From: Pseudobdellovibrionaceae bacterium
GTDB taxonomy: Bacteria; Bdellovibrionota; Bdellovibrionia; Bdellovibrionales; Bdellovibrionaceae
Reading direction: 5' to 3'
Assembly: GCA_021731025.1 (NCBI GenBank)
Contig: JAKFYD010000014.1
Span: forward strand, 1-57,351
DNA: 57,351 nucleotides
The notes under the pieces were generated by a model. That model was not told where the DNA came from and did not search any database. It saw only the letters and a list, made by a program, of their open reading frames with translations. Positions 1 through 57,351 of this stretch are shown one piece after another (position 1 is the first letter of the stretch; every line of letters begins with the position of its first letter). Position numbers and translations under genes: made by a program.

Positions 1-495
1 ATCCAAGAAACGCAATTTCGAGTTCCTGCGGAAGTAGGGACAACGGAGGACTTTGCCAGTCAAAGTCTGGATAAATGTAAGTATACGAACGGATATTTTT
101 ATATTGATGATTACAGTAATTCTTTTTGTGTTCGTCACTACCGATCTGCTGACCGTAGAAATCACGATGTCATTTTAAATTTAAATTTTACGACGGGACC
201 AGGTCAGGGTGAATCGCGGCGCTTACAGACTTGCACGACTCTTTCATCAGATAATGGCGAGCAATCTTATTTGTGCGAGATAGGAAAAAGATATTTCTAT
301 TTGGCTTATTATCAACGGAGTTTTCAAAAAGATAACCGAATTTGGTTAGAAGAAATTCCTCAGAAGCAATTGACGAAAAGGCTCAGTTTAAACCAGGAAG
401 ATTTTCGAGCTAATTTGAAAAAAATCCATGGTCGGTTCGAACTCAATTCAAATAGTTTTCAAAGAAATAAAGAATTTTTAGATCTGATTAAGTAA
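1..495 (+). CDS. Unknown protein, 5'-truncated by window edge
   Basis: The frame is open from the first base to the TAA at 493-495, giving the last 164 residues of a longer protein. A TTG at 271 could be mistaken for the start, but the frame continues upstream without a stop. The visible part is soluble-looking and rich in Tyr, Asn and Arg, with several cysteines and no membrane segment in its last 164 residues. I do not recognise a family. It is followed by an AT-rich gap and the response regulator at 609, which may or may not be co-transcribed. Confidence 0.7.
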   Translation: MQETQFRVPAEVGTTEDFASQSLDKCKYTNGYFYIDDYSNSFCVRHYRSADRRNHDVILNLNFTTGPGQGESRRLQTCTTLSSDNGEQSYLCEIGKRYFYLAYYQRSFQKDNRIWLEEIPQKQLTKRLSLNQEDFRANLKKIHGRFELNSNSFQRNKEFLDLIK

Positions 496-608
496 AGCTG
501 TGTCATAAAATTTAACTCGAGAAGCCATATATGCGATGTCAAATGGAAATAATTTTTTTCTTATAGGTTTTGAATTTTTTTTGAAGATATGTTTTCGTTT
601 TTATTGAG

Positions 609-1268
609 ATGAAACAAGTTTTATTGATTGATGACGACAATTTATTAGCGACCAATTTGCAAATGAATCTTCTGTCGAAAGGTTTCGACATTTCAATTTG
701 TGACAGTCTAGAGCAAGCTGCAACTCAATTGCAGGTTTCAACCTACGAGTTAATTTTGCTCGACGTGAATTTGCCAGATGGTTGTGGGATTCAATTTTGC
801 AAAAATTTTCGAAATCAAAATAAAAATACACCAATCATTATGGTCACCGCAAAAGTCGACGAAGAATCAGCTGTCGAAGGCATCACCTCTGGCGCCAACG
901 ATTATATTAGGAAACCCTTAGGGTTGAATGAGCTAGCCGCGCGCATGACTCGGCTTTTAGATCGGGAATCAAGTTTATCTTTTGGTCCCATAAGAATGGA
1001 TGTCAATAAACGACTTGCTTTTGTGAATTCTCAACCGCTCAGCCTAGCCAAAAAAGAATTTCAAATATTACAGCTGCTGGTGCAAAAGCAGGGGGATATC
1101 GTCACTCGCGATCAGATCATCCAATTTTTAGGGGACAATAAAGAAATATTTGATCGGACAATTGATTCTCATCTTAGTCACCTTCGTAAAAAACTTCGAG
1201 AAGGTGATTTTACTCAAATCCAGATAACCCCGGTGTATGGAATCGGCTATCGTTTAGAAACAAGATAA
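609..1268 (+). CDS. OmpR/PhoB-family response regulator
   Basis: This is a two-domain DNA-binding response regulator of 219 residues, the normal length for the family. The receiver domain covers residues 1-115, with the acidic pocket DDD at 8-10, phosphoacceptor Asp52 in LLDVNLPDG and conserved Lys102 in RKP. A winged-helix output domain (about 125-215) follows and ends in the usual 'VYGIGYRL' wing. No histidine kinase is adjacent, so its partner is unknown. A hairpin just after the stop may end its transcript, shared with the opposing gene. Confidence 0.93.
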   Translation: MKQVLLIDDDNLLATNLQMNLLSKGFDISICDSLEQAATQLQVSTYELILLDVNLPDGCGIQFCKNFRNQNKNTPIIMVTAKVDEESAVEGITSGANDYIRKPLGLNELAARMTRLLDRESSLSFGPIRMDVNKRLAFVNSQPLSLAKKEFQILQLLVQKQGDIVTRDQIIQFLGDNKEIFDRTIDSHLSHLRKKLREGDFTQIQITPVYGIGYRLETR

Positions 1269-1270
1269 AA

Positions 1271-1301
1271 AAAAGCACAGCTAAATTATTAACTGTGCTT
1301 T
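1271..1301 (-). terminator. Hairpin terminator between convergent genes
   Basis: Perfect 9-bp arms at 1272-1280 and 1293-1301 enclose a 12-nt loop. Read on the minus strand the stem is followed by a run of T, so it is a good intrinsic terminator for the gene at 1323-1964. On the plus strand there is no T-run, so for the response regulator it would be weak. Confidence 0.65.
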
Positions 1302-1322
1302 CGAAGAATTTAAATTCTTAAA

Positions 1323-1964
1323 TTAGGGTTTTGGTTCTGGAGCTGGTTGTACTGGATCAACGGGTTGAACTGGCTCTGGAGCAGGTTGAGGCGCTGGTTG
1401 TTGGTTATCATCACCAGAATCGTCATCTGAACCTGAATCATCGTCTCCAGACCCTCCGCCATCGTTGTCACCATGATCATTGCCGTGACCGTGTCCATGT
1501 CCGTGACCATGCCCGCGTCCGTGACGTGCTTTTTCCATCATGCAATGAAATAAATGCATACGTTGCTCAGGCTTAGCAATAGTGAACAAGATATTCAGTT
1601 TTAAATCTTGTTTGGCTTTTTGCATTTGTGTTCTCGCAGCATTCAAATCTTGCAGTGCTGCTTCAGCCGCTGCCTTGTTTGCATTTGGATCTTTCATAAC
1701 ATCCATGAATTTTTTGTAAGCTGTTTTTAGCTGTGCTTTCATGCCGTCCATTTGCTTTTTGTATTCAGCCTTGGCAGCTTTTATCTGTGCTTTTTGATTT
1801 TCATCAAGATTAGCTTTCTTGCAATGTGAATTTTGGCGTTCACAAGTTGCTCCTTCGTGGCCTCCGCCGCGTTCACCGCGATTTCCTTCTCCGGGCGCAT
1901 GGGGTCCTGCATTTGCAGAAAGACTCAAAGCGAAAATTGTTGCGATTATGTGTGTGGCTCTCAT
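1323..1964 (-). CDS. Secreted Spy/CpxP-like protein with His-rich and acidic tail
   Basis: The protein has 213 residues. A signal peptide (about 1-19, ending SANA) is followed by a helical, Lys/Gln-rich domain at about 50-145. That domain carries two degenerate LTxxQ-type motifs ('LDENQKAQI' and 'KPEQRMHLF'), the signature of periplasmic Spy/CpxP chaperone-like proteins. The C-terminal third is unusual: alternating His-Gly repeats, then an Asp/Gly/Ser acidic stretch, then a Pro-Glu-Pro-rich end. These low-complexity segments suggest metal binding or an extended cell-wall linker (inference). It stands alone and converges on the response regulator. Family call is by motif only. Confidence 0.75.
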   Translation of the reverse strand: MRATHIIATIFALSLSANAGPHAPGEGNRGERGGGHEGATCERQNSHCKKANLDENQKAQIKAAKAEYKKQMDGMKAQLKTAYKKFMDVMKDPNANKAAAEAALQDLNAARTQMQKAKQDLKLNILFTIAKPEQRMHLFHCMMEKARHGRGHGHGHGHGHGNDHGDNDGGGSGDDDSGSDDDSGDDNQQPAPQPAPEPVQPVDPVQPAPEPKP

Positions 1965-2169
1965 TGTACCTCCTCAGGTTAGAGCGTGGTTGTTGTGAGA
2001 ATGGAGCTTATTTTAAAATGTTGTAGAAAGTATGGAAGACGCAGAGCTTTTTTAGAGTTAACAGGGATAGAAATTTTTTTGCGTTGCATATCGAAATTTG
2101 AATTTCACTACTAATAGTTACGTACACAAGATCATGCACTAGATATTCTTTTTACGTCGAAAATAAAAA

Positions 2170-2355
2170 TTAGCTTGCGGACGCTCGAAATGAAATTAAC
2201 TTTCCACTTTCTGCGCTGTAAGTGACTTGAATCGGACGGCAACAAACTTCGCAGTCTTCAATGTAAGTTTGTGCGCCTTCAACGGAGACATCAAGAAGCA
2301 TCGAAATCTTTTCCAGACAATAAGGACATTTAAATTTTTTTTCGATCTCATCCAC
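2170..2355 (-). CDS. Small CPXCG-type cysteine-rich zinc-ribbon protein
   Basis: The 61-residue protein has Cys10-x2-Cys13 followed by Cys35-x2-Cys38-Cys39, the spacing of the CPXCG/Cys_rich_CPXG family of small presumed zinc-ribbon proteins of unknown function. It starts 8 bases after the aldo-keto reductase stop and has an AGGTG-like ribosome site, so the two are probably one transcript. The role is unknown. Confidence 0.8.
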   Translation of the reverse strand: MDEIEKKFKCPYCLEKISMLLDVSVEGAQTYIEDCEVCCRPIQVTYSAESGKLISFRASAS

Positions 2356-2363
2356 AGTTTCAC

Positions 2364-3188
2364 CTAATAAAAGCTATTTTCTATAAATTCAATCTCAGTT
2401 GATGTGAGTTCAATCTCAAAACTGCGCAAATCTTCCTGCATGTGTTTTTCATCAGTTGTTCCGGTAATAGGTAATATTCCCACATGTTTACAGAAACAAA
2501 AGATAACTTGAGCCACCATACACGAATATTTTTCCGCAATTTTACGCACACCTGGATCTGCGACGACCTGGCGGTTTGCTGTCAGTAATGAAAATCCCTG
2601 ATAAACAATTTTATTTTCTAAACAAAATTGTCGAACTCCACGGTCCCAGCCGTGTTCGGCGTAACATCGATTTTGCACCGTCATCGGTTTTATATGAGCA
2701 GAGGTGAAAAGATCTTTCAGTTGCTGCAACTTCATATTACTAACACCAATAATTTTCGTCTGACCTATTTTATGAAGCTCTTCCATAGTTTTCCAGACTT
2801 GCTGGTCTTCCGTGGTGAAACCTTCAAAGCTCATGGGCCCATGCAATAAATAAGAATCAAGATAATCGGTGTGCAAATTTTTAAGCGAGCTCTCAAAAGA
2901 ATCTTTTACTTGCCTGGGATAATCATCGTCAGGATTGTAAGGCAAGCGATGATCTTGTCCGCGAACATAGGTGTATTTGGATTGCAGCCAAAATTGTTCT
3001 CTCGGAATTTCTTTATAGAGTTCCTTTAAAGTTTCTCCAACAAAATCCTCGCGGTAGTGCTTCTTCTGATTAGCGGTATCAATAGCACGAAATCCATTTT
3101 TAACAGCCAAAGAAACTAAAGATGAGGTGCGTTCTTCTTTCCAAGCCGTTCCATAGATGAAGGTGGGAAAATTTTCTGTTGGGCTCAT
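2364..3188 (-). CDS. Aldo/keto reductase
   Basis: An NAD(P)H-dependent oxidoreductase of the TIM-barrel aldo-keto reductase family. Seen: the N-terminal strand 'FIYGTAWK', the 'GFRAIDTAN' segment with catalytic Asp, the expected Tyr/Lys region ('QSKYTY'), 'DYLDSYLLHGP', and 'IIGVSNM'. The frame extends upstream to 3287, but the ATG at 3188 is preceded by a good GGAG about 8 bases upstream and gives 274 residues, the usual size. The longer start would add a hydrophobic, unrelated N-terminus. Its substrate cannot be told from sequence. Confidence 0.9.
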   Translation of the reverse strand: MSPTENFPTFIYGTAWKEERTSSLVSLAVKNGFRAIDTANQKKHYREDFVGETLKELYKEIPREQFWLQSKYTYVRGQDHRLPYNPDDDYPRQVKDSFESSLKNLHTDYLDSYLLHGPMSFEGFTTEDQQVWKTMEELHKIGQTKIIGVSNMKLQQLKDLFTSAHIKPMTVQNRCYAEHGWDRGVRQFCLENKIVYQGFSLLTANRQVVADPGVRKIAEKYSCMVAQVIFCFCKHVGILPITGTTDEKHMQEDLRSFEIELTSTEIEFIENSFY

Positions 3189-3352
3189 ACATTCTCCAAT
3201 GAGGATTTCACTGCCAAAATCCTCAAGAAAAATAATTATGCTGTTAGGAATAAAATTCAAGACAATAAAGCTGGACCTTCTATTCATTTGATTTGTAAGA
3301 TCTTGGTCAGCAAAAGAAAAATTAAATGGAATTTATTAAATCGAGGTAGACC

Positions 3353-3895
3353 ATGAAGGTGATTCAAATAATTTTGTTTACTCTACTTTCTTGTGGAATT
3401 TTAGCCTGTAACAATTCATCAAAGGAGAGTAAAGCCGCTGAGGAATTAAAACCTGGAGAGATTTTTTCAAAACACAATGTCAGCTCTTGTCCTTTGCAAC
3501 TGGTAGGAGTTTATCAGCGTCAACAGTTCCCAGGAGTTCAATCCAAGCTAGAGTTAATGAAAATTCAATTGTTACCTAGTCAAATATTGGTCGCGACCCC
3601 CGTCATAGATGGTGCCGAGATTTTCCGTGAAACACTTTATGCTGATGGAATGAAAAAACAAATTTCAAACTTGGAGCCGGCAGATTATCGAATTTCTTAT
3701 TGTGAAAATTTTATGATTGTATCCATAGGCCAGTCCTTAGGAAAAATTTTCCGCACGGAACTGCGGGCCTTAGGTAATGGAATCACTCTTTCTAAAGCAG
3801 ATGATGCCGGGAATATTGTTACCATTAAGTACCAGAAAATTAGAGCGAAATGGGATAGTGCTGCCAAAATTTACGATGGTTTAGGATCTAAATAA
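3353..3895 (+). CDS. Putative lipoprotein of unknown function
   Basis: The 180-residue protein begins with a signal peptide ending in a lipobox (ILAC, Cys19), so it is expected to be lipidated and anchored in a membrane. The mature part contains two further cysteines (in SSCPL and SYCEN) and has a beta-rich look. No catalytic motif or known family is visible. It is transcribed alone, away from the aldo-keto reductase, and is followed by two hairpins. Confidence 0.75.
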   Translation: MKVIQIILFTLLSCGILACNNSSKESKAAEELKPGEIFSKHNVSSCPLQLVGVYQRQQFPGVQSKLELMKIQLLPSQILVATPVIDGAEIFRETLYADGMKKQISNLEPADYRISYCENFMIVSIGQSLGKIFRTELRALGNGITLSKADDAGNIVTIKYQKIRAKWDSAAKIYDGLGSK

Positions 3896-3904
3896 TTATT
3901 ATAT

Positions 3905-3930
3905 AAAAAACCTAATTATAGGCTTTTTTT
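3905..3930 (+). terminator. Probable intrinsic terminator
   Basis: An A-run leads into a short CCTA / TAGG stem (3911-3914 and 3919-3922) with extra A/T pairing, then a T-run up to 3930, immediately after the lipoprotein gene. Confidence 0.55.
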
Positions 3931-3934
3931 GAAG

Positions 3935-3972
3935 TGGAGCTGGATCTTTTCAGCTCCATTATGTTTTCTTTA
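3935..3972 (+). terminator. Second hairpin after the lipoprotein gene
   Basis: Perfect 8-bp arms at 3935-3942 and 3951-3958 flank an 8-nt loop and are followed by a T-rich stretch. It is probably a tandem terminator. Confidence 0.5.
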
Positions 3973-4133
3973 CAGGCTAATCGAATAAAGTGCATCAGTT
4001 TGGTTCCCTGATACAGAAATTGGGCTCAAAACGAGACAGATTTTATCAATGTTAAAATATTATTTCTGAAGAACCCCAAATAGGCCTATATCCTTCCCTA
4101 GAAACTCCGATAAAATCTCTGTACGGAGTAAAG

Positions 4134-4661
4134 ATGACACAAAAATATACTCTTTTGATAGCAGAAGACGAACCCGATTTGAGAGAGCAATTGGTCGAGT
4201 TACTCTCGACCTTTGGCTACCCTATTCTAACGGCGAACGATGGAAAAGAAATGTTGGATAAAGCCAGCGACCCATCTAACAACATCTTGGCCATACTGTC
4301 TGACATTAAAATGCCTGTCATGACAGGTTTGGATGTTTTACGTGAGCTACGCCAGAAAGAAGTTGAAACCCCTATCGTCTTTCTAACTGGCTTTAGCAGT
4401 AAAGACCTTGTGGTTGAAGCTTTACGGTTAGGGGCGATGGATTTTTTAGAAAAGCCATTTGATTATAATGAATTAAAAAAAGTGTTTGGACTGGCTGTTG
4501 AAATTGGTTTGCAACTGAGAAATGTTGATGAAGAAGTTTCGGCAATGGCAAAGAAGTATCAGGTTCCAAGTTCTGAACTTTCGAAATTTTCGATGGTTCA
4601 AAAATCACTTTTAATTATGAAAATAAAGAATCATGTTCAGTTAAGAAAAAAAGCATCTTGA
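4134..4661 (+). CDS. Receiver-domain response regulator without output domain
   Basis: The receiver domain spans residues 5-125, with the acidic EDE at 11-13, phosphoacceptor Asp57 in 'ILSDIKMP', Thr in 'FLTGF', and Lys107 in EKPF. The remaining 50 residues are helical and match no DNA-binding domain I know. It precedes the CheA-like kinase by 23 bases and is very likely in its operon, so it is the natural phosphoryl acceptor for that kinase. Confidence 0.9.
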   Translation: MTQKYTLLIAEDEPDLREQLVELLSTFGYPILTANDGKEMLDKASDPSNNILAILSDIKMPVMTGLDVLRELRQKEVETPIVFLTGFSSKDLVVEALRLGAMDFLEKPFDYNELKKVFGLAVEIGLQLRNVDEEVSAMAKKYQVPSSELSKFSMVQKSLLIMKIKNHVQLRKKAS

Positions 4662-4684
4662 AGCACCACCAACGGAAATAGAAA

Positions 4685-6445
4685 ATGGAAACTGAAAGTG
4701 ATCAAATGTTTATGGAAGAGCTTCAACGAGACTTTCTCGATGAAGCTTCATTTCTTGTCGAACAGTGCGAAGAAGCTTACCTTAATCTGGACAAGCCGGA
4801 AAATCGGCGTGAAGAATTAAGTAAGATATTTCGTTTAGCTCACTCCCTTAAAGGGGCGGGTTCCTCTGTCGGTTTTGCTGATTTATCTCATTTTGCTCAC
4901 GTCATCGAAGATTGCCTGACTATACTTAGAGTTAATCCTGATCTTGTTGATGCACATGCAATATCCCTTTTGTTACGAGCTGGTGATGCTATTAAAATTC
5001 GCATCCAAATGTTAAAAGAAAAATCCACTGATCCGTGGAAAGTCGAAGAGCTTTATAACGAATTAAAAGTGTTAGTGGGTCGACTGAGCGGGATTCCTTT
5101 AAATGTCGAAAAAGCATCTGTTGCAGTCGAGGAAGTTAATACGGTTGTAGCGACGATGCCAGATGCTAAAAAAGTTATTACTGACGAACAACTCCATGAA
5201 GAAAATAAAAAGAAGTCTAACCTAGCGGCCGCAATAAAAACGCACACGAACAGCGTGAAGGTCGACACCGATCGAATTGATTCCGTTTTAAATATGGTTG
5301 GCGAATTGGTGGTCATTAAAAGCCAATTGATGAACGAAACTCTGCATGGAGAAAAATCTAATTCCAAACTGAATGACTTAGTTTCCCATTTAGATAAATC
5401 CATTCGCGATCTTCAAGAGCGCGCTCTTGGGATGCGAATGACTCCTTTGAAAAATCTTTTTCTAAAAACACAAAGGATCACTCGAGATCTTTCCTTGAAA
5501 CTGAATAAACCCATCAAGTTTGAAATGGGTGGAGAAGACACTGAAATCGATCGTAACATGATTGAATTGCTCGGTGATCCTTTTATGCACATCGTACGGA
5601 ATGCCTTAGATCACGGAATTGAAAAGCTAGAAACTCGTGTCGCCTCGGGAAAGCCAGCTTCGGGCACAATAAAAATTATTGCGCAACAATCGGGTGGACG
5701 AATTATTGTTAGGATTTCTGATGATGGTGGCGGAATTTCGCGGGAAAAAATCATCAAAAAAGCCTTAGAAAAAGGACTTATCTCTGCAGATAAAATTCCT
5801 GACAAAATGCCGGAGCAAGAAGTTTTTCAATATATATTTGCTCCTGGCTTTTCGACAGCTGATCAAATCAGCGATGTCTCAGGCCGTGGAGTTGGGATGG
5901 ATGTTGTTAAAACAAACATCGAGCAACTCAAAGGAACCATCGATATCAAATCGGAAATAGGGAAAGGAACAACTTTTATTATTTCCGTTCCATTAACAAC
6001 TTCAATCACCGAAGGCATGCAAGTCATTTGCTCTGGGCAACAGTACATACTGCCATTGGATCGCATCCGTGAACTTATTGATAACGAAGAAGAGATTACG
6101 ACTCAGTTAACTCCTGATAAGCTGATGCTTAAAGTTCGCGAAAATATTCTTCCCGTAGTGGATTTAGCTCAGTTGTCAGGACATTCCTACTTTGCATCCC
6201 CTGAACCAACCGAAGCGAATCAGTCTAAAAGAAATAATACCGTGATTGTCGTAGAATCTAGCCAAGGACTTTTGGCTTTGCGCCTTAATGCGGTGATTGG
6301 CCAAGTTCAAGTTGTGTTGAAACCCATGGGCGATTACTTTTCAACTTGCCCAGGCATTGCGGGTGCAGCCATTCTGGGCGACGGAAAAGTAGCTTTAGTT
6401 TTGGATGTCGATAATCTGGAGCAACTTGGATTGAAAGCTGCTTAA
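4685..6445 (+). CDS. CheA-like sensor histidine kinase
   Basis: The chemotaxis-type kinase has 586 residues. It starts with an HPt domain at 1-115 carrying the phosphorylatable His53 in HSLKGAG. The P3 dimerisation helices lie at about 190-255, the HATPase domain at about 265-430 ('VRNALDHGIE' N-box, 'ISDDGGG', 'GRGVGMDVV'), and a CheW-like coupling domain reaches the C-terminus. The region between HPt and P3 is short (about 75 residues, charged), so the P2 response-regulator docking domain seems to be missing. The cognate target is probably the adjacent receiver. No methyl-accepting receptor, cheW or cheR lies beside it, so the input is unknown. Confidence 0.93.
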   Translation: METESDQMFMEELQRDFLDEASFLVEQCEEAYLNLDKPENRREELSKIFRLAHSLKGAGSSVGFADLSHFAHVIEDCLTILRVNPDLVDAHAISLLLRAGDAIKIRIQMLKEKSTDPWKVEELYNELKVLVGRLSGIPLNVEKASVAVEEVNTVVATMPDAKKVITDEQLHEENKKKSNLAAAIKTHTNSVKVDTDRIDSVLNMVGELVVIKSQLMNETLHGEKSNSKLNDLVSHLDKSIRDLQERALGMRMTPLKNLFLKTQRITRDLSLKLNKPIKFEMGGEDTEIDRNMIELLGDPFMHIVRNALDHGIEKLETRVASGKPASGTIKIIAQQSGGRIIVRISDDGGGISREKIIKKALEKGLISADKIPDKMPEQEVFQYIFAPGFSTADQISDVSGRGVGMDVVKTNIEQLKGTIDIKSEIGKGTTFIISVPLTTSITEGMQVICSGQQYILPLDRIRELIDNEEEITTQLTPDKLMLKVRENILPVVDLAQLSGHSYFASPEPTEANQSKRNNTVIVVESSQGLLALRLNAVIGQVQVVLKPMGDYFSTCPGIAGAAILGDGKVALVLDVDNLEQLGLKAA

Positions 6446-6453
6446 CAAAAGAA

Positions 6454-6858
6454 GTGATACAAGAATTTATGGATGATTTTGACGACATTACAGAAATTGC
6501 AATGTTTGAAACACGCAATCTTTTGGAAGAGAGTGAAAGACTCATTCTTAAAAAATTTTCTCAAAATGGAACTGTCGCTGAACTTTTTCAGCGCATTCAT
6601 ACGGCAAAATCAAATATGGCGGCAATTCCAGGAAGCAAATCGGTCAGCCTGCTTATGCAAAATTTAGAAACAATTTTAGCTCACCGTCGGGACCAAAATC
6701 GCGAGATCGAAGAAAAGTACATGGATCTTTTTTTAAAACCAATCGAATTATCTCTTTCTATTTTGGAAAACCTAGAAAAAGGTGGACCCGTTGATCCTGG
6801 TCTCGAGAAAGAAGTTTTCCAATGCGTATCAGCTCTACGAATAAAACTTCCTAAATAA
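6454..6858 (+). CDS. HPt-like helical protein
   Basis: The 134-residue protein is all-helical and follows cheA by 8 bases. The segment 'RIHTAKSNMAA' lines up with the HPt signature HTLKGxA, keeping the His and Lys but with Ser in place of Gly. It may act as a second phosphotransfer module or be a relic paralogue of the CheA P1 domain. A GTG at 6454 or an ATG at 6469 could be the start; neither has a strong ribosome site. Confidence 0.65.
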   Translation: MIQEFMDDFDDITEIAMFETRNLLEESERLILKKFSQNGTVAELFQRIHTAKSNMAAIPGSKSVSLLMQNLETILAHRRDQNREIEEKYMDLFLKPIELSLSILENLEKGGPVDPGLEKEVFQCVSALRIKLPK

Positions 6859-6860
6859 AA

Positions 6861-7529
6861 TTACTTAGGCAATTGCGATAGAATTCGCTCGGCTTGCTCT
6901 TCGTCGAAAAGAACAAATTTTTTCTGAGTTTCTTCATAAGCGTAGACATCGGCTTGGCTCAGTTCAAACCACCAGCCATGAAGTGTTAATGAACCGTCTT
7001 TTAAGCGCTGATTAATAATGGGGTATGTTTTTAGATGTTCGATTTGTCGAAGCACATTCAACTGCGAAAGACGGTTGTGATCTTTTAATTCTTTGGAAAA
7101 ATTCTTGTTTCGCGCCAAATCTTGCAAACTTTCATCACCATGACGTAACCAAGCTTTCAAATTTGTATTGTTAATTTTTTCGCGACCAGCAACCAAGGCC
7201 TGCATAGCTCCACATTCAGAATGACCACAAATAATTATGTGCGAAACATTTAAATTGCTGAGAGCAAACTCGATCGCGGCAGCTTCCGATTCATCCGCTG
7301 TTGATTGCCCATCACATCCACAGGGAGGCACCAAATTTCCGACGTTGCGAACCACAAACAAATCCCCAGGATCAGTCGATGCAAAGACGTTTACAGCGAC
7401 TCGACTGTCAGAACAGCCGATATAGAGAGCATCGGGTGATTGTCCCAAAGCCAATCGAGCCAAGGTTTCTCGATACTCGGGGCGGAGGTTTTTTCGAAAC
7501 TCAACAATTCCTTTTACTAATTTTTTCAT
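6861..7529 (-). CDS. Beta-class carbonic anhydrase
   Basis: A zinc enzyme converting CO2 and water to bicarbonate. From the ATG at 7529 the protein has 222 residues with zinc ligands Cys39 (in GCSDSR), His103 and Cys106 (in GHSECGA), and the catalytic Asp41-Arg43 dyad. The frame is open to 7595, but the ATG at 7529 has GAGG about 8 bases upstream and removes 22 residues not typical of the family. It converges on the HPt-like gene with only 2 bases between stops. Confidence 0.93.
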   Translation of the reverse strand: MKKLVKGIVEFRKNLRPEYRETLARLALGQSPDALYIGCSDSRVAVNVFASTDPGDLFVVRNVGNLVPPCGCDGQSTADESEAAAIEFALSNLNVSHIIICGHSECGAMQALVAGREKINNTNLKAWLRHGDESLQDLARNKNFSKELKDHNRLSQLNVLRQIEHLKTYPIINQRLKDGSLTLHGWWFELSQADVYAYEETQKKFVLFDEEQAERILSQLPK

Positions 7530-7818
7530 TCTAACCTCGGGGTAATTAACTGGAATCGAAATCATAGAGAGGACCTCAGCCCACTTCGGTAGCAATTTTT
7601 GTCTTCAAAGTAAATATTTAAGCGCTAAAGTGTTTGCTCAAATCTAAAACATTAGAGCTGAGGTAAAATTAAAGCTACGGAGGGATAAGTAAGTTGGGAA
7701 AATAGGCAATCTACAGAATTTTCTGCCGCCCAATTAGTTTTATTCAGCAGCATTTTGCGCCATGCAAATAAACTAAATTAATTTGCATAACAAGCTTTGT
7801 GCACTTTAAATACTAAGG

Positions 7819-8073
7819 TTAAGAGTCGAAACGCTTTGGGAAACAGCAAAAGTTTAAATAGAGTTTTGTAGAGGGTTTATAAATTTGGATCAACTTTGCA
7901 ATGAGCGTAGAGCTTGGAGCTTGGAATCCAAGTTCATATTTCAAAATTTCGAAAGGTGAAAGATTCGTCTCTACAGCGGCCTCAATCAAACTGATGTTTT
8001 TTTCTTTCCTTAAGTTCTGAATTAAGGAAGCTAATCTCAGCCTTAAAAAAATCCGTTCTTTTTTCGAAATCAT
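7819..8073 (-). CDS. Small helix-turn-helix protein
   Basis: The 84-residue protein is a short XRE-like helix-turn-helix: 'LRKEKNISLIEAAVETNLS' looks like the first helices, then 'ILKYELGFQAPSSTLIAKLIQIYK' like the recognition and trailing helices. The C-terminus (YLNFCCFPKRFDS) is not recognised. It is divergent from the S24-type repressor at 8149, with a perfect palindrome between them, so the two genes are probably co-regulated or cross-regulated. Confidence 0.65.
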   Translation of the reverse strand: MISKKERIFLRLRLASLIQNLRKEKNISLIEAAVETNLSPFEILKYELGFQAPSSTLIAKLIQIYKPSTKLYLNFCCFPKRFDS

Positions 8074-8080
8074 CTTTACC

Positions 8081-8113
8081 CCTAATAAGGAATACTTATT
8101 ATTCCTTATTAGG
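8081..8113. promoter_or_regulatory. Perfect palindrome (candidate operator)
   Basis: Arms of 14 bp at 8081-8094 and 8100-8113 match perfectly around a 5-bp spacer. A second, smaller pair (AATAAG at 8084-8089 and CTTATT at 8095-8100) overlaps it. It lies 8 bases upstream of the minus-strand HTH gene and about 35 bases before the S24 repressor, where an autoregulated divergent operator would be expected. Confidence 0.65.
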
Positions 8114-8148
8114 AAGGTATGTCAATAGATATCGCATATGCTTAAGTG

Positions 8149-8901
8149 ATGGCTAAAGGGGCTAAAAGATCTCGTTACAAAAATGAGGCATTTTTAAAAA
8201 CACTGGGTAAACACTGCCGGAAACTGCGGGTGCAGCGAGGCTATTCAATTGATCGATTAGCTAAGGAATCTAACCAATTATCTCCATCCAGTATTGACCG
8301 ACTCGAGCGGGGATTAGCAGATTCCCAGATATTGGTTCTGCTTCGTTATGCTGAAGTTTTAGGCTTAACTTTATTAGACCTCTTTGCCTTTTTAAAAGAA
8401 GCTCCGCAATTCCAAAAGGACAGCCGGATCCTTCCTTATGAGGAAGGAACAAAGGCGCCTATGGGCTTTGTTCCCGTTTTTTCTTTGAAGGTCGCTGCAG
8501 GAAAATTTTCGGAAAGCAGTGAAACTGAAGTTACTCCCCTCGGATGGATTGATGCATCCATCAAAGGAAGCACCAAAGATTACTTTGCCTGCTTTGTAAA
8601 CGGAGATTCGATGTCACCCCGAATAGAGAATGGCTCTTTGTGCCTTTTCAAAAAATATCAGGGAGGATCGCGCCAGGGAAAGATATTTTTAATACAAGCT
8701 CGCGGGTTAAATGACACAGAGACCGGCGAATCTTTCGTCGTTAAAAAATATATGCGTCAAACACCAGCTCGCGCTGAAAATGCGGATCAACCCGCAGTTA
8801 TTCATTTGATTTCAGAAAACTCACGATTTTCCCCAATTGTTTTAGTGGGATTATCCGACGAAGAGGTCCAAGCCATCGCGGAATTCATTCGCGTTTTATA
8901 G
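8149..8901 (+). CDS. XRE-family regulator with S24/LexA-like peptidase domain
   Basis: An N-terminal helix-turn-helix (about 18-75, 'LRVQRGYSIDRLAKES') is joined to a C-terminal LexA/CI-type domain (about 100-250). The latter shows a possible Ala-Gly self-cleavage site in 'KVAAGKF', the Ser of 'NGDSMSP' and a candidate general-base Lys in 'SFVVKKYMR'. This is the architecture of phage CI-like, DNA-damage-cleavable repressors, but no phage genes are near. A GTG immediately precedes the ATG at 8149; there is no clear ribosome site, so the message may be leaderless or start nearby. Confidence 0.85.
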   Translation: MAKGAKRSRYKNEAFLKTLGKHCRKLRVQRGYSIDRLAKESNQLSPSSIDRLERGLADSQILVLLRYAEVLGLTLLDLFAFLKEAPQFQKDSRILPYEEGTKAPMGFVPVFSLKVAAGKFSESSETEVTPLGWIDASIKGSTKDYFACFVNGDSMSPRIENGSLCLFKKYQGGSRQGKIFLIQARGLNDTETGESFVVKKYMRQTPARAENADQPAVIHLISENSRFSPIVLVGLSDEEVQAIAEFIRVL

Positions 8902-8923
8902 AATGTTTCTTTAAAATGATCCG

Positions 8924-9385
8924 ATGAATTCTTATAGGAAAAAAACAAATCATCCTGCAGCCACGTGGATTCGTTTAACCATTTATATTGTGTTGCTGCT
9001 GATCGTCGGTGCTTCCATGCGTCTGGTTGTCTCTAGGGATGGTCGCGAATTTCTGGGTAATATGTTTGGTTCGAGTGAGCCCCAGGTAAAGTTGGATGCT
9101 CAGAAAATGAATTGGTGTCCCTTAGCAGTGAATAAAATCACAGTCATCAGTAACAAAAGAGAGATCAGCAACACCGATGAACTTTATAAAGTGTGCGAAA
9201 CCGAAAGTGAACCCTATGAACTAAAGGATTTAGAAAAAGTAAGCTTTCAGCCTTTTTTATCGGCATTTTCGGGTGATACAGAGCAGGTGACTTTAGAAAA
9301 AGGATCGACTCCGGGCTTTTTTCGTATAGGTGATTTGCCGTTCCGGTCCTCATCGTTGGAAAAAGAAGTTTCTAAGTACCGGTAA
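8924..9385 (+). CDS. Small membrane-anchored protein of unknown function
   Basis: The 153-residue protein has one membrane segment at about 16-38 and a periplasmic domain of about 115 residues with two cysteines (in NWCPL and KVCE). No family is recognised. It follows the S24 regulator by 22 bases and could share its transcript. Confidence 0.65.
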   Translation: MNSYRKKTNHPAATWIRLTIYIVLLLIVGASMRLVVSRDGREFLGNMFGSSEPQVKLDAQKMNWCPLAVNKITVISNKREISNTDELYKVCETESEPYELKDLEKVSFQPFLSAFSGDTEQVTLEKGSTPGFFRIGDLPFRSSSLEKEVSKYR

Positions 9386-9419
9386 TCGCGGGAAAATAAA
9401 AAATTTACTATAGGGAATC

Positions 9420-9448
9420 TTGACTTTAATGAGGTCACACCCTATTTT
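9420..9448 (+). promoter_or_regulatory. Sigma-70-type promoter of tRNA-Asn
   Basis: A TTGACT -35 box (9420-9425), a 17-bp spacer and a TATTTT -10 box (9443-9448) end 13 bases before the tRNA. Confidence 0.7.
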
Positions 9449-9461
9449 GGCCTTTCTGCGT

Positions 9462-9536
9462 TCAGGAGTAGCTCAGTGGTAGAGCAAGCGGCTGTTAACC
9501 GCTTGGTCGGGGGTTCGAATCCCTCCTCCTGAGCCA
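9462..9536 (+). tRNA. tRNA-Asn (anticodon GTT)
   Basis: The cloverleaf is complete: acceptor strands 9462-9468 and 9526-9532 pair, the anticodon loop is 9492-9498 with GTT at 9494-9496, the T-loop TTCGAAT is at 9514-9520, and CCA is encoded at 9534-9536. Its 3' end is repeated at 20172-20184, marking it as an island integration site. Confidence 0.96.
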
Positions 9537-9541
9537 ATTTT
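9529..9541 (+). repeat. Left att repeat in the tRNA-Asn 3' end
   Basis: The 13-bp sequence CTGAGCCAATTTT covers the end of the tRNA, CCA and four following bases. An identical copy is at 20172-20184. Confidence 0.7.
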
Positions 9542-9674
9542 TTATCTATCAACCCAAATTATTGGGTAAGCAAAAAAACAAACGTAATAACAAACAGTTA
9601 CCCGAGAGAGGGTTTCTAAGTTCACTTTTCCAATATCACAGTAAATCACTCGAAATAACCACATTTGCAGTAAT

Positions 9675-9716
9675 TTTGTAGTTTTTGAAAACTACAGATT
9701 TTTGAAAAACTACAAA
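9675..9716. repeat. Cluster of inverted and direct GTAGTTTT/AAAACTAC motifs
   Basis: GTAGTTTT at 9678-9685 and AAAACTAC at 9688-9695 form a tight hairpin. A further AAAACTAC copy lies at 9706-9713, so that 9675-9686 and 9705-9716 also form perfect 12-bp inverted arms. It sits at the left end of the island about 80 bases before the first gene and could be a recombinase or regulator binding site. Confidence 0.5.
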
Positions 9717-9766
9717 CTGTAAAAATGACGACAGAAACACAAAGCATGGTCCTTGGTCGAATGGAG

Positions 9767-9788
9767 TTCTAATCGCCTTCGGGTTAGA
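9767..9788 (+). promoter_or_regulatory. Hairpin with UUCG tetraloop before the LRAT-like gene
   Basis: TTCTAA pairs with TTAGAA, and an inner CC-TTCG-GG tetraloop is closed by two G-C pairs with a small bulge. It ends 8 bases before the ATG at 9797, so it could affect translation. Confidence 0.4.
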
Positions 9789-9796
9789 ATGAAAAC

Positions 9797-10180
9797 ATGA
9801 ATTACAAGATCGGTACGATTCTCAGAAGAAAACTGCTTAACTCGCCGGTTGGGTGGCATTATGGGGCCATCGTTGGTTACGAGTACGGTATTCCGATTGT
9901 TTTTGAAAACACAAAAGGCGCAAAAGAACAGGTTGTATGGTTCAACGATTTTGCTCAAGGGCAGGAAGTTCATGCTGAAGAAAGTCCGACTGATCCACCC
10001 CAAGTTGTCGTTCAACGAGCCAGAGAGGCGTTGAGGTCTCCGCAGAAATGGGATCTATTCTCCAACTGTGAACACTCATGTCGAAAAATAACTCAGGGCA
10101 AAGCGGAGAGCCATCAGCTCCAATCATTTTTCGTTATTACGGGCTTGGTTTCAATTCTAGTTTGGGCAAGCAAAAGTTGA
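9797..10180 (+). CDS. LRAT/NlpC-P60-like protein with C-terminal membrane segment
   Basis: The 127-residue protein carries the two signatures of the LRAT branch of the NlpC/P60 papain-like fold: 'WHYGAIVG' with His21, and 'NCEHS' with the nucleophile candidate Cys91. Eukaryotic LRAT enzymes are acyltransferases or phospholipases; bacterial members are poorly characterised. The last about 20 residues (FFVITGLVSILVWA) form one membrane helix, so it is probably a tail-anchored enzyme acting at the membrane. It is the first gene of the island. The start ATG lies close to a stable hairpin. Confidence 0.75.
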   Translation: MNYKIGTILRRKLLNSPVGWHYGAIVGYEYGIPIVFENTKGAKEQVVWFNDFAQGQEVHAEESPTDPPQVVVQRAREALRSPQKWDLFSNCEHSCRKITQGKAESHQLQSFFVITGLVSILVWASKS

Positions 10181-10353
10181 GTAATCGGCGCAAGCGACAA
10201 GAAATTTTCCGAGTTCTATCAAAAGCCTTCGATGCATTTGAAAAAATGACGGGAATTAAATTTCCAAAGAAGGGTTTAGACAGCTTAGTCAGGAGACTGT
10301 CTGAAAAACAAAATCCCCAGAAAAAACAAGACGAAGAGAAACCAAAAAAATAA
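10177..10353 (+). CDS. Small basic protein coupled to the LRAT-like gene
   Basis: A TTG at 10177 overlaps the LRAT-like stop by 4 bases and opens a 58-codon frame. The product is very basic, with a helical part (VLSKAFDAFEKMTGIKF) and a Lys/Glu-rich tail. The same frame could start at the ATG 10078 inside the LRAT-like gene (91 codons), which is less likely given the deep overlap. No family is recognised; it may not be a gene. Confidence 0.4.
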   Translation: MSNRRKRQEIFRVLSKAFDAFEKMTGIKFPKKGLDSLVRRLSEKQNPQKKQDEEKPKK

Positions 10354-10496
10354 AAGCCAAGAACGGTGAAATTACCACACGTTTGTCCCAGGACTTGACC
10401 AATCAATGGTCCAAATGGCTCCACATTTACATCAAGCTAATCAGAGGAAATCTCTGCTGTTACCATAGTAGTTGCAAACACTTGGAGCCTAACAGC

Positions 10497-13400
10497 ATGA
10501 GTAAAAAACTACCGGACCACATTGATGGCCTTGTTCAATATCTTTCGTCGCCTGATGAAAAGGCCAACGAAGATTTAATTCTGAAGTATTTCCGGAAAAT
10601 TTTTGGCAATGAGTTTACCAGACAAGAAGAAGCCGACAGAAGTGACGGATACCTGCCGGGACATTTTGTTTTGGAATTGAAGGGAAAAACTAACGACTGG
10701 TTGGCTGGTTTATTTCAGGGAATTGCATATCGTAAAAATTTGGATTTTAGCGCAGTTGTTGTAGCAGCAAAAGGCTTCCTTGCTTTGTGGTCATTGGATG
10801 ATCTTGGAGAAAATTTACTTGAAGAGATTATGAATGAAAAGGGTGCTCCAAGTTCGATCGGCAAAAAATTAGGTCAAAAATATAAAGATCGGAAAATCCA
10901 TTTTCTCAAAAAAGCTGCATATCAGTTTCCCTCAGAATACCTCGGTGGATTGCTGCAAAAAGATACCCAGATCATAACTAAAGAAATTGCTTCATTCGAG
11001 AAAACGATTTGGCAGAAAAAGAAAGTTCGACACAAAATAACAACCAAAAACTTTACAACTATCTTGAAACAGATGACCGAGTTCTTTGATCAAGAAAATA
11101 AGCTGGCTGCTGCAAGAGCATTTTATAGCATGGTTTATGGATGGGACTCTTCTGCCGTTGTTGAAATTAGCACGAAGTCGGCAACCCAAGCCACCGTCGG
11201 TGGAGAGTATGTCCAAAACCTAATTCCTGGCCAAAGACTAAAGTTCAAAGAATTTGTTGAGAGTCACTATATTCATGTGAGTGAAAACGAAAGCATAGAC
11301 GACTATTTCGCACAATATGACAAAGCCCTGGACGCTGTGGACAAGAGCTTTAGAAAGAAAAATGGAATTTTTTTTACCGATTTATTTCTTTCAAAATTTG
11401 TTATGTGGGTTACAAAAAAAGAAGTCCCAAACCTCGGAAAAGATTATCTCGTCATCGACCCAGCCTGTGGGAGTGGCAACCTTGTTACAAACTGGCGTTC
11501 TCCCCTTCAGCTTCGACACAAGGTTGTAAGCGAAATTGAGCCTGAATTACTGTTTGCTGTTGAACAACGCATGAAGGGGGACAGTTGGCATAATGGCAAG
11601 TTTACAGTTATTCCAAAAGTTTCCGACGGTATCGGCCTCAATTTCATCGACAAAAGTGCTTCAGAATACTTAGCAACAATAGCCCAATACCTGAAAGCGA
11701 AAGGGCAGAAAGCTGACAAGCCCTTAGCAATTTTGTGCAACCCACCTTATAAAAATGATGATGAAGAAGAAGCCGAAAAACTTGGTTACGATATACATCC
11801 AACCATCGTCGATTTGATTGGAAAAGATGCCGCTGGAGAACGAACAAACTGTTTCTTAGCGCAAATGAAACTTATTGCCGAATCTGCCGTAGAGAGCGGG
11901 CTTCCTGGTCAAACAATGCTTCTTCTTTTCACTGGGATTCCTTGGCTCACAAGCAGACCAGTTCACCAAAGACTGCGATCTGAGGTCCTAAAGTCATTCG
12001 TTGATCTAGGTGGAGTGATGGTAAACAGTCAGGAATTTTTTGACGTACCAGGAAAGTTTCCGATCGCCTTCACAATGTGGCGTTTGAAAAACGACAACGA
12101 AGTGCTCGACCCAGAGCGACCAATCACTTTGACCGACCTTACCTGGATGAAGCGAGACGATCTGGTCTCTATTAACTGGGATGATGAAAAAGAAACTGAT
12201 AGTGGCTGCGAAAAAATAATCAAAAATAAAAATGCTCAATCGGTTCTAATTGGTCAAAAGTATGAAAATATACGCGAATGGTCCGGAAAAACACGAATTG
12301 ATTTTCAACGAGAAAAGACAAAAGATGACAAGAAGCTAGGAGCTCAATTTGTCTGCGGCTTGCCTAAAGGCGATTCCCGTCACGGCAGAAAAAAAACACT
12401 AGGCCATGCAGATGGATCTTATGTCGGTTTTATGGACGACCTCACTCCTTGCAGAATTCGTAAAGGCTCTCTAAACAGACCGTGGTTTCGATTAAATACG
12501 CAATTTATGGAATACCAAAAAACGCGCCTGTTTTCTGGCCCTCCTGACAATCGTGGCTTTGAAGCATCGGACGCAGACTCAGCCAAAAAACTATTTTTTT
12601 GGTACGCATTGGGTCGAACATTCAAACACACCCGTTATCCAATGTGGGCAAATAATTTTGAGATGTGGGGCCTTTCAGGAAGTAGTCCTACAAGTACGGC
12701 AGTGGACTATTCACTCGCTATCTCGTATGCAGAAAACGAGTGCATAGAGGTAACGTTCCCATCTGGAAATCCGAAAGCAGACTCGATAGAAATTAGTCTT
12801 CCAAATCCGATGAGTGGTGTAGAACAAGATTCATTTTGGAATCAGGAGCTTCGTCAGTTAATTTCACCGTCAGCGAACAAAACGGTAAAAGACCTTATTG
12901 AGAGTGTTGATAAGGTCTTTGAAGTTTGGAAAAAATTTATAAAAAGCAACGGACAGGTTTTTCCTGCATACAAACAACAGTATCTCTTTAAGGATAGCAT
13001 TTTGGAAAATGGCGCAGGACTTGTCCAAATTCGAGACTATGCTGCAAATACAAGTAATCAGAAAATAAATGATGCTTTAGCAGATTTAGATCAAAAATTG
13101 AAAAAGGCAAAGGAAGGGTTCTTTTCCTACGTTTCTGAGGATCTCAAGTATTTCAGCCTAGACAAGTCTGCTCGACAAGCTAAGGTTATTGCTACTAAGC
13201 CAGCTACTAACGAAAAAAAGGGATTTGATCACATAATTGATTTAAGGCTGGCCTTGGCTTGTAAAATTGTTGATGAAATGAACGGAACAAAGGAATTCAG
13301 TCGAGTGAAGTTTGCGAAGGCATTTTATTTGACCGATGTTGTCTCGGGAGTTGACTTGAAAACTGAATATATAAGAGAGGCCGCCGGGCCGCTCGATCAA

Positions 13401-13892
13401 AGATCCCTATACAACGAAAAAATCGGCATTGAGCCATTAGCGGCAAAACATGGCTACTTTGAAACCGAAAAAAAGAAGGGTAAGGAGTTCGATTTTATTC
13501 AGTACACGACGGGTCCAAAACTGAGCAATGGAGCTGCTTCATTTGAAAAATTATTTGGTAAGGACGTTAAGAAAATTGAAAGCGTTATTAATCTTACCTC
13601 TCCAATGACAAGAGACCAAATTGAAATCGTTGCAACACTATATGCCTGTTGGAACGATTTTCTGATAGCAAATAGAAAACCAACAGATCAGGAACTGATT
13701 AAAGAATTCAAAGAGAAATGGCATCCTGAAAAGACCAAAAAATTCAAAGCTGAAAAAAATAAGAAGCCACGATTTACCGAAAAACAACTTGTTGATGCGA
13801 TTGCATGGATGAAAGCCAAGGGGCTTGTTCCGATTGGATCAGGAAAGAAAACTAAAGCGAAACCCTCCAAAGATGAAGTGATCCCTTTTTAG
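10497..13892 (+). CDS. N6-adenine DNA methyltransferase, restriction-modification type, with nuclease-like N-terminus
   Basis: The protein has 1131 residues from the ATG at 10497, which has GGAG 9 bases upstream; the frame is open further to 10383 but without such support. Methyltransferase motif I (DPACGSGNL) begins at residue 321 and motif IV (NPPY) at 415, the order of gamma-class N6-adenine enzymes such as COG1002/type IIG proteins. Near the N-terminus Asp50, Glu60 and Lys62 (in LELKGK) fit a PD-(D/E)XK nuclease core, so this may be a combined restriction-modification enzyme. The C-terminal half probably holds the target-recognition region. The next gene starts one base after its stop. 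Confidence 0.85.
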   Translation: MSKKLPDHIDGLVQYLSSPDEKANEDLILKYFRKIFGNEFTRQEEADRSDGYLPGHFVLELKGKTNDWLAGLFQGIAYRKNLDFSAVVVAAKGFLALWSLDDLGENLLEEIMNEKGAPSSIGKKLGQKYKDRKIHFLKKAAYQFPSEYLGGLLQKDTQIITKEIASFEKTIWQKKKVRHKITTKNFTTILKQMTEFFDQENKLAAARAFYSMVYGWDSSAVVEISTKSATQATVGGEYVQNLIPGQRLKFKEFVESHYIHVSENESIDDYFAQYDKALDAVDKSFRKKNGIFFTDLFLSKFVMWVTKKEVPNLGKDYLVIDPACGSGNLVTNWRSPLQLRHKVVSEIEPELLFAVEQRMKGDSWHNGKFTVIPKVSDGIGLNFIDKSASEYLATIAQYLKAKGQKADKPLAILCNPPYKNDDEEEAEKLGYDIHPTIVDLIGKDAAGERTNCFLAQMKLIAESAVESGLPGQTMLLLFTGIPWLTSRPVHQRLRSEVLKSFVDLGGVMVNSQEFFDVPGKFPIAFTMWRLKNDNEVLDPERPITLTDLTWMKRDDLVSINWDDEKETDSGCEKIIKNKNAQSVLIGQKYENIREWSGKTRIDFQREKTKDDKKLGAQFVCGLPKGDSRHGRKKTLGHADGSYVGFMDDLTPCRIRKGSLNRPWFRLNTQFMEYQKTRLFSGPPDNRGFEASDADSAKKLFFWYALGRTFKHTRYPMWANNFEMWGLSGSSPTSTAVDYSLAISYAENECIEVTFPSGNPKADSIEISLPNPMSGVEQDSFWNQELRQLISPSANKTVKDLIESVDKVFEVWKKFIKSNGQVFPAYKQQYLFKDSILENGAGLVQIRDYAANTSNQKINDALADLDQKLKKAKEGFFSYVSEDLKYFSLDKSARQAKVIATKPATNEKKGFDHIIDLRLALACKIVDEMNGTKEFSRVKFAKAFYLTDVVSGVDLKTEYIREAAGPLDQRSLYNEKIGIEPLAAKHGYFETEKKKGKEFDFIQYTTGPKLSNGAASFEKLFGKDVKKIESVINLTSPMTRDQIEIVATLYACWNDFLIANRKPTDQELIKEFKEKWHPEKTKKFKAEKNKKPRFTEKQLVDAIAWMKAKGLVPIGSGKKTKAKPSKDEVIPF

Positions 13893-13893
13893 A

Positions 13894-14427
13894 ATGAAGT
13901 TAGTTGCGGGTAAGGTAAACAGATCATTTCTCGAAAGCTATTTAGAGAACGCAAAAAATCACATTGATGATATTGTGGAGGTTAAGATCGCAGTCGCCTA
14001 TGCTGATGGCGATCCAAAACTCTTGTCTTGGTGTCTCGAATCAAAATTGAAAACGACCTTCTACTGCCGCTTCGATCACACAATTCCTGCAAATCCAAGA
14101 ATACTTGAGAAATTTCTGAAGCTGCGCTCGCCACTGTACGTTTGCAAACTTGTTCCTGAACTATTTCATCCGAAAGTAATCTGGTGGGTAGGATACGGAG
14201 TGTATATTGGTTCAGCGAATCTGACTGACAATGGTTGGTTGCACAACATTGAGTGTGGCGTATTCTTTACCGAATCTGAGTTAATCACAAATGGAATGGG
14301 CACCGAGCTTCAGGGGTTTTTCACAACAGTTGATGAAAATGCAGTTAATCTTAGACAAGAAATTATTGACCAAATAGCTGAATTTGAGAAGCATAAAAAG
14401 ATGATAGATGCTGAGTTTGCGGGATGA
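13894..14427 (+). CDS. PLD-like nuclease, short
   Basis: The 177-residue protein has one phospholipase D-like motif: His92-x-Lys94, then GSANLT at 106-111 and Asn118-x-Glu120, as in restriction nucleases of the NgoFVII/BfiI type. Such enzymes act as dimers with one active site. It starts one base after the methyltransferase stop and overlaps the next gene by 4 bases (ATGA). Related PLD-like proteins continue with a C-terminal region that here is found at the start of the next frame, so this gene may be frameshifted. Confidence 0.7.
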   Translation: MKLVAGKVNRSFLESYLENAKNHIDDIVEVKIAVAYADGDPKLLSWCLESKLKTTFYCRFDHTIPANPRILEKFLKLRSPLYVCKLVPELFHPKVIWWVGYGVYIGSANLTDNGWLHNIECGVFFTESELITNGMGTELQGFFTTVDENAVNLRQEIIDQIAEFEKHKKMIDAEFAG

Positions 14428-15470
14428 TTGCAGAATTCAAAAAGAAACGTTTAGTGCCGCCCAATTCGTCGCTGATTCGACAAGACGAGCGCACCCGAGC
14501 CGACAAAGACCGTACCAAATTTCTGAAGGAATGGAACCAGACGTTGCAATACCTTAGAGATATCGCACATCGAGTTTCATCTGATCAATATCGACCAAAC
14601 GGGGTAAATCCGGATGTCCCTATTGGTGTTCAGCTTGAAATAAAATCAACGGATATGCCAACGGAAGCAGAACTTGCCCCAGTAATCGAAGGTAAACCTG
14701 ATCTTGGCCAAATTTCAGTGATTGAACTTCAGAAACTTGTTACCGCACCTAGAATGCAAACATTGATTTTCAAATTCGCCACTAACCTGCTTCCGCAGAT
14801 TGAAGATGAACAAAAGTGGAAAGGCGGCAAGCATCAACTATTTGCTGATATGGTTGCCATTGTTGACCGCGTTTTAAAGTCAGATAAAATTCGAATCAGT
14901 CCAAAAGTTAAAAATGATGGTCCAGATCAAAGAAATTTGTATTTAAGGCTGAATATGGATCGAATAGTAAAACACGTAGCCAAAGGAATCATAAATCAAA
15001 ACGCTACTGGATATGAAATAATTTACAATACAAATGAGCCAATTCGCTATACCCGCGACGCAGGGGTTTGGTTTACTAGCAAACCACATTTTCCAGGTAA
15101 AAAAAGTCATATAAATTTTTGCGTCTTTGATTCCACATCGGAAGAACAAGCATCACGTCTTTTAGACAAACTTGAGTACGTGGAAGCATGGGTTAAAAAT
15201 GATCACATTGGTTTCGAGATTTCTTATTTGCATGTCGGAGCAATCAAAAATTATCTTCCTGATTTTCTAATTAGATTTAAAGGTGGAAAACATCTAATTC
15301 TAGAGATCAAGGGCGTAGAAACAGAGCAAGATCGAGAAAAATGGGCCTATTTGGATGAGTGGTGTAAGGCAGTTACGTCGACTAAGAGATATGGAACTTG
15401 GGTTTACGATGTAGCAAAAGATCCAAATACGATTGAGGATGTTCTACATAAGCACGGGAAATCCAGTTAA
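14424..15470 (+). CDS. Restriction nuclease C-terminal part (BPTD_3080/type III-like), helicase missing
   Basis: The 348-residue protein has two parts. Residues 1-70 ('FLKEWNQTLQYLRDIAHRV') resemble the C-terminal end of PLD-like proteins. From about residue 75 it resembles the C-terminal half of type III-like restriction helicase-nucleases of the BPTD_3080 kind, including 'VWFTSKPHF', 'AWVKNDHIGFEI' and a PD-(D/E)XK core with Asp280, Glu294 and Lys296 ('LPDFLIRF', 'LEIKG'). None of the Walker A or DEAD/H helicase motifs is present. It looks like a deletion chimera, or less likely a stand-alone nuclease. The family comparison is from memory. Confidence 0.65.
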   Translation: MIAEFKKKRLVPPNSSLIRQDERTRADKDRTKFLKEWNQTLQYLRDIAHRVSSDQYRPNGVNPDVPIGVQLEIKSTDMPTEAELAPVIEGKPDLGQISVIELQKLVTAPRMQTLIFKFATNLLPQIEDEQKWKGGKHQLFADMVAIVDRVLKSDKIRISPKVKNDGPDQRNLYLRLNMDRIVKHVAKGIINQNATGYEIIYNTNEPIRYTRDAGVWFTSKPHFPGKKSHINFCVFDSTSEEQASRLLDKLEYVEAWVKNDHIGFEISYLHVGAIKNYLPDFLIRFKGGKHLILEIKGVETEQDREKWAYLDEWCKAVTSTKRYGTWVYDVAKDPNTIEDVLHKHGKSS

Positions 15471-17453
15471 GTGAAGCCTAGAGCCTACTTAACCAAATCA
15501 GTTTTCAAAATTGGGCTCGAATGTCCTCGTAAGCTTTATTATCACAATAAGCCTGATGAATATCTTAATGACAAAACGGAAGATCCTTTTCTCGAAGCCC
15601 TTGCCCGTGGTGGTTTTCAAGTTGGTGCACTCGCAACATTAAAATACCCTTCTGGTATTGAAATAAAAACACATAAACACCAAGAGGCAATTGCCGAAAC
15701 TGCTGCTCATTTTAATAATAAAAACTCTATTCTTTTCGAAGCAGCATTTGCTTCAGCTTCGCATTTCGTCAGAAGTGATATCGCAATCAAATCAGATAAC
15801 CTTCTTCGAATTATCGAGGTAAAATCAAAATCGACCGACTCTGACGATGAGGGTGATGAATTTATAAGCCCTAAATTTTCTAAACCTGGCCAACCAAAAC
15901 TATACGCGAAGTGGATTCCATATATTTATGATTTGGCCTTTCAGGTGATGGTTGCTCGGTTAAACTATCCAGCACTAAAAGTCAGTGCTTCACTTATGCT
16001 TTTGGACAAATCAGAAAGTTGCCTAGAAGACGGATTACATCAAATGTTTCGAATCAAAAAAGAAGATTCAGGAAAGCAGGTCATTGTAACTAAGATTCCT
16101 GGGACTGATTTCAAAGGATTCAATATACTCAAAGAAATTGACCTGACTTCCCTGGTTGATGAGGTAATTGATGGAAAAGAAACATCTGAATTTCACTTGC
16201 ACGGAAGCCTAATTGATCGTGCAAATCAACTCTCTGAAATATATGTAAAGAATCAAAAATTTCAAATAAAGGAAGCCGTTGGTTCACATTGCAAAAAATG
16301 TGAATTTCGCGGCGAACATGAATTGTTAAGGTCAGGCTTTGATGAGTGCTGGATTGAGTTCGCTAATATTCAGGCAGCTTCTTCGAAAGTTATGTCTTTT
16401 GATCTTTGGAACTATAAGGGTTCTGACAAAGCACTCAATAACAATAAATACCTACTCGGCGATTTAGATGAAAGTGATCTTGGTAAACCAGGGCCAACAT
16501 CTGAACGACAGCTTTTGCAAATTGAGCAGCATAAATCTGGAGCTAAGGAACCATTCCTCAATATACCAGGACTAGCTGAAGAAATTGAATCGTGGAAGTG
16601 GCCTCTTCATTTTATCGATTTTGAAACCTGCACACCTGCATTGCCTTTTTTGAAAGGGTTCGCTCCGTATTCTGAAATAGCTTTTCAGTTTTCCCATCAC
16701 GTTATGGAAAAAGATGGCTCTATTCGCCACGCAGGTGAATTTATTGATTTAAATCCTGGCAACTATCCAACCTTCAATTTTATGAGGGCACTCTATAAAG
16801 AGCTTTCGAAAGATAACGGCACTGTTTTTAGGTATTCCTCTCACGAGAACAGTGTAATCAATCGAGCTATTTTTCAATTAGAAAGGTCTGAAGAAAAGGA
16901 TAAGGACTTACTGATTAGCTTTTTCAAAACAATAACTACTAAGAAAGCTTCTCAGAAGAAAAACGATTATCTTTGGAAAGGTGATCGGAACATGGTTGAT
17001 CTTCTTGATTTGGTTAAGAAGCATTACTTGAGTCCGCTTATGGGTAGCTCGAACTCTTTAAAATACGTACTGCCTGCTGTGCTGAATGAATCTAACTTTC
17101 TGAAGAAAAAATACTCAAGTCCAATTTATGGATCTGATCAAATACCCTCGATCAATTTCAAGAATCATACTTGGATTAAAAAAGTAGGAAATGATTTCAC
17201 ATCAGATCCGTACAAAGAGTTACCCCCACTATTTTCCCCAGAAGATGAAACTAAAATTGAACATATTTTTTCTGAAGAAAATGAAATAAATAACGGCGGA
17301 GCAGCTATGATGGCCTACTGTTATACTCAATTTACAGAAATGTCGAAGATCGAGAGAGAAAGAATTCGATCTGCGCTTTTGAAGTACTGTGAGTTAGACA
17401 CACTTGCCATGGTGATGCTCGTTGAATACTGGCGAGATGCAGTAAAACCCTAG
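15471..17453 (+). CDS. DUF2779 protein: Cas4/RecB-like nuclease plus DEDD exonuclease-like domain
   Basis: The 660-residue protein starts at a GTG touching the previous stop. The N-terminal half has Cas4-like features: Cys18 in 'LECPRKLYY', Asp103, Glu116 and Lys118 ('IIEVKSK'), and a later cysteine cluster near 270-292 (HCKKCEF...DECW) that could complete an iron-sulfur cluster. The second half is the DUF2779 domain, starting 'HFIDFET' (Asp383, Glu385) and ending 'KYCELDTLAMV', which fits an RNase H-like DEDD exonuclease. It is the last gene of the methyltransferase operon and presumably degrades foreign DNA. Confidence 0.8.
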   Translation: MKPRAYLTKSVFKIGLECPRKLYYHNKPDEYLNDKTEDPFLEALARGGFQVGALATLKYPSGIEIKTHKHQEAIAETAAHFNNKNSILFEAAFASASHFVRSDIAIKSDNLLRIIEVKSKSTDSDDEGDEFISPKFSKPGQPKLYAKWIPYIYDLAFQVMVARLNYPALKVSASLMLLDKSESCLEDGLHQMFRIKKEDSGKQVIVTKIPGTDFKGFNILKEIDLTSLVDEVIDGKETSEFHLHGSLIDRANQLSEIYVKNQKFQIKEAVGSHCKKCEFRGEHELLRSGFDECWIEFANIQAASSKVMSFDLWNYKGSDKALNNNKYLLGDLDESDLGKPGPTSERQLLQIEQHKSGAKEPFLNIPGLAEEIESWKWPLHFIDFETCTPALPFLKGFAPYSEIAFQFSHHVMEKDGSIRHAGEFIDLNPGNYPTFNFMRALYKELSKDNGTVFRYSSHENSVINRAIFQLERSEEKDKDLLISFFKTITTKKASQKKNDYLWKGDRNMVDLLDLVKKHYLSPLMGSSNSLKYVLPAVLNESNFLKKKYSSPIYGSDQIPSINFKNHTWIKKVGNDFTSDPYKELPPLFSPEDETKIEHIFSEENEINNGGAAMMAYCYTQFTEMSKIERERIRSALLKYCELDTLAMVMLVEYWRDAVKP

Positions 17454-17454
17454 G

Positions 17455-17486
17455 CGAGCAATACCAGGGAATATTGCTCGTTCTTT
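17455..17486 (+). terminator. Hairpin after the methyltransferase operon
   Basis: Perfect 9-bp arms at 17455-17463 and 17472-17480 with an 8-nt loop are followed by a T-rich stretch, one base after the DUF2779 stop. Confidence 0.65.
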
Positions 17487-17559
17487 CCGTCCGTTTCCCG
17501 AAAACCTATTTGGCCCCTTGTGGCTGCGGCAAGGTAGGCGAAGGTATGAAAATAGCATG

Positions 17560-17622
17560 TTTTTACTGCACCCAGCGCATTAGGGCTTTTTTCAAGGCCT
17601 AACTTGGTGCATAATGTAAAAA
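17560..17622 (+). promoter_or_regulatory. Long structured leader of the three-gene operon
   Basis: Three nested pairs can form one long stem: 17560-17566 with 17616-17622, TGCACC (17567-17572) with GGTGCA (17606-17611), and TTAGG (17580-17584) with CCTAA (17598-17602), closing a T-rich loop. It ends 9 bases before the ATG at 17632 and may control transcription or translation of the operon. Confidence 0.45.
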
Positions 17623-17631
17623 AGGAACAAA

Positions 17632-18759
17632 ATGTCGCTCCCTAAGCAAGTAATTTCATTAATAAATGATTCTTCATTAAAAATTCTGTCAGAAGATCTG
17701 ACGATCGCTGATATTTTTAATTCTGCATCACAGCGCGCTTGTTATCCGATTTTATATAATCTGTATGAAGACATTAAGCCTACATCATCAAAGTTAGCAG
17801 ACCGATATCACTGGAAAAATCTTGAAGCATCTATCACTGAAGATTTGAAAAACAATGTGGGTCTTGAGCAAAAAATTGCTCAAAGATATCTCGGCTTCCA
17901 TGTTAACTTTGGGAAAAAATTTTTAGTTATCGACCAGCTTTCTGCAGATGAAGACTTTGTTAAAAGTTTTGAATCTTTTAAAGCGGCTACTTCTGATCTT
18001 GAAGTTAATCAGAAAAGTTTTTTGAACGACGATTCTGCAGATGGAAGCGATTCTGCAATGAAGGTCGTGTCATTCCAAAAGACAACTGAGGGTTCTTTTG
18101 TTTTTATACTTCACGAAGCAATTGAGACTTTTTCTTACACTAGTTTGCCAGAAACTTTTTTGACCGAAACTGGAAAAAACTTCATACACGATATGCGATG
18201 GAAAAAAAGAGTAATTAAAAACGGCTTTCACAAAGTCATTTTAGATAAAAATAAGTCTCTTAGAATATTCTTAATAGATTCAAACAGCATCGCTAGTGAT
18301 GAATCTGCTGTTGATAAAGTGCTGCTTGCAAACAATGCCTTAAAGAACTTTCTAGGCTGTTCGAATTGCGAAGACAAATATCATAGAGTTGCTTTCTTTC
18401 CAGCAATCCAAAAGATCTACGATGATACAGTTTTGGGTGAAGTTGTTGGAGGCTGTTTTTATACCTCTTCAAGTTCACGATATATGAATTATTCAAAAGG
18501 CACAGGGTCCGATTTGAGAAAAGATCCTTTTCAAATGGGCGGACAAAAAGCGGATAAGAGTGCTCTAAAATTTATTCGAATCGCAGTTCAATGGAGTGCT
18601 AGCCGTGGAGTGCCTGAGATTTCATTGGTGGGTAATGCCGAAATGTTTTCTATTCCAGAAAAGAGCCTTCATGCTGTCGAAGTTCTTTTTTCCTGCGAGA
18701 ATGGTGGAATGTCTGATTTCTTAGAAAAGCCCCTCTCTTATGGAGAGTGGCGTAAATGA
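17632..18759 (+). CDS. Unknown island protein, first gene of three-gene operon
   Basis: The 375-residue soluble protein has no membrane segment and no motif I recognise. It has a helical N-terminus, a central beta-rich part and a C-terminal region with two close cysteines (GCSNCED) and a Gly/Ser-rich segment ('VVGGCFYTSSSSRYMNYSKG'). A ribosome site AAGGAAC precedes the ATG. The next ATG overlaps its stop (ATGA), so the products are probably made together. As the longest non-nuclease member it could be the sensor or scaffold of the system (inference). Confidence 0.7.
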   Translation: MSLPKQVISLINDSSLKILSEDLTIADIFNSASQRACYPILYNLYEDIKPTSSKLADRYHWKNLEASITEDLKNNVGLEQKIAQRYLGFHVNFGKKFLVIDQLSADEDFVKSFESFKAATSDLEVNQKSFLNDDSADGSDSAMKVVSFQKTTEGSFVFILHEAIETFSYTSLPETFLTETGKNFIHDMRWKKRVIKNGFHKVILDKNKSLRIFLIDSNSIASDESAVDKVLLANNALKNFLGCSNCEDKYHRVAFFPAIQKIYDDTVLGEVVGGCFYTSSSSRYMNYSKGTGSDLRKDPFQMGGQKADKSALKFIRIAVQWSASRGVPEISLVGNAEMFSIPEKSLHAVEVLFSCENGGMSDFLEKPLSYGEWRK

Positions 18760-19160
18760 AAACAATAGAATTGCTACCTCCTGATGTTCTAAAGCAAAAA
18801 GCTCCGCAGCTTGATTATGGTTCTTTTGAAAAAATAGTTAATTACATTAACTTACAGTTAAATAATCGTCAGGTTCCTTATTATATCTATATTTTTCCTG
18901 ACCTTGAAAAAATAAGTGGTGAAATTGGTATTCAAGGTAAGTCGATGTACCTCACTTTAAATTTTTTAGCTGGATTTTATTCTAAAAAAGTAAAGCATGA
19001 GATCATTTTTGATTTTGGAAATAAGATATACAAATTACAAGAGCCTGATCTCGAAGAATTGAAGTCTTCAAAGAAATTTTATAACCCAGATAATCCTAAA
19101 GAGGTTTTCGAAAAAGCAGACGAGCTTGTTCGCAGAGCTTTTGTTTTTGAGGTTGGTTAA
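18756..19160 (+). CDS. Unknown small protein, second gene of three-gene operon
   Basis: The 134-residue protein is predicted alpha/beta, with strands around 'VPYYIYIFPDL' and 'VKHEIIFDFGNKIYKL' and an acidic C-terminal helix. No known family or catalytic motif. It overlaps both neighbours by 1-4 bases, which argues that it works in fixed ratio with them. Confidence 0.68.
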   Translation: MKTIELLPPDVLKQKAPQLDYGSFEKIVNYINLQLNNRQVPYYIYIFPDLEKISGEIGIQGKSMYLTLNFLAGFYSKKVKHEIIFDFGNKIYKLQEPDLEELKSSKKFYNPDNPKEVFEKADELVRRAFVFEVG

Positions 19161-19744
19161 TGAAGCCTGAGGAAAGAACCTTGCTCTCAAAATTGGGAGT
19201 AGACTTAGCACCACTTGACTTGAATAACTGCAATTACGATTATCTACTGACTTATACACGCGACAAAATTCAAAATACTCTTAACCACCTGGAAACAAGT
19301 AAGACTACCTATAACAGCTTAACTGAAGAAGGCATTTCCAATGTAATCTGTGGAATGCTAAGTGCAAACGGGATACTAGTTGCTGTTCCAGAACAGTTTT
19401 CTAATGGACGTGTTGATATTACGATTACTGCCCCTACCGTGCTCTCTGTCCATAAATTCACTTATTTAGGCGAGGCTAAAATTTGGAAAGGGTACCGATA
19501 TGCACACTCTGGTTTTAGCCAAATAAAACATTACTCAACAGGCAGACATTTGCATGCTTCATTGTGGTTCTATTTCAAATCACAAAAAATAGATGCATCT
19601 TTTGCGAGTTACTTGACTGATCTTATTACAAATGAAGGCGGCAGTATAAAAACACAACAGACAAGATACGCCGAATCAGAGCACATGCATACAGGTGGTT
19701 CCAATATTCATTTGGATCATTTCGCTTTAGATCTATTTATTTAG
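19160..19744 (+). CDS. PD-(D/E)XK nuclease, third gene of three-gene operon
   Basis: The 194-residue protein carries a nuclease core: Glu57 or Glu56 in an N-terminal helix, Glu78, Asp86 in 'GRVDITI', Glu105-x-Lys107 in 'LGEAKIW', and a QxxxY motif (Gln121, Tyr125) as in RecB/Cas4/lambda-exonuclease-like enzymes. It is probably the DNA-cutting effector of the operon. Its start shares a base with the stop of the preceding gene (TAATG). Its 3' end overlaps the convergent recombinase relic by 12 bases. Confidence 0.75.
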   Translation: MKPEERTLLSKLGVDLAPLDLNNCNYDYLLTYTRDKIQNTLNHLETSKTTYNSLTEEGISNVICGMLSANGILVAVPEQFSNGRVDITITAPTVLSVHKFTYLGEAKIWKGYRYAHSGFSQIKHYSTGRHLHASLWFYFKSQKIDASFASYLTDLITNEGGSIKTQQTRYAESEHMHTGGSNIHLDHFALDLFI

Positions 19745-20182
19745 TATTTTATAGACGGTTTTAATATGCCACTTAGCTCCATATTTCCTGCAAGGAATCT
19801 GAAGCATGTTCATAGTTTCAACTATGCTTCTATACGACAACCCTGTGGCGCGAAGCTGACGCAACTTTTGAATGGCCGCGACTTCAATTTCGTTTACCAC
19901 CAATTCGCCCCTCACATATTGAAAGCCGAATCTATGTGATGCTTTTTTTAACCTGTCTTCAGGCCTCAGAGGAACTTTTATGTACAATAAATGCCGCCGA
20001 ACCGTTTTCCAGGAGGAAACTGTTTCGGCTGCGATTTGCTGCAAACTAAGCCCTTCTTCAAGGTACTTCTGGCGGAGGAAATCCTCATTTTTGAGTGACT
20101 TTATGGGGGCTAATTGCGTTATATTGGATATAGACGGTTGAGGAAACCTGGTTCGCTTCCGATGGGCGGAACTGAGCCAATT
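19733..20182 (-). pseudogene. Recombinase-domain relic at the island's right border
   Basis: The frame is open for about 149 codons but has no ATG or GTG; only a TTG at 20044 could start it. It reads as a helix-turn-helix ('YLEEGLSLQQIAAETVSSWKTVRRHL') followed by a segment like the Recombinase domain of large serine recombinases ('LRATGLSYRSIVETMNM...KWHIKTVYKIL'). The resolvase catalytic domain with its Ser is absent. It lies just inside the right att repeat, where an integrase gene is expected, so it is either a decayed integrase or a small DNA-binding accessory protein. Confidence 0.55.
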
Positions 20183-20184
20183 TT
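20172..20184 (+). repeat. Right att repeat
   Basis: Identical to 9529-9541 over 13 bp. The last two bases are part of the stop codon of the histidine kinase on the minus strand. Confidence 0.7.
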
Positions 20185-22870
20185 ATTTTATCTCACCTAG
20201 AATTGCTGCTACTTTTTCTATTAGAATTCTTTTTGTAATTGGCTTTGTGAGGTATCCATTGAAGCCTGCTCGTTGAGCGCGGTCTCGTTCTTCTCTTATC
20301 GCGTGAGCTGTTAGTGCGATGATGGGGATTGTGCTGCCCTTGGAACGAATAGCACTCAGAGATTCGTATCCGTCCATCTCGGGCATTTGAATGTCCATGA
20401 TAATCATATCGAAAGAATTGCTAAGAGCTTTTTCTGCGCCTTCGCGACCATTGTTTGCGGTGGTGACCATTGCGCCTGAATCGCTGAGAAAATGTTGAAC
20501 GAGCAATTGATTGTCTAAAGCATCTTCGACGAGCAAAATTTTCTTGTCCTTGAGTCGACCTTTAAGAGGAGATTGTTTTGGCGAATTAGCCTCTGTGAAA
20601 TTATCATTCGTTAAGCAGCAAAAACTGAGCTCAAATGTTGTTCCTTTTCCTGGGGAACTTTCTACTAAACGAAGATCACCTTTAAGTGCTTTTGCAAGTC
20701 TTTTTGAAATGGCAAGGCCAAGCCCGGTTCCGCCAAACCGTCTTGTCATCGAAGAATCGGCTTGTACAAAAGGTTCGAATATTTTTGCTTGTTGTTCTTT
20801 GGTCATACCGATTCCAGTATCTGAAACAGTAATTTTTAAAACGGATGAGTCTTCAGAGCTCACTGCAAAACGGGCTGTCACACTTCCGCGCTCAGTAAAT
20901 TTGATGGCGTTGCCAATGATATTAATTAGAACTTGGCGGAAGCGTGTGGGATCGGAATTAATTTTTGTTGGCATCTCTTTGTCCGCAGAAATGCTAAAGG
21001 CAATTCCCTTTTCTTCGGCTTTAAAGCGCATGCTGCCGCTCAACTCATCGATGACATCGCTCAATGGAAACACAACATGTTCTAATTCAAGCATGTCAGC
21101 TTCGACACGCGACAGATCCAAAATTTCGCCGACAACACTTGTTAAGAGGCGGGTATTACGACAGATCATTTCCACCCAACGACGTTGTTCACCTTGAAGT
21201 CCCGAAGATTCATCAAGAAGATCGGCAAAGCCTTGAATAACTCCAATAGGAGTACGAATTTCATGGCTCATATTCGCTAAAAATTGTGATTTTGCACGAT
21301 TGGCTTTTTCTGCGGCTTCCATACTAGTTCTTAATTCGCGTTCGGCCCGTTTTCTCTCGGTGGTGTCGACCGAGGTTGTCGGATAAACTTCGTTTCCCTC
21401 GGCATCAAAAGCTAATCTTGCCCACATACGCACATCAAATGTTGAACCATCTTTACGTTTCGCTACAAACTCTAAATCGCATTCGCCTTTTTCTTTGAGA
21501 GTGCTAATTATTTTTTCTGGCACAGCTGAGTCAGCACAATGCAATGCGGGCGAGGTGCCGATGATTTCGTCTAAACTTTTGTATCCCCACATATCTAGAT
21601 AGGCGCGATTGGCATAAACAAATTTTCCATTTTGATCGACAATATCAAAACCATTTAAACTGTTCTCTAAGGCATCGCGCTTAAGCAAGAGATCCCGCTT
21701 GAGTCTTTGCTGTTCTGAAATGTCGCGCATGAATCCGGCGAAAAATCTTTGGTCCTTTAACTCAATCGGAGTGATCGAGAGTTCAATAGGGAACTCTGTG
21801 CCGTCACGGCGGAGAGCTGTAATTTCGATGCGTTTGTTAAGCACCGGGCCTTCTCCTGAAACAAGATAATGTTTCATTCCCTTCTCGTGAGCGCTTCGAT
21901 GTTGAAGGGGAATAATTGTTTCTGACATCCGTTTTCCAATAGCTTCCGAGCGGGTAAACCCAAAAATTTTCTCGGCCTGAGGATTCCAATGTGTTATCAA
22001 CCCGCGATCGTCCATACCGACTACAGCATCCAGTGCATTTTCAAGAATACTCCTCACACGGGCTTCACTGTGTTGAAGCTCTTTAAAAATTTGAGCAAGC
22101 TTAGTTTCTTGAGTGTGTTTCTCAGTCGTATCCCGAAATACAAGCACCACACCTTCGATAGGTCCTTCAGCAGAAAGACGAATTGGTGCTGCGCTATCTT
22201 CAATGACGGCTTCTTTTCCATTTCGACCGACAATGACAGTGTGATTTGCCAGTCCGACTATGATTCCCTTTTCCAAAACTTTTTGCACAGGATTTTCAGC
22301 AATTTCGCGAGTCTGTTTGTTGATGATGTGAAAGACTTCTGGCAATGGGAGATTTTTTGCTTCAGTCAGAGGCCACTCGGTGAGTCCTTCGGCAATTTCA
22401 TTCATGAATGAGACTCGTCCCTGTTTGTCGGTAGCTATGACCGCATCGCCAATGCTGGACAAAGTTGTTGAAAGCCAGAGCTCTGCGTCCTGTGCCTTTC
22501 TCTTTTCGACCTGAGCAATGTTCAGAGCTTTCGAAAGCTTGTTGGTAATTTGTCGAATCATGAAAGCTGACATCACGAAAAGACCCAAGCGAACCACATC
22601 ACCGGGCCAGGACATTTCAAGGGAGTTTATGGGTGGAACAAAAAAGAATTGTGCAGAAAGTGCCGAGAGGATAATTGCCGAAAGCCCATCTCCATACAAT
22701 GCAGCTAATATAACAGCGGGATAGAAAAGTATATAAGGAGCAGTGGAAGTGATCGGCGACAACACCCATTGGAGGAGAGTCGCGAAACCCACAATTAAAG
22801 CGGTAGTCGTGTATTTTACTGCCAGAGTCTTCGTCAGTGTCAGCCTCGCATTACCACAAAAGCGTGGCAC
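20183..22870 (-). CDS. Hybrid sensor histidine kinase (DUF4118, PAS x3, HisKA, HATPase, receiver)
   Basis: The 895-residue protein is membrane-bound through a four-helix DUF4118 domain (about 20-115, as in KdpD). Three PAS domains follow (about 125-500). The HisKA phosphoacceptor is about His536 in 'NMSHEIRTP', the HATPase domain has 'DTGIGM' and 'GTGLGLAIS', and the C-terminal receiver has a phosphoacceptor near Asp825 in '[10 protein letters not shown]'. It probably passes phosphate to an unlinked HPt protein. The start is a GTG without a strong ribosome site. Its stop codon overlaps the island's right att repeat, so insertion did not damage it. Confidence 0.93.
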
Positions 22871-23163
22871 ATAAGACTGATATTTTAATGAAAGTTTTAA
22901 ACTTTATCAAAGAAATGGCAAAGTATCGCGCTTCGACACAAAGTTAAAAGTACAAACGCCTAACTACTTCTTTCGACAATTTAGGTAGTAAACAATTCCG
23001 TCGGCAGCTAAGTGAGTGCTCTTTTGACCCGAAGGACTCTCATCAGAGCTGCATCCATAATTGCCCCACCAAAGATGTTATCGAGGTCTTTAGCAGCAAT
23101 TAGAGTATCGGCGTTACCGAAGTTCTTATTTCAACAATTGTAGCTTTAGTCTATGGTTAAATA

Positions 23164-23808
23164 ATGAAACTCATCGAATTTGAAAGTTTACTAACGAAAA
23201 AAATTGCGCAAATTGCGACCAATGATGATCCCACTCATGATTTTCTTCATTTTAAAAGAGTTGTCGCAATGGCAAAAAAACTTTGCCACGAAGAAAAAGG
23301 GAAACTGGAAGTCGTTCTTCCCGCGGCTTGGCTTCACGACTTTGTGATTATTCCCAAGAATGATTCGCGAAGAAAACAAGCTTCGCGTTTGTCTGCACAA
23401 GAAGCTGTAAAGTTTCTGAAAGAAATAAGTTATCCTGAACAATATTATGATGAAATTTCTCACGCTATCGAAGCCCACAGCTTTAGTGCAAATATACCGA
23501 CTGAAAGCTTAGAGGCCATGATTGTACAAGATGCTGATCGTTTAGATGGTCTAGGAGCTATAGGTGTTGCAAGATGTTTCGCGACTGCTGGTCTGCTGAA
23601 GAGGCCCTTTTATTTCGAGGATGATCCTTTTTGTGAGCGCCGAAGCCCTGATGATAGTGCATTCACGGTGGATCACTTCTATGCAAAGCTTTTTAAGACA
23701 GCAGCCACATTGAAAACAGCTTCAGGAAAAAAAGAGGGTCTGAAAAGGGTAGAAGCGATGAAGCGGTTTTTGGATGATTTAAAAATGGAGGTCGGCAGTA
23801 TCGAATGA
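23164..23808 (+). CDS. HD-domain phosphohydrolase
   Basis: The 214-residue protein is a YedJ-like HD hydrolase. Metal-binding residues are visible in order: His in 'THDFLHFKRV', the HD pair in 'AWLHDF', His in 'IEAHSFS' and Asp in 'DADRLDGLGAIG'. The substrate, probably a nucleotide or related phosphate ester, cannot be told. Transcribed alone, with a 293-base upstream gap in which I see no other feature. Confidence 0.88.
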   Translation: MKLIEFESLLTKKIAQIATNDDPTHDFLHFKRVVAMAKKLCHEEKGKLEVVLPAAWLHDFVIIPKNDSRRKQASRLSAQEAVKFLKEISYPEQYYDEISHAIEAHSFSANIPTESLEAMIVQDADRLDGLGAIGVARCFATAGLLKRPFYFEDDPFCERRSPDDSAFTVDHFYAKLFKTAATLKTASGKKEGLKRVEAMKRFLDDLKMEVGSIE

Positions 23809-23924
23809 TGAAAAGGGTTTGAGCCAAAATAGTCATTTGTCTAAAACTTGTTCATACCGCAGGTCTTTAACTCCTTATAGCTGAATTCACTCGGCTTATC
23901 CATTGCACAATCTGGATATTACAT

Positions 23925-24638
23925 ATGAAATTCATAGTGCTGTTCGTTTTTTTACTGCTTTCCTCCCAAAATGTTTTGGCTTCAGCCGGCTGTTTTTCAC
24001 AACACTTTCGTGATGCCATTCTGATCAATGAACAGCGTAAAAATATTTATGCCTCATTTAAAAATGGATATACTCGCAAAATTTCTGACCGCTTAATTTC
24101 GATGGAAAAGCGGATGATGATCCCGGCGTGGATCAGTGATCAATGGACTCATTTCTTTCATCAAAAGGGAATTTCTGTTTTATGTACTGAATTGCAAGAC
24201 ATGAGTCTGACTCCACCAATGCCCACCGCATTACCCTTGTCCATTCAACCCAGTCGAAAAGATTTTATTTCATTCGATATGCACAGTCTTCGTAAAAGTC
24301 TTAATTCTTCATTGTCCCTAGGAATGGATCAGTTCACAAAACAAGTTCAGCATCAGCTGGAGCTTTTAGAAAAAGAGCCTCGAGTAAATTGTTTGGTTCG
24401 TCATTTCCTAGAGTCCCTAAGAAGTTTCGCCAAAAGCCATCAGCGAAATATTTTAAATTTACCAACAACAGAAAGAAAATGGTTTAGCGCTTTTACAAAG
24501 CTACTTTTGAAAGGTCATATTTATTACCTTCATGAAAGCCACGAAATCGATAAGTTAGCACTAGAAGCCCAAGTCGATGGCTTACCCATTATCTGCCAAG
24601 ATGTTCCTCCGATTCCTGATATTTATCAGTTTGAATGA
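23925..24638 (+). CDS. Secreted protein of unknown function
   Basis: A 237-residue protein with a clear signal peptide (about 1-21, ending VLASA). The mature part is helical and basic, with four cysteines that could form disulfides outside the cytoplasm. No family is recognised. Followed after 130 bases by another small secreted protein. Confidence 0.68.
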   Translation: MKFIVLFVFLLLSSQNVLASAGCFSQHFRDAILINEQRKNIYASFKNGYTRKISDRLISMEKRMMIPAWISDQWTHFFHQKGISVLCTELQDMSLTPPMPTALPLSIQPSRKDFISFDMHSLRKSLNSSLSLGMDQFTKQVQHQLELLEKEPRVNCLVRHFLESLRSFAKSHQRNILNLPTTERKWFSAFTKLLLKGHIYYLHESHEIDKLALEAQVDGLPIICQDVPPIPDIYQFE

Positions 24639-24770
24639 AAAAAGTTCAAAGATTTACGGATGCTCTCTGTAGAGAACAAATAAGTTATCTTTTCTAAGCC
24701 TAAATTTGAAATCCCCATCGCTCTCTGTTAATTCCATTTGCACAGATCAATACGTACAAAGGAGTACAAA

Positions 24771-25130
24771 ATGAAAAATATGAATGCGATCACCTCCGTC
24801 TTTTTAGTTTTATTTTCTGTCAATGCCATGGCTGATGTCATGAGCTGCTTTGAAAGAGAGTGGATCATTGCCCGAACATCCTCGACACCAGCAAATGTAA
24901 CAATGTCCCAAGTTGACCAAGTTATTAAAAGCCGAGTTCCTGCTTTGAAAGTTAAGGCTGCTGATCAAAACAAATTGTTGGTCGAGTATAAACCAATGAA
25001 GACTCTCCAAGAAGATAAAGCTTTTTTACGACAAACGTTTCAGTATCTCACTCAACAAAGCGGTTTGATTATCGAGTGTAATGCCACAATTGATCCTCAA
25101 CCAAGCATGACGGGTCGTAACTTCCGATAA
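24771..25130 (+). CDS. Small secreted protein
   Basis: The ATG at 24771 has AAGGAG 6 bases upstream, so it is preferred over the frame opening at 24738. The product has 119 residues with a signal peptide (ending NAMA, about residue 20) and two cysteines in the mature part. No family is recognised. The TIGR02147-type regulator begins 9 bases after the stop, so the pair is an operon. Confidence 0.7.
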   Translation: MKNMNAITSVFLVLFSVNAMADVMSCFEREWIIARTSSTPANVTMSQVDQVIKSRVPALKVKAADQNKLLVEYKPMKTLQEDKAFLRQTFQYLTQQSGLIIECNATIDPQPSMTGRNFR

Positions 25131-25139
25131 GCTTTAAAA

Positions 25140-25958
25140 ATGCAGAATATTTCTTCCGTAGAAAACTATCGACAATTTTTGAAACTGGCTCTGGAGAGTC
25201 AGTTCAATAAAAATGGAAAGCCAAACCTCGCTGAATTTTCCAGGAGGGCTGGCTTTGCTTCACGCAGTTTTATTGTTGATGTTCTTGGCGGAAGAAAGCA
25301 TTTAACCGTGCGCTCATTTCCAAAAGTTGTGCAGGCTTTAAAGCTCAAGGGAGATTTGCGCAGTTTCTTTGAAACTCTGGTTTTTTTAGAAGAGCCAGAG
25401 TTGCGTCCAAAAAGTTATAAGGAAGCAAGCCTTCAACAAAAATTGCAGGCTCTGCGAATACGCTTACAGCAAAAATCGATCACGAATAATCCGCGTTCAA
25501 AATCACAGAAGCTTTTTTCGACCAAGCATGTGTTTACAGTGTATGCCGCTTTAGGTTCCCAGGAAAAAGGAGCCAGCCTAGCGGAAATTTCGGAGCGCAC
25601 GGGTCTTAGCGATAATACAATCCTGTCGACTCTGGATATTCTAAGAGAGCAAGGCTGCGTCCGTTTCTCACGGGCACGATATTTTGCAACACTTGTACAT
25701 TTCGATATCGAAGCCCTTGGTGAAAATCAGGGTTTTCTTTCAATTTTCAAAGCTTCGCTGGAACAATTGGCTTTAACAGCAGATCGCAAAAAAAATGATC
25801 CTGAAACCCTTATTTTTCATTCGGCATTTTCTGTCGAAAAATATCGTTTAGCGGAATTAAAAAATAAACTTGAACAACTTTTGTTTGATTTCGTGACCAG
25901 CGAACAGGTCGATGACGGAAACACGGTTGCAAAACTGTCTGTTGGGTTTTACCGATAA
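25140..25958 (+). CDS. TIGR02147-type regulatory protein
   Basis: The 272-residue protein starts with 'YRQFLKLALESQF' and an XRE-like helix-turn-helix at about 28-60 ('LAEFSRRAGFASRSFIVDVLGGRK'). A second winged-helix part at about 130-185 ('TVYAALGSQEKGASLAEISERTGLS') follows. This two-part layout is that of TIGR02147 proteins, abundant in Bdellovibrio and Fibrobacter and presumed to be transcription regulators. It probably controls the secreted gene just upstream (inference). Confidence 0.8.
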   Translation: MQNISSVENYRQFLKLALESQFNKNGKPNLAEFSRRAGFASRSFIVDVLGGRKHLTVRSFPKVVQALKLKGDLRSFFETLVFLEEPELRPKSYKEASLQQKLQALRIRLQQKSITNNPRSKSQKLFSTKHVFTVYAALGSQEKGASLAEISERTGLSDNTILSTLDILREQGCVRFSRARYFATLVHFDIEALGENQGFLSIFKASLEQLALTADRKKNDPETLIFHSAFSVEKYRLAELKNKLEQLLFDFVTSEQVDDGNTVAKLSVGFYR

Positions 25959-26079
25959 TATTGGCAAGACATGCTTCTTTTTGTTATTAAGAGTGAGGAC
26001 CTTGGAATTAAATGGGTTCCAACAAAAGCAAAGAGAATGATTCGCTTTTAAAGCTAACCACTCCCTCTGCATCTTTTAA

Positions 26080-26613
26080 TCAATTCTCAGTTTTAAATTT
26101 TTTAATAAGATCAGCCACTTTGTCGGCGTCTTTAACAGGATCGACATTTTTATCGATGGCGCGCACTTTAAGTTTTGGATCAATCACGTAGGTCCAACGT
26201 TGTGATAGATTTTTATCGGCCATTTTTGTTCCGTAAAGTTTGATAATATTTAAATCGGCATCCGCCAGCAGAGTAAAATTCAACTGATGGTTTTTGTGAA
26301 ACTTAGCTTGATCTTCAACCGTGTCGGAACTTACTCCGTACACATCTCCGCCTTGATCGCGAATTTTTTGAATGCCGTCCCGAAATGCACAAGCTTGTTT
26401 TGTACAGCCCGGAGTTTCTGCTTTGGGATAAAAGTACAAAACGGTCCATTGGCCTTTGCGTTGGCTTAAATCGAAATCGCTTCCCGTATGGGTCTTAGAT
26501 TTAAACACGGGGGCTTGGTCGTTAACTTTTAGATCAGCAGCTTCTGTATTTGTCGATAACATTAGGACTCCTAGGATTGGGGTTAGTAAAAGATTTTTTA
26601 AAATTGTCTTCAT
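26080..26613 (-). CDS. Exported peroxiredoxin (PrxQ/BCP type)
   Basis: A thiol peroxidase of 177 residues. A signal peptide (about 1-25, ending TEA-A) precedes an AhpC/TSA-fold domain with the PxxxTxxC loop: peroxidatic Cys70 in 'ETPGCTKQAC' and resolving Cys75 five residues on, the spacing of PrxQ/BCP enzymes. Export suggests protection of the periplasm against peroxides. It converges with the TIGR02147 gene. No reductase gene is adjacent. Confidence 0.92.
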   Translation of the reverse strand: MKTILKNLLLTPILGVLMLSTNTEAADLKVNDQAPVFKSKTHTGSDFDLSQRKGQWTVLYFYPKAETPGCTKQACAFRDGIQKIRDQGGDVYGVSSDTVEDQAKFHKNHQLNFTLLADADLNIIKLYGTKMADKNLSQRWTYVIDPKLKVRAIDKNVDPVKDADKVADLIKKFKTEN

Positions 26614-26853
26614 AATCTCTCCGCTCGACTTAAATAAAACTTAAGGCCTTAAGACCATAACAGGGTTCGAAAGACCATCAATAGAATGAAATTTCTCATG
26701 CATCACGTCAGTGATTTAATTTATCTCTAAACTGCTTCGGTTTCTGAATAAATAATAAGCCGTTTATATCGTGTCCCATCATTAAAAAATATTCACAATT
26801 GAGCTGTGGACGGCTTAAAAAATTCTCTCTAGCTTATTAGTCCGGAGAAAATT

Positions 26854-27234
26854 ATGGAGCAAAAAGTTGTACTTGCGGTCGAAGACAATATTGATATGCG
26901 TGAACTCATTCGACTGGCATTAAGAAAAAGTAATTACCAAGTTAAAACGGCTGGTTCAGCTCGCGAGGCTTTCGAGATTCTCAATGCGGGCCTTATTCCG
27001 CACATTATTTTATTGGATATGAACCTGAGCGATATGAATGGATCTGAGTTTATGATTAAGCTCAAAATGACGGCTGAGTTTCAAAATATTAAAGTCATTC
27101 TTGTTTCAGGTGTCGATAAAATCATAGCCGTAAGCAAAGAAATCGGCGCTGATGGATTTATTAGGAAACCTTTCGAGGTTTCTAAGTTTTCGATGGAAAT
27201 CGAAAAGCAGATTGTAAGTCCACTTCGGTTTTAA
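26854..27234 (+). CDS. Single-domain response regulator
   Basis: The 126-residue protein is a lone receiver with EDN at 10-12, phosphoacceptor Asp55 in 'ILLDMNLSD', Ser in 'LVSGV' and Lys105 in RKPF. There is no output domain and no kinase next to it, so it either acts by protein contact or takes part in a phosphorelay. Confidence 0.9.
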   Translation: MEQKVVLAVEDNIDMRELIRLALRKSNYQVKTAGSAREAFEILNAGLIPHIILLDMNLSDMNGSEFMIKLKMTAEFQNIKVILVSGVDKIIAVSKEIGADGFIRKPFEVSKFSMEIEKQIVSPLRF

Positions 27235-27245
27235 GTTCTTAACAA

Positions 27246-27518
27246 TTAAACGTGCTTATTAGCTTTGTTCTTTTTTGAACTTTTCTTTTTCTTTGATTTA
27301 CTAGCGAGTTTTTTTTTAATTTTAGATTTTTTAAGGCTAGCAATTTCTCTTTTTTTGTTTTTTTCGGATTTAGCGATAACCTTTTTCTTCTTTTTGCTTG
27401 CGTGAGAAACTTGGGATTTTTTTCCAGAACCTTTTGTTTTGGCTTGGACTTGTAAAGCCGAAGTCATCATTAGAGCAAAGATCAAAAACCACGCCGTGAA
27501 TATACTTTTTGAGCTCAT
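27246..27518 (-). CDS. Secreted, extremely lysine-rich small protein
   Basis: The 90-residue protein has a signal peptide (about 1-26, ending VQA) and a mature part made almost only of Lys, Ser, Ala, Asn and Arg. It recalls histone-H1-like or Lys-rich cell-surface proteins and should bind nucleic acid, teichoic-like or LPS phosphate groups (inference). A ribosome site GGAGG precedes the ATG. It converges on the receiver gene with 11 bases between stops. Confidence 0.65.
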   Translation of the reverse strand: MSSKSIFTAWFLIFALMMTSALQVQAKTKGSGKKSQVSHASKKKKKVIAKSEKNKKREIASLKKSKIKKKLASKSKKKKSSKKNKANKHV

Positions 27519-27566
27519 AACACCCTCCGAAGGTCTTATCGGCCAAGGTCATCGGGACTAAAGGCA

Positions 27567-27601
27567 TTTGAGGTCTAGGCTGACGGCCACTAGACCTCAA
27601 A
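27567..27601. repeat. 12-bp perfect inverted repeat
   Basis: Arms 27567-27578 and 27590-27601 are perfect complements around an 11-nt loop. No T-run follows on either strand. It lies between the divergent Lys-rich and 27740 genes, so it could be an operator or a leader hairpin. Confidence 0.5.
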
Positions 27602-27739
27602 ATGACATTTTGAGTACAGTTGACTAAACTTTAGACTCTCAAACCCAATTAAAGGGGAATAAAGCTAGTCTAGCGAGGCTGATCATCGGCGCAAATCTTG
27701 TAATACAAGCCACCGAAGGTACGTAGCCCGGAGGACACA

Positions 27740-28291
27740 TTGAATAAACTTTTTGTTTCTATATTGGTATTGTTAGCATTTTTAGGATCAGCTCAAGGTG
27801 TTCCTACGAAACTCAGTCTTTTAACCTCAAAAGACAGTAAAAGCCGGCCCGTTCAGATCGTGATGGCCCCCAAATTTTCTGAATATAAGAGCTACCGTCA
27901 GTGGAAAAATGAAAAAATTCAGTTGGCTATCGGTAAGCTGAATCTAACTCGAGCCCATCTGGACAGCCGTAAGTTGGCTCAGGCTCATGGAAATAACAAA
28001 ACTGAAGCTAGCAGTGGAGTTGAAGTCGGCCTAAGCCAGCTCGAGACTCAAATGCGTTTAGATTTGATGTCTATTGAGATGGCAAAAGATCTCACGGTGA
28101 CTGATTACTTTGTGGGCTATGTAAATAAGATCCAAGAAAAGAAAGAATTTATTAACGATATCGCAGCAAAAATGTCGGCTGAAGAAGTGGCCGAATTGAT
28201 GACCGCTTATGCTCAATCTATTTTTGGTCGGAGCTCTTTGGACGCTCCAAAAAGTGCTCTTAAGCAGACCGATAAAGAAGCCAGTAAGTAA
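27740..28291 (+). CDS. Secreted protein of unknown function
   Basis: The start is a TTG with GGAGG 5 bases upstream. The 183-residue product has a signal peptide (about 1-20, ending AQG) and a mostly helical mature domain with no cysteines. No family is recognised. It lies directly upstream of groES but has its own stop 160 bases before it. Confidence 0.65.
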   Translation: MNKLFVSILVLLAFLGSAQGVPTKLSLLTSKDSKSRPVQIVMAPKFSEYKSYRQWKNEKIQLAIGKLNLTRAHLDSRKLAQAHGNNKTEASSGVEVGLSQLETQMRLDLMSIEMAKDLTVTDYFVGYVNKIQEKKEFINDIAAKMSAEEVAELMTAYAQSIFGRSSLDAPKSALKQTDKEASK

Positions 28292-28344
28292 GCCTTTCCC
28301 GCTTTTTAACGCGTAGCAAGAAAAGTTATTTTTCACCGCAGACC

Positions 28345-28374
28345 TTGACAGAATTCTGCGCCACTTCATATTAC
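28345..28374 (+). promoter_or_regulatory. Candidate sigma-70 promoter of groESL
   Basis: TTGACA at 28345-28350 is a consensus -35. The -10 could be TATTAC at 28369-28374 (18-bp spacer) or CATATT at 28367-28372 (16-bp spacer). No CIRCE-type operator is seen around it. Confidence 0.6.
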
Positions 28375-28450
28375 CTCAGGGTTTTATAACTAAAAAAACA
28401 ATCATGGTGGTTTTTCCAAACCATCAGAATCAATATTCAGGAGGTAATCC

Positions 28451-28753
28451 ATGGCTAAGTCAGAACTTGGTGTTCGCCCATTGCACGATCGAATTTTAGT
28501 TCGTCGAATGGCTGAAGAAGAAAAAACCGCAGGCGGTCTGTTCATTCCCGATACCGCAAAAGAAAAGCCTCAAAAAGGTGAAATCATGGCGACAGGTAAA
28601 GGTCGAGTCACCGAAGACGGTAAAGTTCTTCCTTTAGAAGTTAAGAATGGCGACAAAGTTCTTTTCAGCAAATACGCAGGAACAGAATTGAAATTGGATG
28701 GCCACGAGTACTTGATGATGCGTGAAGAAGATATCTTAGGCGTATTTAACTGA
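28451..28753 (+). CDS. groES: Co-chaperonin GroES
   Basis: The 100-residue 10-kDa chaperonin caps the GroEL chamber. It begins with the conserved '[12 protein letters not shown]', has the mobile loop '[12 protein letters not shown]', and ends with '[12 protein letters not shown]'. AGGAGG lies 6 bases before the ATG. It is followed 39 bases later by groEL, the standard operon. Confidence 0.98.
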
Positions 28754-28789
28754 AAAATTAATTAAGAATAAAATCTTTAAGGAGAATAA

Positions 28790-30445
<1,656 letters not shown>

Positions 30446-30480
30446 GCCTAAGGGCACATCGAGCAAACTTGATCACAGGA

Positions 30481-30510
30481 AAAGGCAGCTCACAAGGCTG
30501 CCTTTTTTAT
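30481..30510 (+). terminator. Intrinsic terminator of groESL
   Basis: 9-bp arms at 30481-30489 and 30497-30505 are followed by a run of T. The tail overlaps the 3' end of the opposing gene at 30507. Confidence 0.85.
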
Positions 30511-30890
30511 TTTCTAAATTCGAAAGTGGATTTTTTTGCTTCGTTACTGTATTCACGGAAAATTTCGCGTCCGTTTTTATCAAAACACACTATCGAAAAC
30601 GCTCGCGATCCAAGGGTCGTGATTTCTTCTTTAATTCCGCACAAGTCATTATTTCGAAGGGGCACTAGAGCCAAGTATTCCGAACCTTTTGGTAATACAG
30701 TTGGTATTCCTTCAAAAGGCAGCTGACTGACTCTGGGCAATCGACCAACGAAATTGACAATATTATAAATGGACTGGATGTAGTTCTGCTCGGTACGCCG
30801 ATTAAATTCAGCTAATAAGTTAGCCTCAGCAGAGGCTGTTAAACTTGTAGTCAGTAAACAAAAAATGGCAGCAAATTTTTTCATTTTCAC
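30507..30890 (-). CDS. Small secreted protein
   Basis: The 127-residue protein has a signal peptide (about 1-21, ending ASA). The mature part has two cysteines (in NDLCGIK and SIVCFD) and looks beta-rich. No family is recognised. Its stop overlaps the groEL terminator. It lies downstream of the beta-barrel gene's coding strand neighbour region but is transcribed separately. Confidence 0.65.
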   Translation of the reverse strand: MKMKKFAAIFCLLTTSLTASAEANLLAEFNRRTEQNYIQSIYNIVNFVGRLPRVSQLPFEGIPTVLPKGSEYLALVPLRNNDLCGIKEEITTLGSRAFSIVCFDKNGREIFREYSNEAKKSTFEFRK

Positions 30891-30967
30891 AATCCTTAAA
30901 CAATCTATACGAATTCAGTCACGAGACTGATTCTAGGCTTTAAGAATGCAAAAAGGAGGCTTAAGTA

Positions 30968-32527
30968 TCAGAATAAATATTCAAGGCCCACAAGTAAATT
31001 TGTGATCTTGTGAGAGATGTTCGTGGCGGGATTCGTTCTTGTGGCGCCGGCGGGATTGAAATCTGTCGAGTAGTATTCGAAGCCCAACTCGGCAATGTAA
31101 TTAAAATTTTGACTGCGGTGATAGCGAGTGAAGATTCCAAAGTCGTTGATCTTTGATGAAGTCACGCTTCCTGAGGTGCCCCCGGATTCTGAAGTTGAAG
31201 GGGACCAAAAATATTTAAATTGGGCACCCAAATCCCATGGGAGATCTTCGGAAATAGGGAATGAACCTGAAAAGCCCAAGGTCATTCCGCCATAATTCAT
31301 GGTTGTGAAAGCGGGGGGAGTGCTGGGATCGATTTGCGCATGAAATTGAGTCATACCTAAAGTGAATTGAAACTTCGGTCCAAAAAATTGATTGGTCACG
31401 AGCAGAGTGTAACCCAAAGAAATAGCTTGCTGGCTTAAAGACATATTTAGTTTCTCTGGGGAAGAGCCAGCTAAACCGTTCGAAACAGCCAAAGCAGATT
31501 GGCGAAGACTTAAAGCAAAGAACCATTCTTCATTCAACCAAAATTCACCACTCAATTTAAGAGTGGGTGCAAAGTTGTTAACTGCAGATAAAGTTCCCAC
31601 TGTGGTTAAGTTCGCATTTTGATTGTACTGATTAATTCCTAAAGAAATTCCAAGAAGGCCATATTGAGGTGGATTCAGAGGAACCCATTCTTTGGGTTTT
31701 TCGCCGAAAGCCACTTTGTCCGTGGGTGTGGATTTCGGAGAAGAAACAATCGTCATCTCGTCCATTTGAATTTTTGTCCCAGCAACAAGAAGATTGGGTT
31801 CTTTTTCATAAGTGATGGTGCCGAAACTGAGGTAGTCATCCAATTTTGTGATTTCAATTTTACCAAGAATTTCTTTTTCAACGGAAGTCATGTATTCCAA
31901 TTTTGGATGACGTTGTAGCTTCAGAATAAGAATGGCGCGAACTTCCGCGCGGGGGGTAAGCCCATTTTTAGTTCCTAGATTCAAAGTCACATCTGAACCG
32001 CGACGACTTAGAAGGACACCATTGTAGGGCATGCGTTTTTTAACGCGAGTCCAAAGCAGTTCGTAATTTTTTTTTATTTCCTCGGTTTCGAAATTTTGTA
32101 ATTGATCAATATTTTCTTGAACGAGAGGTAAAGCTTTAGGCCCAGTGTATAAAGTCATTCGCAAAGAAAGACCTTTGGGGCCCTTGATGATTTTCGAGGT
32201 TAACAGAGCCTGAACACCTGTTTTTTTCATCAATGAAATTCGTTCACTGGAACTTGAATCCAACTGATCACTGATTTTTTTATTTTCGCCACTGGCAGAT
32301 TCAACCGCCCACTGATTTTCTTCAGTGATTTTATTTTTAATATGCTCGGTCATCACCGGCGCATAGATGGAATTTTGATTGTCATAAAAAGGAGCAATAA
32401 ATACTTTTTTTATCGTCAGCACAGAATCATCTTCGCTCTGATAGACTGCTGGACTTTTGTTTTGTGCGAGCAAGGTCACAGAAAAAATTATTGAAAATAA
32501 AAAAAGACAAATCCGTGTCATTTCCAC
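30968..32527 (-). CDS. Outer-membrane beta-barrel candidate with N-terminal periplasmic domain
   Basis: The 519-residue protein has a signal peptide (about 1-22, ending LLAQ). The N-terminal half resembles a periplasmic alpha/beta domain ('VFIAPFYDN' followed by 'ALLTSKIIKG'), like proteins that handle TolB-like or lipoprotein-type domains. The C-terminal half consists of alternating aromatic strands ending in a terminal Phe ('LLVGLEYLF'), typical of outer-membrane barrels. The start is a GTG at 32527, or an ATG two codons later; neither has a strong ribosome site. Function unknown. Confidence 0.7.
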   Translation of the reverse strand: MEMTRICLFLFSIIFSVTLLAQNKSPAVYQSEDDSVLTIKKVFIAPFYDNQNSIYAPVMTEHIKNKITEENQWAVESASGENKKISDQLDSSSSERISLMKKTGVQALLTSKIIKGPKGLSLRMTLYTGPKALPLVQENIDQLQNFETEEIKKNYELLWTRVKKRMPYNGVLLSRRGSDVTLNLGTKNGLTPRAEVRAILILKLQRHPKLEYMTSVEKEILGKIEITKLDDYLSFGTITYEKEPNLLVAGTKIQMDEMTIVSSPKSTPTDKVAFGEKPKEWVPLNPPQYGLLGISLGINQYNQNANLTTVGTLSAVNNFAPTLKLSGEFWLNEEWFFALSLRQSALAVSNGLAGSSPEKLNMSLSQQAISLGYTLLVTNQFFGPKFQFTLGMTQFHAQIDPSTPPAFTTMNYGGMTLGFSGSFPISEDLPWDLGAQFKYFWSPSTSESGGTSGSVTSSKINDFGIFTRYHRSQNFNYIAELGFEYYSTDFNPAGATRTNPATNISHKITNLLVGLEYLF

Positions 32528-32624
32528 AGTTTGCTCGGAAGAATTCTGAAGGTCAAATTGTTCCTTTTGTCCAGTTCGGTGAAAATCAGATTCAGTCTTG
32601 AACTATTTCAAATATACTAAATAC

Positions 32625-33008
32625 ATGTCGATAAAATTCATAATTGCAGATGACGCGCCTTTTGTAAGGGAACTTTTGAAGAGTGCATTTCAAAGCTTTG
32701 GCTGCGTTTGCGTTGGTGAAGCCGAAGACGGCCTGGAAGCGATTGAGCTTTATCGCATGACCTTACCTGATTTAGTTATCCTGGACCTAGTGATGCCCCT
32801 AAAGAATGGAATTGAAGCGGTACGAGAGATGAAAGAGATCTCTGATAAACCGATTATCATTGCCTGCACTTCACTGGACCACGAGCCATTGTTGCAAAAG
32901 TCTTTAGATGAAGGCTGCCAGGCTTTTATTGTTAAACCATTTACAAAAAATGATTTAGAAAACGTTATGAAAAACTTTTTCCCACAAACGAAAGAGGCCA
33001 CTCGATGA
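32625..33008 (+). CDS. CheY-like single-domain response regulator
   Basis: The 127-residue receiver starts at the ATG 32625; the frame is open to a TTG at 32598 but that adds only 9 atypical residues. Key residues are DD at 9-10, Asp54 in 'VILDLVMP', Thr/Ser in 'ACTSLD' and Lys104 in 'VKPF'. The stop overlaps the start of a small membrane protein (ATGA), so the pair is translationally coupled. Confidence 0.9.
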   Translation: MSIKFIIADDAPFVRELLKSAFQSFGCVCVGEAEDGLEAIELYRMTLPDLVILDLVMPLKNGIEAVREMKEISDKPIIIACTSLDHEPLLQKSLDEGCQAFIVKPFTKNDLENVMKNFFPQTKEATR

Positions 33009-33277
33009 GCGACGTTTTATTCATCTTAAAAAGCTTTTTAATGACCATGGCTTTAGTTTATTTAATGCAAATGAAGGTTGGTGGAGTCACTTTAGAATCC
33101 CGGTTTGATCAGTGGATTAAGTCATCTGAAATCAGCCGTCAGTCCCGGGTTGCTGCAGCCGGTGCTGCTTTATTTATCGAAGAAAGCACAACCCAAATGA
33201 AGAACAAAGTTCAAAGCCTTTGGAATGACAAAGTGTCATCCCAAAGATCTTCTTCTTCTGAGCGCGCATCGAAGTAA
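33005..33277 (+). CDS. Small membrane protein coupled to the receiver
   Basis: The 90-residue protein has one hydrophobic segment at the N-terminus (about 4-23) and an amphipathic, Gln/Ser-rich C-terminal part. No family is recognised. Overlap with the CheY-like gene suggests that it may work with that receiver at the membrane. Its stop directly abuts the stop of the convergent gene at 33278. Confidence 0.6.
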   Translation: MSDVLFILKSFLMTMALVYLMQMKVGGVTLESRFDQWIKSSEISRQSRVAAAGAALFIEESTTQMKNKVQSLWNDKVSSQRSSSSERASK

Positions 33278-33631
33278 TTAGTTAATCGCCGTTGCGCGAA
33301 GATTCTCTGCTGTTACTGGTGATGTACGTTTAGCTTGTGTAAGCTTTCCCTCACGAGAAAAGGGGCTGAATGCTGCATTTTTATGCGGGCAAGATGTGTC
33401 CCCAGTATTTGCTTTAGGGGGAGCTGTATAAATTTGATAGCTTGTGGTCTTATCAGATCGGCCTTGGGCAGACTTCTTATTCTTCATACGCTTCATATTA
33501 AGTGTCATCTCATCATCTCCGGCGGAAACCGAAGAACGTGGTTTAATTGTCTTCTTTGTATTTTTGGCAGCGTGGCCTTGAACCGCGAACATAAAAAAGA
33601 AAGCCATTAATAATAAGTGTAAGTGTCTCAT
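33278..33631 (-). CDS. Small basic secreted protein in the hit region
   Basis: The 117-residue protein has a signal peptide (about 1-21, ending GHA) and a basic, low-complexity mature part with a single cysteine (in DTSCPHK). AAGGAG precedes the ATG. A long inverted repeat covers its leader, suggesting regulation. It may belong to the host-interaction region because of its place beside it, but no homologue is recognised. Confidence 0.62.
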   Translation of the reverse strand: MRHLHLLLMAFFFMFAVQGHAAKNTKKTIKPRSSVSAGDDEMTLNMKRMKNKKSAQGRSDKTTSYQIYTAPPKANTGDTSCPHKNAAFSPFSREGKLTQAKRTSPVTAENLRATAIN

Positions 33632-33644
33632 CGTAAACTCCTTT

Positions 33645-33701
33645 GTCTCATATTGAATGTCTTAGCTAGAGACATGCCATGAGACATTCAATTTGAGACA
33701 G
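33645..33701. promoter_or_regulatory. 19-bp inverted repeat upstream of the 33278-33631 gene
   Basis: Arms 33645-33663 and 33683-33701 are complementary over 18 of 19 positions. The proximal arm lies 14 bases before the ATG and abuts the AAGGAG ribosome site. A related 11-bp motif recurs near 33794, close to the next gene's end. Confidence 0.6.
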
Positions 33702-33741
33702 GGAATTTACCTTGTAATATTAGCGGTTTATCTTTGGGTGA

Positions 33742-33772
33742 AAAAACAAAAGCGTCTAATAATTAGACGCTT
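33742..33772 (-). terminator. Intrinsic terminator of the hit/Rhs transcript
   Basis: 10-bp arms at 33751-33760 and 33762-33771 form a tight hairpin. On the minus strand it is followed by a T-rich tail. It lies about 40 bases after the stop of the gene at 33809-34111. Confidence 0.75.
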
Positions 33773-33808
33773 GTTAAGCCGAATAGGTCATATTGAGACA
33801 AAGTGACT

Positions 33809-34111
33809 TTATTTGTTTCCTTTGGTCTTACCATTAGAACCTTCGGTTTCATGTTCAGGTGAGCATGATTCCGCGTGAAACTCTGCCGCGCCTCCAGGTT
33901 TGTCGATCCCACCCACCGGGCTTTTACATAGAGCCAATTCTTTTTTGTTTTGTGATGCCATTCCTGGAGCTCTATTGTTTGGACAATTGTTAAGACATTC
34001 TGCAGGACTAATGACTTCAGTAGGCCTTTTCCCGGTTTCTCCGCCATCTTCGGCCATCAGGTTCAAAGAAAACCCTAATAGCAGAGTTATAAAGAGAATT
34101 GCTAACTTCAT
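33809..34111 (-). CDS. Small secreted protein at the position of Bdellovibrio hit (Bd0108)
   Basis: The 100-residue protein has a signal peptide (about 1-20, ending LMA) and a short mature region with four cysteines, Pro, Gly and Glu residues and no known fold. It follows the Rhs/YD-repeat gene by 9 bases and stands at the end of the Tad pilus cluster. In B. bacteriovorus HD100 this place is held by Bd0108, the 'hit' protein whose mutation permits prey-independent growth and which acts with Bd0109 on pilus state. Identity here rests on size, secretion and gene order, not on an alignment. Confidence 0.7.
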   Translation of the reverse strand: MKLAILFITLLLGFSLNLMAEDGGETGKRPTEVISPAECLNNCPNNRAPGMASQNKKELALCKSPVGGIDKPGGAAEFHAESCSPEHETEGSNGKTKGNK

Positions 34112-34120
34112 GTTCGACTC

Positions 34121-35770
34121 CTATAAATAAAGCTCGGCTGTGGCCGGAGCTATAATATCTAACAAATTATTAAACGTACTTGCAACCTGTGTAGCGACTG
34201 TAGGTCCTTCAGGACTTTTCACTTCGCTGATCTCACCAGTGGGCTTATAACTGACCTTTATAGTGCCAAGCCCTGGTCTTGTCACTAAAGCTGGTTTTCC
34301 GTGGCGTTCTTCATATTCTATTTTGACAACTTTTTTAGCTTGGTCAGTGATAGTGGCCATACGACCGTGGTTATCATAAGTGATATTTATCTTTTGACCG
34401 TCAGAATTTGAAGCGAAAGTGAGGTTCGCCTTTTTATCATACTGAAACTGCGTCGTCTTCGTGCCGAGCATTTTACCTTTTTCGTTAAAGGCTTGCAGAA
34501 TCACTTTGCTGACTTTTTTAAATTCATTTTCGTATTCAAAAAGCATTTTTGCTAAAGCTGAAGCTTTTAATTTAACTAGACCATTAGGGAAATAGTCGTA
34601 AGAGATACGTTCAGTGTTTCGGCGAATCGAAATAGGTCGACCGAAAGTTTCATGGTAAGTGATATCGATGGTATTTTCGCCTTCTTTAGTCAGAACACGT
34701 TGAAGAGCGTAATCTCCGTTAGGAGTTTGCCGATGCCAAAATTCATAGCGATTATCAGCTGTAGTTTCTTTACCGCAGACTTTCTTCGCTGTTGACCAGA
34801 AATGACCAGCATCCTTCGGAGCAACTTCATAAGTGTAAGACTCGACACATTTGTCGCGATCAGTGAAGCCAATAACCCAGTCTTCTTTTTGATTATACTT
34901 AATTTGGATTGTTGTTTTGTCGTGGAAGGTCACTTTGGTCAGATTGTGAAGATCGTCATAATCGTAAGTGTTTGTTAAACCTAATGCATCTTTCGAAAAT
35001 GATAAATCATCTATGTTTGCAAATTTGTATTCTGTTTTAAGACCATTAGGTCCAACAACTTCTTTCACTTTTTTGTTAGGAAAATATTTAAAGCTTAAGC
35101 GTCGACCATTATTATCGCTCACTTCTTTAAGAAGATTTTTATCATATTCAAGTTTAAGCACATTGCTGTTCTTATCGTAAGCCGCCGTTAACTGACCTTG
35201 AAGAGAAAATCTTTGTTTCGTTCCATCAGGAAGAGTTCGCTCGTAGTAATTTTTTGTGTAAATAATATTTTCAACTTCTTTACCGTTGGCAAAAAATTTG
35301 GTTCCTTCTTTAATCGGAACTTTAATACCCATCTTGCCAGCAAGATTGCTTCGCATGTCATCGTACTCGATCAGCTCTACTCTGACCTTTTTATAGTATT
35401 CTTCAGTGCGAGGTTGGGTTTTATCTGCTCGCATTTTTGCGATGATTTTTTCAACTGTTTGTTCTACATCCTTGCGGTTCACTTCACGGGCAGAAAATAA
35501 AACTTCCGAACCTGCTCCACACTCTTTAACCTTTAAATTTCCTTCGGCGGTGATATCCAAAGAAGTTTCAAAGTTCGAACACCAGCCGAAACCAAACATT
35601 CCGTTGAACAAAGTTCTGCTGTTGTAAGTTCTTTCTAACTTCAAATCGTAACCAGCGCCGTTGACTTTCATATCTGTCCACGTGTTCGAGTAGTTCGCAT
35701 TCTTCATATCAACAACAGCAAAGGATTTGAGTGAAAATAATAAAATAAAAAGACCGTAATTCATTTTCAT
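34121..35770 (-). CDS. Secreted Rhs/YD-repeat protein (Bd0109-like)
   Basis: The 549-residue protein has a signal peptide (about 1-18) and an N-terminal DUF6531-like opening ('GYDLKLERTYNSRTLFNGMFGFGWCSNFE'). YD-type repeats fill most of the rest ('TYDNHGRMATITD', 'LEYDKNLLKEVSDNNGRRLSFKY'). It is far shorter than polymorphic Rhs toxins and has no toxin domain at the C-terminus. GAGAGG lies 9 bases before the ATG. By position it matches Bd0109, the partner of the hit protein. It is transcribed in the direction of the Tad genes and probably forms a periplasmic scaffold (inference). Confidence 0.82.
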   Translation of the reverse strand: MKMNYGLFILLFSLKSFAVVDMKNANYSNTWTDMKVNGAGYDLKLERTYNSRTLFNGMFGFGWCSNFETSLDITAEGNLKVKECGAGSEVLFSAREVNRKDVEQTVEKIIAKMRADKTQPRTEEYYKKVRVELIEYDDMRSNLAGKMGIKVPIKEGTKFFANGKEVENIIYTKNYYERTLPDGTKQRFSLQGQLTAAYDKNSNVLKLEYDKNLLKEVSDNNGRRLSFKYFPNKKVKEVVGPNGLKTEYKFANIDDLSFSKDALGLTNTYDYDDLHNLTKVTFHDKTTIQIKYNQKEDWVIGFTDRDKCVESYTYEVAPKDAGHFWSTAKKVCGKETTADNRYEFWHRQTPNGDYALQRVLTKEGENTIDITYHETFGRPISIRRNTERISYDYFPNGLVKLKASALAKMLFEYENEFKKVSKVILQAFNEKGKMLGTKTTQFQYDKKANLTFASNSDGQKINITYDNHGRMATITDQAKKVVKIEYEERHGKPALVTRPGLGTIKVSYKPTGEISEVKSPEGPTVATQVASTFNNLLDIIAPATAELYL

Positions 35771-35819
35771 TTTTCATAACCTCTCGTTCAGATTCGATTG
35801 ATGCTAATCTGGATGCAGA

Positions 35820-36695
35820 TCACACTTTTATTGTAACAACTTTTCTAATAACTATTCCACCAATAACCACCATGCCCGTCATAATGAAAAGAAGTATTAA
35901 GCCCAAGGTCGTGTTGAACATAGGGGCAATAAATGCCGGGTCGATCAGGAAGAAAACTCCCATCAAAACAAAGGGGATCATCGAGACGATCATTCCTTGA
36001 GTTACTCCTTGAGCGGTGAGTGCTTCGATCTTCTTTTCGACCTTTTGTCGTTCACGAATTGTAGAAACGATGGTTTCGAAAGTTTCGCCTAAATTTCCAC
36101 CTGTGGATTTTAAAATATTAATGGCCGTCACGAACATCTGCACATCAGGTCGAGGAATGCGTTGACCAAGGTCCAACAAAGCCTCTTCGAAACTTTGACC
36201 GAATTGATGTTGGGTAATCACTGTTTTAAATTCTTGGCTGATGGGGTTACCCATGATTTCCACAACTCTTTCCATAGACTGAGTTGCGTTGGATCCGCTC
36301 TTGATCCCGTTGGCCATAATGGTTAAGGCATCGACCATCTGGTTAGTGAAACGAGTGCAGCGTTGCTCGTAAAGTTTCTTCACAAGAATTAAAGGCAAAG
36401 ACCAACCTAAGAGGGTCACAACTACTCCGAAAATTAAACTGATGACGATGTTTGGTAAGAACAGAAGGAAAACCGCTCCACCAAGACCGAAGCTCATGAC
36501 CATCATTAAAATATTAATTCGTTTTTCATTAGCTTCGACATGCATCAGTTTCAGCAGACGTAAAATTTCTTGCTTTTGATTTAAACCCTTTTTTTGGACC
36601 AGCGCTGAAAAACGATCTGCAGAAAAATAAATGACAACAGCAACACAGATCCCAAATAAAAGGGCTAGTATTACTGGATTCGATAATATGGACAC
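35820..36695 (-). CDS. tadB: TadB-like pilus assembly platform protein
   Basis: The 291-residue inner-membrane protein has the T2SF domain (about 115-245, 'FTNQMVDALTIMANGIKSGSNATQSM') and hydrophobic segments at both ends, as TadB. The start is a GTG with AAGGAG 6 bases upstream. In Tad systems it holds the ATPase and moves pilin into the fibre. Most Tad loci carry a second paralogue, TadC; only one such gene is seen here. Confidence 0.85.
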   Translation of the reverse strand: MSILSNPVILALLFGICVAVVIYFSADRFSALVQKKGLNQKQEILRLLKLMHVEANEKRINILMMVMSFGLGGAVFLLFLPNIVISLIFGVVVTLLGWSLPLILVKKLYEQRCTRFTNQMVDALTIMANGIKSGSNATQSMERVVEIMGNPISQEFKTVITQHQFGQSFEEALLDLGQRIPRPDVQMFVTAINILKSTGGNLGETFETIVSTIRERQKVEKKIEALTAQGVTQGMIVSMIPFVLMGVFFLIDPAFIAPMFNTTLGLILLFIMTGMVVIGGIVIRKVVTIKV

Positions 36696-36705
36696 AGTCT
36701 ACTCC

Positions 36706-38877
36706 TTAACTGGTTTTTTTCAATGCAGCCGCATCTGGAGCCGGTGCTTTAGTTTCCGTTGAAAAAATTTCTCTGGGGATAACGACACCTTTATCACTGA
36801 GCTTTTGGATAAAGCTCGGTATAGTTCCTGTCGCTTGGAAAATCCCTTGAATACGACGATTCTTGTCGTATCCAGTTTCTTTAAATCTAAAAATTTCTGC
36901 CAGTGTGACGACATCGCCTTGCATGCCCCCAACTTCAGTGACACTTAAAACTTTTCGACTTCCATCAGAGAGTCGAGAAATTTGTACGATCAAATGGACT
37001 GCCGAAGCTACCTGTTCACGAATAGCTCGGACAGGCAAATCCATTCCAGCCATCATGCAAAGAGTTTCGATACGAGCAATGCATTCACGGGGATTGTTCG
37101 CATGAGTTGTCGTCATTGATCCATCATGACCTGTGTTCATAGCTTGAAGCATATCGAGGGCAGCTCCGTCGCGGCACTCTCCGACAACGATTCGGTCAGG
37201 CCGCATTCGCAGAGCATTTTTAATTAAATCTCGAATTGTGACAGCATTGGTTCCTTCCATTGAAGGAGGACGAGTTTCAAGTCGCACCACGTGATCTTGT
37301 TGCATTTGTAATTCGGCCGCGTCTTCCACAGTGATAATACGTTCATTGGATGGAATGAATGAAGACATCATATTCAGCAAAGTCGTTTTACCTGAACCAG
37401 TACCACCACTGATCACAATGTTCAGACCATTTTCTACACAGATGCGCAGGAAATCGATCATCTGTTTGCTCATGGAACCGTACTCGATGTATTTTTCGGG
37501 TTGCACTCCACCTTTTTTAAATTTTCGAATGGTCACTGCAGGACCGTCGATCGCTAGTGGTTCAATAACGGCATTAACCCGGCTGCCATCTTTCAAACGA
37601 GCATCCACGTAAGGAGATGAAGTATTAATTTGTCGGCCCAACGGGGTTACGATCCTTTCAATGATACGTCGAAGGTGATCATTGGAAGTGAAAGTCACAG
37701 GACTTTGTTGAACTTTTCCGCCTTTTTCCACGAAGATTTTTTTGGCTCCGTTGACCATGATCTCGGAAACTTGCGGGTCAGCCAGAAGATCTTCTAAGGG
37801 GCCTAGACCCAAAGATTCTTCTAAGACTTCCTTGATAACTTTCGCCCGTTCTTCCCTTTGCATATTTGGGGATTCGCGATCGATAACCACAGTGATTTCT
37901 TTTTTAGTTTTTTCACGCAGTTCAACTTGTTTGGATTCATCACCACGAGTTTCAGTTAAAAGCTTATTGAGATCAGCAGTCCTGATCAACTCCGAGTGAA
38001 CGCGAAGCTTTAATTGAGTTCGCGGATCGAGATCTTTTGAGTTGGCATTGGATGCAGCACTATTAGCCGTAGCAGAGGCCGATGTTGTCACAGGTGCTGG
38101 CTTTGGTTTCTGTAGAGATTTTAATCTTTGAAGAACTCCACCTGTTAATTTGCGAACGACATCGTAATAAGCTGCCGTGATCGGAGCTTTGGTCGATGAC
38201 AAAACAAAAGGAGTGAATTTTTGCAATGCTGCTGTTGTCGTTACATCGTCTTGGGGAATAACTCCAAGTACGGGCATCATCAATTGATTGGAAATGGCTT
38301 GAGGAGCTAAGCCTGACGGCGAAGCCTTATTAATAATTAGTTGAAACATATCTTTGGGAAAAGTTGCTGATAGCAATTCATTGATCAGTCTTTGAGTTTG
38401 GGTCACAACCAGAAGTTCGGGTGAGCTAACAATGAAAGCTCCTGTCGACTCCATAAGAATGGCTTGTTGTAAGGGTCCAATGTCATTTCCCAGATCGATT
38501 ACAATAAATCGAAAAGTCCGACTGAAAAATTCCAATTGTTTAAGAGCTAAATCGGGACTCACATCTAATTTCTCTTCGGGTCCACGAACCGCGCCAATGT
38601 AGGCTAAGCCTGAAGCGTGCATAGTTACAATCTGATTGATGTTCGTTGCATTCAAGGAAGCAGTTTGAGTAGCAATCTCGCGCAAAGTTTTAATGGGCTT
38701 TAAACCCATGATCACATTTTGATCGCCGACACTTTTTGAATCACCATCAATCAGCAAAACAGAGGATCGAAGTTCAGTCATTAAGGCACAAGCAAAGTTC
38801 GCCGCAAAAATACTTTTGCCGACTCCACCTTTACCACCAATAACACCGATCAATGTACAATTAGGATTTAATGCCAA
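36706..38877 (-). CDS. TadZ/CpaE-TadA/CpaF fusion: ParA-like domain plus secretion ATPase
   Basis: The protein has 723 residues from a TTG at 38877 that has GGAGG 5 bases upstream (the frame opens 4 codons earlier). Residues 8-250 form a MinD/ParA-like ATPase with the deviant Walker A motif GGKGGVGKS near residue 11. A 40-residue Ala/Ser/Pro linker follows. The C-terminal part (about 300-715) is a TadA/CpaF hexameric ATPase with Walker A 'GGTGSGKTT' near 492 and the Asp/His boxes '[14 protein letters not shown]' and 'TTTHANNP'. TadZ normally places the machine and TadA powers pilus growth; here both are one polypeptide. Confidence 0.9.
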
Positions 38878-38959
38878 AGAATCCTCCAATCACATCATCG
38901 GTAAATTTCACCGAAAAGTGAATAGACTTTGGTCACTGACGTGATGAAGAGGGTTCAAT

Positions 38960-40510
38960 TTATTCGCGAAGACGGAATTTTTTCTTCACTTGCTCGGAAC
39001 CTGCGCTGGCCGACGTTTTAATGATAGGAGTTACGAAGACAACGAACTGACTTTGGTCGCGTTGAAATTCTTTAGATGCATACAAGCTAATGATAGGATT
39101 TTTCGCTGCAGGATTTCGATTGTAACCCGTTGAAGTCGAGTTCTTAATCAATCCCCCAATAGCTGCGCTTTGACGATCCCGCACAGTCACTCGAGAGTTA
39201 ATGGTATTTTTCGATGTGATCGGTGCTCCGTTTGCGGCAGTTCCTAACATCGAAGAAATAGAGAAGCTCATGTCCATAGCCACACTGCCAGACTTTTCAC
39301 CCAGAATCACCGGAGTGATACCCGCTTGAATACCAACGTCAGTAAAGGCAGTTCCTTGAACGCCGTCACGGCCAATCACAGAATAAGGTTGCTGAGTCAC
39401 CTGAGAGATTTCGCCCTTTTTGCCGTCTTCGACGATAAGGCTTGTGCTCTCGAGCACGCGAGCATGACCATGTTGTTTCGCAGAATTTAATTTTGGCAAT
39501 AGACCGGAAACGATTCCTGTCAGCTGAGTGATAACTCCTCCACCTGAACCACCCGAAGTGATTGTCATTGAAGAATTATCTTCAAGAGTCGGAGTAAATT
39601 GGAAGCGGAAAGCCTTCGAGTAATCTTTTTTCAATTCAACATAGTGAACCACCAATTGCACCATCTTTGCGGGAGGTGCTGCTGGGGCTTCTTTAACAAC
39701 AATCAAATTCACGACGCCATCATTCACGGGCTTTTGATATTTAATTCCTTTTTCAGAACCAACGGCATCCACAACTACAGGAGGCAAATAAAGTTTCGCG
39801 ATAATTTCCGCTTTTTTCATTTCCTCTTCATTGTTAGCAAATCCTTCTAAAATAATTTTATTATCAATGGTGCGAACAGTGATTTCAGGATTGTTAATAT
39901 CCCGAGAGATAAATTCAGCAATCTTCTTTTGGGCAATAGGGCTGATAGTGACCATTGAAGTGGCTTGATCAGGGTAGTGAGCCACAACATTCAAAATACG
40001 ACTGAGATCTTTGGGTAAAAGAACCTGACCATCGACAACCACTTTATCGTTGGCTACCTTAATAGTGATGCCTTCGATGTCGACCAACAGGGCTCGCATT
40101 TCGCGAACAACTTTATCCAATTTGCTTTTTTTCACGTCGATACGGTATTCAGCGATAACACGGTCTTTATTTTTATCGTGAATAGTTAAAGTCGCAAAGC
40201 CTTCTGCTTTTGGCGTTAACTTTAAAATATTAAGTTCTACATTGCGTTCAGCATTAACAATATTACGGAAAGTTCCTTTGAAAACGACATTCGGTGGAAG
40301 TTTTGGCAATTTAATTGTTTCTTCGAAACCAACGGTTAAATTAATATACTTTTTACTGCGGAAATTAGAATTATTCGATTCACCAGCAGACTCTTCAGAA
40401 GAATCCGTTGCAGGAGCTACTAAACTTTCATTTTCAGCATGAGCAAAATGAAATGATAACAAGCTTGTCACTATCATTAGACTCGATAATTTCATATTAA
40501 GTCTCTTCAT
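38960..40510 (-). CDS. cpaC: Tad secretin CpaC/RcpA
   Basis: The 516-residue outer-membrane secretin starts at 40510, where GGGGGA lies just upstream; an ATG at 40531 overlaps the cpaB stop and is the alternative. It has a signal peptide (ending AHA), a pilus-assembly N-terminal domain, BON-like domains (about 140-260) and the secretin domain (about 320-490) with 'GVQGTAFTDVGIQAGITPV' and 'VTVRDRQSAAIGGLIK'. It forms the outer-membrane pore for the Flp pilus. Confidence 0.92.
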   Translation of the reverse strand: MKRLNMKLSSLMIVTSLLSFHFAHAENESLVAPATDSSEESAGESNNSNFRSKKYINLTVGFEETIKLPKLPPNVVFKGTFRNIVNAERNVELNILKLTPKAEGFATLTIHDKNKDRVIAEYRIDVKKSKLDKVVREMRALLVDIEGITIKVANDKVVVDGQVLLPKDLSRILNVVAHYPDQATSMVTISPIAQKKIAEFISRDINNPEITVRTIDNKIILEGFANNEEEMKKAEIIAKLYLPPVVVDAVGSEKGIKYQKPVNDGVVNLIVVKEAPAAPPAKMVQLVVHYVELKKDYSKAFRFQFTPTLEDNSSMTITSGGSGGGVITQLTGIVSGLLPKLNSAKQHGHARVLESTSLIVEDGKKGEISQVTQQPYSVIGRDGVQGTAFTDVGIQAGITPVILGEKSGSVAMDMSFSISSMLGTAANGAPITSKNTINSRVTVRDRQSAAIGGLIKNSTSTGYNRNPAAKNPIISLYASKEFQRDQSQFVVFVTPIIKTSASAGSEQVKKKFRLRE

Positions 40511-40527
40511 TTTTCCCCCTAAGGTGA

Positions 40528-41418
40528 TCATAATCTTTGAAACCCACCTGCTTTTCGCTGTGGTGGCTGCGGAATCTGAGGTCGCACTGGCAACTGCGGC
40601 ATCGCTGGTGCAGCTGCGGGTGGTGCATTAAGATCAACTACGGGTCTTCCCAAAACCGAATCCGACGTTGAAGTCGGAAGTCGCAACGGTTGCTGTCGGT
40701 CATTGGGATTTCGTAACGTGAAATAAAGATTCCCAGGGGACGTTGATAAAATATACACCAAATCCTGCGCCTGTTTCAGATCGGCTTCCACTGTAATTGT
40801 ACTATATTTTGTATCACCCGTCAGAGGGGTTTGAATGACATTTTTCCCAGATGAATCTAATTCCATCAGGCGGGGAAGATTGTTTACAATTGAGACACCC
40901 GTCGCTAAAACCACTACGTCTTGCATAAGATAGAAGGCTTCTCGTCGTTGGTTGACACCTTTTCCAGAATCCAAGGCAGCAATGATATCGACGCGATCAC
41001 CAGGACGAATCAGCTTAGCAACTCCGCGAACTTCGTCGACGGGAATAGCAACAGCTCTTTTGGTTGGAGCCACTTGCATCGAAATTCCTGTATCGGCTCC
41101 GGGAGTGTAAAGAAAATTTCGTAAAATCGGTTGATCTTTTTTAATGGGAATTGCGGTCACATTGCCCACAACATCTTCAGGATTATCAATTGAATTGGGT
41201 GCCATAAAATCTTTAGGAACACTGCGAGTTTCCAACATGGTTTCGTAAATGGTCGACATTTCGGGAATGTCTTCCTTGGCTACAACGATCACTTTCGTTG
41301 AACCATACTTTTTCATCAGAGCATCTTTATTTTCTTGAGAATAGCTATACAGTAAGAAAGCCGCAAAAACACCGGCGATCAAAGACAACCATAAATTTCG
41401 TCCTTCCGAGGACCCCAT
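40528..41418 (-). CDS. cpaB: Flp pilus assembly protein CpaB
   Basis: The 296-residue protein has one N-terminal membrane segment, a SAF-like domain ('VVVAKEDIPEMSTI', 'FMAPNSIDNPEDVVG', 'IKKDQPILRNFL') and an RcpC/CpaB domain ('VDEVRGVAKLIRPGDRVDIIAAL'), ending in a Pro/Ala/Gln-rich tail. GAGG lies before the ATG. It is a periplasmic partner of the CpaC secretin, which follows directly. Confidence 0.92.
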   Translation of the reverse strand: MGSSEGRNLWLSLIAGVFAAFLLYSYSQENKDALMKKYGSTKVIVVAKEDIPEMSTIYETMLETRSVPKDFMAPNSIDNPEDVVGNVTAIPIKKDQPILRNFLYTPGADTGISMQVAPTKRAVAIPVDEVRGVAKLIRPGDRVDIIAALDSGKGVNQRREAFYLMQDVVVLATGVSIVNNLPRLMELDSSGKNVIQTPLTGDTKYSTITVEADLKQAQDLVYILSTSPGNLYFTLRNPNDRQQPLRLPTSTSDSVLGRPVVDLNAPPAAAPAMPQLPVRPQIPQPPQRKAGGFQRL

Positions 41419-41433
41419 AAAAACCTCACACGA

Positions 41434-41964
41434 TTAAGGTTGGCAACTGGCCTTGATACAAATTCCATAAATGGGTCGCACCCAAACTGGAGCTGCACCG
41501 ATCAAGGTTCTGTTCCCATCATCCCTTATCGTAAAAATTTTATTATTATGTAGGTCTGATTCTGTATTTCGCATGTTTCTTTGCAGAGCCAGGACCTTAT
41601 CATCATTATCAACCCCGCCAAAGGGCTTGACGAAGGCAATACTTCGAGAAGTTGCGATCCAATTGTTAGAACTTCCTGGACGATTTTCCGAGGCTATCCC
41701 GTGAAACCGAAATCCATATCTGGTGTAATTTGAAATTTGTGTATCTGAAGTTCCTTCCCGAAGAAAGTAATTCAAATTACTTCGATGTCGAAAAGTTTCA
41801 AAAGCATAATTGCGAGCTGAAATTGAATTCAGTAATCCAGTTTGGATGACGCCGAAAAATCCCAGACTAAAGTTAAGTAACAAGGCGATGATGATCAGAA
41901 TTGGAATCATCTCCATCACGGCCATTCCCGAATTTCCCAATTTCATTCCACGTGATTTCAACAT
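41434..41964 (-). CDS. TadE/TadF-like minor pilin
   Basis: The 176-residue protein starts with a Gly-containing leader ('GNSGMAVMEMIPILIIIALLLNF') and a single hydrophobic helix, then an extracellular domain, with Cys near the end. This is the layout of TadE/TadF pseudopilins of Tad systems. It overlaps the upstream gene by 7 bases. Confidence 0.72.
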   Translation of the reverse strand: MLKSRGMKLGNSGMAVMEMIPILIIIALLLNFSLGFFGVIQTGLLNSISARNYAFETFRHRSNLNYFLREGTSDTQISNYTRYGFRFHGIASENRPGSSNNWIATSRSIAFVKPFGGVDNDDKVLALQRNMRNTESDLHNNKIFTIRDDGNRTLIGAAPVWVRPIYGICIKASCQP

Positions 41965-42611
41965 CCGTTGTCCTCCATGGGAAAATAGGCAGGATTATTC
42001 CCGCGGGAAGGATCAAGGACGCTGAAACGACGATCTAAATTTAAAATTGCGCCATAGCGATTAATATTTTTAAACTGTTCGCGACATTCTTTGGACGTGG
42101 GCTCGCGGAAAAGTAAACCCGTTACCCTGGCAGTAAAGGGTTTATCATCTTCACTGCTCTTTCCCAAGAAGGCGACTTTGAAATTTAAAATTTTTGCTGT
42201 GAATTCAAGTCTAACCCCCGTTTGAGGGACGCGGTTTTCATTATATTGATAATCACTTTGAAAATCATTGCCATTGATACCATTGCGAATGTCGGGTGCT
42301 TTTAATTCAAACCAACTTCCTGGGCGAAAGAGCAAACCTAGGATCGTTTTTTTTGTCAGATAATCATATTTATTGTTGGCGAGCATAATTTGTTTGTCGG
42401 AATCTTCATGGCCAGCCATATGGGCTCGCGAAACTGAAAAGGCTATATACTGAGCGATTTCAATCGTGCTGAAAGTGAAGCAGAGAGCAAAAAGCATCAT
42501 GGAAACTGTAATGCCCAAAATTAATGAGAATAAAAAATCTGCAGATAAAAATCCGCCATTGTTATTTAAACAAGAACTTCTTTTTTGAATTTTGTGAATC
42601 ACCCTATCCAT
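41958..42611 (-). CDS. Tad-associated pseudopilin-like protein
   Basis: The 217-residue protein has an N-terminal leader ('LNNNGGFLSADFLFSLILGITVSMMLFALCF') with a Gly-Gly-Phe that could be a prepilin-type cleavage site and one membrane helix. The rest is an extracellular domain with Cys residues near 180 and at the very end. AAGGA precedes the ATG. By place and layout it is a TadF/TadG-like component. Confidence 0.65.
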   Translation of the reverse strand: MDRVIHKIQKRSSCLNNNGGFLSADFLFSLILGITVSMMLFALCFTFSTIEIAQYIAFSVSRAHMAGHEDSDKQIMLANNKYDYLTKKTILGLLFRPGSWFELKAPDIRNGINGNDFQSDYQYNENRVPQTGVRLEFTAKILNFKVAFLGKSSEDDKPFTARVTGLLFREPTSKECREQFKNINRYGAILNLDRRFSVLDPSRGNNPAYFPMEDNGC

Positions 42612-42629
42612 AAGTGATTTCCTTTTTTG

Positions 42630-42899
42630 TTATTGGAAATCGAGCAGAGTCACGCCTCGATTGTGCGCCGTATTTGCATGACGCTTAAGCTGTTCGGGCG
42701 TGTTTTCGGCCCATATTCCTGCTTCGGTCATTGTCGCCACACGGGACCATGGTCCCTGTACGGCTTTTTCGATCACTTTTTTTTCGCGCAGATACTTTGT
42801 TCCCGCCATGAAAAGGCCAATGCTTAAAGTGACAAGCAGGACTGCTTCGATAACAAATTGGCCATGGCGATTTTGCAGCGGCGAAAAAGATTTTCTCAT
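42630..42899 (-). CDS. Small TadE-like pilin
   Basis: The ATG at 42899 overlaps the preceding stop (ATGA), so it is preferred over 42914. The product is 89 residues: a short basic leader with Gly ('RHGQFVIEAVLLVTLSIGLFM', Glu at the usual +5 position after Gly), one membrane helix and a small soluble tail. This is the TadE-type pseudopilin pattern. Confidence 0.68.
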   Translation of the reverse strand: MRKSFSPLQNRHGQFVIEAVLLVTLSIGLFMAGTKYLREKKVIEKAVQGPWSRVATMTEAGIWAENTPEQLKRHANTAHNRGVTLLDFQ

Positions 42900-43084
42900 T
42901 GAGCTTCGTCCCAACGATGAGATTTTCCCTGATGTTTAAAACCAGTGCCAGTTGCGAGATGCACTTCGACCCGTGCTCCAAGCCTAGGACCAGCTTCCTT
43001 AAAGGCATCCATGGGTGCGCTCGCAAAAAATTTGAGCCCAATACCAAAAATGCAAATCATCAGAAGAACGTATTCAATCGTCAT
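42896..43084 (-). CDS. Leaderless Flp-like small protein
   Basis: The 62-residue protein starts six bases after the flp stop, in the same frame. It begins 'MTIEYVLLMICIFGIG', which matches the mature end of Flp pilin (xxEY plus hydrophobic helix) but without a Lys-rich leader or Gly cleavage site. The tail (about 25-62) is basic and His-rich. It may be a minor pilin that needs no processing, or a duplicated, reduced pilin. Confidence 0.65.
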   Translation of the reverse strand: MTIEYVLLMICIFGIGLKFFASAPMDAFKEAGPRLGARVEVHLATGTGFKHQGKSHRWDEAQ

Positions 43085-43090
43085 AAAAGT

Positions 43091-43285
43091 TTATTGCCCA
43101 TCTGGCGTGAAGCTGTCCATCTGAGTGCCAATTTGGTCTGTTTTTCCAGTGATGGCTTGAATAATTCTACCTTTAAAAATGGTAACAAGCCCGATAACAA
43201 CAACTAACAAAAGAATGTATTCCACCATTCCTTGGCCCTTTTTATTACTTAATAAACTTTTTCTTTTTTTCGTTAGCTTTTTCAT
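43091..43285 (-). CDS. flp: Flp major pilin
   Basis: From the ATG at 43285, preceded by GGGAGGA, the prepilin has 64 residues: a Lys/Arg-rich leader, the type IVb cleavage motif G|QGMVEY and a 20-residue hydrophobic helix, then a short C-terminal region. Cleavage needs a TadV-type peptidase, not found in this window. It is the first gene of the Tad operon. Confidence 0.92.
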   Translation of the reverse strand: MKKLTKKRKSLLSNKKGQGMVEYILLLVVVIGLVTIFKGRIIQAITGKTDQIGTQMDSFTPDGQ

Positions 43286-43408
43286 AGTGTCCTCCCACAA
43301 TTCCATTATCGGCGAAAGTCCCATTTTTCGAGAGCGAATTTTTCAAAACTAGTGTTTCGTTTTGAGATTTTCGCAAAAAAAATGTTTAGACTTTAGTCAG
43401 ACAAATAT

Positions 43409-43437
43409 TTGACGGACAAAAGGACTGTCTGTAACTT
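43409..43437 (+). promoter_or_regulatory. Candidate promoter for a 24-residue peptide
   Basis: TTGACG (43409-43414), a 17-bp spacer and TAACTT (43432-43437). It overlaps an inverted repeat, ACTGTCT/AGACAGT at 43424-43430 and 43438-43444, that could be an operator. Confidence 0.4.
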
Positions 43438-43460
43438 AGACAGTGGAGGAGCTTTGTACT

Positions 43461-43535
43461 ATGAAAAAACAAATTATTATTCTGTATGCGATTTGTGTGG
43501 TGATTCTTTTTGCGGTCAATGTTTGGGTGAGCTAA
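43461..43535 (+). CDS. 24-residue membrane micropeptide
   Basis: An ATG with GGAGGAG 9 bases upstream opens a 24-codon frame ending in TAA at 43533. The peptide is two Lys followed by one hydrophobic segment (about residues 5-22), so a short single-span membrane peptide is predicted. It lies between the divergently read flp and the convergent hpt, in an otherwise empty gap. Strong ribosome site and gene-like spacing support it; the size makes it uncertain. Confidence 0.5.
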   Translation: MKKQIIILYAICVVILFAVNVWVS

Positions 43536-43546
43536 TTCGTTAAAGT

Positions 43547-44065
43547 CTAGTTTTTAAGATTGTAGATATCCGGATAATTTCGGCCCACTTCATCAATATC
43601 CATTCCGTAACCAACGACGTAGCGATCGTCGATGGTTTTCCCAATGTAATCAGCACGCAAAGGCAGTTCACGTCGAGCTGGTTTGTCGAGCAAGGTGACG
43701 ATTTTTAAGGATGCAGGATTTGCGGCGAGCAAGCGGTTCTTCAAAAAGCTCAATGTCCGTCCTGTGTCGATGATCTCTTCAAGGATCAACACGTCTTTTC
43801 CTGAAATATCTAAAGAGATATCTTTAATGATACTGATAGCTCCACCACGGCTGGAAGCACGCACAAAGACAAAATCAATTTGCTGGGTCAAATTCACCAA
43901 TCTCATCATATCGGCAGCGAAATGAACAGATCCTCGCAAAGGACAAATAAAAACAACTTCTTTACCGCGATAATCCATTTCAATTTGTTTCGCCAATTTG
44001 CGCACCAAAAATTGGATTTCTTCGGCAGTCAGGAAAGGCACCATGGTCTCTTTGTGTTTTGTCAT
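43547..44065 (-). CDS. hpt: Hypoxanthine phosphoribosyltransferase
   Basis: A purine-salvage enzyme making IMP or GMP from the base and PRPP. The 172-residue protein has the PRPP-binding loop 'ILEEIIDTGRTL' at about 93-105, the 'PLRGSVHFAADM' segment, and the C-terminal 'DRYVVGYGMDIDEVGRNYPDI' typical of the family. AAGGA lies upstream of the ATG. Salvage fits a predator feeding on prey nucleotides (inference). Confidence 0.95.
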   Translation of the reverse strand: MTKHKETMVPFLTAEEIQFLVRKLAKQIEMDYRGKEVVFICPLRGSVHFAADMMRLVNLTQQIDFVFVRASSRGGAISIIKDISLDISGKDVLILEEIIDTGRTLSFLKNRLLAANPASLKIVTLLDKPARRELPLRADYIGKTIDDRYVVGYGMDIDEVGRNYPDIYNLKN

Positions 44066-44080
44066 CGTCGGGTCCTTAGT

Positions 44081-44803
44081 TTAAAGATCGATTTGAGTAA
44101 TTCCTGCGGCTTGGGCCATTTTCAAATAGCGATTGGCTTCAGGATGATGGGGATCACGCATCAGCACAGTCTCCCACTGCTCCGTAGCCTCGGCAATCAT
44201 ATGCGAATTGTAGTAGATAACTCCCAATTTAAGTCGAGCTGGTAAAAAGGAAGGATATTCAAAAATTAAATTTCGCAAATCCCTAATGGCGCGCTCACCA
44301 AGACCTAATTTGATATAACATTCAGCGATCCGCAAAGTGATTTCAGCTTTTCGCGAAGATAATTTTTGCGCTTTCAAAAGTTGTTCTAAAGATTCTGAAT
44401 ATTTTTTGTATTGGAAGTAGAGGTCAGCAAGTTCTTCATGTTTCGAAGCGATCTTTTCATCAATATAAGGATCATTTCGGCCCGATTTCATGTCTAAAAG
44501 TTTTTGGGCTTCTTGAAAAACTTTTTTACCTTCTTCGTATTTGCCTAAATCGTTCAAAATAATTGAAAGTCCAACGCTGGCATCGGTGTAAGTTGGATCA
44601 ATCTCGAGAGCGCGCTTAAACGTTTTGATCGCGCGGCTGAACTGGCCTTGATCGTAATAGATTGTAGCTAGCATTTGATAAATTTCTGGATTTCGTTGTG
44701 GGGAAAGAAGCAGCTGATTCAAAAGGCTTTCGGCCATTTTATAATTGCCGTTGATAAAATGGGATCGGGCCTCGTTAAGAACTTCTTCTTTTCCGTAATC
44801 CAT
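44081..44803 (-). CDS. TPR-repeat protein
   Basis: The 240-residue cytoplasmic-looking protein consists of tetratricopeptide repeats ('AIKTFKRALEIDPTYTDASVGLSIILND', 'PEIYQMLATIYYDQGQFSRA'). Such repeats bind partner proteins. It shares one base with the bamD stop and is in the same transcript; the partner is unknown. Confidence 0.85.
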   Translation of the reverse strand: MDYGKEEVLNEARSHFINGNYKMAESLLNQLLLSPQRNPEIYQMLATIYYDQGQFSRAIKTFKRALEIDPTYTDASVGLSIILNDLGKYEEGKKVFQEAQKLLDMKSGRNDPYIDEKIASKHEELADLYFQYKKYSESLEQLLKAQKLSSRKAEITLRIAECYIKLGLGERAIRDLRNLIFEYPSFLPARLKLGVIYYNSHMIAEATEQWETVLMRDPHHPEANRYLKMAQAAGITQIDL

Positions 44804-45546
44804 CAGTTCATCACCTTTCTGGCTTCGGCAAAATCACTGCTTTCAGAATATTTGCTTTTTAAGATTTCAAAGTATTTTTGAGCTTTAGCGGTGTCGCTGA
44901 TTTTTTTTGAACAGATCACGATTCGGCCCAAGGCGCGGGACTCAAAGCCTTGATTTGGAAATTTCTTTAAGATGTTTTCATAGCGGGGAATAGCGCTTTC
45001 ACAGTGCTCTCGTTTAAAATAAAAGTCTGCAATGTAATCTTCTTTTTCAGCCAATTTTTTTGTAGCTTCATTTCTTTTTTCTGTAGCTTCGGCCAAATGG
45101 CTCGACGTGGGATAATTTTTTATCAATTCATTAAAATAGTTGATCGCCTCATGGGCTAAAGTGAGATCTCGATCAATAGTTTCTGGGAGTTGCTTAAAAT
45201 AGCTCATCCCTGTGCGGAAAATAACGTAATCAATTTGGGGATGCTTTGGATGCAGTTCGCGAAATGTGATGTAGCTCAGTTGGGCTTCTCCGTAAGACTC
45301 TTCTTTATATTGAACATCGGCAATTGCCAGCTCAGCTTTGGTGGCAACAGCGCTGTAAGGAAATTTATTTTTCACGTCGGTGTATTTGCGAACGGCATCT
45401 TCGTAACGTTCGTCTTTTTCATACTCTTGCGCGATAGCGAATAAACCTTCAGGAGTATCTGCTTTTTTTTCATCGGAAGAACAAGCTGTTAAGTTTTGGA
45501 GGACGAAAAGTAAAAGAAAGAACTTAATCAAGATCGAGTATTTCAT
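44803..45546 (-). CDS. bamD: BamD outer-membrane assembly lipoprotein
   Basis: The 247-residue lipoprotein has a lipobox LTAC (Cys22) and five TPR-like repeats in the BamD arrangement ('FPYSAVATKAELAIADVQYKEESYGEAQLSYITFRELHPKHP', 'FYFKREHCESAIPRYENILKKFP'). BamD binds BamA and helps insert beta-barrel proteins into the outer membrane. It comes first in a pair with the TPR gene downstream. Confidence 0.92.
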   Translation of the reverse strand: MKYSILIKFFLLLFVLQNLTACSSDEKKADTPEGLFAIAQEYEKDERYEDAVRKYTDVKNKFPYSAVATKAELAIADVQYKEESYGEAQLSYITFRELHPKHPQIDYVIFRTGMSYFKQLPETIDRDLTLAHEAINYFNELIKNYPTSSHLAEATEKRNEATKKLAEKEDYIADFYFKREHCESAIPRYENILKKFPNQGFESRALGRIVICSKKISDTAKAQKYFEILKSKYSESSDFAEARKVMN

Positions 45547-45589
45547 AGGGAAACTTTAGTTGTCGGCTGCGTAAAAAGTCAACAGGTTC

Positions 45590-46636
45590 TCACTTACGAA
45601 ATTCAGTTAAATGAGCATAAAGGGATTGAAAGGTGACTTTCATGACGCTGGCCACGGGAATGGAAATGATCATTCCTAAAACGCCCATTAATTGGGAGCC
45701 CACAATGACAGAAAGGACAACGGTCACGGGATGCAAATCGACGATTTTAGCGACGACCAAAGGTACGATGATGGCGATATCTATAATTTGAGCAGATATA
45801 TAGACTAAGCTCAAAAGCGCAAAATTCGTGGATCTGTCGGGGCTAGCCATCGCGATCAAAAATGCTGGTGCGGCTCCAATAAAAGGCCCAATGTAGGGAA
45901 TTAAGTTCAGCAATCCGGCAATGACTGAAAGAATCAGGGCATAGGGAAAATTAATGAGCACTAAGCCCACCCAAATGACGAATCCCACAATAAAAGTTTC
46001 TAACAGACGAGCGCGAACAAAGCCCCCCATCTGAGTAATAATTTGGTAATTTAAATTGAGAGCCAGTTCGAAAAAGCTATTCGGGACGAGGGAAAGAATG
46101 GTGCGCACCCATTTTCTTCCATCAATAAGCATAAAGAAGGTTAAAAAGGGAGCTAACAGCAGAATCGTTAGTGAATTCGAAATCACTTCGGGCAGATCAC
46201 GAAAGGTGTTTTGAGCTGCCGATTGCAAATACTGTTGAATGTGAGCAGCTATATGTTCTGCATAAGTAGAATCAGTCAGGCGGGAAACCCAGGATTTAAA
46301 ATCAACGAGGACTTTTTCAAACCCACTTAAATATCTGGGATATTCCGTCTTTAAGCTTTCGAATTGAGCGACCAGAAGAGGTAAAAAGAGTTGCACGGAA
46401 ATCCAGCAAATAAGGCAAAAAACAAAAAAGGGAACAACCGCAGACCATGTTCGCGACAAACCTCTTCGTTCCAAGAGATCGACCACAGGGTTAAGTAGAA
46501 AAAATCCAACAAAAGCCAACAGAAATGAGACTAATAGATTTTTAATAAAGAGAAGACTAAGAATGAAAAAAAACAGTAAACCCAGGAAAAATATAAGTTT
46601 TCGTCTATGGATTTTTTTGATCGTTGAGTTTTGCAT
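45590..46636 (-). CDS. AI-2E family transporter (PerM-like)
   Basis: The 348-residue inner-membrane protein has about eight membrane segments and the family's conserved C-terminal part ('LIPYIGPFIGAAPAFLIA', 'HPVTVVLSVIVGSQLMGVLGMIISIPVA'). Members include exporters of autoinducer-2 and sodium-proton exchangers, so the substrate is open. The gene overlaps the upstream cyclic-nucleotide-binding gene by 32 bases. Confidence 0.9.
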   Translation of the reverse strand: MQNSTIKKIHRRKLIFFLGLLFFFILSLLFIKNLLVSFLLAFVGFFLLNPVVDLLERRGLSRTWSAVVPFFVFCLICWISVQLFLPLLVAQFESLKTEYPRYLSGFEKVLVDFKSWVSRLTDSTYAEHIAAHIQQYLQSAAQNTFRDLPEVISNSLTILLLAPFLTFFMLIDGRKWVRTILSLVPNSFFELALNLNYQIITQMGGFVRARLLETFIVGFVIWVGLVLINFPYALILSVIAGLLNLIPYIGPFIGAAPAFLIAMASPDRSTNFALLSLVYISAQIIDIAIIVPLVVAKIVDLHPVTVVLSVIVGSQLMGVLGMIISIPVASVMKVTFQSLYAHLTEFRK

Positions 46637-47120
46637 CTCGCCTCATGGTGCTGATTAAGGTCGTGGTTTCATGCAGACGCATCCCAAGAACTTGAGCCAA
46701 ACGAAAAAGGATTTTAACACCTGCGGTAGGATTGCGATTTGTGATTTCCATCAGATCTGGTTTGAAAAATCCAATCATCACCGATTCTTCAGCGCTGGTG
46801 GTGTCGGCGGTGCGACGACCGCTTTCTTCGACCAGGGCGATCTCGCCGAAGAAGTCCCCTTCTTTCAACTTTGTAATGAATTTTCCATTCAGCGAAATAT
46901 CCACCGAGCCCGAGATAATGATATACATTCCCACGCCGGCTTCACCGTATCGAAAGACGACTTCACCCTTTTGGTAATTCCGTAAGTTCACGATATTTTG
47001 CACCATTTGTAATTCACGAGTATTGAGGTCAGTAAATAAAATATTGTTTTTAAGAGCATTCATGAGCGTTTTTTCTTTGCGATCGCCCTTAAAAATATTT
47101 TCCCAGAAATAATCGACCAT
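46605..47120 (-). CDS. Cyclic-nucleotide-binding-domain protein
   Basis: The 171-residue protein contains one cNMP-binding beta-roll (about 28-145) with the phosphate-binding cassette 'FFGEIALVEESGRRTADT', retaining the Glu and an Arg that bind the cyclic nucleotide. There is no DNA-binding domain, so it is a regulatory module rather than a CRP-type factor. Genes on both sides abut or overlap, so it may control the transporter downstream or the BatE-like protein upstream (inference). Confidence 0.88.
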   Translation of the reverse strand: MVDYFWENIFKGDRKEKTLMNALKNNILFTDLNTRELQMVQNIVNLRNYQKGEVVFRYGEAGVGMYIIISGSVDISLNGKFITKLKEGDFFGEIALVEESGRRTADTTSAEESVMIGFFKPDLMEITNRNPTAGVKILFRLAQVLGMRLHETTTLISTMRRDAKLNDQKNP

Positions 47121-47933
47121 TTAAAAGCTTCCTAACGTTGTCATCATCAACTCTGATTTTTTAATCCAACCTGTGGGTCCACCGGGATAAGTCACTTGCA
47201 CCCAATCGCCTTCAGTCTTACGCGCCACAACTTCTAAGCCTTGAGTCAGTTCAAACAAGCTGGCTTCACTTTCACTGGGGGCCGTGTGCATAGAGACTTT
47301 TTCCAAGATGATAGTTCCACGCTGGATACTGAGATCATAAAGTTTAAAGAGCGAAAGGATGAAAAGAGCAATAAAGAAAAAGCCGACAGTAAATCCAACA
47401 CCAGGAACGGGGGGCAGGGGGAGCTCTTGTTGCATAGCTTTTTTTCGTACGCCAAAGTAACGAATCAATAACCAACCTGAAATAAGAAAGCACAGTCCTC
47501 CTAAAAGAAGGTAAGAAGATAAACTGACTTCTTTCAGAAAATACTGGCGAAAAGTTTCGTAGGTTTCGATGCGATGGGGAAGTTCCTTCACTTCCAATTG
47601 GGACCAAACATAATCGTAAGCTTGCTCTGCCGGTCTAAAGTCAGGCTCTAATTCCAGGGCGCGACGCAAATAGCCCAGGGCTAAACCTTTTTTTCCCATA
47701 TCGAAAGTAACCAGACCTAGGTTCGTTAAAACCGAAATATTGTGAGGTTGTTGTTTTAAGGCTTCTTCAAAGTTCGAGTGTGCGGCCTTAAAATCCTTAT
47801 TCTGATAAAGTTTGACCCCTTGCTGAAAATTCTCTTCGAAATTCATGGATACGGCAGTGGTGGGGGACGATTGGCCCAAAGCGACGTTGGTCCACCCAAT
47901 AAGTAAAGAAAAAATCAAGACCATAAACTCCAC
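47121..47933 (-). CDS. BatE-like TPR/SH3 membrane protein
   Basis: The 270-residue protein has a signal peptide, TPR repeats (about 33-105), two membrane segments (about 137-158 and 180-198) and a bacterial SH3-like domain at the C-terminus ('GTIILEKVSMHTAPSESEASLFELTQGLEVVARKTEGDWVQV'). This is the layout of BatE in the Bacteroides aerotolerance operon, though the other bat genes are not next to it. It abuts the cNMP-binding gene. Confidence 0.78.
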   Translation of the reverse strand: MEFMVLIFSLLIGWTNVALGQSSPTTAVSMNFEENFQQGVKLYQNKDFKAAHSNFEEALKQQPHNISVLTNLGLVTFDMGKKGLALGYLRRALELEPDFRPAEQAYDYVWSQLEVKELPHRIETYETFRQYFLKEVSLSSYLLLGGLCFLISGWLLIRYFGVRKKAMQQELPLPPVPGVGFTVGFFFIALFILSLFKLYDLSIQRGTIILEKVSMHTAPSESEASLFELTQGLEVVARKTEGDWVQVTYPGGPTGWIKKSELMMTTLGSF

Positions 47934-48017
47934 GATATCTGTCCATGTCGTGTCTTGTCTTGCTCTTATGCGGAGAGTAAACTGAATGAAATTTTTCTTT
48001 TAAGGAAGGTCAGGTTC

Positions 48018-49397
48018 ATGGCGCATCTGTTGGGTCAGCTTATCAATGAAAATCCGCAAATCAAAACACTCATCGACAACTTGGTGACTGAAGTTGGAAA
48101 AGTGAATCAGCAAATCAAGGGAATTCAAGGTCAGAGCCCCGAACACAAAGAGCGCTCTCAAAAAATGATGGATCAAATTGCGGTCCTTCGGGGGCGACCT
48201 TTGCACTATCCTTACATTGGTTCAGGAGCAGGTCGTGGACCTTTCGTTGAACTTGAAGACGGCAGCATTAAATTGGATTTAATAAATGGGATTGGTATTC
48301 ATCTGTTTGGTCATAGTCATCCCAAAGTGATTGCCGCTGCTTTAAGGGGTGCACTTTCTGATGTAATCATGCAAGGAAATCTCGAGCCGAATCGAGAGTA
48401 CATTGAATTTTCGGAAAAATTAGCTCGCTGGGCCGGAGAGAAAAGTCGTCTTAAGCATGTTTGGTTCTCGACTTGTGGGACCATGGCCAATGAAACAGCC
48501 CTTAAAATTGCCCGGCAAAAAAATTCACCAGCGCGTTTCGTAATCGGTTTTAAAAATGCTTTTGCGGGACGTTCGACAATGATGGCTGAAGTCACTGACA
48601 ACCCTGCTTACCGCGTCGGTCTTCCCGAATACAATGAAGTTTTGCGAATTAGCTTTTACGACAAAAGAAATCCGCGAAGTGCAGAAAATACTTTGAATGA
48701 ACTTAAAGAACATGTTGCTAAACATGAAAATAATATTTGCTGTTTTGTTTTCGAACCCATGTTGGGTGAGGGAGGCTATCAGCCGGCGCCTCGTGAATTT
48801 TTTGTTCCCCTGCTTGAGTTTTGTAAATCAAAAAAAATCGCTCTATGGGCTGATGAAGTGCAAACCTTTACTCGTACCGGGGAGCTCTTTGCTTTTGAAA
48901 CCTTGGATCTTGGTCAGTATTTGGATTTGGTGACCATTGCTAAAACAGCTCAGGTTGGAGCTACTTTTTACACTGAAGAATATAATCCTAAGCCAGGCTT
49001 GATTGCGGGAACTTTTTCCGGAACAACAGTGGCTATGCGCGCTGGTATGGAAATGCTCGATATTTTAAAAAATGAAAATTATTTGGGTCCTCAAGGGCGA
49101 ATCCAAAAAATTCACCGAAGATTTGTTGATGGCTTAAACCGCTTGAACGAAACCAGCTGTAAAGGAAAAGTTCAGGATGCTGGTGGGATGGGTCTTATGA
49201 TTGCCTTTACTCCTTTTGAAGGAAAGAAAGAACAGGTTGATGCCTTTTTGAAAAAACTTTTCGTCAACGGTGTGATTGCCTTCCCTTGTGGAAAAGATCC
49301 TTTGCGGGCGCGATTTTTAGTTCCAGCCATTATACAAGATCAAGATATTGATTTGGCTTTAGAGATTATTGAAAAAACCATTATTGAAGGTGTGTGA
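48018..49397 (+). CDS. Class III PLP-dependent aminotransferase (AstC-like)
   Basis: The 459-residue protein starts at ATG 48018 with AAGGAAGG 8 bases upstream; the frame opens at 47955. Fold-type I residues are seen: Asp279 in 'WADEVQTF' and the PLP Lys309 in 'TIAKTA'. It is longer than E. coli AstC by about 50 residues through an N-terminal extension. The astA and astD neighbours suggest it converts N2-succinylornithine to N-succinylglutamate semialdehyde; other omega-amino acids cannot be excluded. Confidence 0.85.
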   Translation: MAHLLGQLINENPQIKTLIDNLVTEVGKVNQQIKGIQGQSPEHKERSQKMMDQIAVLRGRPLHYPYIGSGAGRGPFVELEDGSIKLDLINGIGIHLFGHSHPKVIAAALRGALSDVIMQGNLEPNREYIEFSEKLARWAGEKSRLKHVWFSTCGTMANETALKIARQKNSPARFVIGFKNAFAGRSTMMAEVTDNPAYRVGLPEYNEVLRISFYDKRNPRSAENTLNELKEHVAKHENNICCFVFEPMLGEGGYQPAPREFFVPLLEFCKSKKIALWADEVQTFTRTGELFAFETLDLGQYLDLVTIAKTAQVGATFYTEEYNPKPGLIAGTFSGTTVAMRAGMEMLDILKNENYLGPQGRIQKIHRRFVDGLNRLNETSCKGKVQDAGGMGLMIAFTPFEGKKEQVDAFLKKLFVNGVIAFPCGKDPLRARFLVPAIIQDQDIDLALEIIEKTIIEGV

Positions 49398-50741
49398 TTG
49401 GATTTTATTCAGGCCTGCAGAGAGTTTATTTCTATTGATAGCACTCCGGCGGTGGGCAGTAAGCTTATTGCTGAAAAAGCAGCGCAATTTTGTCGCGATC
49501 GTGGCTTACAGGTCGAAGTGCAAAATGAATTTCGCGGTGATACTGAAGAGATTAATGTCATTGCTCGCGCTGTCAAAGATCGTCCCAGCAACGAGTTTTT
49601 ATTGCAGACTCATTTAGACACTGTTGACCCAGGCCCCTACCAAATGTGGACAAAAACAGGTCAGAACCCTTTTGATGCCGCTATCCTCGATGGAAAAATT
49701 TATGGTTTGGGTGCAGCCGACGTCAAATTGGATTTTTTGTGCAAGTTAGAAGCTCTAGCCAAGTACAAAGATAAAACTTCTTGGAAATTACCACCTGTTT
49801 TGGTGGGAACCTACGGCGAAGAGTCTGGAATGACCGGAGCTTTGAAACTGATTCGCAAAAATAAAATTTCAGCAAAGATGGCTCTGATTGGTGAGCCCAC
49901 CAATCTTCGTTTGATGAATGCGGCAAAAGGTTTTGCGACCGTAGAAATACGCATTCCCCTTTCTGAAGAAGAAATTCGTTATCGCCAGGACCACAATCTT
50001 CGGGAAAGCACCTCAACCCAAAGCCGAATCTTTAATGGAAAGTCAGCTCACTCTTCGATGCCACACTTGGGTGAAAGCGCGATCATTAAAATGCTCGATT
50101 ACTTAGCCATGCTTCCTGAGAGTGTTATTTTGATGGAAATTGATGGGGGCACAAACTACAACACGGTACCCAGTCACGCGATGATTGAATTGGATTTAAC
50201 ACCGATTCGCACTTCTGTGGTTCCTAAAATCACTCACGTTTATCAAGCAATTCAAAAGTTAGAAAAAGAATTTTTTGATCATGCAGATCGGGAATTTACT
50301 CCGCCGACGCCGACCCTGAATATTGGGATGATTCGTACTCATGATGATCATATTTTGATGGGGGGCTGTTGTCGTATACCTCCGATAATTACTCATGACA
50401 TTTACGAAGGATGGATGGCGTTTCTGAAAACAGAATGTGAAAAAATAAATGGCTCGTTTCGAGTGACGGATTACAAGAAACCCCATCGCACGGATATGAA
50501 TTCAAATTTAGTTCGCGCCTGTCGGGACGAACTGAAAAATATGAATTTGGACGAGAGCTGCCTAGCGCAGTCGTCGACAAATGAGGCCAGTTTATTTTCC
50601 CGAATCGGTATCGACTGCGTGTGTTTCGGCCCCGGTCAGCGCGAAGGAAATATTCATACTCCTAATGAGCATGTTGCTATTGATGATTTGCACCAGGCGA
50701 CCCGATTCTACGAAAAAATGATCGAAAGGTTTTGTCTATGA
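49398..50741 (+). CDS. M20-family metallohydrolase (desuccinylase/deacetylase candidate)
   Basis: The 447-residue protein starts with a TTG directly after the aminotransferase stop. Metal ligands of the M20 (ArgE/DapE) family are visible: His72-x-Asp74 in 'THLDTV', Asp108 in 'GAADVK', Glu141-Glu142 in 'GEESG', Glu166 in 'IGEPTN' and a late His in 'NEHVAI'. In this operon it is a plausible stand-in for AstE, removing succinate from N-succinylglutamate (inference). Confidence 0.85.
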   Translation: MDFIQACREFISIDSTPAVGSKLIAEKAAQFCRDRGLQVEVQNEFRGDTEEINVIARAVKDRPSNEFLLQTHLDTVDPGPYQMWTKTGQNPFDAAILDGKIYGLGAADVKLDFLCKLEALAKYKDKTSWKLPPVLVGTYGEESGMTGALKLIRKNKISAKMALIGEPTNLRLMNAAKGFATVEIRIPLSEEEIRYRQDHNLRESTSTQSRIFNGKSAHSSMPHLGESAIIKMLDYLAMLPESVILMEIDGGTNYNTVPSHAMIELDLTPIRTSVVPKITHVYQAIQKLEKEFFDHADREFTPPTPTLNIGMIRTHDDHILMGGCCRIPPIITHDIYEGWMAFLKTECEKINGSFRVTDYKKPHRTDMNSNLVRACRDELKNMNLDESCLAQSSTNEASLFSRIGIDCVCFGPGQREGNIHTPNEHVAIDDLHQATRFYEKMIERFCL

Positions 50742-51775
50742 GTTTTGTCATTCGCGCTGTTCATGCCGACGATCTTTCACAGCTGGTGGACTTGGCCAAA
50801 CAATTCACTTTGCTCAATTTGCCTGGCGAGAAAAAAATTATCGCAGAAAAAATTTCTAAGAGTAAACTTTCTTTTGCCGGAAAATTACCAAAGGAAAAAG
50901 CAGAATACCTTTTTGTCCTTGAAGATACCGAAGAAAAAATCATTGTTGGGAGTTCATTGATCATCGCAAAGCATGGATCGGAAGAAACTCCCCATTCTTT
51001 TTTCAGAGTTTTAAAGAAGGATCACTTTAGTCAGGATTTGGGAATTGGATTTATCCATCAGGTTTTACGTTTTCAATTGGATATCGATGGTCCAACCGAA
51101 ATTGGTGGATTGTTAGTTGATAAAAACTACCGCCGACGTCCCGAGAAACTGGGTAAACAAATCAGCCTGGCGCGATTTATTTACATCGCTCTTCACCTGG
51201 ATAATTTTCAGGATCGCATTTTATGTGAGTTGACCCCGCCCTTGACCGAAGAGGGGCGAAGTGAATTTTGGGAAGCACTGGGCCGTCGTTTTACCGGATT
51301 ACCCTACCAAGAGGCCGATTTGCTCAGTCAGTCGCACAAAGAATTTATTGAAAGCTTGTTTCCTCAGGAAGATATTTATCTGTGTTTATTGGATGCGAAG
51401 GCACGATTAGTTCTTGGCCGTGTGGGAGAGGCGACGAAACCTGCTCAACATTTATTAGAGAGCATTGGCTTCGAATATTTGGATGAGGTTGACCCTTTTG
51501 ATGGTGGACCACATTATGGTGTTAATACCAAAGATGTTCTACCGCTGAAAATGGGGCGTCGTTTGAAACTGACCGACTTCAAAGAAACTTCTTTTAAGGG
51601 AAGACATTTGATGGGGACAACGAACAAAGAATTTCGGGCAACGGTATCTCCGGCAGATATTCGGGGTGATCAAATTGGATTGCCCGCTCGGGTTATTGAA
51701 CTTTTAAAAATAAAAATGGGTGATGAAATTTTTGTTGCCCCATTTGAATATGATAAGCAGAAGGAACAAACATGA
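50738..51775 (+). CDS. astA: Arginine/ornithine N-succinyltransferase
   Basis: The 345-residue protein fits the AstA family in length and in conserved blocks ('RAVHADDLSQLVDLA', 'LGIGFIHQVL', 'GGLLVDKNYRRRPEKLGKQISLARF', 'FDGGPHYG'). It joins succinyl-CoA to the alpha-amino group of arginine or ornithine. The ATG overlaps the previous stop (ATGA). Which amino acid it prefers is not visible; absence of astB points to ornithine. Confidence 0.93.
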   Translation: MSFVIRAVHADDLSQLVDLAKQFTLLNLPGEKKIIAEKISKSKLSFAGKLPKEKAEYLFVLEDTEEKIIVGSSLIIAKHGSEETPHSFFRVLKKDHFSQDLGIGFIHQVLRFQLDIDGPTEIGGLLVDKNYRRRPEKLGKQISLARFIYIALHLDNFQDRILCELTPPLTEEGRSEFWEALGRRFTGLPYQEADLLSQSHKEFIESLFPQEDIYLCLLDAKARLVLGRVGEATKPAQHLLESIGFEYLDEVDPFDGGPHYGVNTKDVLPLKMGRRLKLTDFKETSFKGRHLMGTTNKEFRATVSPADIRGDQIGLPARVIELLKIKMGDEIFVAPFEYDKQKEQT

Positions 51776-53286
51776 GCCAAATCTTTGAGATGAAATACAA
51801 AGGTGATTACATCAATTCGCGTTTCATTCCCGCTGAAAAGGGACATGGAGAAATTAAAGATGTGAGTCCAGGTGATCTGAATGATCACATTATGTCTGTC
51901 CCGTATAAACATGAACATATGGACGAGGCTTGCAAAGCCGCTCGTAAAGCTTTTCCCGCGTGGGCCGCTCTTCCTGAAGAGAAAAGACGGGAAGCTTTAA
52001 ATCGACTTAAAGAAATTTTTGTAACTCACGAAGCACAGATGGCCCAAGCAATTTCTCGAGACACGGGAAAACCACTGTGGGATGCGACAACAGAAGCTAA
52101 AGCCTTAGCTAGCAAAATCGATATCACTCTCAATTTTTCTTCAAAATTAATTGCTGAAGAAAGAGTAACCAATGCCTTACCCAATGTTGATGGTGTCATT
52201 CGCCACAAAGCTCGAGGGGTTATGGCTGTTGTGGGTCCTTTCAATTTTCCGGCTCATCTTCCGAACGGTCATATTATTCCGGCACTGATGGTGGGAAATA
52301 CAGTCGTCTTTAAACCTTCCGAGCAAACCGCAGCCGTTGGTCAACTGTACGCAGAGATGATTGATAAAGCTCAATTTCCTGCTGGAGTTTTCAATATGGT
52401 CCAAGGGGACGGCGAAGCTGGTCGACGTCTTACAACCAGCGACGAAGTCGATGGGATTTTATTCACGGGCTCTTACGAAGTTGGTTTGAAAATTAAACAA
52501 GAAACTTTATCTCACTACTGGAAAATTTTAGCTCTCGAAATGGGAGGTAAAAATGCAACGGTGGTTTGTGACGATGCGGATATGGATAAAGCCATTTATG
52601 AAACCCTGATTGGCGCCTACATGTCTTCGGGTCAACGTTGCTCGGGCACCAGCCGAATTATTCTTGGTGAAAAAATTGCTGAAGAATTTACAGAACGATT
52701 CTATCAAGCTGCAAAAAAATTATCGATTGGTCACTGGTCAGAGAATCCTTTTATGGGACCACTGATCAACAGCGCCGCTGTAGAAAAGTACATTCGCTTC
52801 CAAGAGATCGCTAATCGTGAAAACTGCGAAAGCTTAATGCGTGGAAAATCCATGGACCTAAAACAGAAAGGGTACTATGTGACTCCGAGTATACATTTGG
52901 TGAAAAAATTTGATCCCAATTCTGTTTACCAAAAAAGTGAAATCTTTGGTCCAAATGTGGCTATTTATAAAAGTTCTGATTTTGATGAATCCATGAAAAT
53001 CGTTAATTCTACGGGCTACGGTTTAGTGATGGCTTTATTCACCAAAGATGAGAGCCTTTACAAAAAAGCCTTGCTTGAGGCCCGCGTGGGGCTTCTGAAT
53101 TGGAATCGCACCACCAACGGCGCAAGCTCGCGCTTACCTTTTGGAGGCATGGGTAAATCAGGCAACGATCGACCTTCAGCGCACTATGCGGTTCAATACT
53201 GCTCGATACCCATTGCAAGTTTAGAAGATCACACGCCCTTTGATGCAACCAAAATTTTACCTGGAATGAACTATGGAAAAAGTTAA
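51772..53286 (+). CDS. astD: Succinylglutamate semialdehyde dehydrogenase
   Basis: The 504-residue NAD(P)-dependent aldehyde dehydrogenase has Asn158 in 'PFNFPAHLPNGHI', Glu256 in 'LEMGGKNA' and catalytic Cys290 in 'SGQRCSGTSR', which fits AstD. It oxidises the semialdehyde made by the aminotransferase to N-succinylglutamate. Its ATG overlaps the astA stop and its own stop overlaps the mltG start (TAATG). Confidence 0.93.
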   Translation: MSQIFEMKYKGDYINSRFIPAEKGHGEIKDVSPGDLNDHIMSVPYKHEHMDEACKAARKAFPAWAALPEEKRREALNRLKEIFVTHEAQMAQAISRDTGKPLWDATTEAKALASKIDITLNFSSKLIAEERVTNALPNVDGVIRHKARGVMAVVGPFNFPAHLPNGHIIPALMVGNTVVFKPSEQTAAVGQLYAEMIDKAQFPAGVFNMVQGDGEAGRRLTTSDEVDGILFTGSYEVGLKIKQETLSHYWKILALEMGGKNATVVCDDADMDKAIYETLIGAYMSSGQRCSGTSRIILGEKIAEEFTERFYQAAKKLSIGHWSENPFMGPLINSAAVEKYIRFQEIANRENCESLMRGKSMDLKQKGYYVTPSIHLVKKFDPNSVYQKSEIFGPNVAIYKSSDFDESMKIVNSTGYGLVMALFTKDESLYKKALLEARVGLLNWNRTTNGASSRLPFGGMGKSGNDRPSAHYAVQYCSIPIASLEDHTPFDATKILPGMNYGKS

Positions 53287-54428
53287 TGGAAAAAAATATT
53301 AAAGTTTTTTCGTTTGGGGCTTTAGCCCTTATCATTGCTGTTGGGGTTGCGGTCACTTTTTTAGCCTACAGCTTCATTAATTCTCCAGCGAGCTCAAATA
53401 AACAAGATATTGTTTATGAGATTCCGCCTTCGGTCTCGTTCGCGACGATTGCTAAGGATCTTCAAGAAAAAGGTGTGGTTAAGAACGCTCAAGTTTTTAC
53501 TTTATTAGCGAAATTCACGGGGCAACGCTCACGCATCAAGGTCGGCGAGTACGCGTTGAATACCAGCATGAAGCCTTCAGAAGTTTTAGACGCGATAACT
53601 TCTGGTCGCAGTGTAGCTCGACAGTTCACAGTTTCTGAAGGTTTAAATATGTTTGAAATTGCAGATCTGTACGAGCAGCGAGGCTTCGGAAAGCGGGAGG
53701 AATTTTTAAAACTAGCGACGGATGAAAAGTTCGTTGAAAGTTTATTGAAGGAAAAATACTCCAGTCTTGAAGGCTACCTTTATCCTGAAACTTATCAAAT
53801 CACGAAGTACACAACGACAAAGGAATTGTTGACCGCCATGGTTCGACGTTTCCAATCTGTATTTAAAGAAGTTATCGAAAAGTATCCTCTGCAAATGATG
53901 ACTGCACGACAGCTCGTTATTCTAGCTAGCCTTGTCGAAAAAGAAACAGGCTCTAGCGCCGAACGTCCTTTGATTGCCGGAGTTTTCGCAAATCGTTTGC
54001 AAAAAAGGATGATGTTACAAACCGATCCGACGATTTTATATGGAAAAGCCGTGATGAGCGGAAAGCTCTCGATGAGCATCACCCGCGATGATTTACAAAA
54101 TGATAAAAATCCCTACAACACTTACGTCATTGCAGCTTTACCTCCAGGGCCCATTTCTAATCCCGGTCGAGAATCCCTCGAGGTGAGTTCGCGCCCGCCT
54201 GCAACGAAGTATCTTTATTTTGTGAGCAAGAATGACGGGACGTCTTTATTTTCCGAAACCTACGAAGAACATCAGAAAGCCGTCGTGCGCTTGCAGATGA
54301 ATGCCAAGGCCCGCGAAGGAAAATCATGGCGGGATTTGAAGAAAGCGCCGGGTGAGAAGAGCGCGGTTCCTGAAAAAGCTGCACCAGTAAAAGTTGTGCC
54401 TGAGAAACTAGTGCCACGAACAAAATAA
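53286..54428 (+). CDS. mltG: Endolytic murein transglycosylase MltG
   Basis: The 380-residue protein is anchored by one membrane segment (about 8-30) and has the YceG/MltG domain with 'GEYALN', a LysM-like segment and the catalytic Glu near 218 in 'ASLVEKET', then 'LQTDPTILYG' and 'YNTYVIAALPPGPISNPG'. It cuts glycan strands and limits their length. The tail (about 355-380) is Pro/Lys/Val-rich. It is joined to the amino-acid operon with a one-base stop/start overlap. Confidence 0.95.
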   Translation: MEKNIKVFSFGALALIIAVGVAVTFLAYSFINSPASSNKQDIVYEIPPSVSFATIAKDLQEKGVVKNAQVFTLLAKFTGQRSRIKVGEYALNTSMKPSEVLDAITSGRSVARQFTVSEGLNMFEIADLYEQRGFGKREEFLKLATDEKFVESLLKEKYSSLEGYLYPETYQITKYTTTKELLTAMVRRFQSVFKEVIEKYPLQMMTARQLVILASLVEKETGSSAERPLIAGVFANRLQKRMMLQTDPTILYGKAVMSGKLSMSITRDDLQNDKNPYNTYVIAALPPGPISNPGRESLEVSSRPPATKYLYFVSKNDGTSLFSETYEEHQKAVVRLQMNAKAREGKSWRDLKKAPGEKSAVPEKAAPVKVVPEKLVPRTK

Positions 54429-54482
54429 ATTAGAATCAGAGCGGAAAGTTTAACTCTCTGGTCTTAAATTTTGTTGTGTTCA

Positions 54483-54508
54483 TGCTCATAATTTGAAAAA
54501 TATGAGCA
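54483..54508. repeat. Inverted repeat after mltG
   Basis: 8-bp arms at 54483-54490 and 54501-54508 around a 10-nt loop lie between convergent mltG and the gene at 54570. There is no T-run on either strand, so its role as terminator is doubtful. Confidence 0.4.
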
Positions 54509-54569
54509 CTTAGCCAACAGAAATTAAAATTTTCTTTCAAAGGTGCTTTGCTTTTGGCTCCACTCCCAA

Positions 54570-55034
54570 TCAAAATTCATTCGAAGCCATCCGATTGAAC
54601 ACTCCCGTCTTCACATCATACTTATAAATATTCAATCTCGCCGTCATATTCTGGTCATAAGCAGGAATTAAAATTTCTTGTACTCCATCTTGATCGACGT
54701 CACTTACGGCCAAATTTGTGGCTTGGCCCCGAAATGTAAAAAAGGCATCGCGGCTTTCAGATAAATTAATTCGAGTCAAAAAAACAGATTCGGCCTGAGG
54801 ATCAGTTTGTTTATAAACTTCGACAAAGATCTGATTGCGTTGTTTGATCTTTAAAACTGTGTAGGTCTCTTCCTTCATTGTCAGTTGAGTCGTCACTGTT
54901 GCTAAAATTTCCCGCTCATTAGAAAGAAAAAGACCACGCACAGCATGTCGCCATGGGGGAATTGAAGAAATTGTGACCAGAGACACTGCGGCGAAAACCA
55001 AAACTCCGATAAATAATTTCTTTTTCATTTTCAA
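54570..55034 (-). CDS. Membrane-anchored protein with FG-GAP/VCBS-like repeat
   Basis: The 154-residue protein has a membrane anchor at about 6-26. Its last third holds 'VSDVDQDGVQEILIPAYDQN', an FG-GAP/VCBS-like Ca-binding segment (DxDxDG) of beta-propeller repeats, although only one repeat is present. Function unknown. It is divergent from the nitroreductase with 20 bases between starts. Confidence 0.65.
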   Translation of the reverse strand: MKMKKKLFIGVLVFAAVSLVTISSIPPWRHAVRGLFLSNEREILATVTTQLTMKEETYTVLKIKQRNQIFVEVYKQTDPQAESVFLTRINLSESRDAFFTFRGQATNLAVSDVDQDGVQEILIPAYDQNMTARLNIYKYDVKTGVFNRMASNEF

Positions 55035-55054
55035 ATCATGCCATAATTTACCCC

Positions 55055-55663
55055 ATGATCAACAGAGATGATTTTTACGAACTTTTAAAAAGCCGCAAGT
55101 CGATTAGGAAGTACAAAAAAGATATTCCTCCGCGCGAAGTCATCGAAAGAATTTTGTCAGCAGGAATGGAAGCACCTTCTGGAAAGAATCGTCAGAATTG
55201 GCGATTTTTTATCGTGCAGGGGGAAAAGCGCGATGAATACCTGAAACTTTCGCAAAAATCCTGGTTGGGTATTAAAGATATTCTGCAAAAAAAGTTGAAA
55301 CCTTCTCTTTATGATTTTACTGAAAGATTTTTTTACACTTTGGGCGATGCTCCTGTAATTATTTTTGCTTACTCGCACAACTCAAGCGAAGAGCGCTATC
55401 ACACCAGCATCGGCAGTGTGTATATGGCTGTGGAAAACATGAATCTCGCTTGTTTAGTTGAGGGTCTTGGTTGTTGCACCATGGGTGCTCCCTTAGAAAT
55501 TAAAAACGAAGTGAATGAATTTTTAGGTGTAACTGAGCTGGAAGAATATAAAAAAGGTGAGCTCGAATTACTTTGCGCAATTGTTATGGGGTATCCCGAT
55601 CATCAGCCTCCTAAAGCTCCAAGGCAGACAGAGGGAAGACTTCATTGGCTTGGTGACAAATAA
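55055..55663 (+). CDS. Nitroreductase-family flavoprotein
   Basis: The 202-residue protein has the family's N-terminal 'LLKSRKSIRKYKKDIPPREVIERIL' and 'EAPSGKNRQNWRF' for FMN binding, and a later 'GLGCCTMGAP'. It reduces nitro compounds or related substrates with NAD(P)H, or is a flavin-dependent dehydrogenase. Length is typical. Confidence 0.88.
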   Translation: MINRDDFYELLKSRKSIRKYKKDIPPREVIERILSAGMEAPSGKNRQNWRFFIVQGEKRDEYLKLSQKSWLGIKDILQKKLKPSLYDFTERFFYTLGDAPVIIFAYSHNSSEERYHTSIGSVYMAVENMNLACLVEGLGCCTMGAPLEIKNEVNEFLGVTELEEYKKGELELLCAIVMGYPDHQPPKAPRQTEGRLHWLGDK

Positions 55664-55783
55664 AGTCGCTAAAATGGCTGTTCGACACATCAAAATTAAA
55701 AAACCTGAGTCATTTCAAGGGCATTATTGCTGCATTAGAATTCGTCAAATAGATCAATTCTAACTTCTTAAAAGGAAATTTTT

Positions 55784-56143
55784 ATGAAAGTGTTAAATCT
55801 TTTGGTTTTAGTGGCCTCTTTTTCGGGATTTGTTGCTTCTGCAAATGCTGAATGTTTGCAATCAAATGCTTTAGTAGATTCGACTTCAAATAAAATTGAT
55901 AAACAGGATCGAAGTGTGTGTGTTGAAAACGGCCTATTTAAAATCACTAAGCAAAACGGTGAAATTGAGTTTCAAGATAAAATCAAATTTGGCCCTGCAG
56001 ATGGATTTTCACAGGCGATGGTTACCGAAAATTACAGCATCATGCTCAATTTATCTGCTACTCGAGGAGCAGATGGAAATCGTGGAAATATTCTGATTAT
56101 GGGCGGAGGCCCTGGCGTTACAAAAGCCTATTTTATTAAATAA
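55784..56143 (+). CDS. Small secreted protein
   Basis: The 119-residue protein has a signal peptide (about 1-22, ending ANA) directly before Cys24 and a second Cys near residue 45. The last stretch (MGGGPGVTKAYFIK) is Gly-rich. AAGGA precedes the ATG. No family is recognised. Confidence 0.65.
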   Translation: MKVLNLLVLVASFSGFVASANAECLQSNALVDSTSNKIDKQDRSVCVENGLFKITKQNGEIEFQDKIKFGPADGFSQAMVTENYSIMLNLSATRGADGNRGNILIMGGGPGVTKAYFIK

Positions 56144-56171
56144 TTGCTCTTAATCACAAAGTTATTAAATT

Positions 56172-56195
56172 GCTGCGAGCTTGACCACTCGCAGC
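56172..56195 (+). promoter_or_regulatory. Hairpin in the dusB leader
   Basis: Perfect 8-bp GC-rich arms at 56172-56179 and 56188-56195 with an 8-nt loop end 22 bases before the dusB ATG. It could end the preceding transcript or affect dusB translation. Confidence 0.45.
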
Positions 56196-56217
56196 GCAAC
56201 CTGCTAAAAACTTAATC

Positions 56218-57234
56218 ATGCATCCCCTTGAAGCTCTTCAGCAAAATCCCTTTGTTCTCGCTCCCATGGCGGGAATCACTGATCATGCTTTTCGCACTTT
56301 TATGAAAGCTCTCGATGCCAGCGTTGTGGTTACCGAACTTGTCAGCGCTCACGGTATCGAATACGCCAGCGAACGCACTCTGCAATTGATGAATTTTGAC
56401 GAAACTCAACGCCCTGTTGGGATCCAACTCTTCGGAGAAGATCCAGAAATCCTGGGAAGAGCCGCTCAAGTTGCCGAGCAAAGAGGCGCCGATTTCGTCG
56501 ATTTAAACTTTGGTTGCCCTGTTCCTAAAGTTGTTAAAAAAGGGGCGGGTTCGGCGATGCTGAAAGATTTACCTGCAATGAAAAAGGTTCTCGCGGGCGT
56601 TAAGGGCGCAGTCAAAATCCCCGTGACGATTAAAATCCGCACAGGATGGGATGCTTCACTCAGAAATGCCATCGAGGTCTGTCGAATCGCCGAAGGGGAA
56701 GGCATCACTTGGGTTGCTATCCACGGGCGCACTCGAGCTCAAGGTTATGCTGGTCTTGCAGACTGGGATTACATTGCTGAAGTTAAATCCCAAGTGAATA
56801 TACCTATTCTTGGGAATGGAGATTTGACCTCTGCGAAAAAAGCGGTCGCGCGTTTAAAACAATCTGGCTGCGATGGGGTCATGATTGGTCGAGGCTGTCT
56901 TAAAAATCCCACCATTTTCCGCCAGGCCCTGCATCAATGGAAAAATCCAGGTGCCGAGACCTTGGCTGAACTACCTTATCTTGAGGTTTTGTCAGGACTT
57001 CATCAGTGCTTAGAAAAATATACCCCTCCCAATTTGATTGGGATACAGATGAAAAAGTTTGCCGCTTGGTTCTCTTCCGGGTACCCTGGGGCTTCGCAGT
57101 TTCGAAAACAGATTTTTCAAAGCAAAAGCCATGAAGAAACGATGGAACTTGCCTTCCAATTCTTCGAGACTGTTTCCGTGAATGCTCAACAAGACACAAG
57201 TCATGAAGAGTTTTTAATGGGTGGGCACGGATAA
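56218..57234 (+). CDS. dusB: tRNA-dihydrouridine synthase (DusB-like)
   Basis: The 338-residue FMN enzyme reduces uridine to dihydrouridine in tRNA. Family marks are 'VLAPMAGITDHAFR', the active-site Cys100 in 'LNFGCPVPKV', 'KIRTGWD', 'AIHGRTRAQGY', and 'GVMIGRGCLKNP'. Length is typical of DusB. It precedes typA by about 50 bases. Confidence 0.94.
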   Translation: MHPLEALQQNPFVLAPMAGITDHAFRTFMKALDASVVVTELVSAHGIEYASERTLQLMNFDETQRPVGIQLFGEDPEILGRAAQVAEQRGADFVDLNFGCPVPKVVKKGAGSAMLKDLPAMKKVLAGVKGAVKIPVTIKIRTGWDASLRNAIEVCRIAEGEGITWVAIHGRTRAQGYAGLADWDYIAEVKSQVNIPILGNGDLTSAKKAVARLKQSGCDGVMIGRGCLKNPTIFRQALHQWKNPGAETLAELPYLEVLSGLHQCLEKYTPPNLIGIQMKKFAAWFSSGYPGASQFRKQIFQSKSHEETMELAFQFFETVSVNAQQDTSHEEFLMGGHG

Positions 57235-57281
57235 TTTTTTAGTTTGAACAGATTAATAATAAAGCACTGGAGATTCGTTAC

Positions 57282-57351
57282 ATGATGGACCCTAATAAAA
57301 TTCGCAATATCGCGATCATTGCCCACGTCGATCACGGGAAAACAACACTCG
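57282..57351 (+). CDS. typA: GTPase TypA/BipA, 3'-truncated by window edge
   Basis: The ATG at 57282 has GGAG 9 bases upstream. The visible 23 residues include 'IRNIAIIAHVDHGKTTL', the G1 motif of translational GTPases in the form typical of TypA/BipA. The gene runs out of the window. LepA is the main alternative. Confidence 0.85.
   Translation, partial: MMDPNKIRNIAIIAHVDHGKTTL

Follow-up and report, generated by a model that had tools for sequence, protein, structure and literature searches.

The window, by which we mean the whole stretch of 57,351 nucleotides analyzed here, carries a hit locus in which the equivalent of Bd0108 is recognized by position and not by sequence. We are fairly confident of the explanation as a whole, i.e., that the locus combines a Bd0109 orthologue and a Bd0108-position protein with a third small secreted gene under a sigma-54-type promoter, and that the "sRNA" published for the hit locus of HD100 is probably the mRNA of this third gene. 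The organism is a member of the Bdellovibrionaceae but not of Bdellovibrio itself, and it is congeneric with UBA5009 (71% identity in Bd0109).

The locus closes a Tad operon

The preliminary description held that a 100-residue secreted protein and a secreted Rhs/YD protein close a Tad operon, and both minus-strand ORFs are present where it placed them. Their signal peptides, called by a simple hydropathy rule, and the Tad genes upstream on the same strand (Flp pilin, CpaB/RcpC, secretin, CpaE-CpaF fusion and T2SSF protein) bear this out, with the ORF pair closing the cluster (Table 1). The claim that the whole cluster is preserved as in B. bacteriovorus also stood, as the gene order from groEL to the Tad genes matches HD100. 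In the comparison with 91-111 kb of HD100, the shared order runs through groEL, a 528/519-aa protein (42% identity), a CheY-like regulator (46%) and an 86/90-aa protein (35%), and continues with the small secreted genes, Bd0109 (64%) and the Tad genes (61-75%). A counterpart of the 393-aa HD100 ORF 94522-95703 was absent from the window among the matches listed for this region. The HD100 ORFs corresponding to the two plus-strand neighbors in the window are probably Bd0102 (95746-96138) and Bd0103 (96125-96385). Two primers from the HD100 hit-locus paper match the HD100 reference genome used here exactly, at the published coordinates. Placement at the 3' end of the Tad operon between two conserved flanking genes is one mark of a hit locus, and this is the placement found in the window. 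Within the Tad genes, the CpaE-like ParA domain and the CpaF/TadA ATPase share a single ORF, as they also do in HD100 (739 aa, 75% identical).

Table 1. Features of the hit locus and its surroundings in the window.
Feature	Position	Strand	Basis
CheY-like response regulator, receiver domain only	32598..33008	+	46% identity, E 3e-39 vs HD100 ORF 95746-96138
90-aa membrane-anchor-like protein, convergent neighbor	33005..33277	+	35% identity, E 5e-11 vs HD100 ORF 96125-96385
Third small secreted gene, 117 aa	33278..33631	-	Signal peptide, AAAGGAG ribosome site, position
Inverted repeat TGTCTCA...TGAGACA around promoter	33645..33701	-	Read from sequence
Sigma-54-type -24/-12 promoter TGGCATGTCTCTAGCT, upstream of third gene	33664..33679	-	TGGCAY-N7-GCW match
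Terminator-like hairpin and T-run after Bd0108-position gene	33750..33772	-	10-pair stem AAGCGTCTAAT/ATTAGACGCTT, then TTGTTTTTTC
Bd0108-position gene, 100-aa secreted low-hydrophobicity protein	33809..34111	-	Position, signal peptide, size, composition
Bd0109 orthologue, 549-aa secreted YD/RHS protein	34121..35770	-	Synteny, Pfam DUF6531 + RHS_repeat
Tad T2SSF inner-membrane protein, Bd0110 counterpart	35820..36695	-	61% identity HD100; PF00482
Fusion of CpaE-like ParA domain and CpaF/TadA ATPase (counterpart of Bd0111)	36706..38889	-	PF00437 + CbiA/ParA domains
Secretin CpaC/RcpA	38960..40531	-	PF00263 + BON; 66% identity HD100
CpaB/RcpC	40528..41418	-	PF16976 + SAF; 64% identity HD100
Flp pilin, Tad cluster upstream end	43091..43324	-	PF16982 Flp1_like

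A conserved YD/RHS protein

The larger product is a one-to-one orthologue of Bd0109. It aligns with the HD100 protein at 64% identity over 550 aa and is the single full-length Bd0109 match in its own genome, where the remaining matches are partial and weak. Across the order, a Bd0109 match was found in 135 of 141 genomes. The signal peptide ends at ...KSFA/VVDM and is followed by DUF6531 (residues 20-80, E 5.6e-10) with RHS repeats behind it (E 3.5e-10). For HD100, residues 20-63 of the Bd0109 N terminus have a published pilin-like reading from PHYRE; in HD100, the window and UBA5009 alike, this stretch overlaps a plain DUF6531 match. Further RHS/YD proteins are encoded on contigs C6, C14, C47, C63 and C8 of the window genome, two of them longer than 2,400 residues.

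The YD/RHS repeat sheet and N-terminal DUF6531 are shared with T6SS Rhs effectors and other YD-repeat shells, but the window protein differs from them in its length of about 550 aa, its secretion by signal peptide and its lack of a toxin tail. The pair could be read as a toxin-immunity style Rhs pair instead of a pilus regulator, since a small gene often lies behind Rhs toxins and a fold search with the AlphaFold model returns Rhs effectors and teneurins. The model is of low confidence (pLDDT 63.9, with residues 1-98 below 50), so its fold detail was set aside and only the repeat class was kept. We disfavor the toxin-immunity reading and consider it very improbable. The protein stops just past the YD repeats, and no variable toxin domain was found at its C terminus, YD/RHS repeat and DUF6531 being the sole matching models; the small protein, for its part, is exported. 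Moreover, in HD100 bd0108 could be deleted while a bd0109 deletion was never obtained (PMC3818213), which is the reverse of what an immunity gene would give.

A small protein recognized by position

The gene following the Bd0109 orthologue begins 9 nt past its stop, has an AGGAG ribosome site and encodes a signal peptide ending at ...NLMA/EDGG. At 100 aa its product is nearly as long as HD100 Bd0108 (101 aa) and occupies the same place, but the two sequences are not alignable. Their compositions are alike (GSTPNQ 0.45 in the window vs. 0.46 in HD100; hydrophobic residues 0.11 vs. 0.10), and on this basis the window protein would be of the disorder type, like HD100 Bd0108. Of 71 loci from relatives, 67 place a small ORF with a signal peptide immediately behind Bd0109. 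The gaps are mostly 4-20 nt, and the products have 65-137 aa and a low hydrophobic content. As a control, only 5 of 67 genes of at least 250 aa in six loci precede a small signal-peptide ORF, and four of these five are Bd0109.

The cysteines differ between the two proteins. HD100 Bd0108 has a single CXXC (C56/C59), whereas the window protein lacks this pair and carries CLNNC (CX3C) plus two further cysteines. A CXXC occurs in 42 of the 67 Bd0108-position proteins, CX2-4C in 52, and at least one mature cysteine in 65; the Bd0108 CXXC site is also not conserved in strain W (PMC4267844). CXXC is thus not defining across the family. A four-cysteine likeness to the UBA5009 small protein, noticed by eye, was rejected because it did not exceed shuffled sequences.

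The expectation that aligning the small product would demonstrate homology to Bd0108 was not borne out, as the mature parts do worse than shuffled sequences (Z -1.2) and share 19% identity vs. a 21% background. Similarity to the mature parts of the other Bd0108-position proteins was not detectable either (best Z 2.7). In a leave-one-out family profile the window protein ranks first among the window ORFs (E 0.0023 with the signal peptide included), but the mature part gives E 3.3; the score stems from the signal peptide, and the rank was dropped as proof of homology. The family as a whole puts these values in perspective. Mature small-protein identity is 0.73 where Bd0109 identity exceeds 92%, 0.46 at 85-92%, 0.32 at 75-85%, 0.29 at 68-75% and 0.24-0.25 below 68%, and the window-HD100 pair stands at 64%. 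Because the family has reached near-background identity at this divergence, alignment has no power to decide Bd0108 orthology, and the smooth decay is as expected of one fast-evolving gene. This gene is under constraint, given a dN/dS of 0.03-0.22 in close pairs of relatives; all dN/dS values reported here come from pairs of relatives, as the nearest relative of the window genes is too diverged for the computation.

An unrelated small secreted protein might also have been swapped in at the Bd0108 site, leaving the YD protein alone conserved. Such a replacement would fit the mature part without similarity to Bd0108, the CX3C and two cysteines in place of the HD100 CXXC, and the background identity (21%) even to the small protein of the same-genus UBA5009. 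We nevertheless regard it as unlikely, since identity decays continuously with Bd0109 divergence and without a jump, position and spacing are retained together with the signal peptide, the length and the composition, and a small ORF is present in every well-covered genus. We therefore keep to a positional equivalent of Bd0108: of the Bd0108/Bd0109 assignment in the preliminary description, the syntenic locus, the Bd0109 orthologue and the Bd0108 position stand, and the homology of the small protein by alignment does not.

A better Bd0108 homologue elsewhere in the genome, named in advance as the finding that would overturn the assignment, was not found with an HD100 Bd0108 query (one match, E 0.38) or with a profile built from 16 family members, which gave two weak matches at E 0.005 and 0.013, although a diverged paralogue could slip past both searches. 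Of these two, the match on contig C55 is a 90-aa protein rich in lysine and alanine, and the match on C17 is a secreted protein of 185 aa; on inspection they are unrelated secreted proteins with no adjoining YD gene.

In HD100 bd0108, two copies of the 10-nt sequence GGAGCCTTTG are spaced by 42 nt, matching the published repeats that flank a recurrent deletion, whereas direct repeats of at least 8 nt are absent from the window gene. With the flanking repeats absent, the recurrent 42-bp deletion should not recur in the window gene.

A third gene under a sigma-54-type promoter

The preliminary description overlooked a third secreted gene (33278-33631) and its promoter. A third small secreted ORF with a ribosome site is found in 58 of the 71 loci, about 140-330 nt past the small gene in most relatives, and its HD100 counterpart is ORF 96483-96683 (66 codons). 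The product has 66 aa in HD100 and 117 aa in the window. The window ORF has no significant similarity to the third ORFs of relatives and is assigned by position; across genera, the third protein conserves a signal peptide, a ribosome site and one cysteine. In relatives, differences at codon positions 1/2/3 number 192/129/409 and dN/dS ranges from 0 to 0.44. Hence the HD100-type third ORF evolves as coding sequence, a result obtained in the relatives.

At this place in HD100, a non-coding RNA of the hit locus has been reported as a 261-nt sRNA at 96455-96716 that rises in bd0108 mutants (PMC3818213). Its RT-PCR amplicon (96555-96652) lies wholly within ORF 96483-96683, with both primers inside. 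Coding evolution of the third ORF, together with the conserved -24/-12 promoter described below, indicates that the published "sRNA" is probably the mRNA of the third small secreted protein. The original description and the rise in bd0108 mutants would suit a true regulatory RNA, acting alone or in a dual function with which the sequence is compatible, the ORF then being incidental or secondary. We find this doubtful in view of the predominance of synonymous changes, with dN/dS down to 0-0.10 in close pairs, and of the signal peptide, ribosome site and cysteine kept across genera. Additionally, no Rfam family reaches its gathering score in the window region. The Rfam matches around 33640-33716 belong to models of eukaryotic microRNAs; they fall far short of the respective gathering scores and are produced by the inverted repeat. 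For the HD100 transcript, mRNA remains our preferred reading. A hypothetical gene, BD_RS00505, has been mentioned at the place of the third gene (PMC5941755), and in the literature searched we found no paper that sets the third ORF against the published sRNA. In Bdellovibrionales bins from activated sludge, homologues of Bd0103 and Bd0109 are accompanied by two or three short genes whose products have signal peptides and 57-133 aa (PMC10469934). These arrays resemble the locus described here in their short secreted genes, while the sigma-54-type promoter, the coding-rate tests and the clash with the sRNA are unreported there.

The putative promoter TGGCATGTCTCTAGCT has GG and GC ten bases apart in a TGGCAC-N5-TTGCW-like arrangement, as required of a sigma-54 promoter sequence. 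Of 58 genomes with the third gene, 49 have the pattern TGGCAY-N7-GCW in front of it, mostly 38-64 nt ahead of the ATG; these genomes are related and do not represent 49 independent events, but their flanks have diverged. In the same 58 genomes, the reversed pattern and the opposite strand gave 0 matches each and shuffles a mean of 0.06. The match is the only one on either strand of the window, and it is likewise single in 19.9 kb of HD100. Across the whole genome of the window organism, the pattern matches 77 times and its reverse 35 times, so single matches mean little and the weight falls on the conserved position. Of 141 genomes, 127 have an rpoN gene, among them that of the window organism, which also has 16 strong matches to the AAA+ domain of enhancer-binding proteins. 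The -24/-12 element would use sigma-54.

The terminator-like hairpin stands between the Bd0108-position gene and the third-gene promoter. Gene order, Tad operon, Bd0109, terminator, promoter and order of the third ORF are points of likeness to the hit locus of HD100. In 58 genomes, the stretch that separates the Bd0108-position gene from the third gene contains GTCTCA/TGAGAC 74 times, compared with 5.4 in shuffled sequence. Each Bdellovibrio genome has between 1 and 25 copies of the 15-mer GTCTCA-N3-TGAGAC (HD100 example 96767-96781) and between 0 and 2 of the reversed pattern. As an operator of the sigma-54 promoter this 15-mer was rejected, because the 25 copies in HD100 are mostly without a nearby -24/-12 element and often inside ORFs.

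The third gene is not universal. Five loci of genus g20 (L040-L043 and L045) have Bd0109 and a Bd0108-position ORF without the third ORF or a sigma-54-type element, which is a natural loss of both gene and promoter. Both are also missing from some genomes outside g20, and we count these absences, together with those in g20, against our explanation. At one other locus (L031, genome G017), the first such ORF is followed, about 870 nt past the stop codon of Bd0109, by another small secreted ORF that carries the third-gene motif SCPRSNNGLFKNT, which suggests a local duplication of the third gene.

Proposed working

In HD100, Bd0108 is exported, intrinsically disordered and weakly binds Bd0109; loss of bd0108 gives fewer pili and frees growth from prey, while the 42-bp deletion gives longer pili (PMC3818213, PMC4267844). 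The HD100 work credits the effect to type IVa pili and not to the Tad pilus of the hit operon, which speaks against our explanation. By analogy with HD100, the same binding, pilus effect and growth control would apply to the window proteins.

The Tad (type IVb pilus) operon would accordingly end in genes for two exported proteins, one of YD/RHS shell type and one a small disordered partner. Transferred from HD100, the pair would work in the periplasm, where it would influence how pili are extruded and retracted, and the state of the pair would set attack phase versus growth. The rise of the HD100 transcript over the third ORF in bd0108 mutants, taken with the role of the pair in piliation, suggests that pilus or envelope state feeds into the third gene. 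Presumably, the state set by the pair would act on an enhancer-binding protein, which may then fire the third gene, past the terminator, from its own sigma-54-type promoter. We give even chances to the broader proposal that the hit locus is a three-protein module through much of Bdellovibrionales, with a sigma-54-controlled third protein as the output of Bd0108/pilus state and the "hit sRNA" as its mRNA.

Implications for the hit locus

How prey contact leads to the decision to grow is an old question in Bdellovibrio, for which the hit locus is the best genetic handle. Previous studies treated bd0108 as unique to Bdellovibrio (PMC3818213) or as missing from some strains (PMC5941755). Throughout the order, however, fast-evolving proteins occupy the Bd0108 position, and absence in BLAST therefore means little. 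Bdellovibrio sp. qaytius is described as a protist parasite. Its genome (CP025734.1) keeps Bd0109 along with a small protein that has a CXXC, and also the third gene and the promoter in front of it; the hit locus may therefore not be specific to bacterial prey. If the "sRNA" is indeed an mRNA under a sigma-54-type promoter, the link between pilus and transcription would narrow to a limited set of enhancer-binding proteins.
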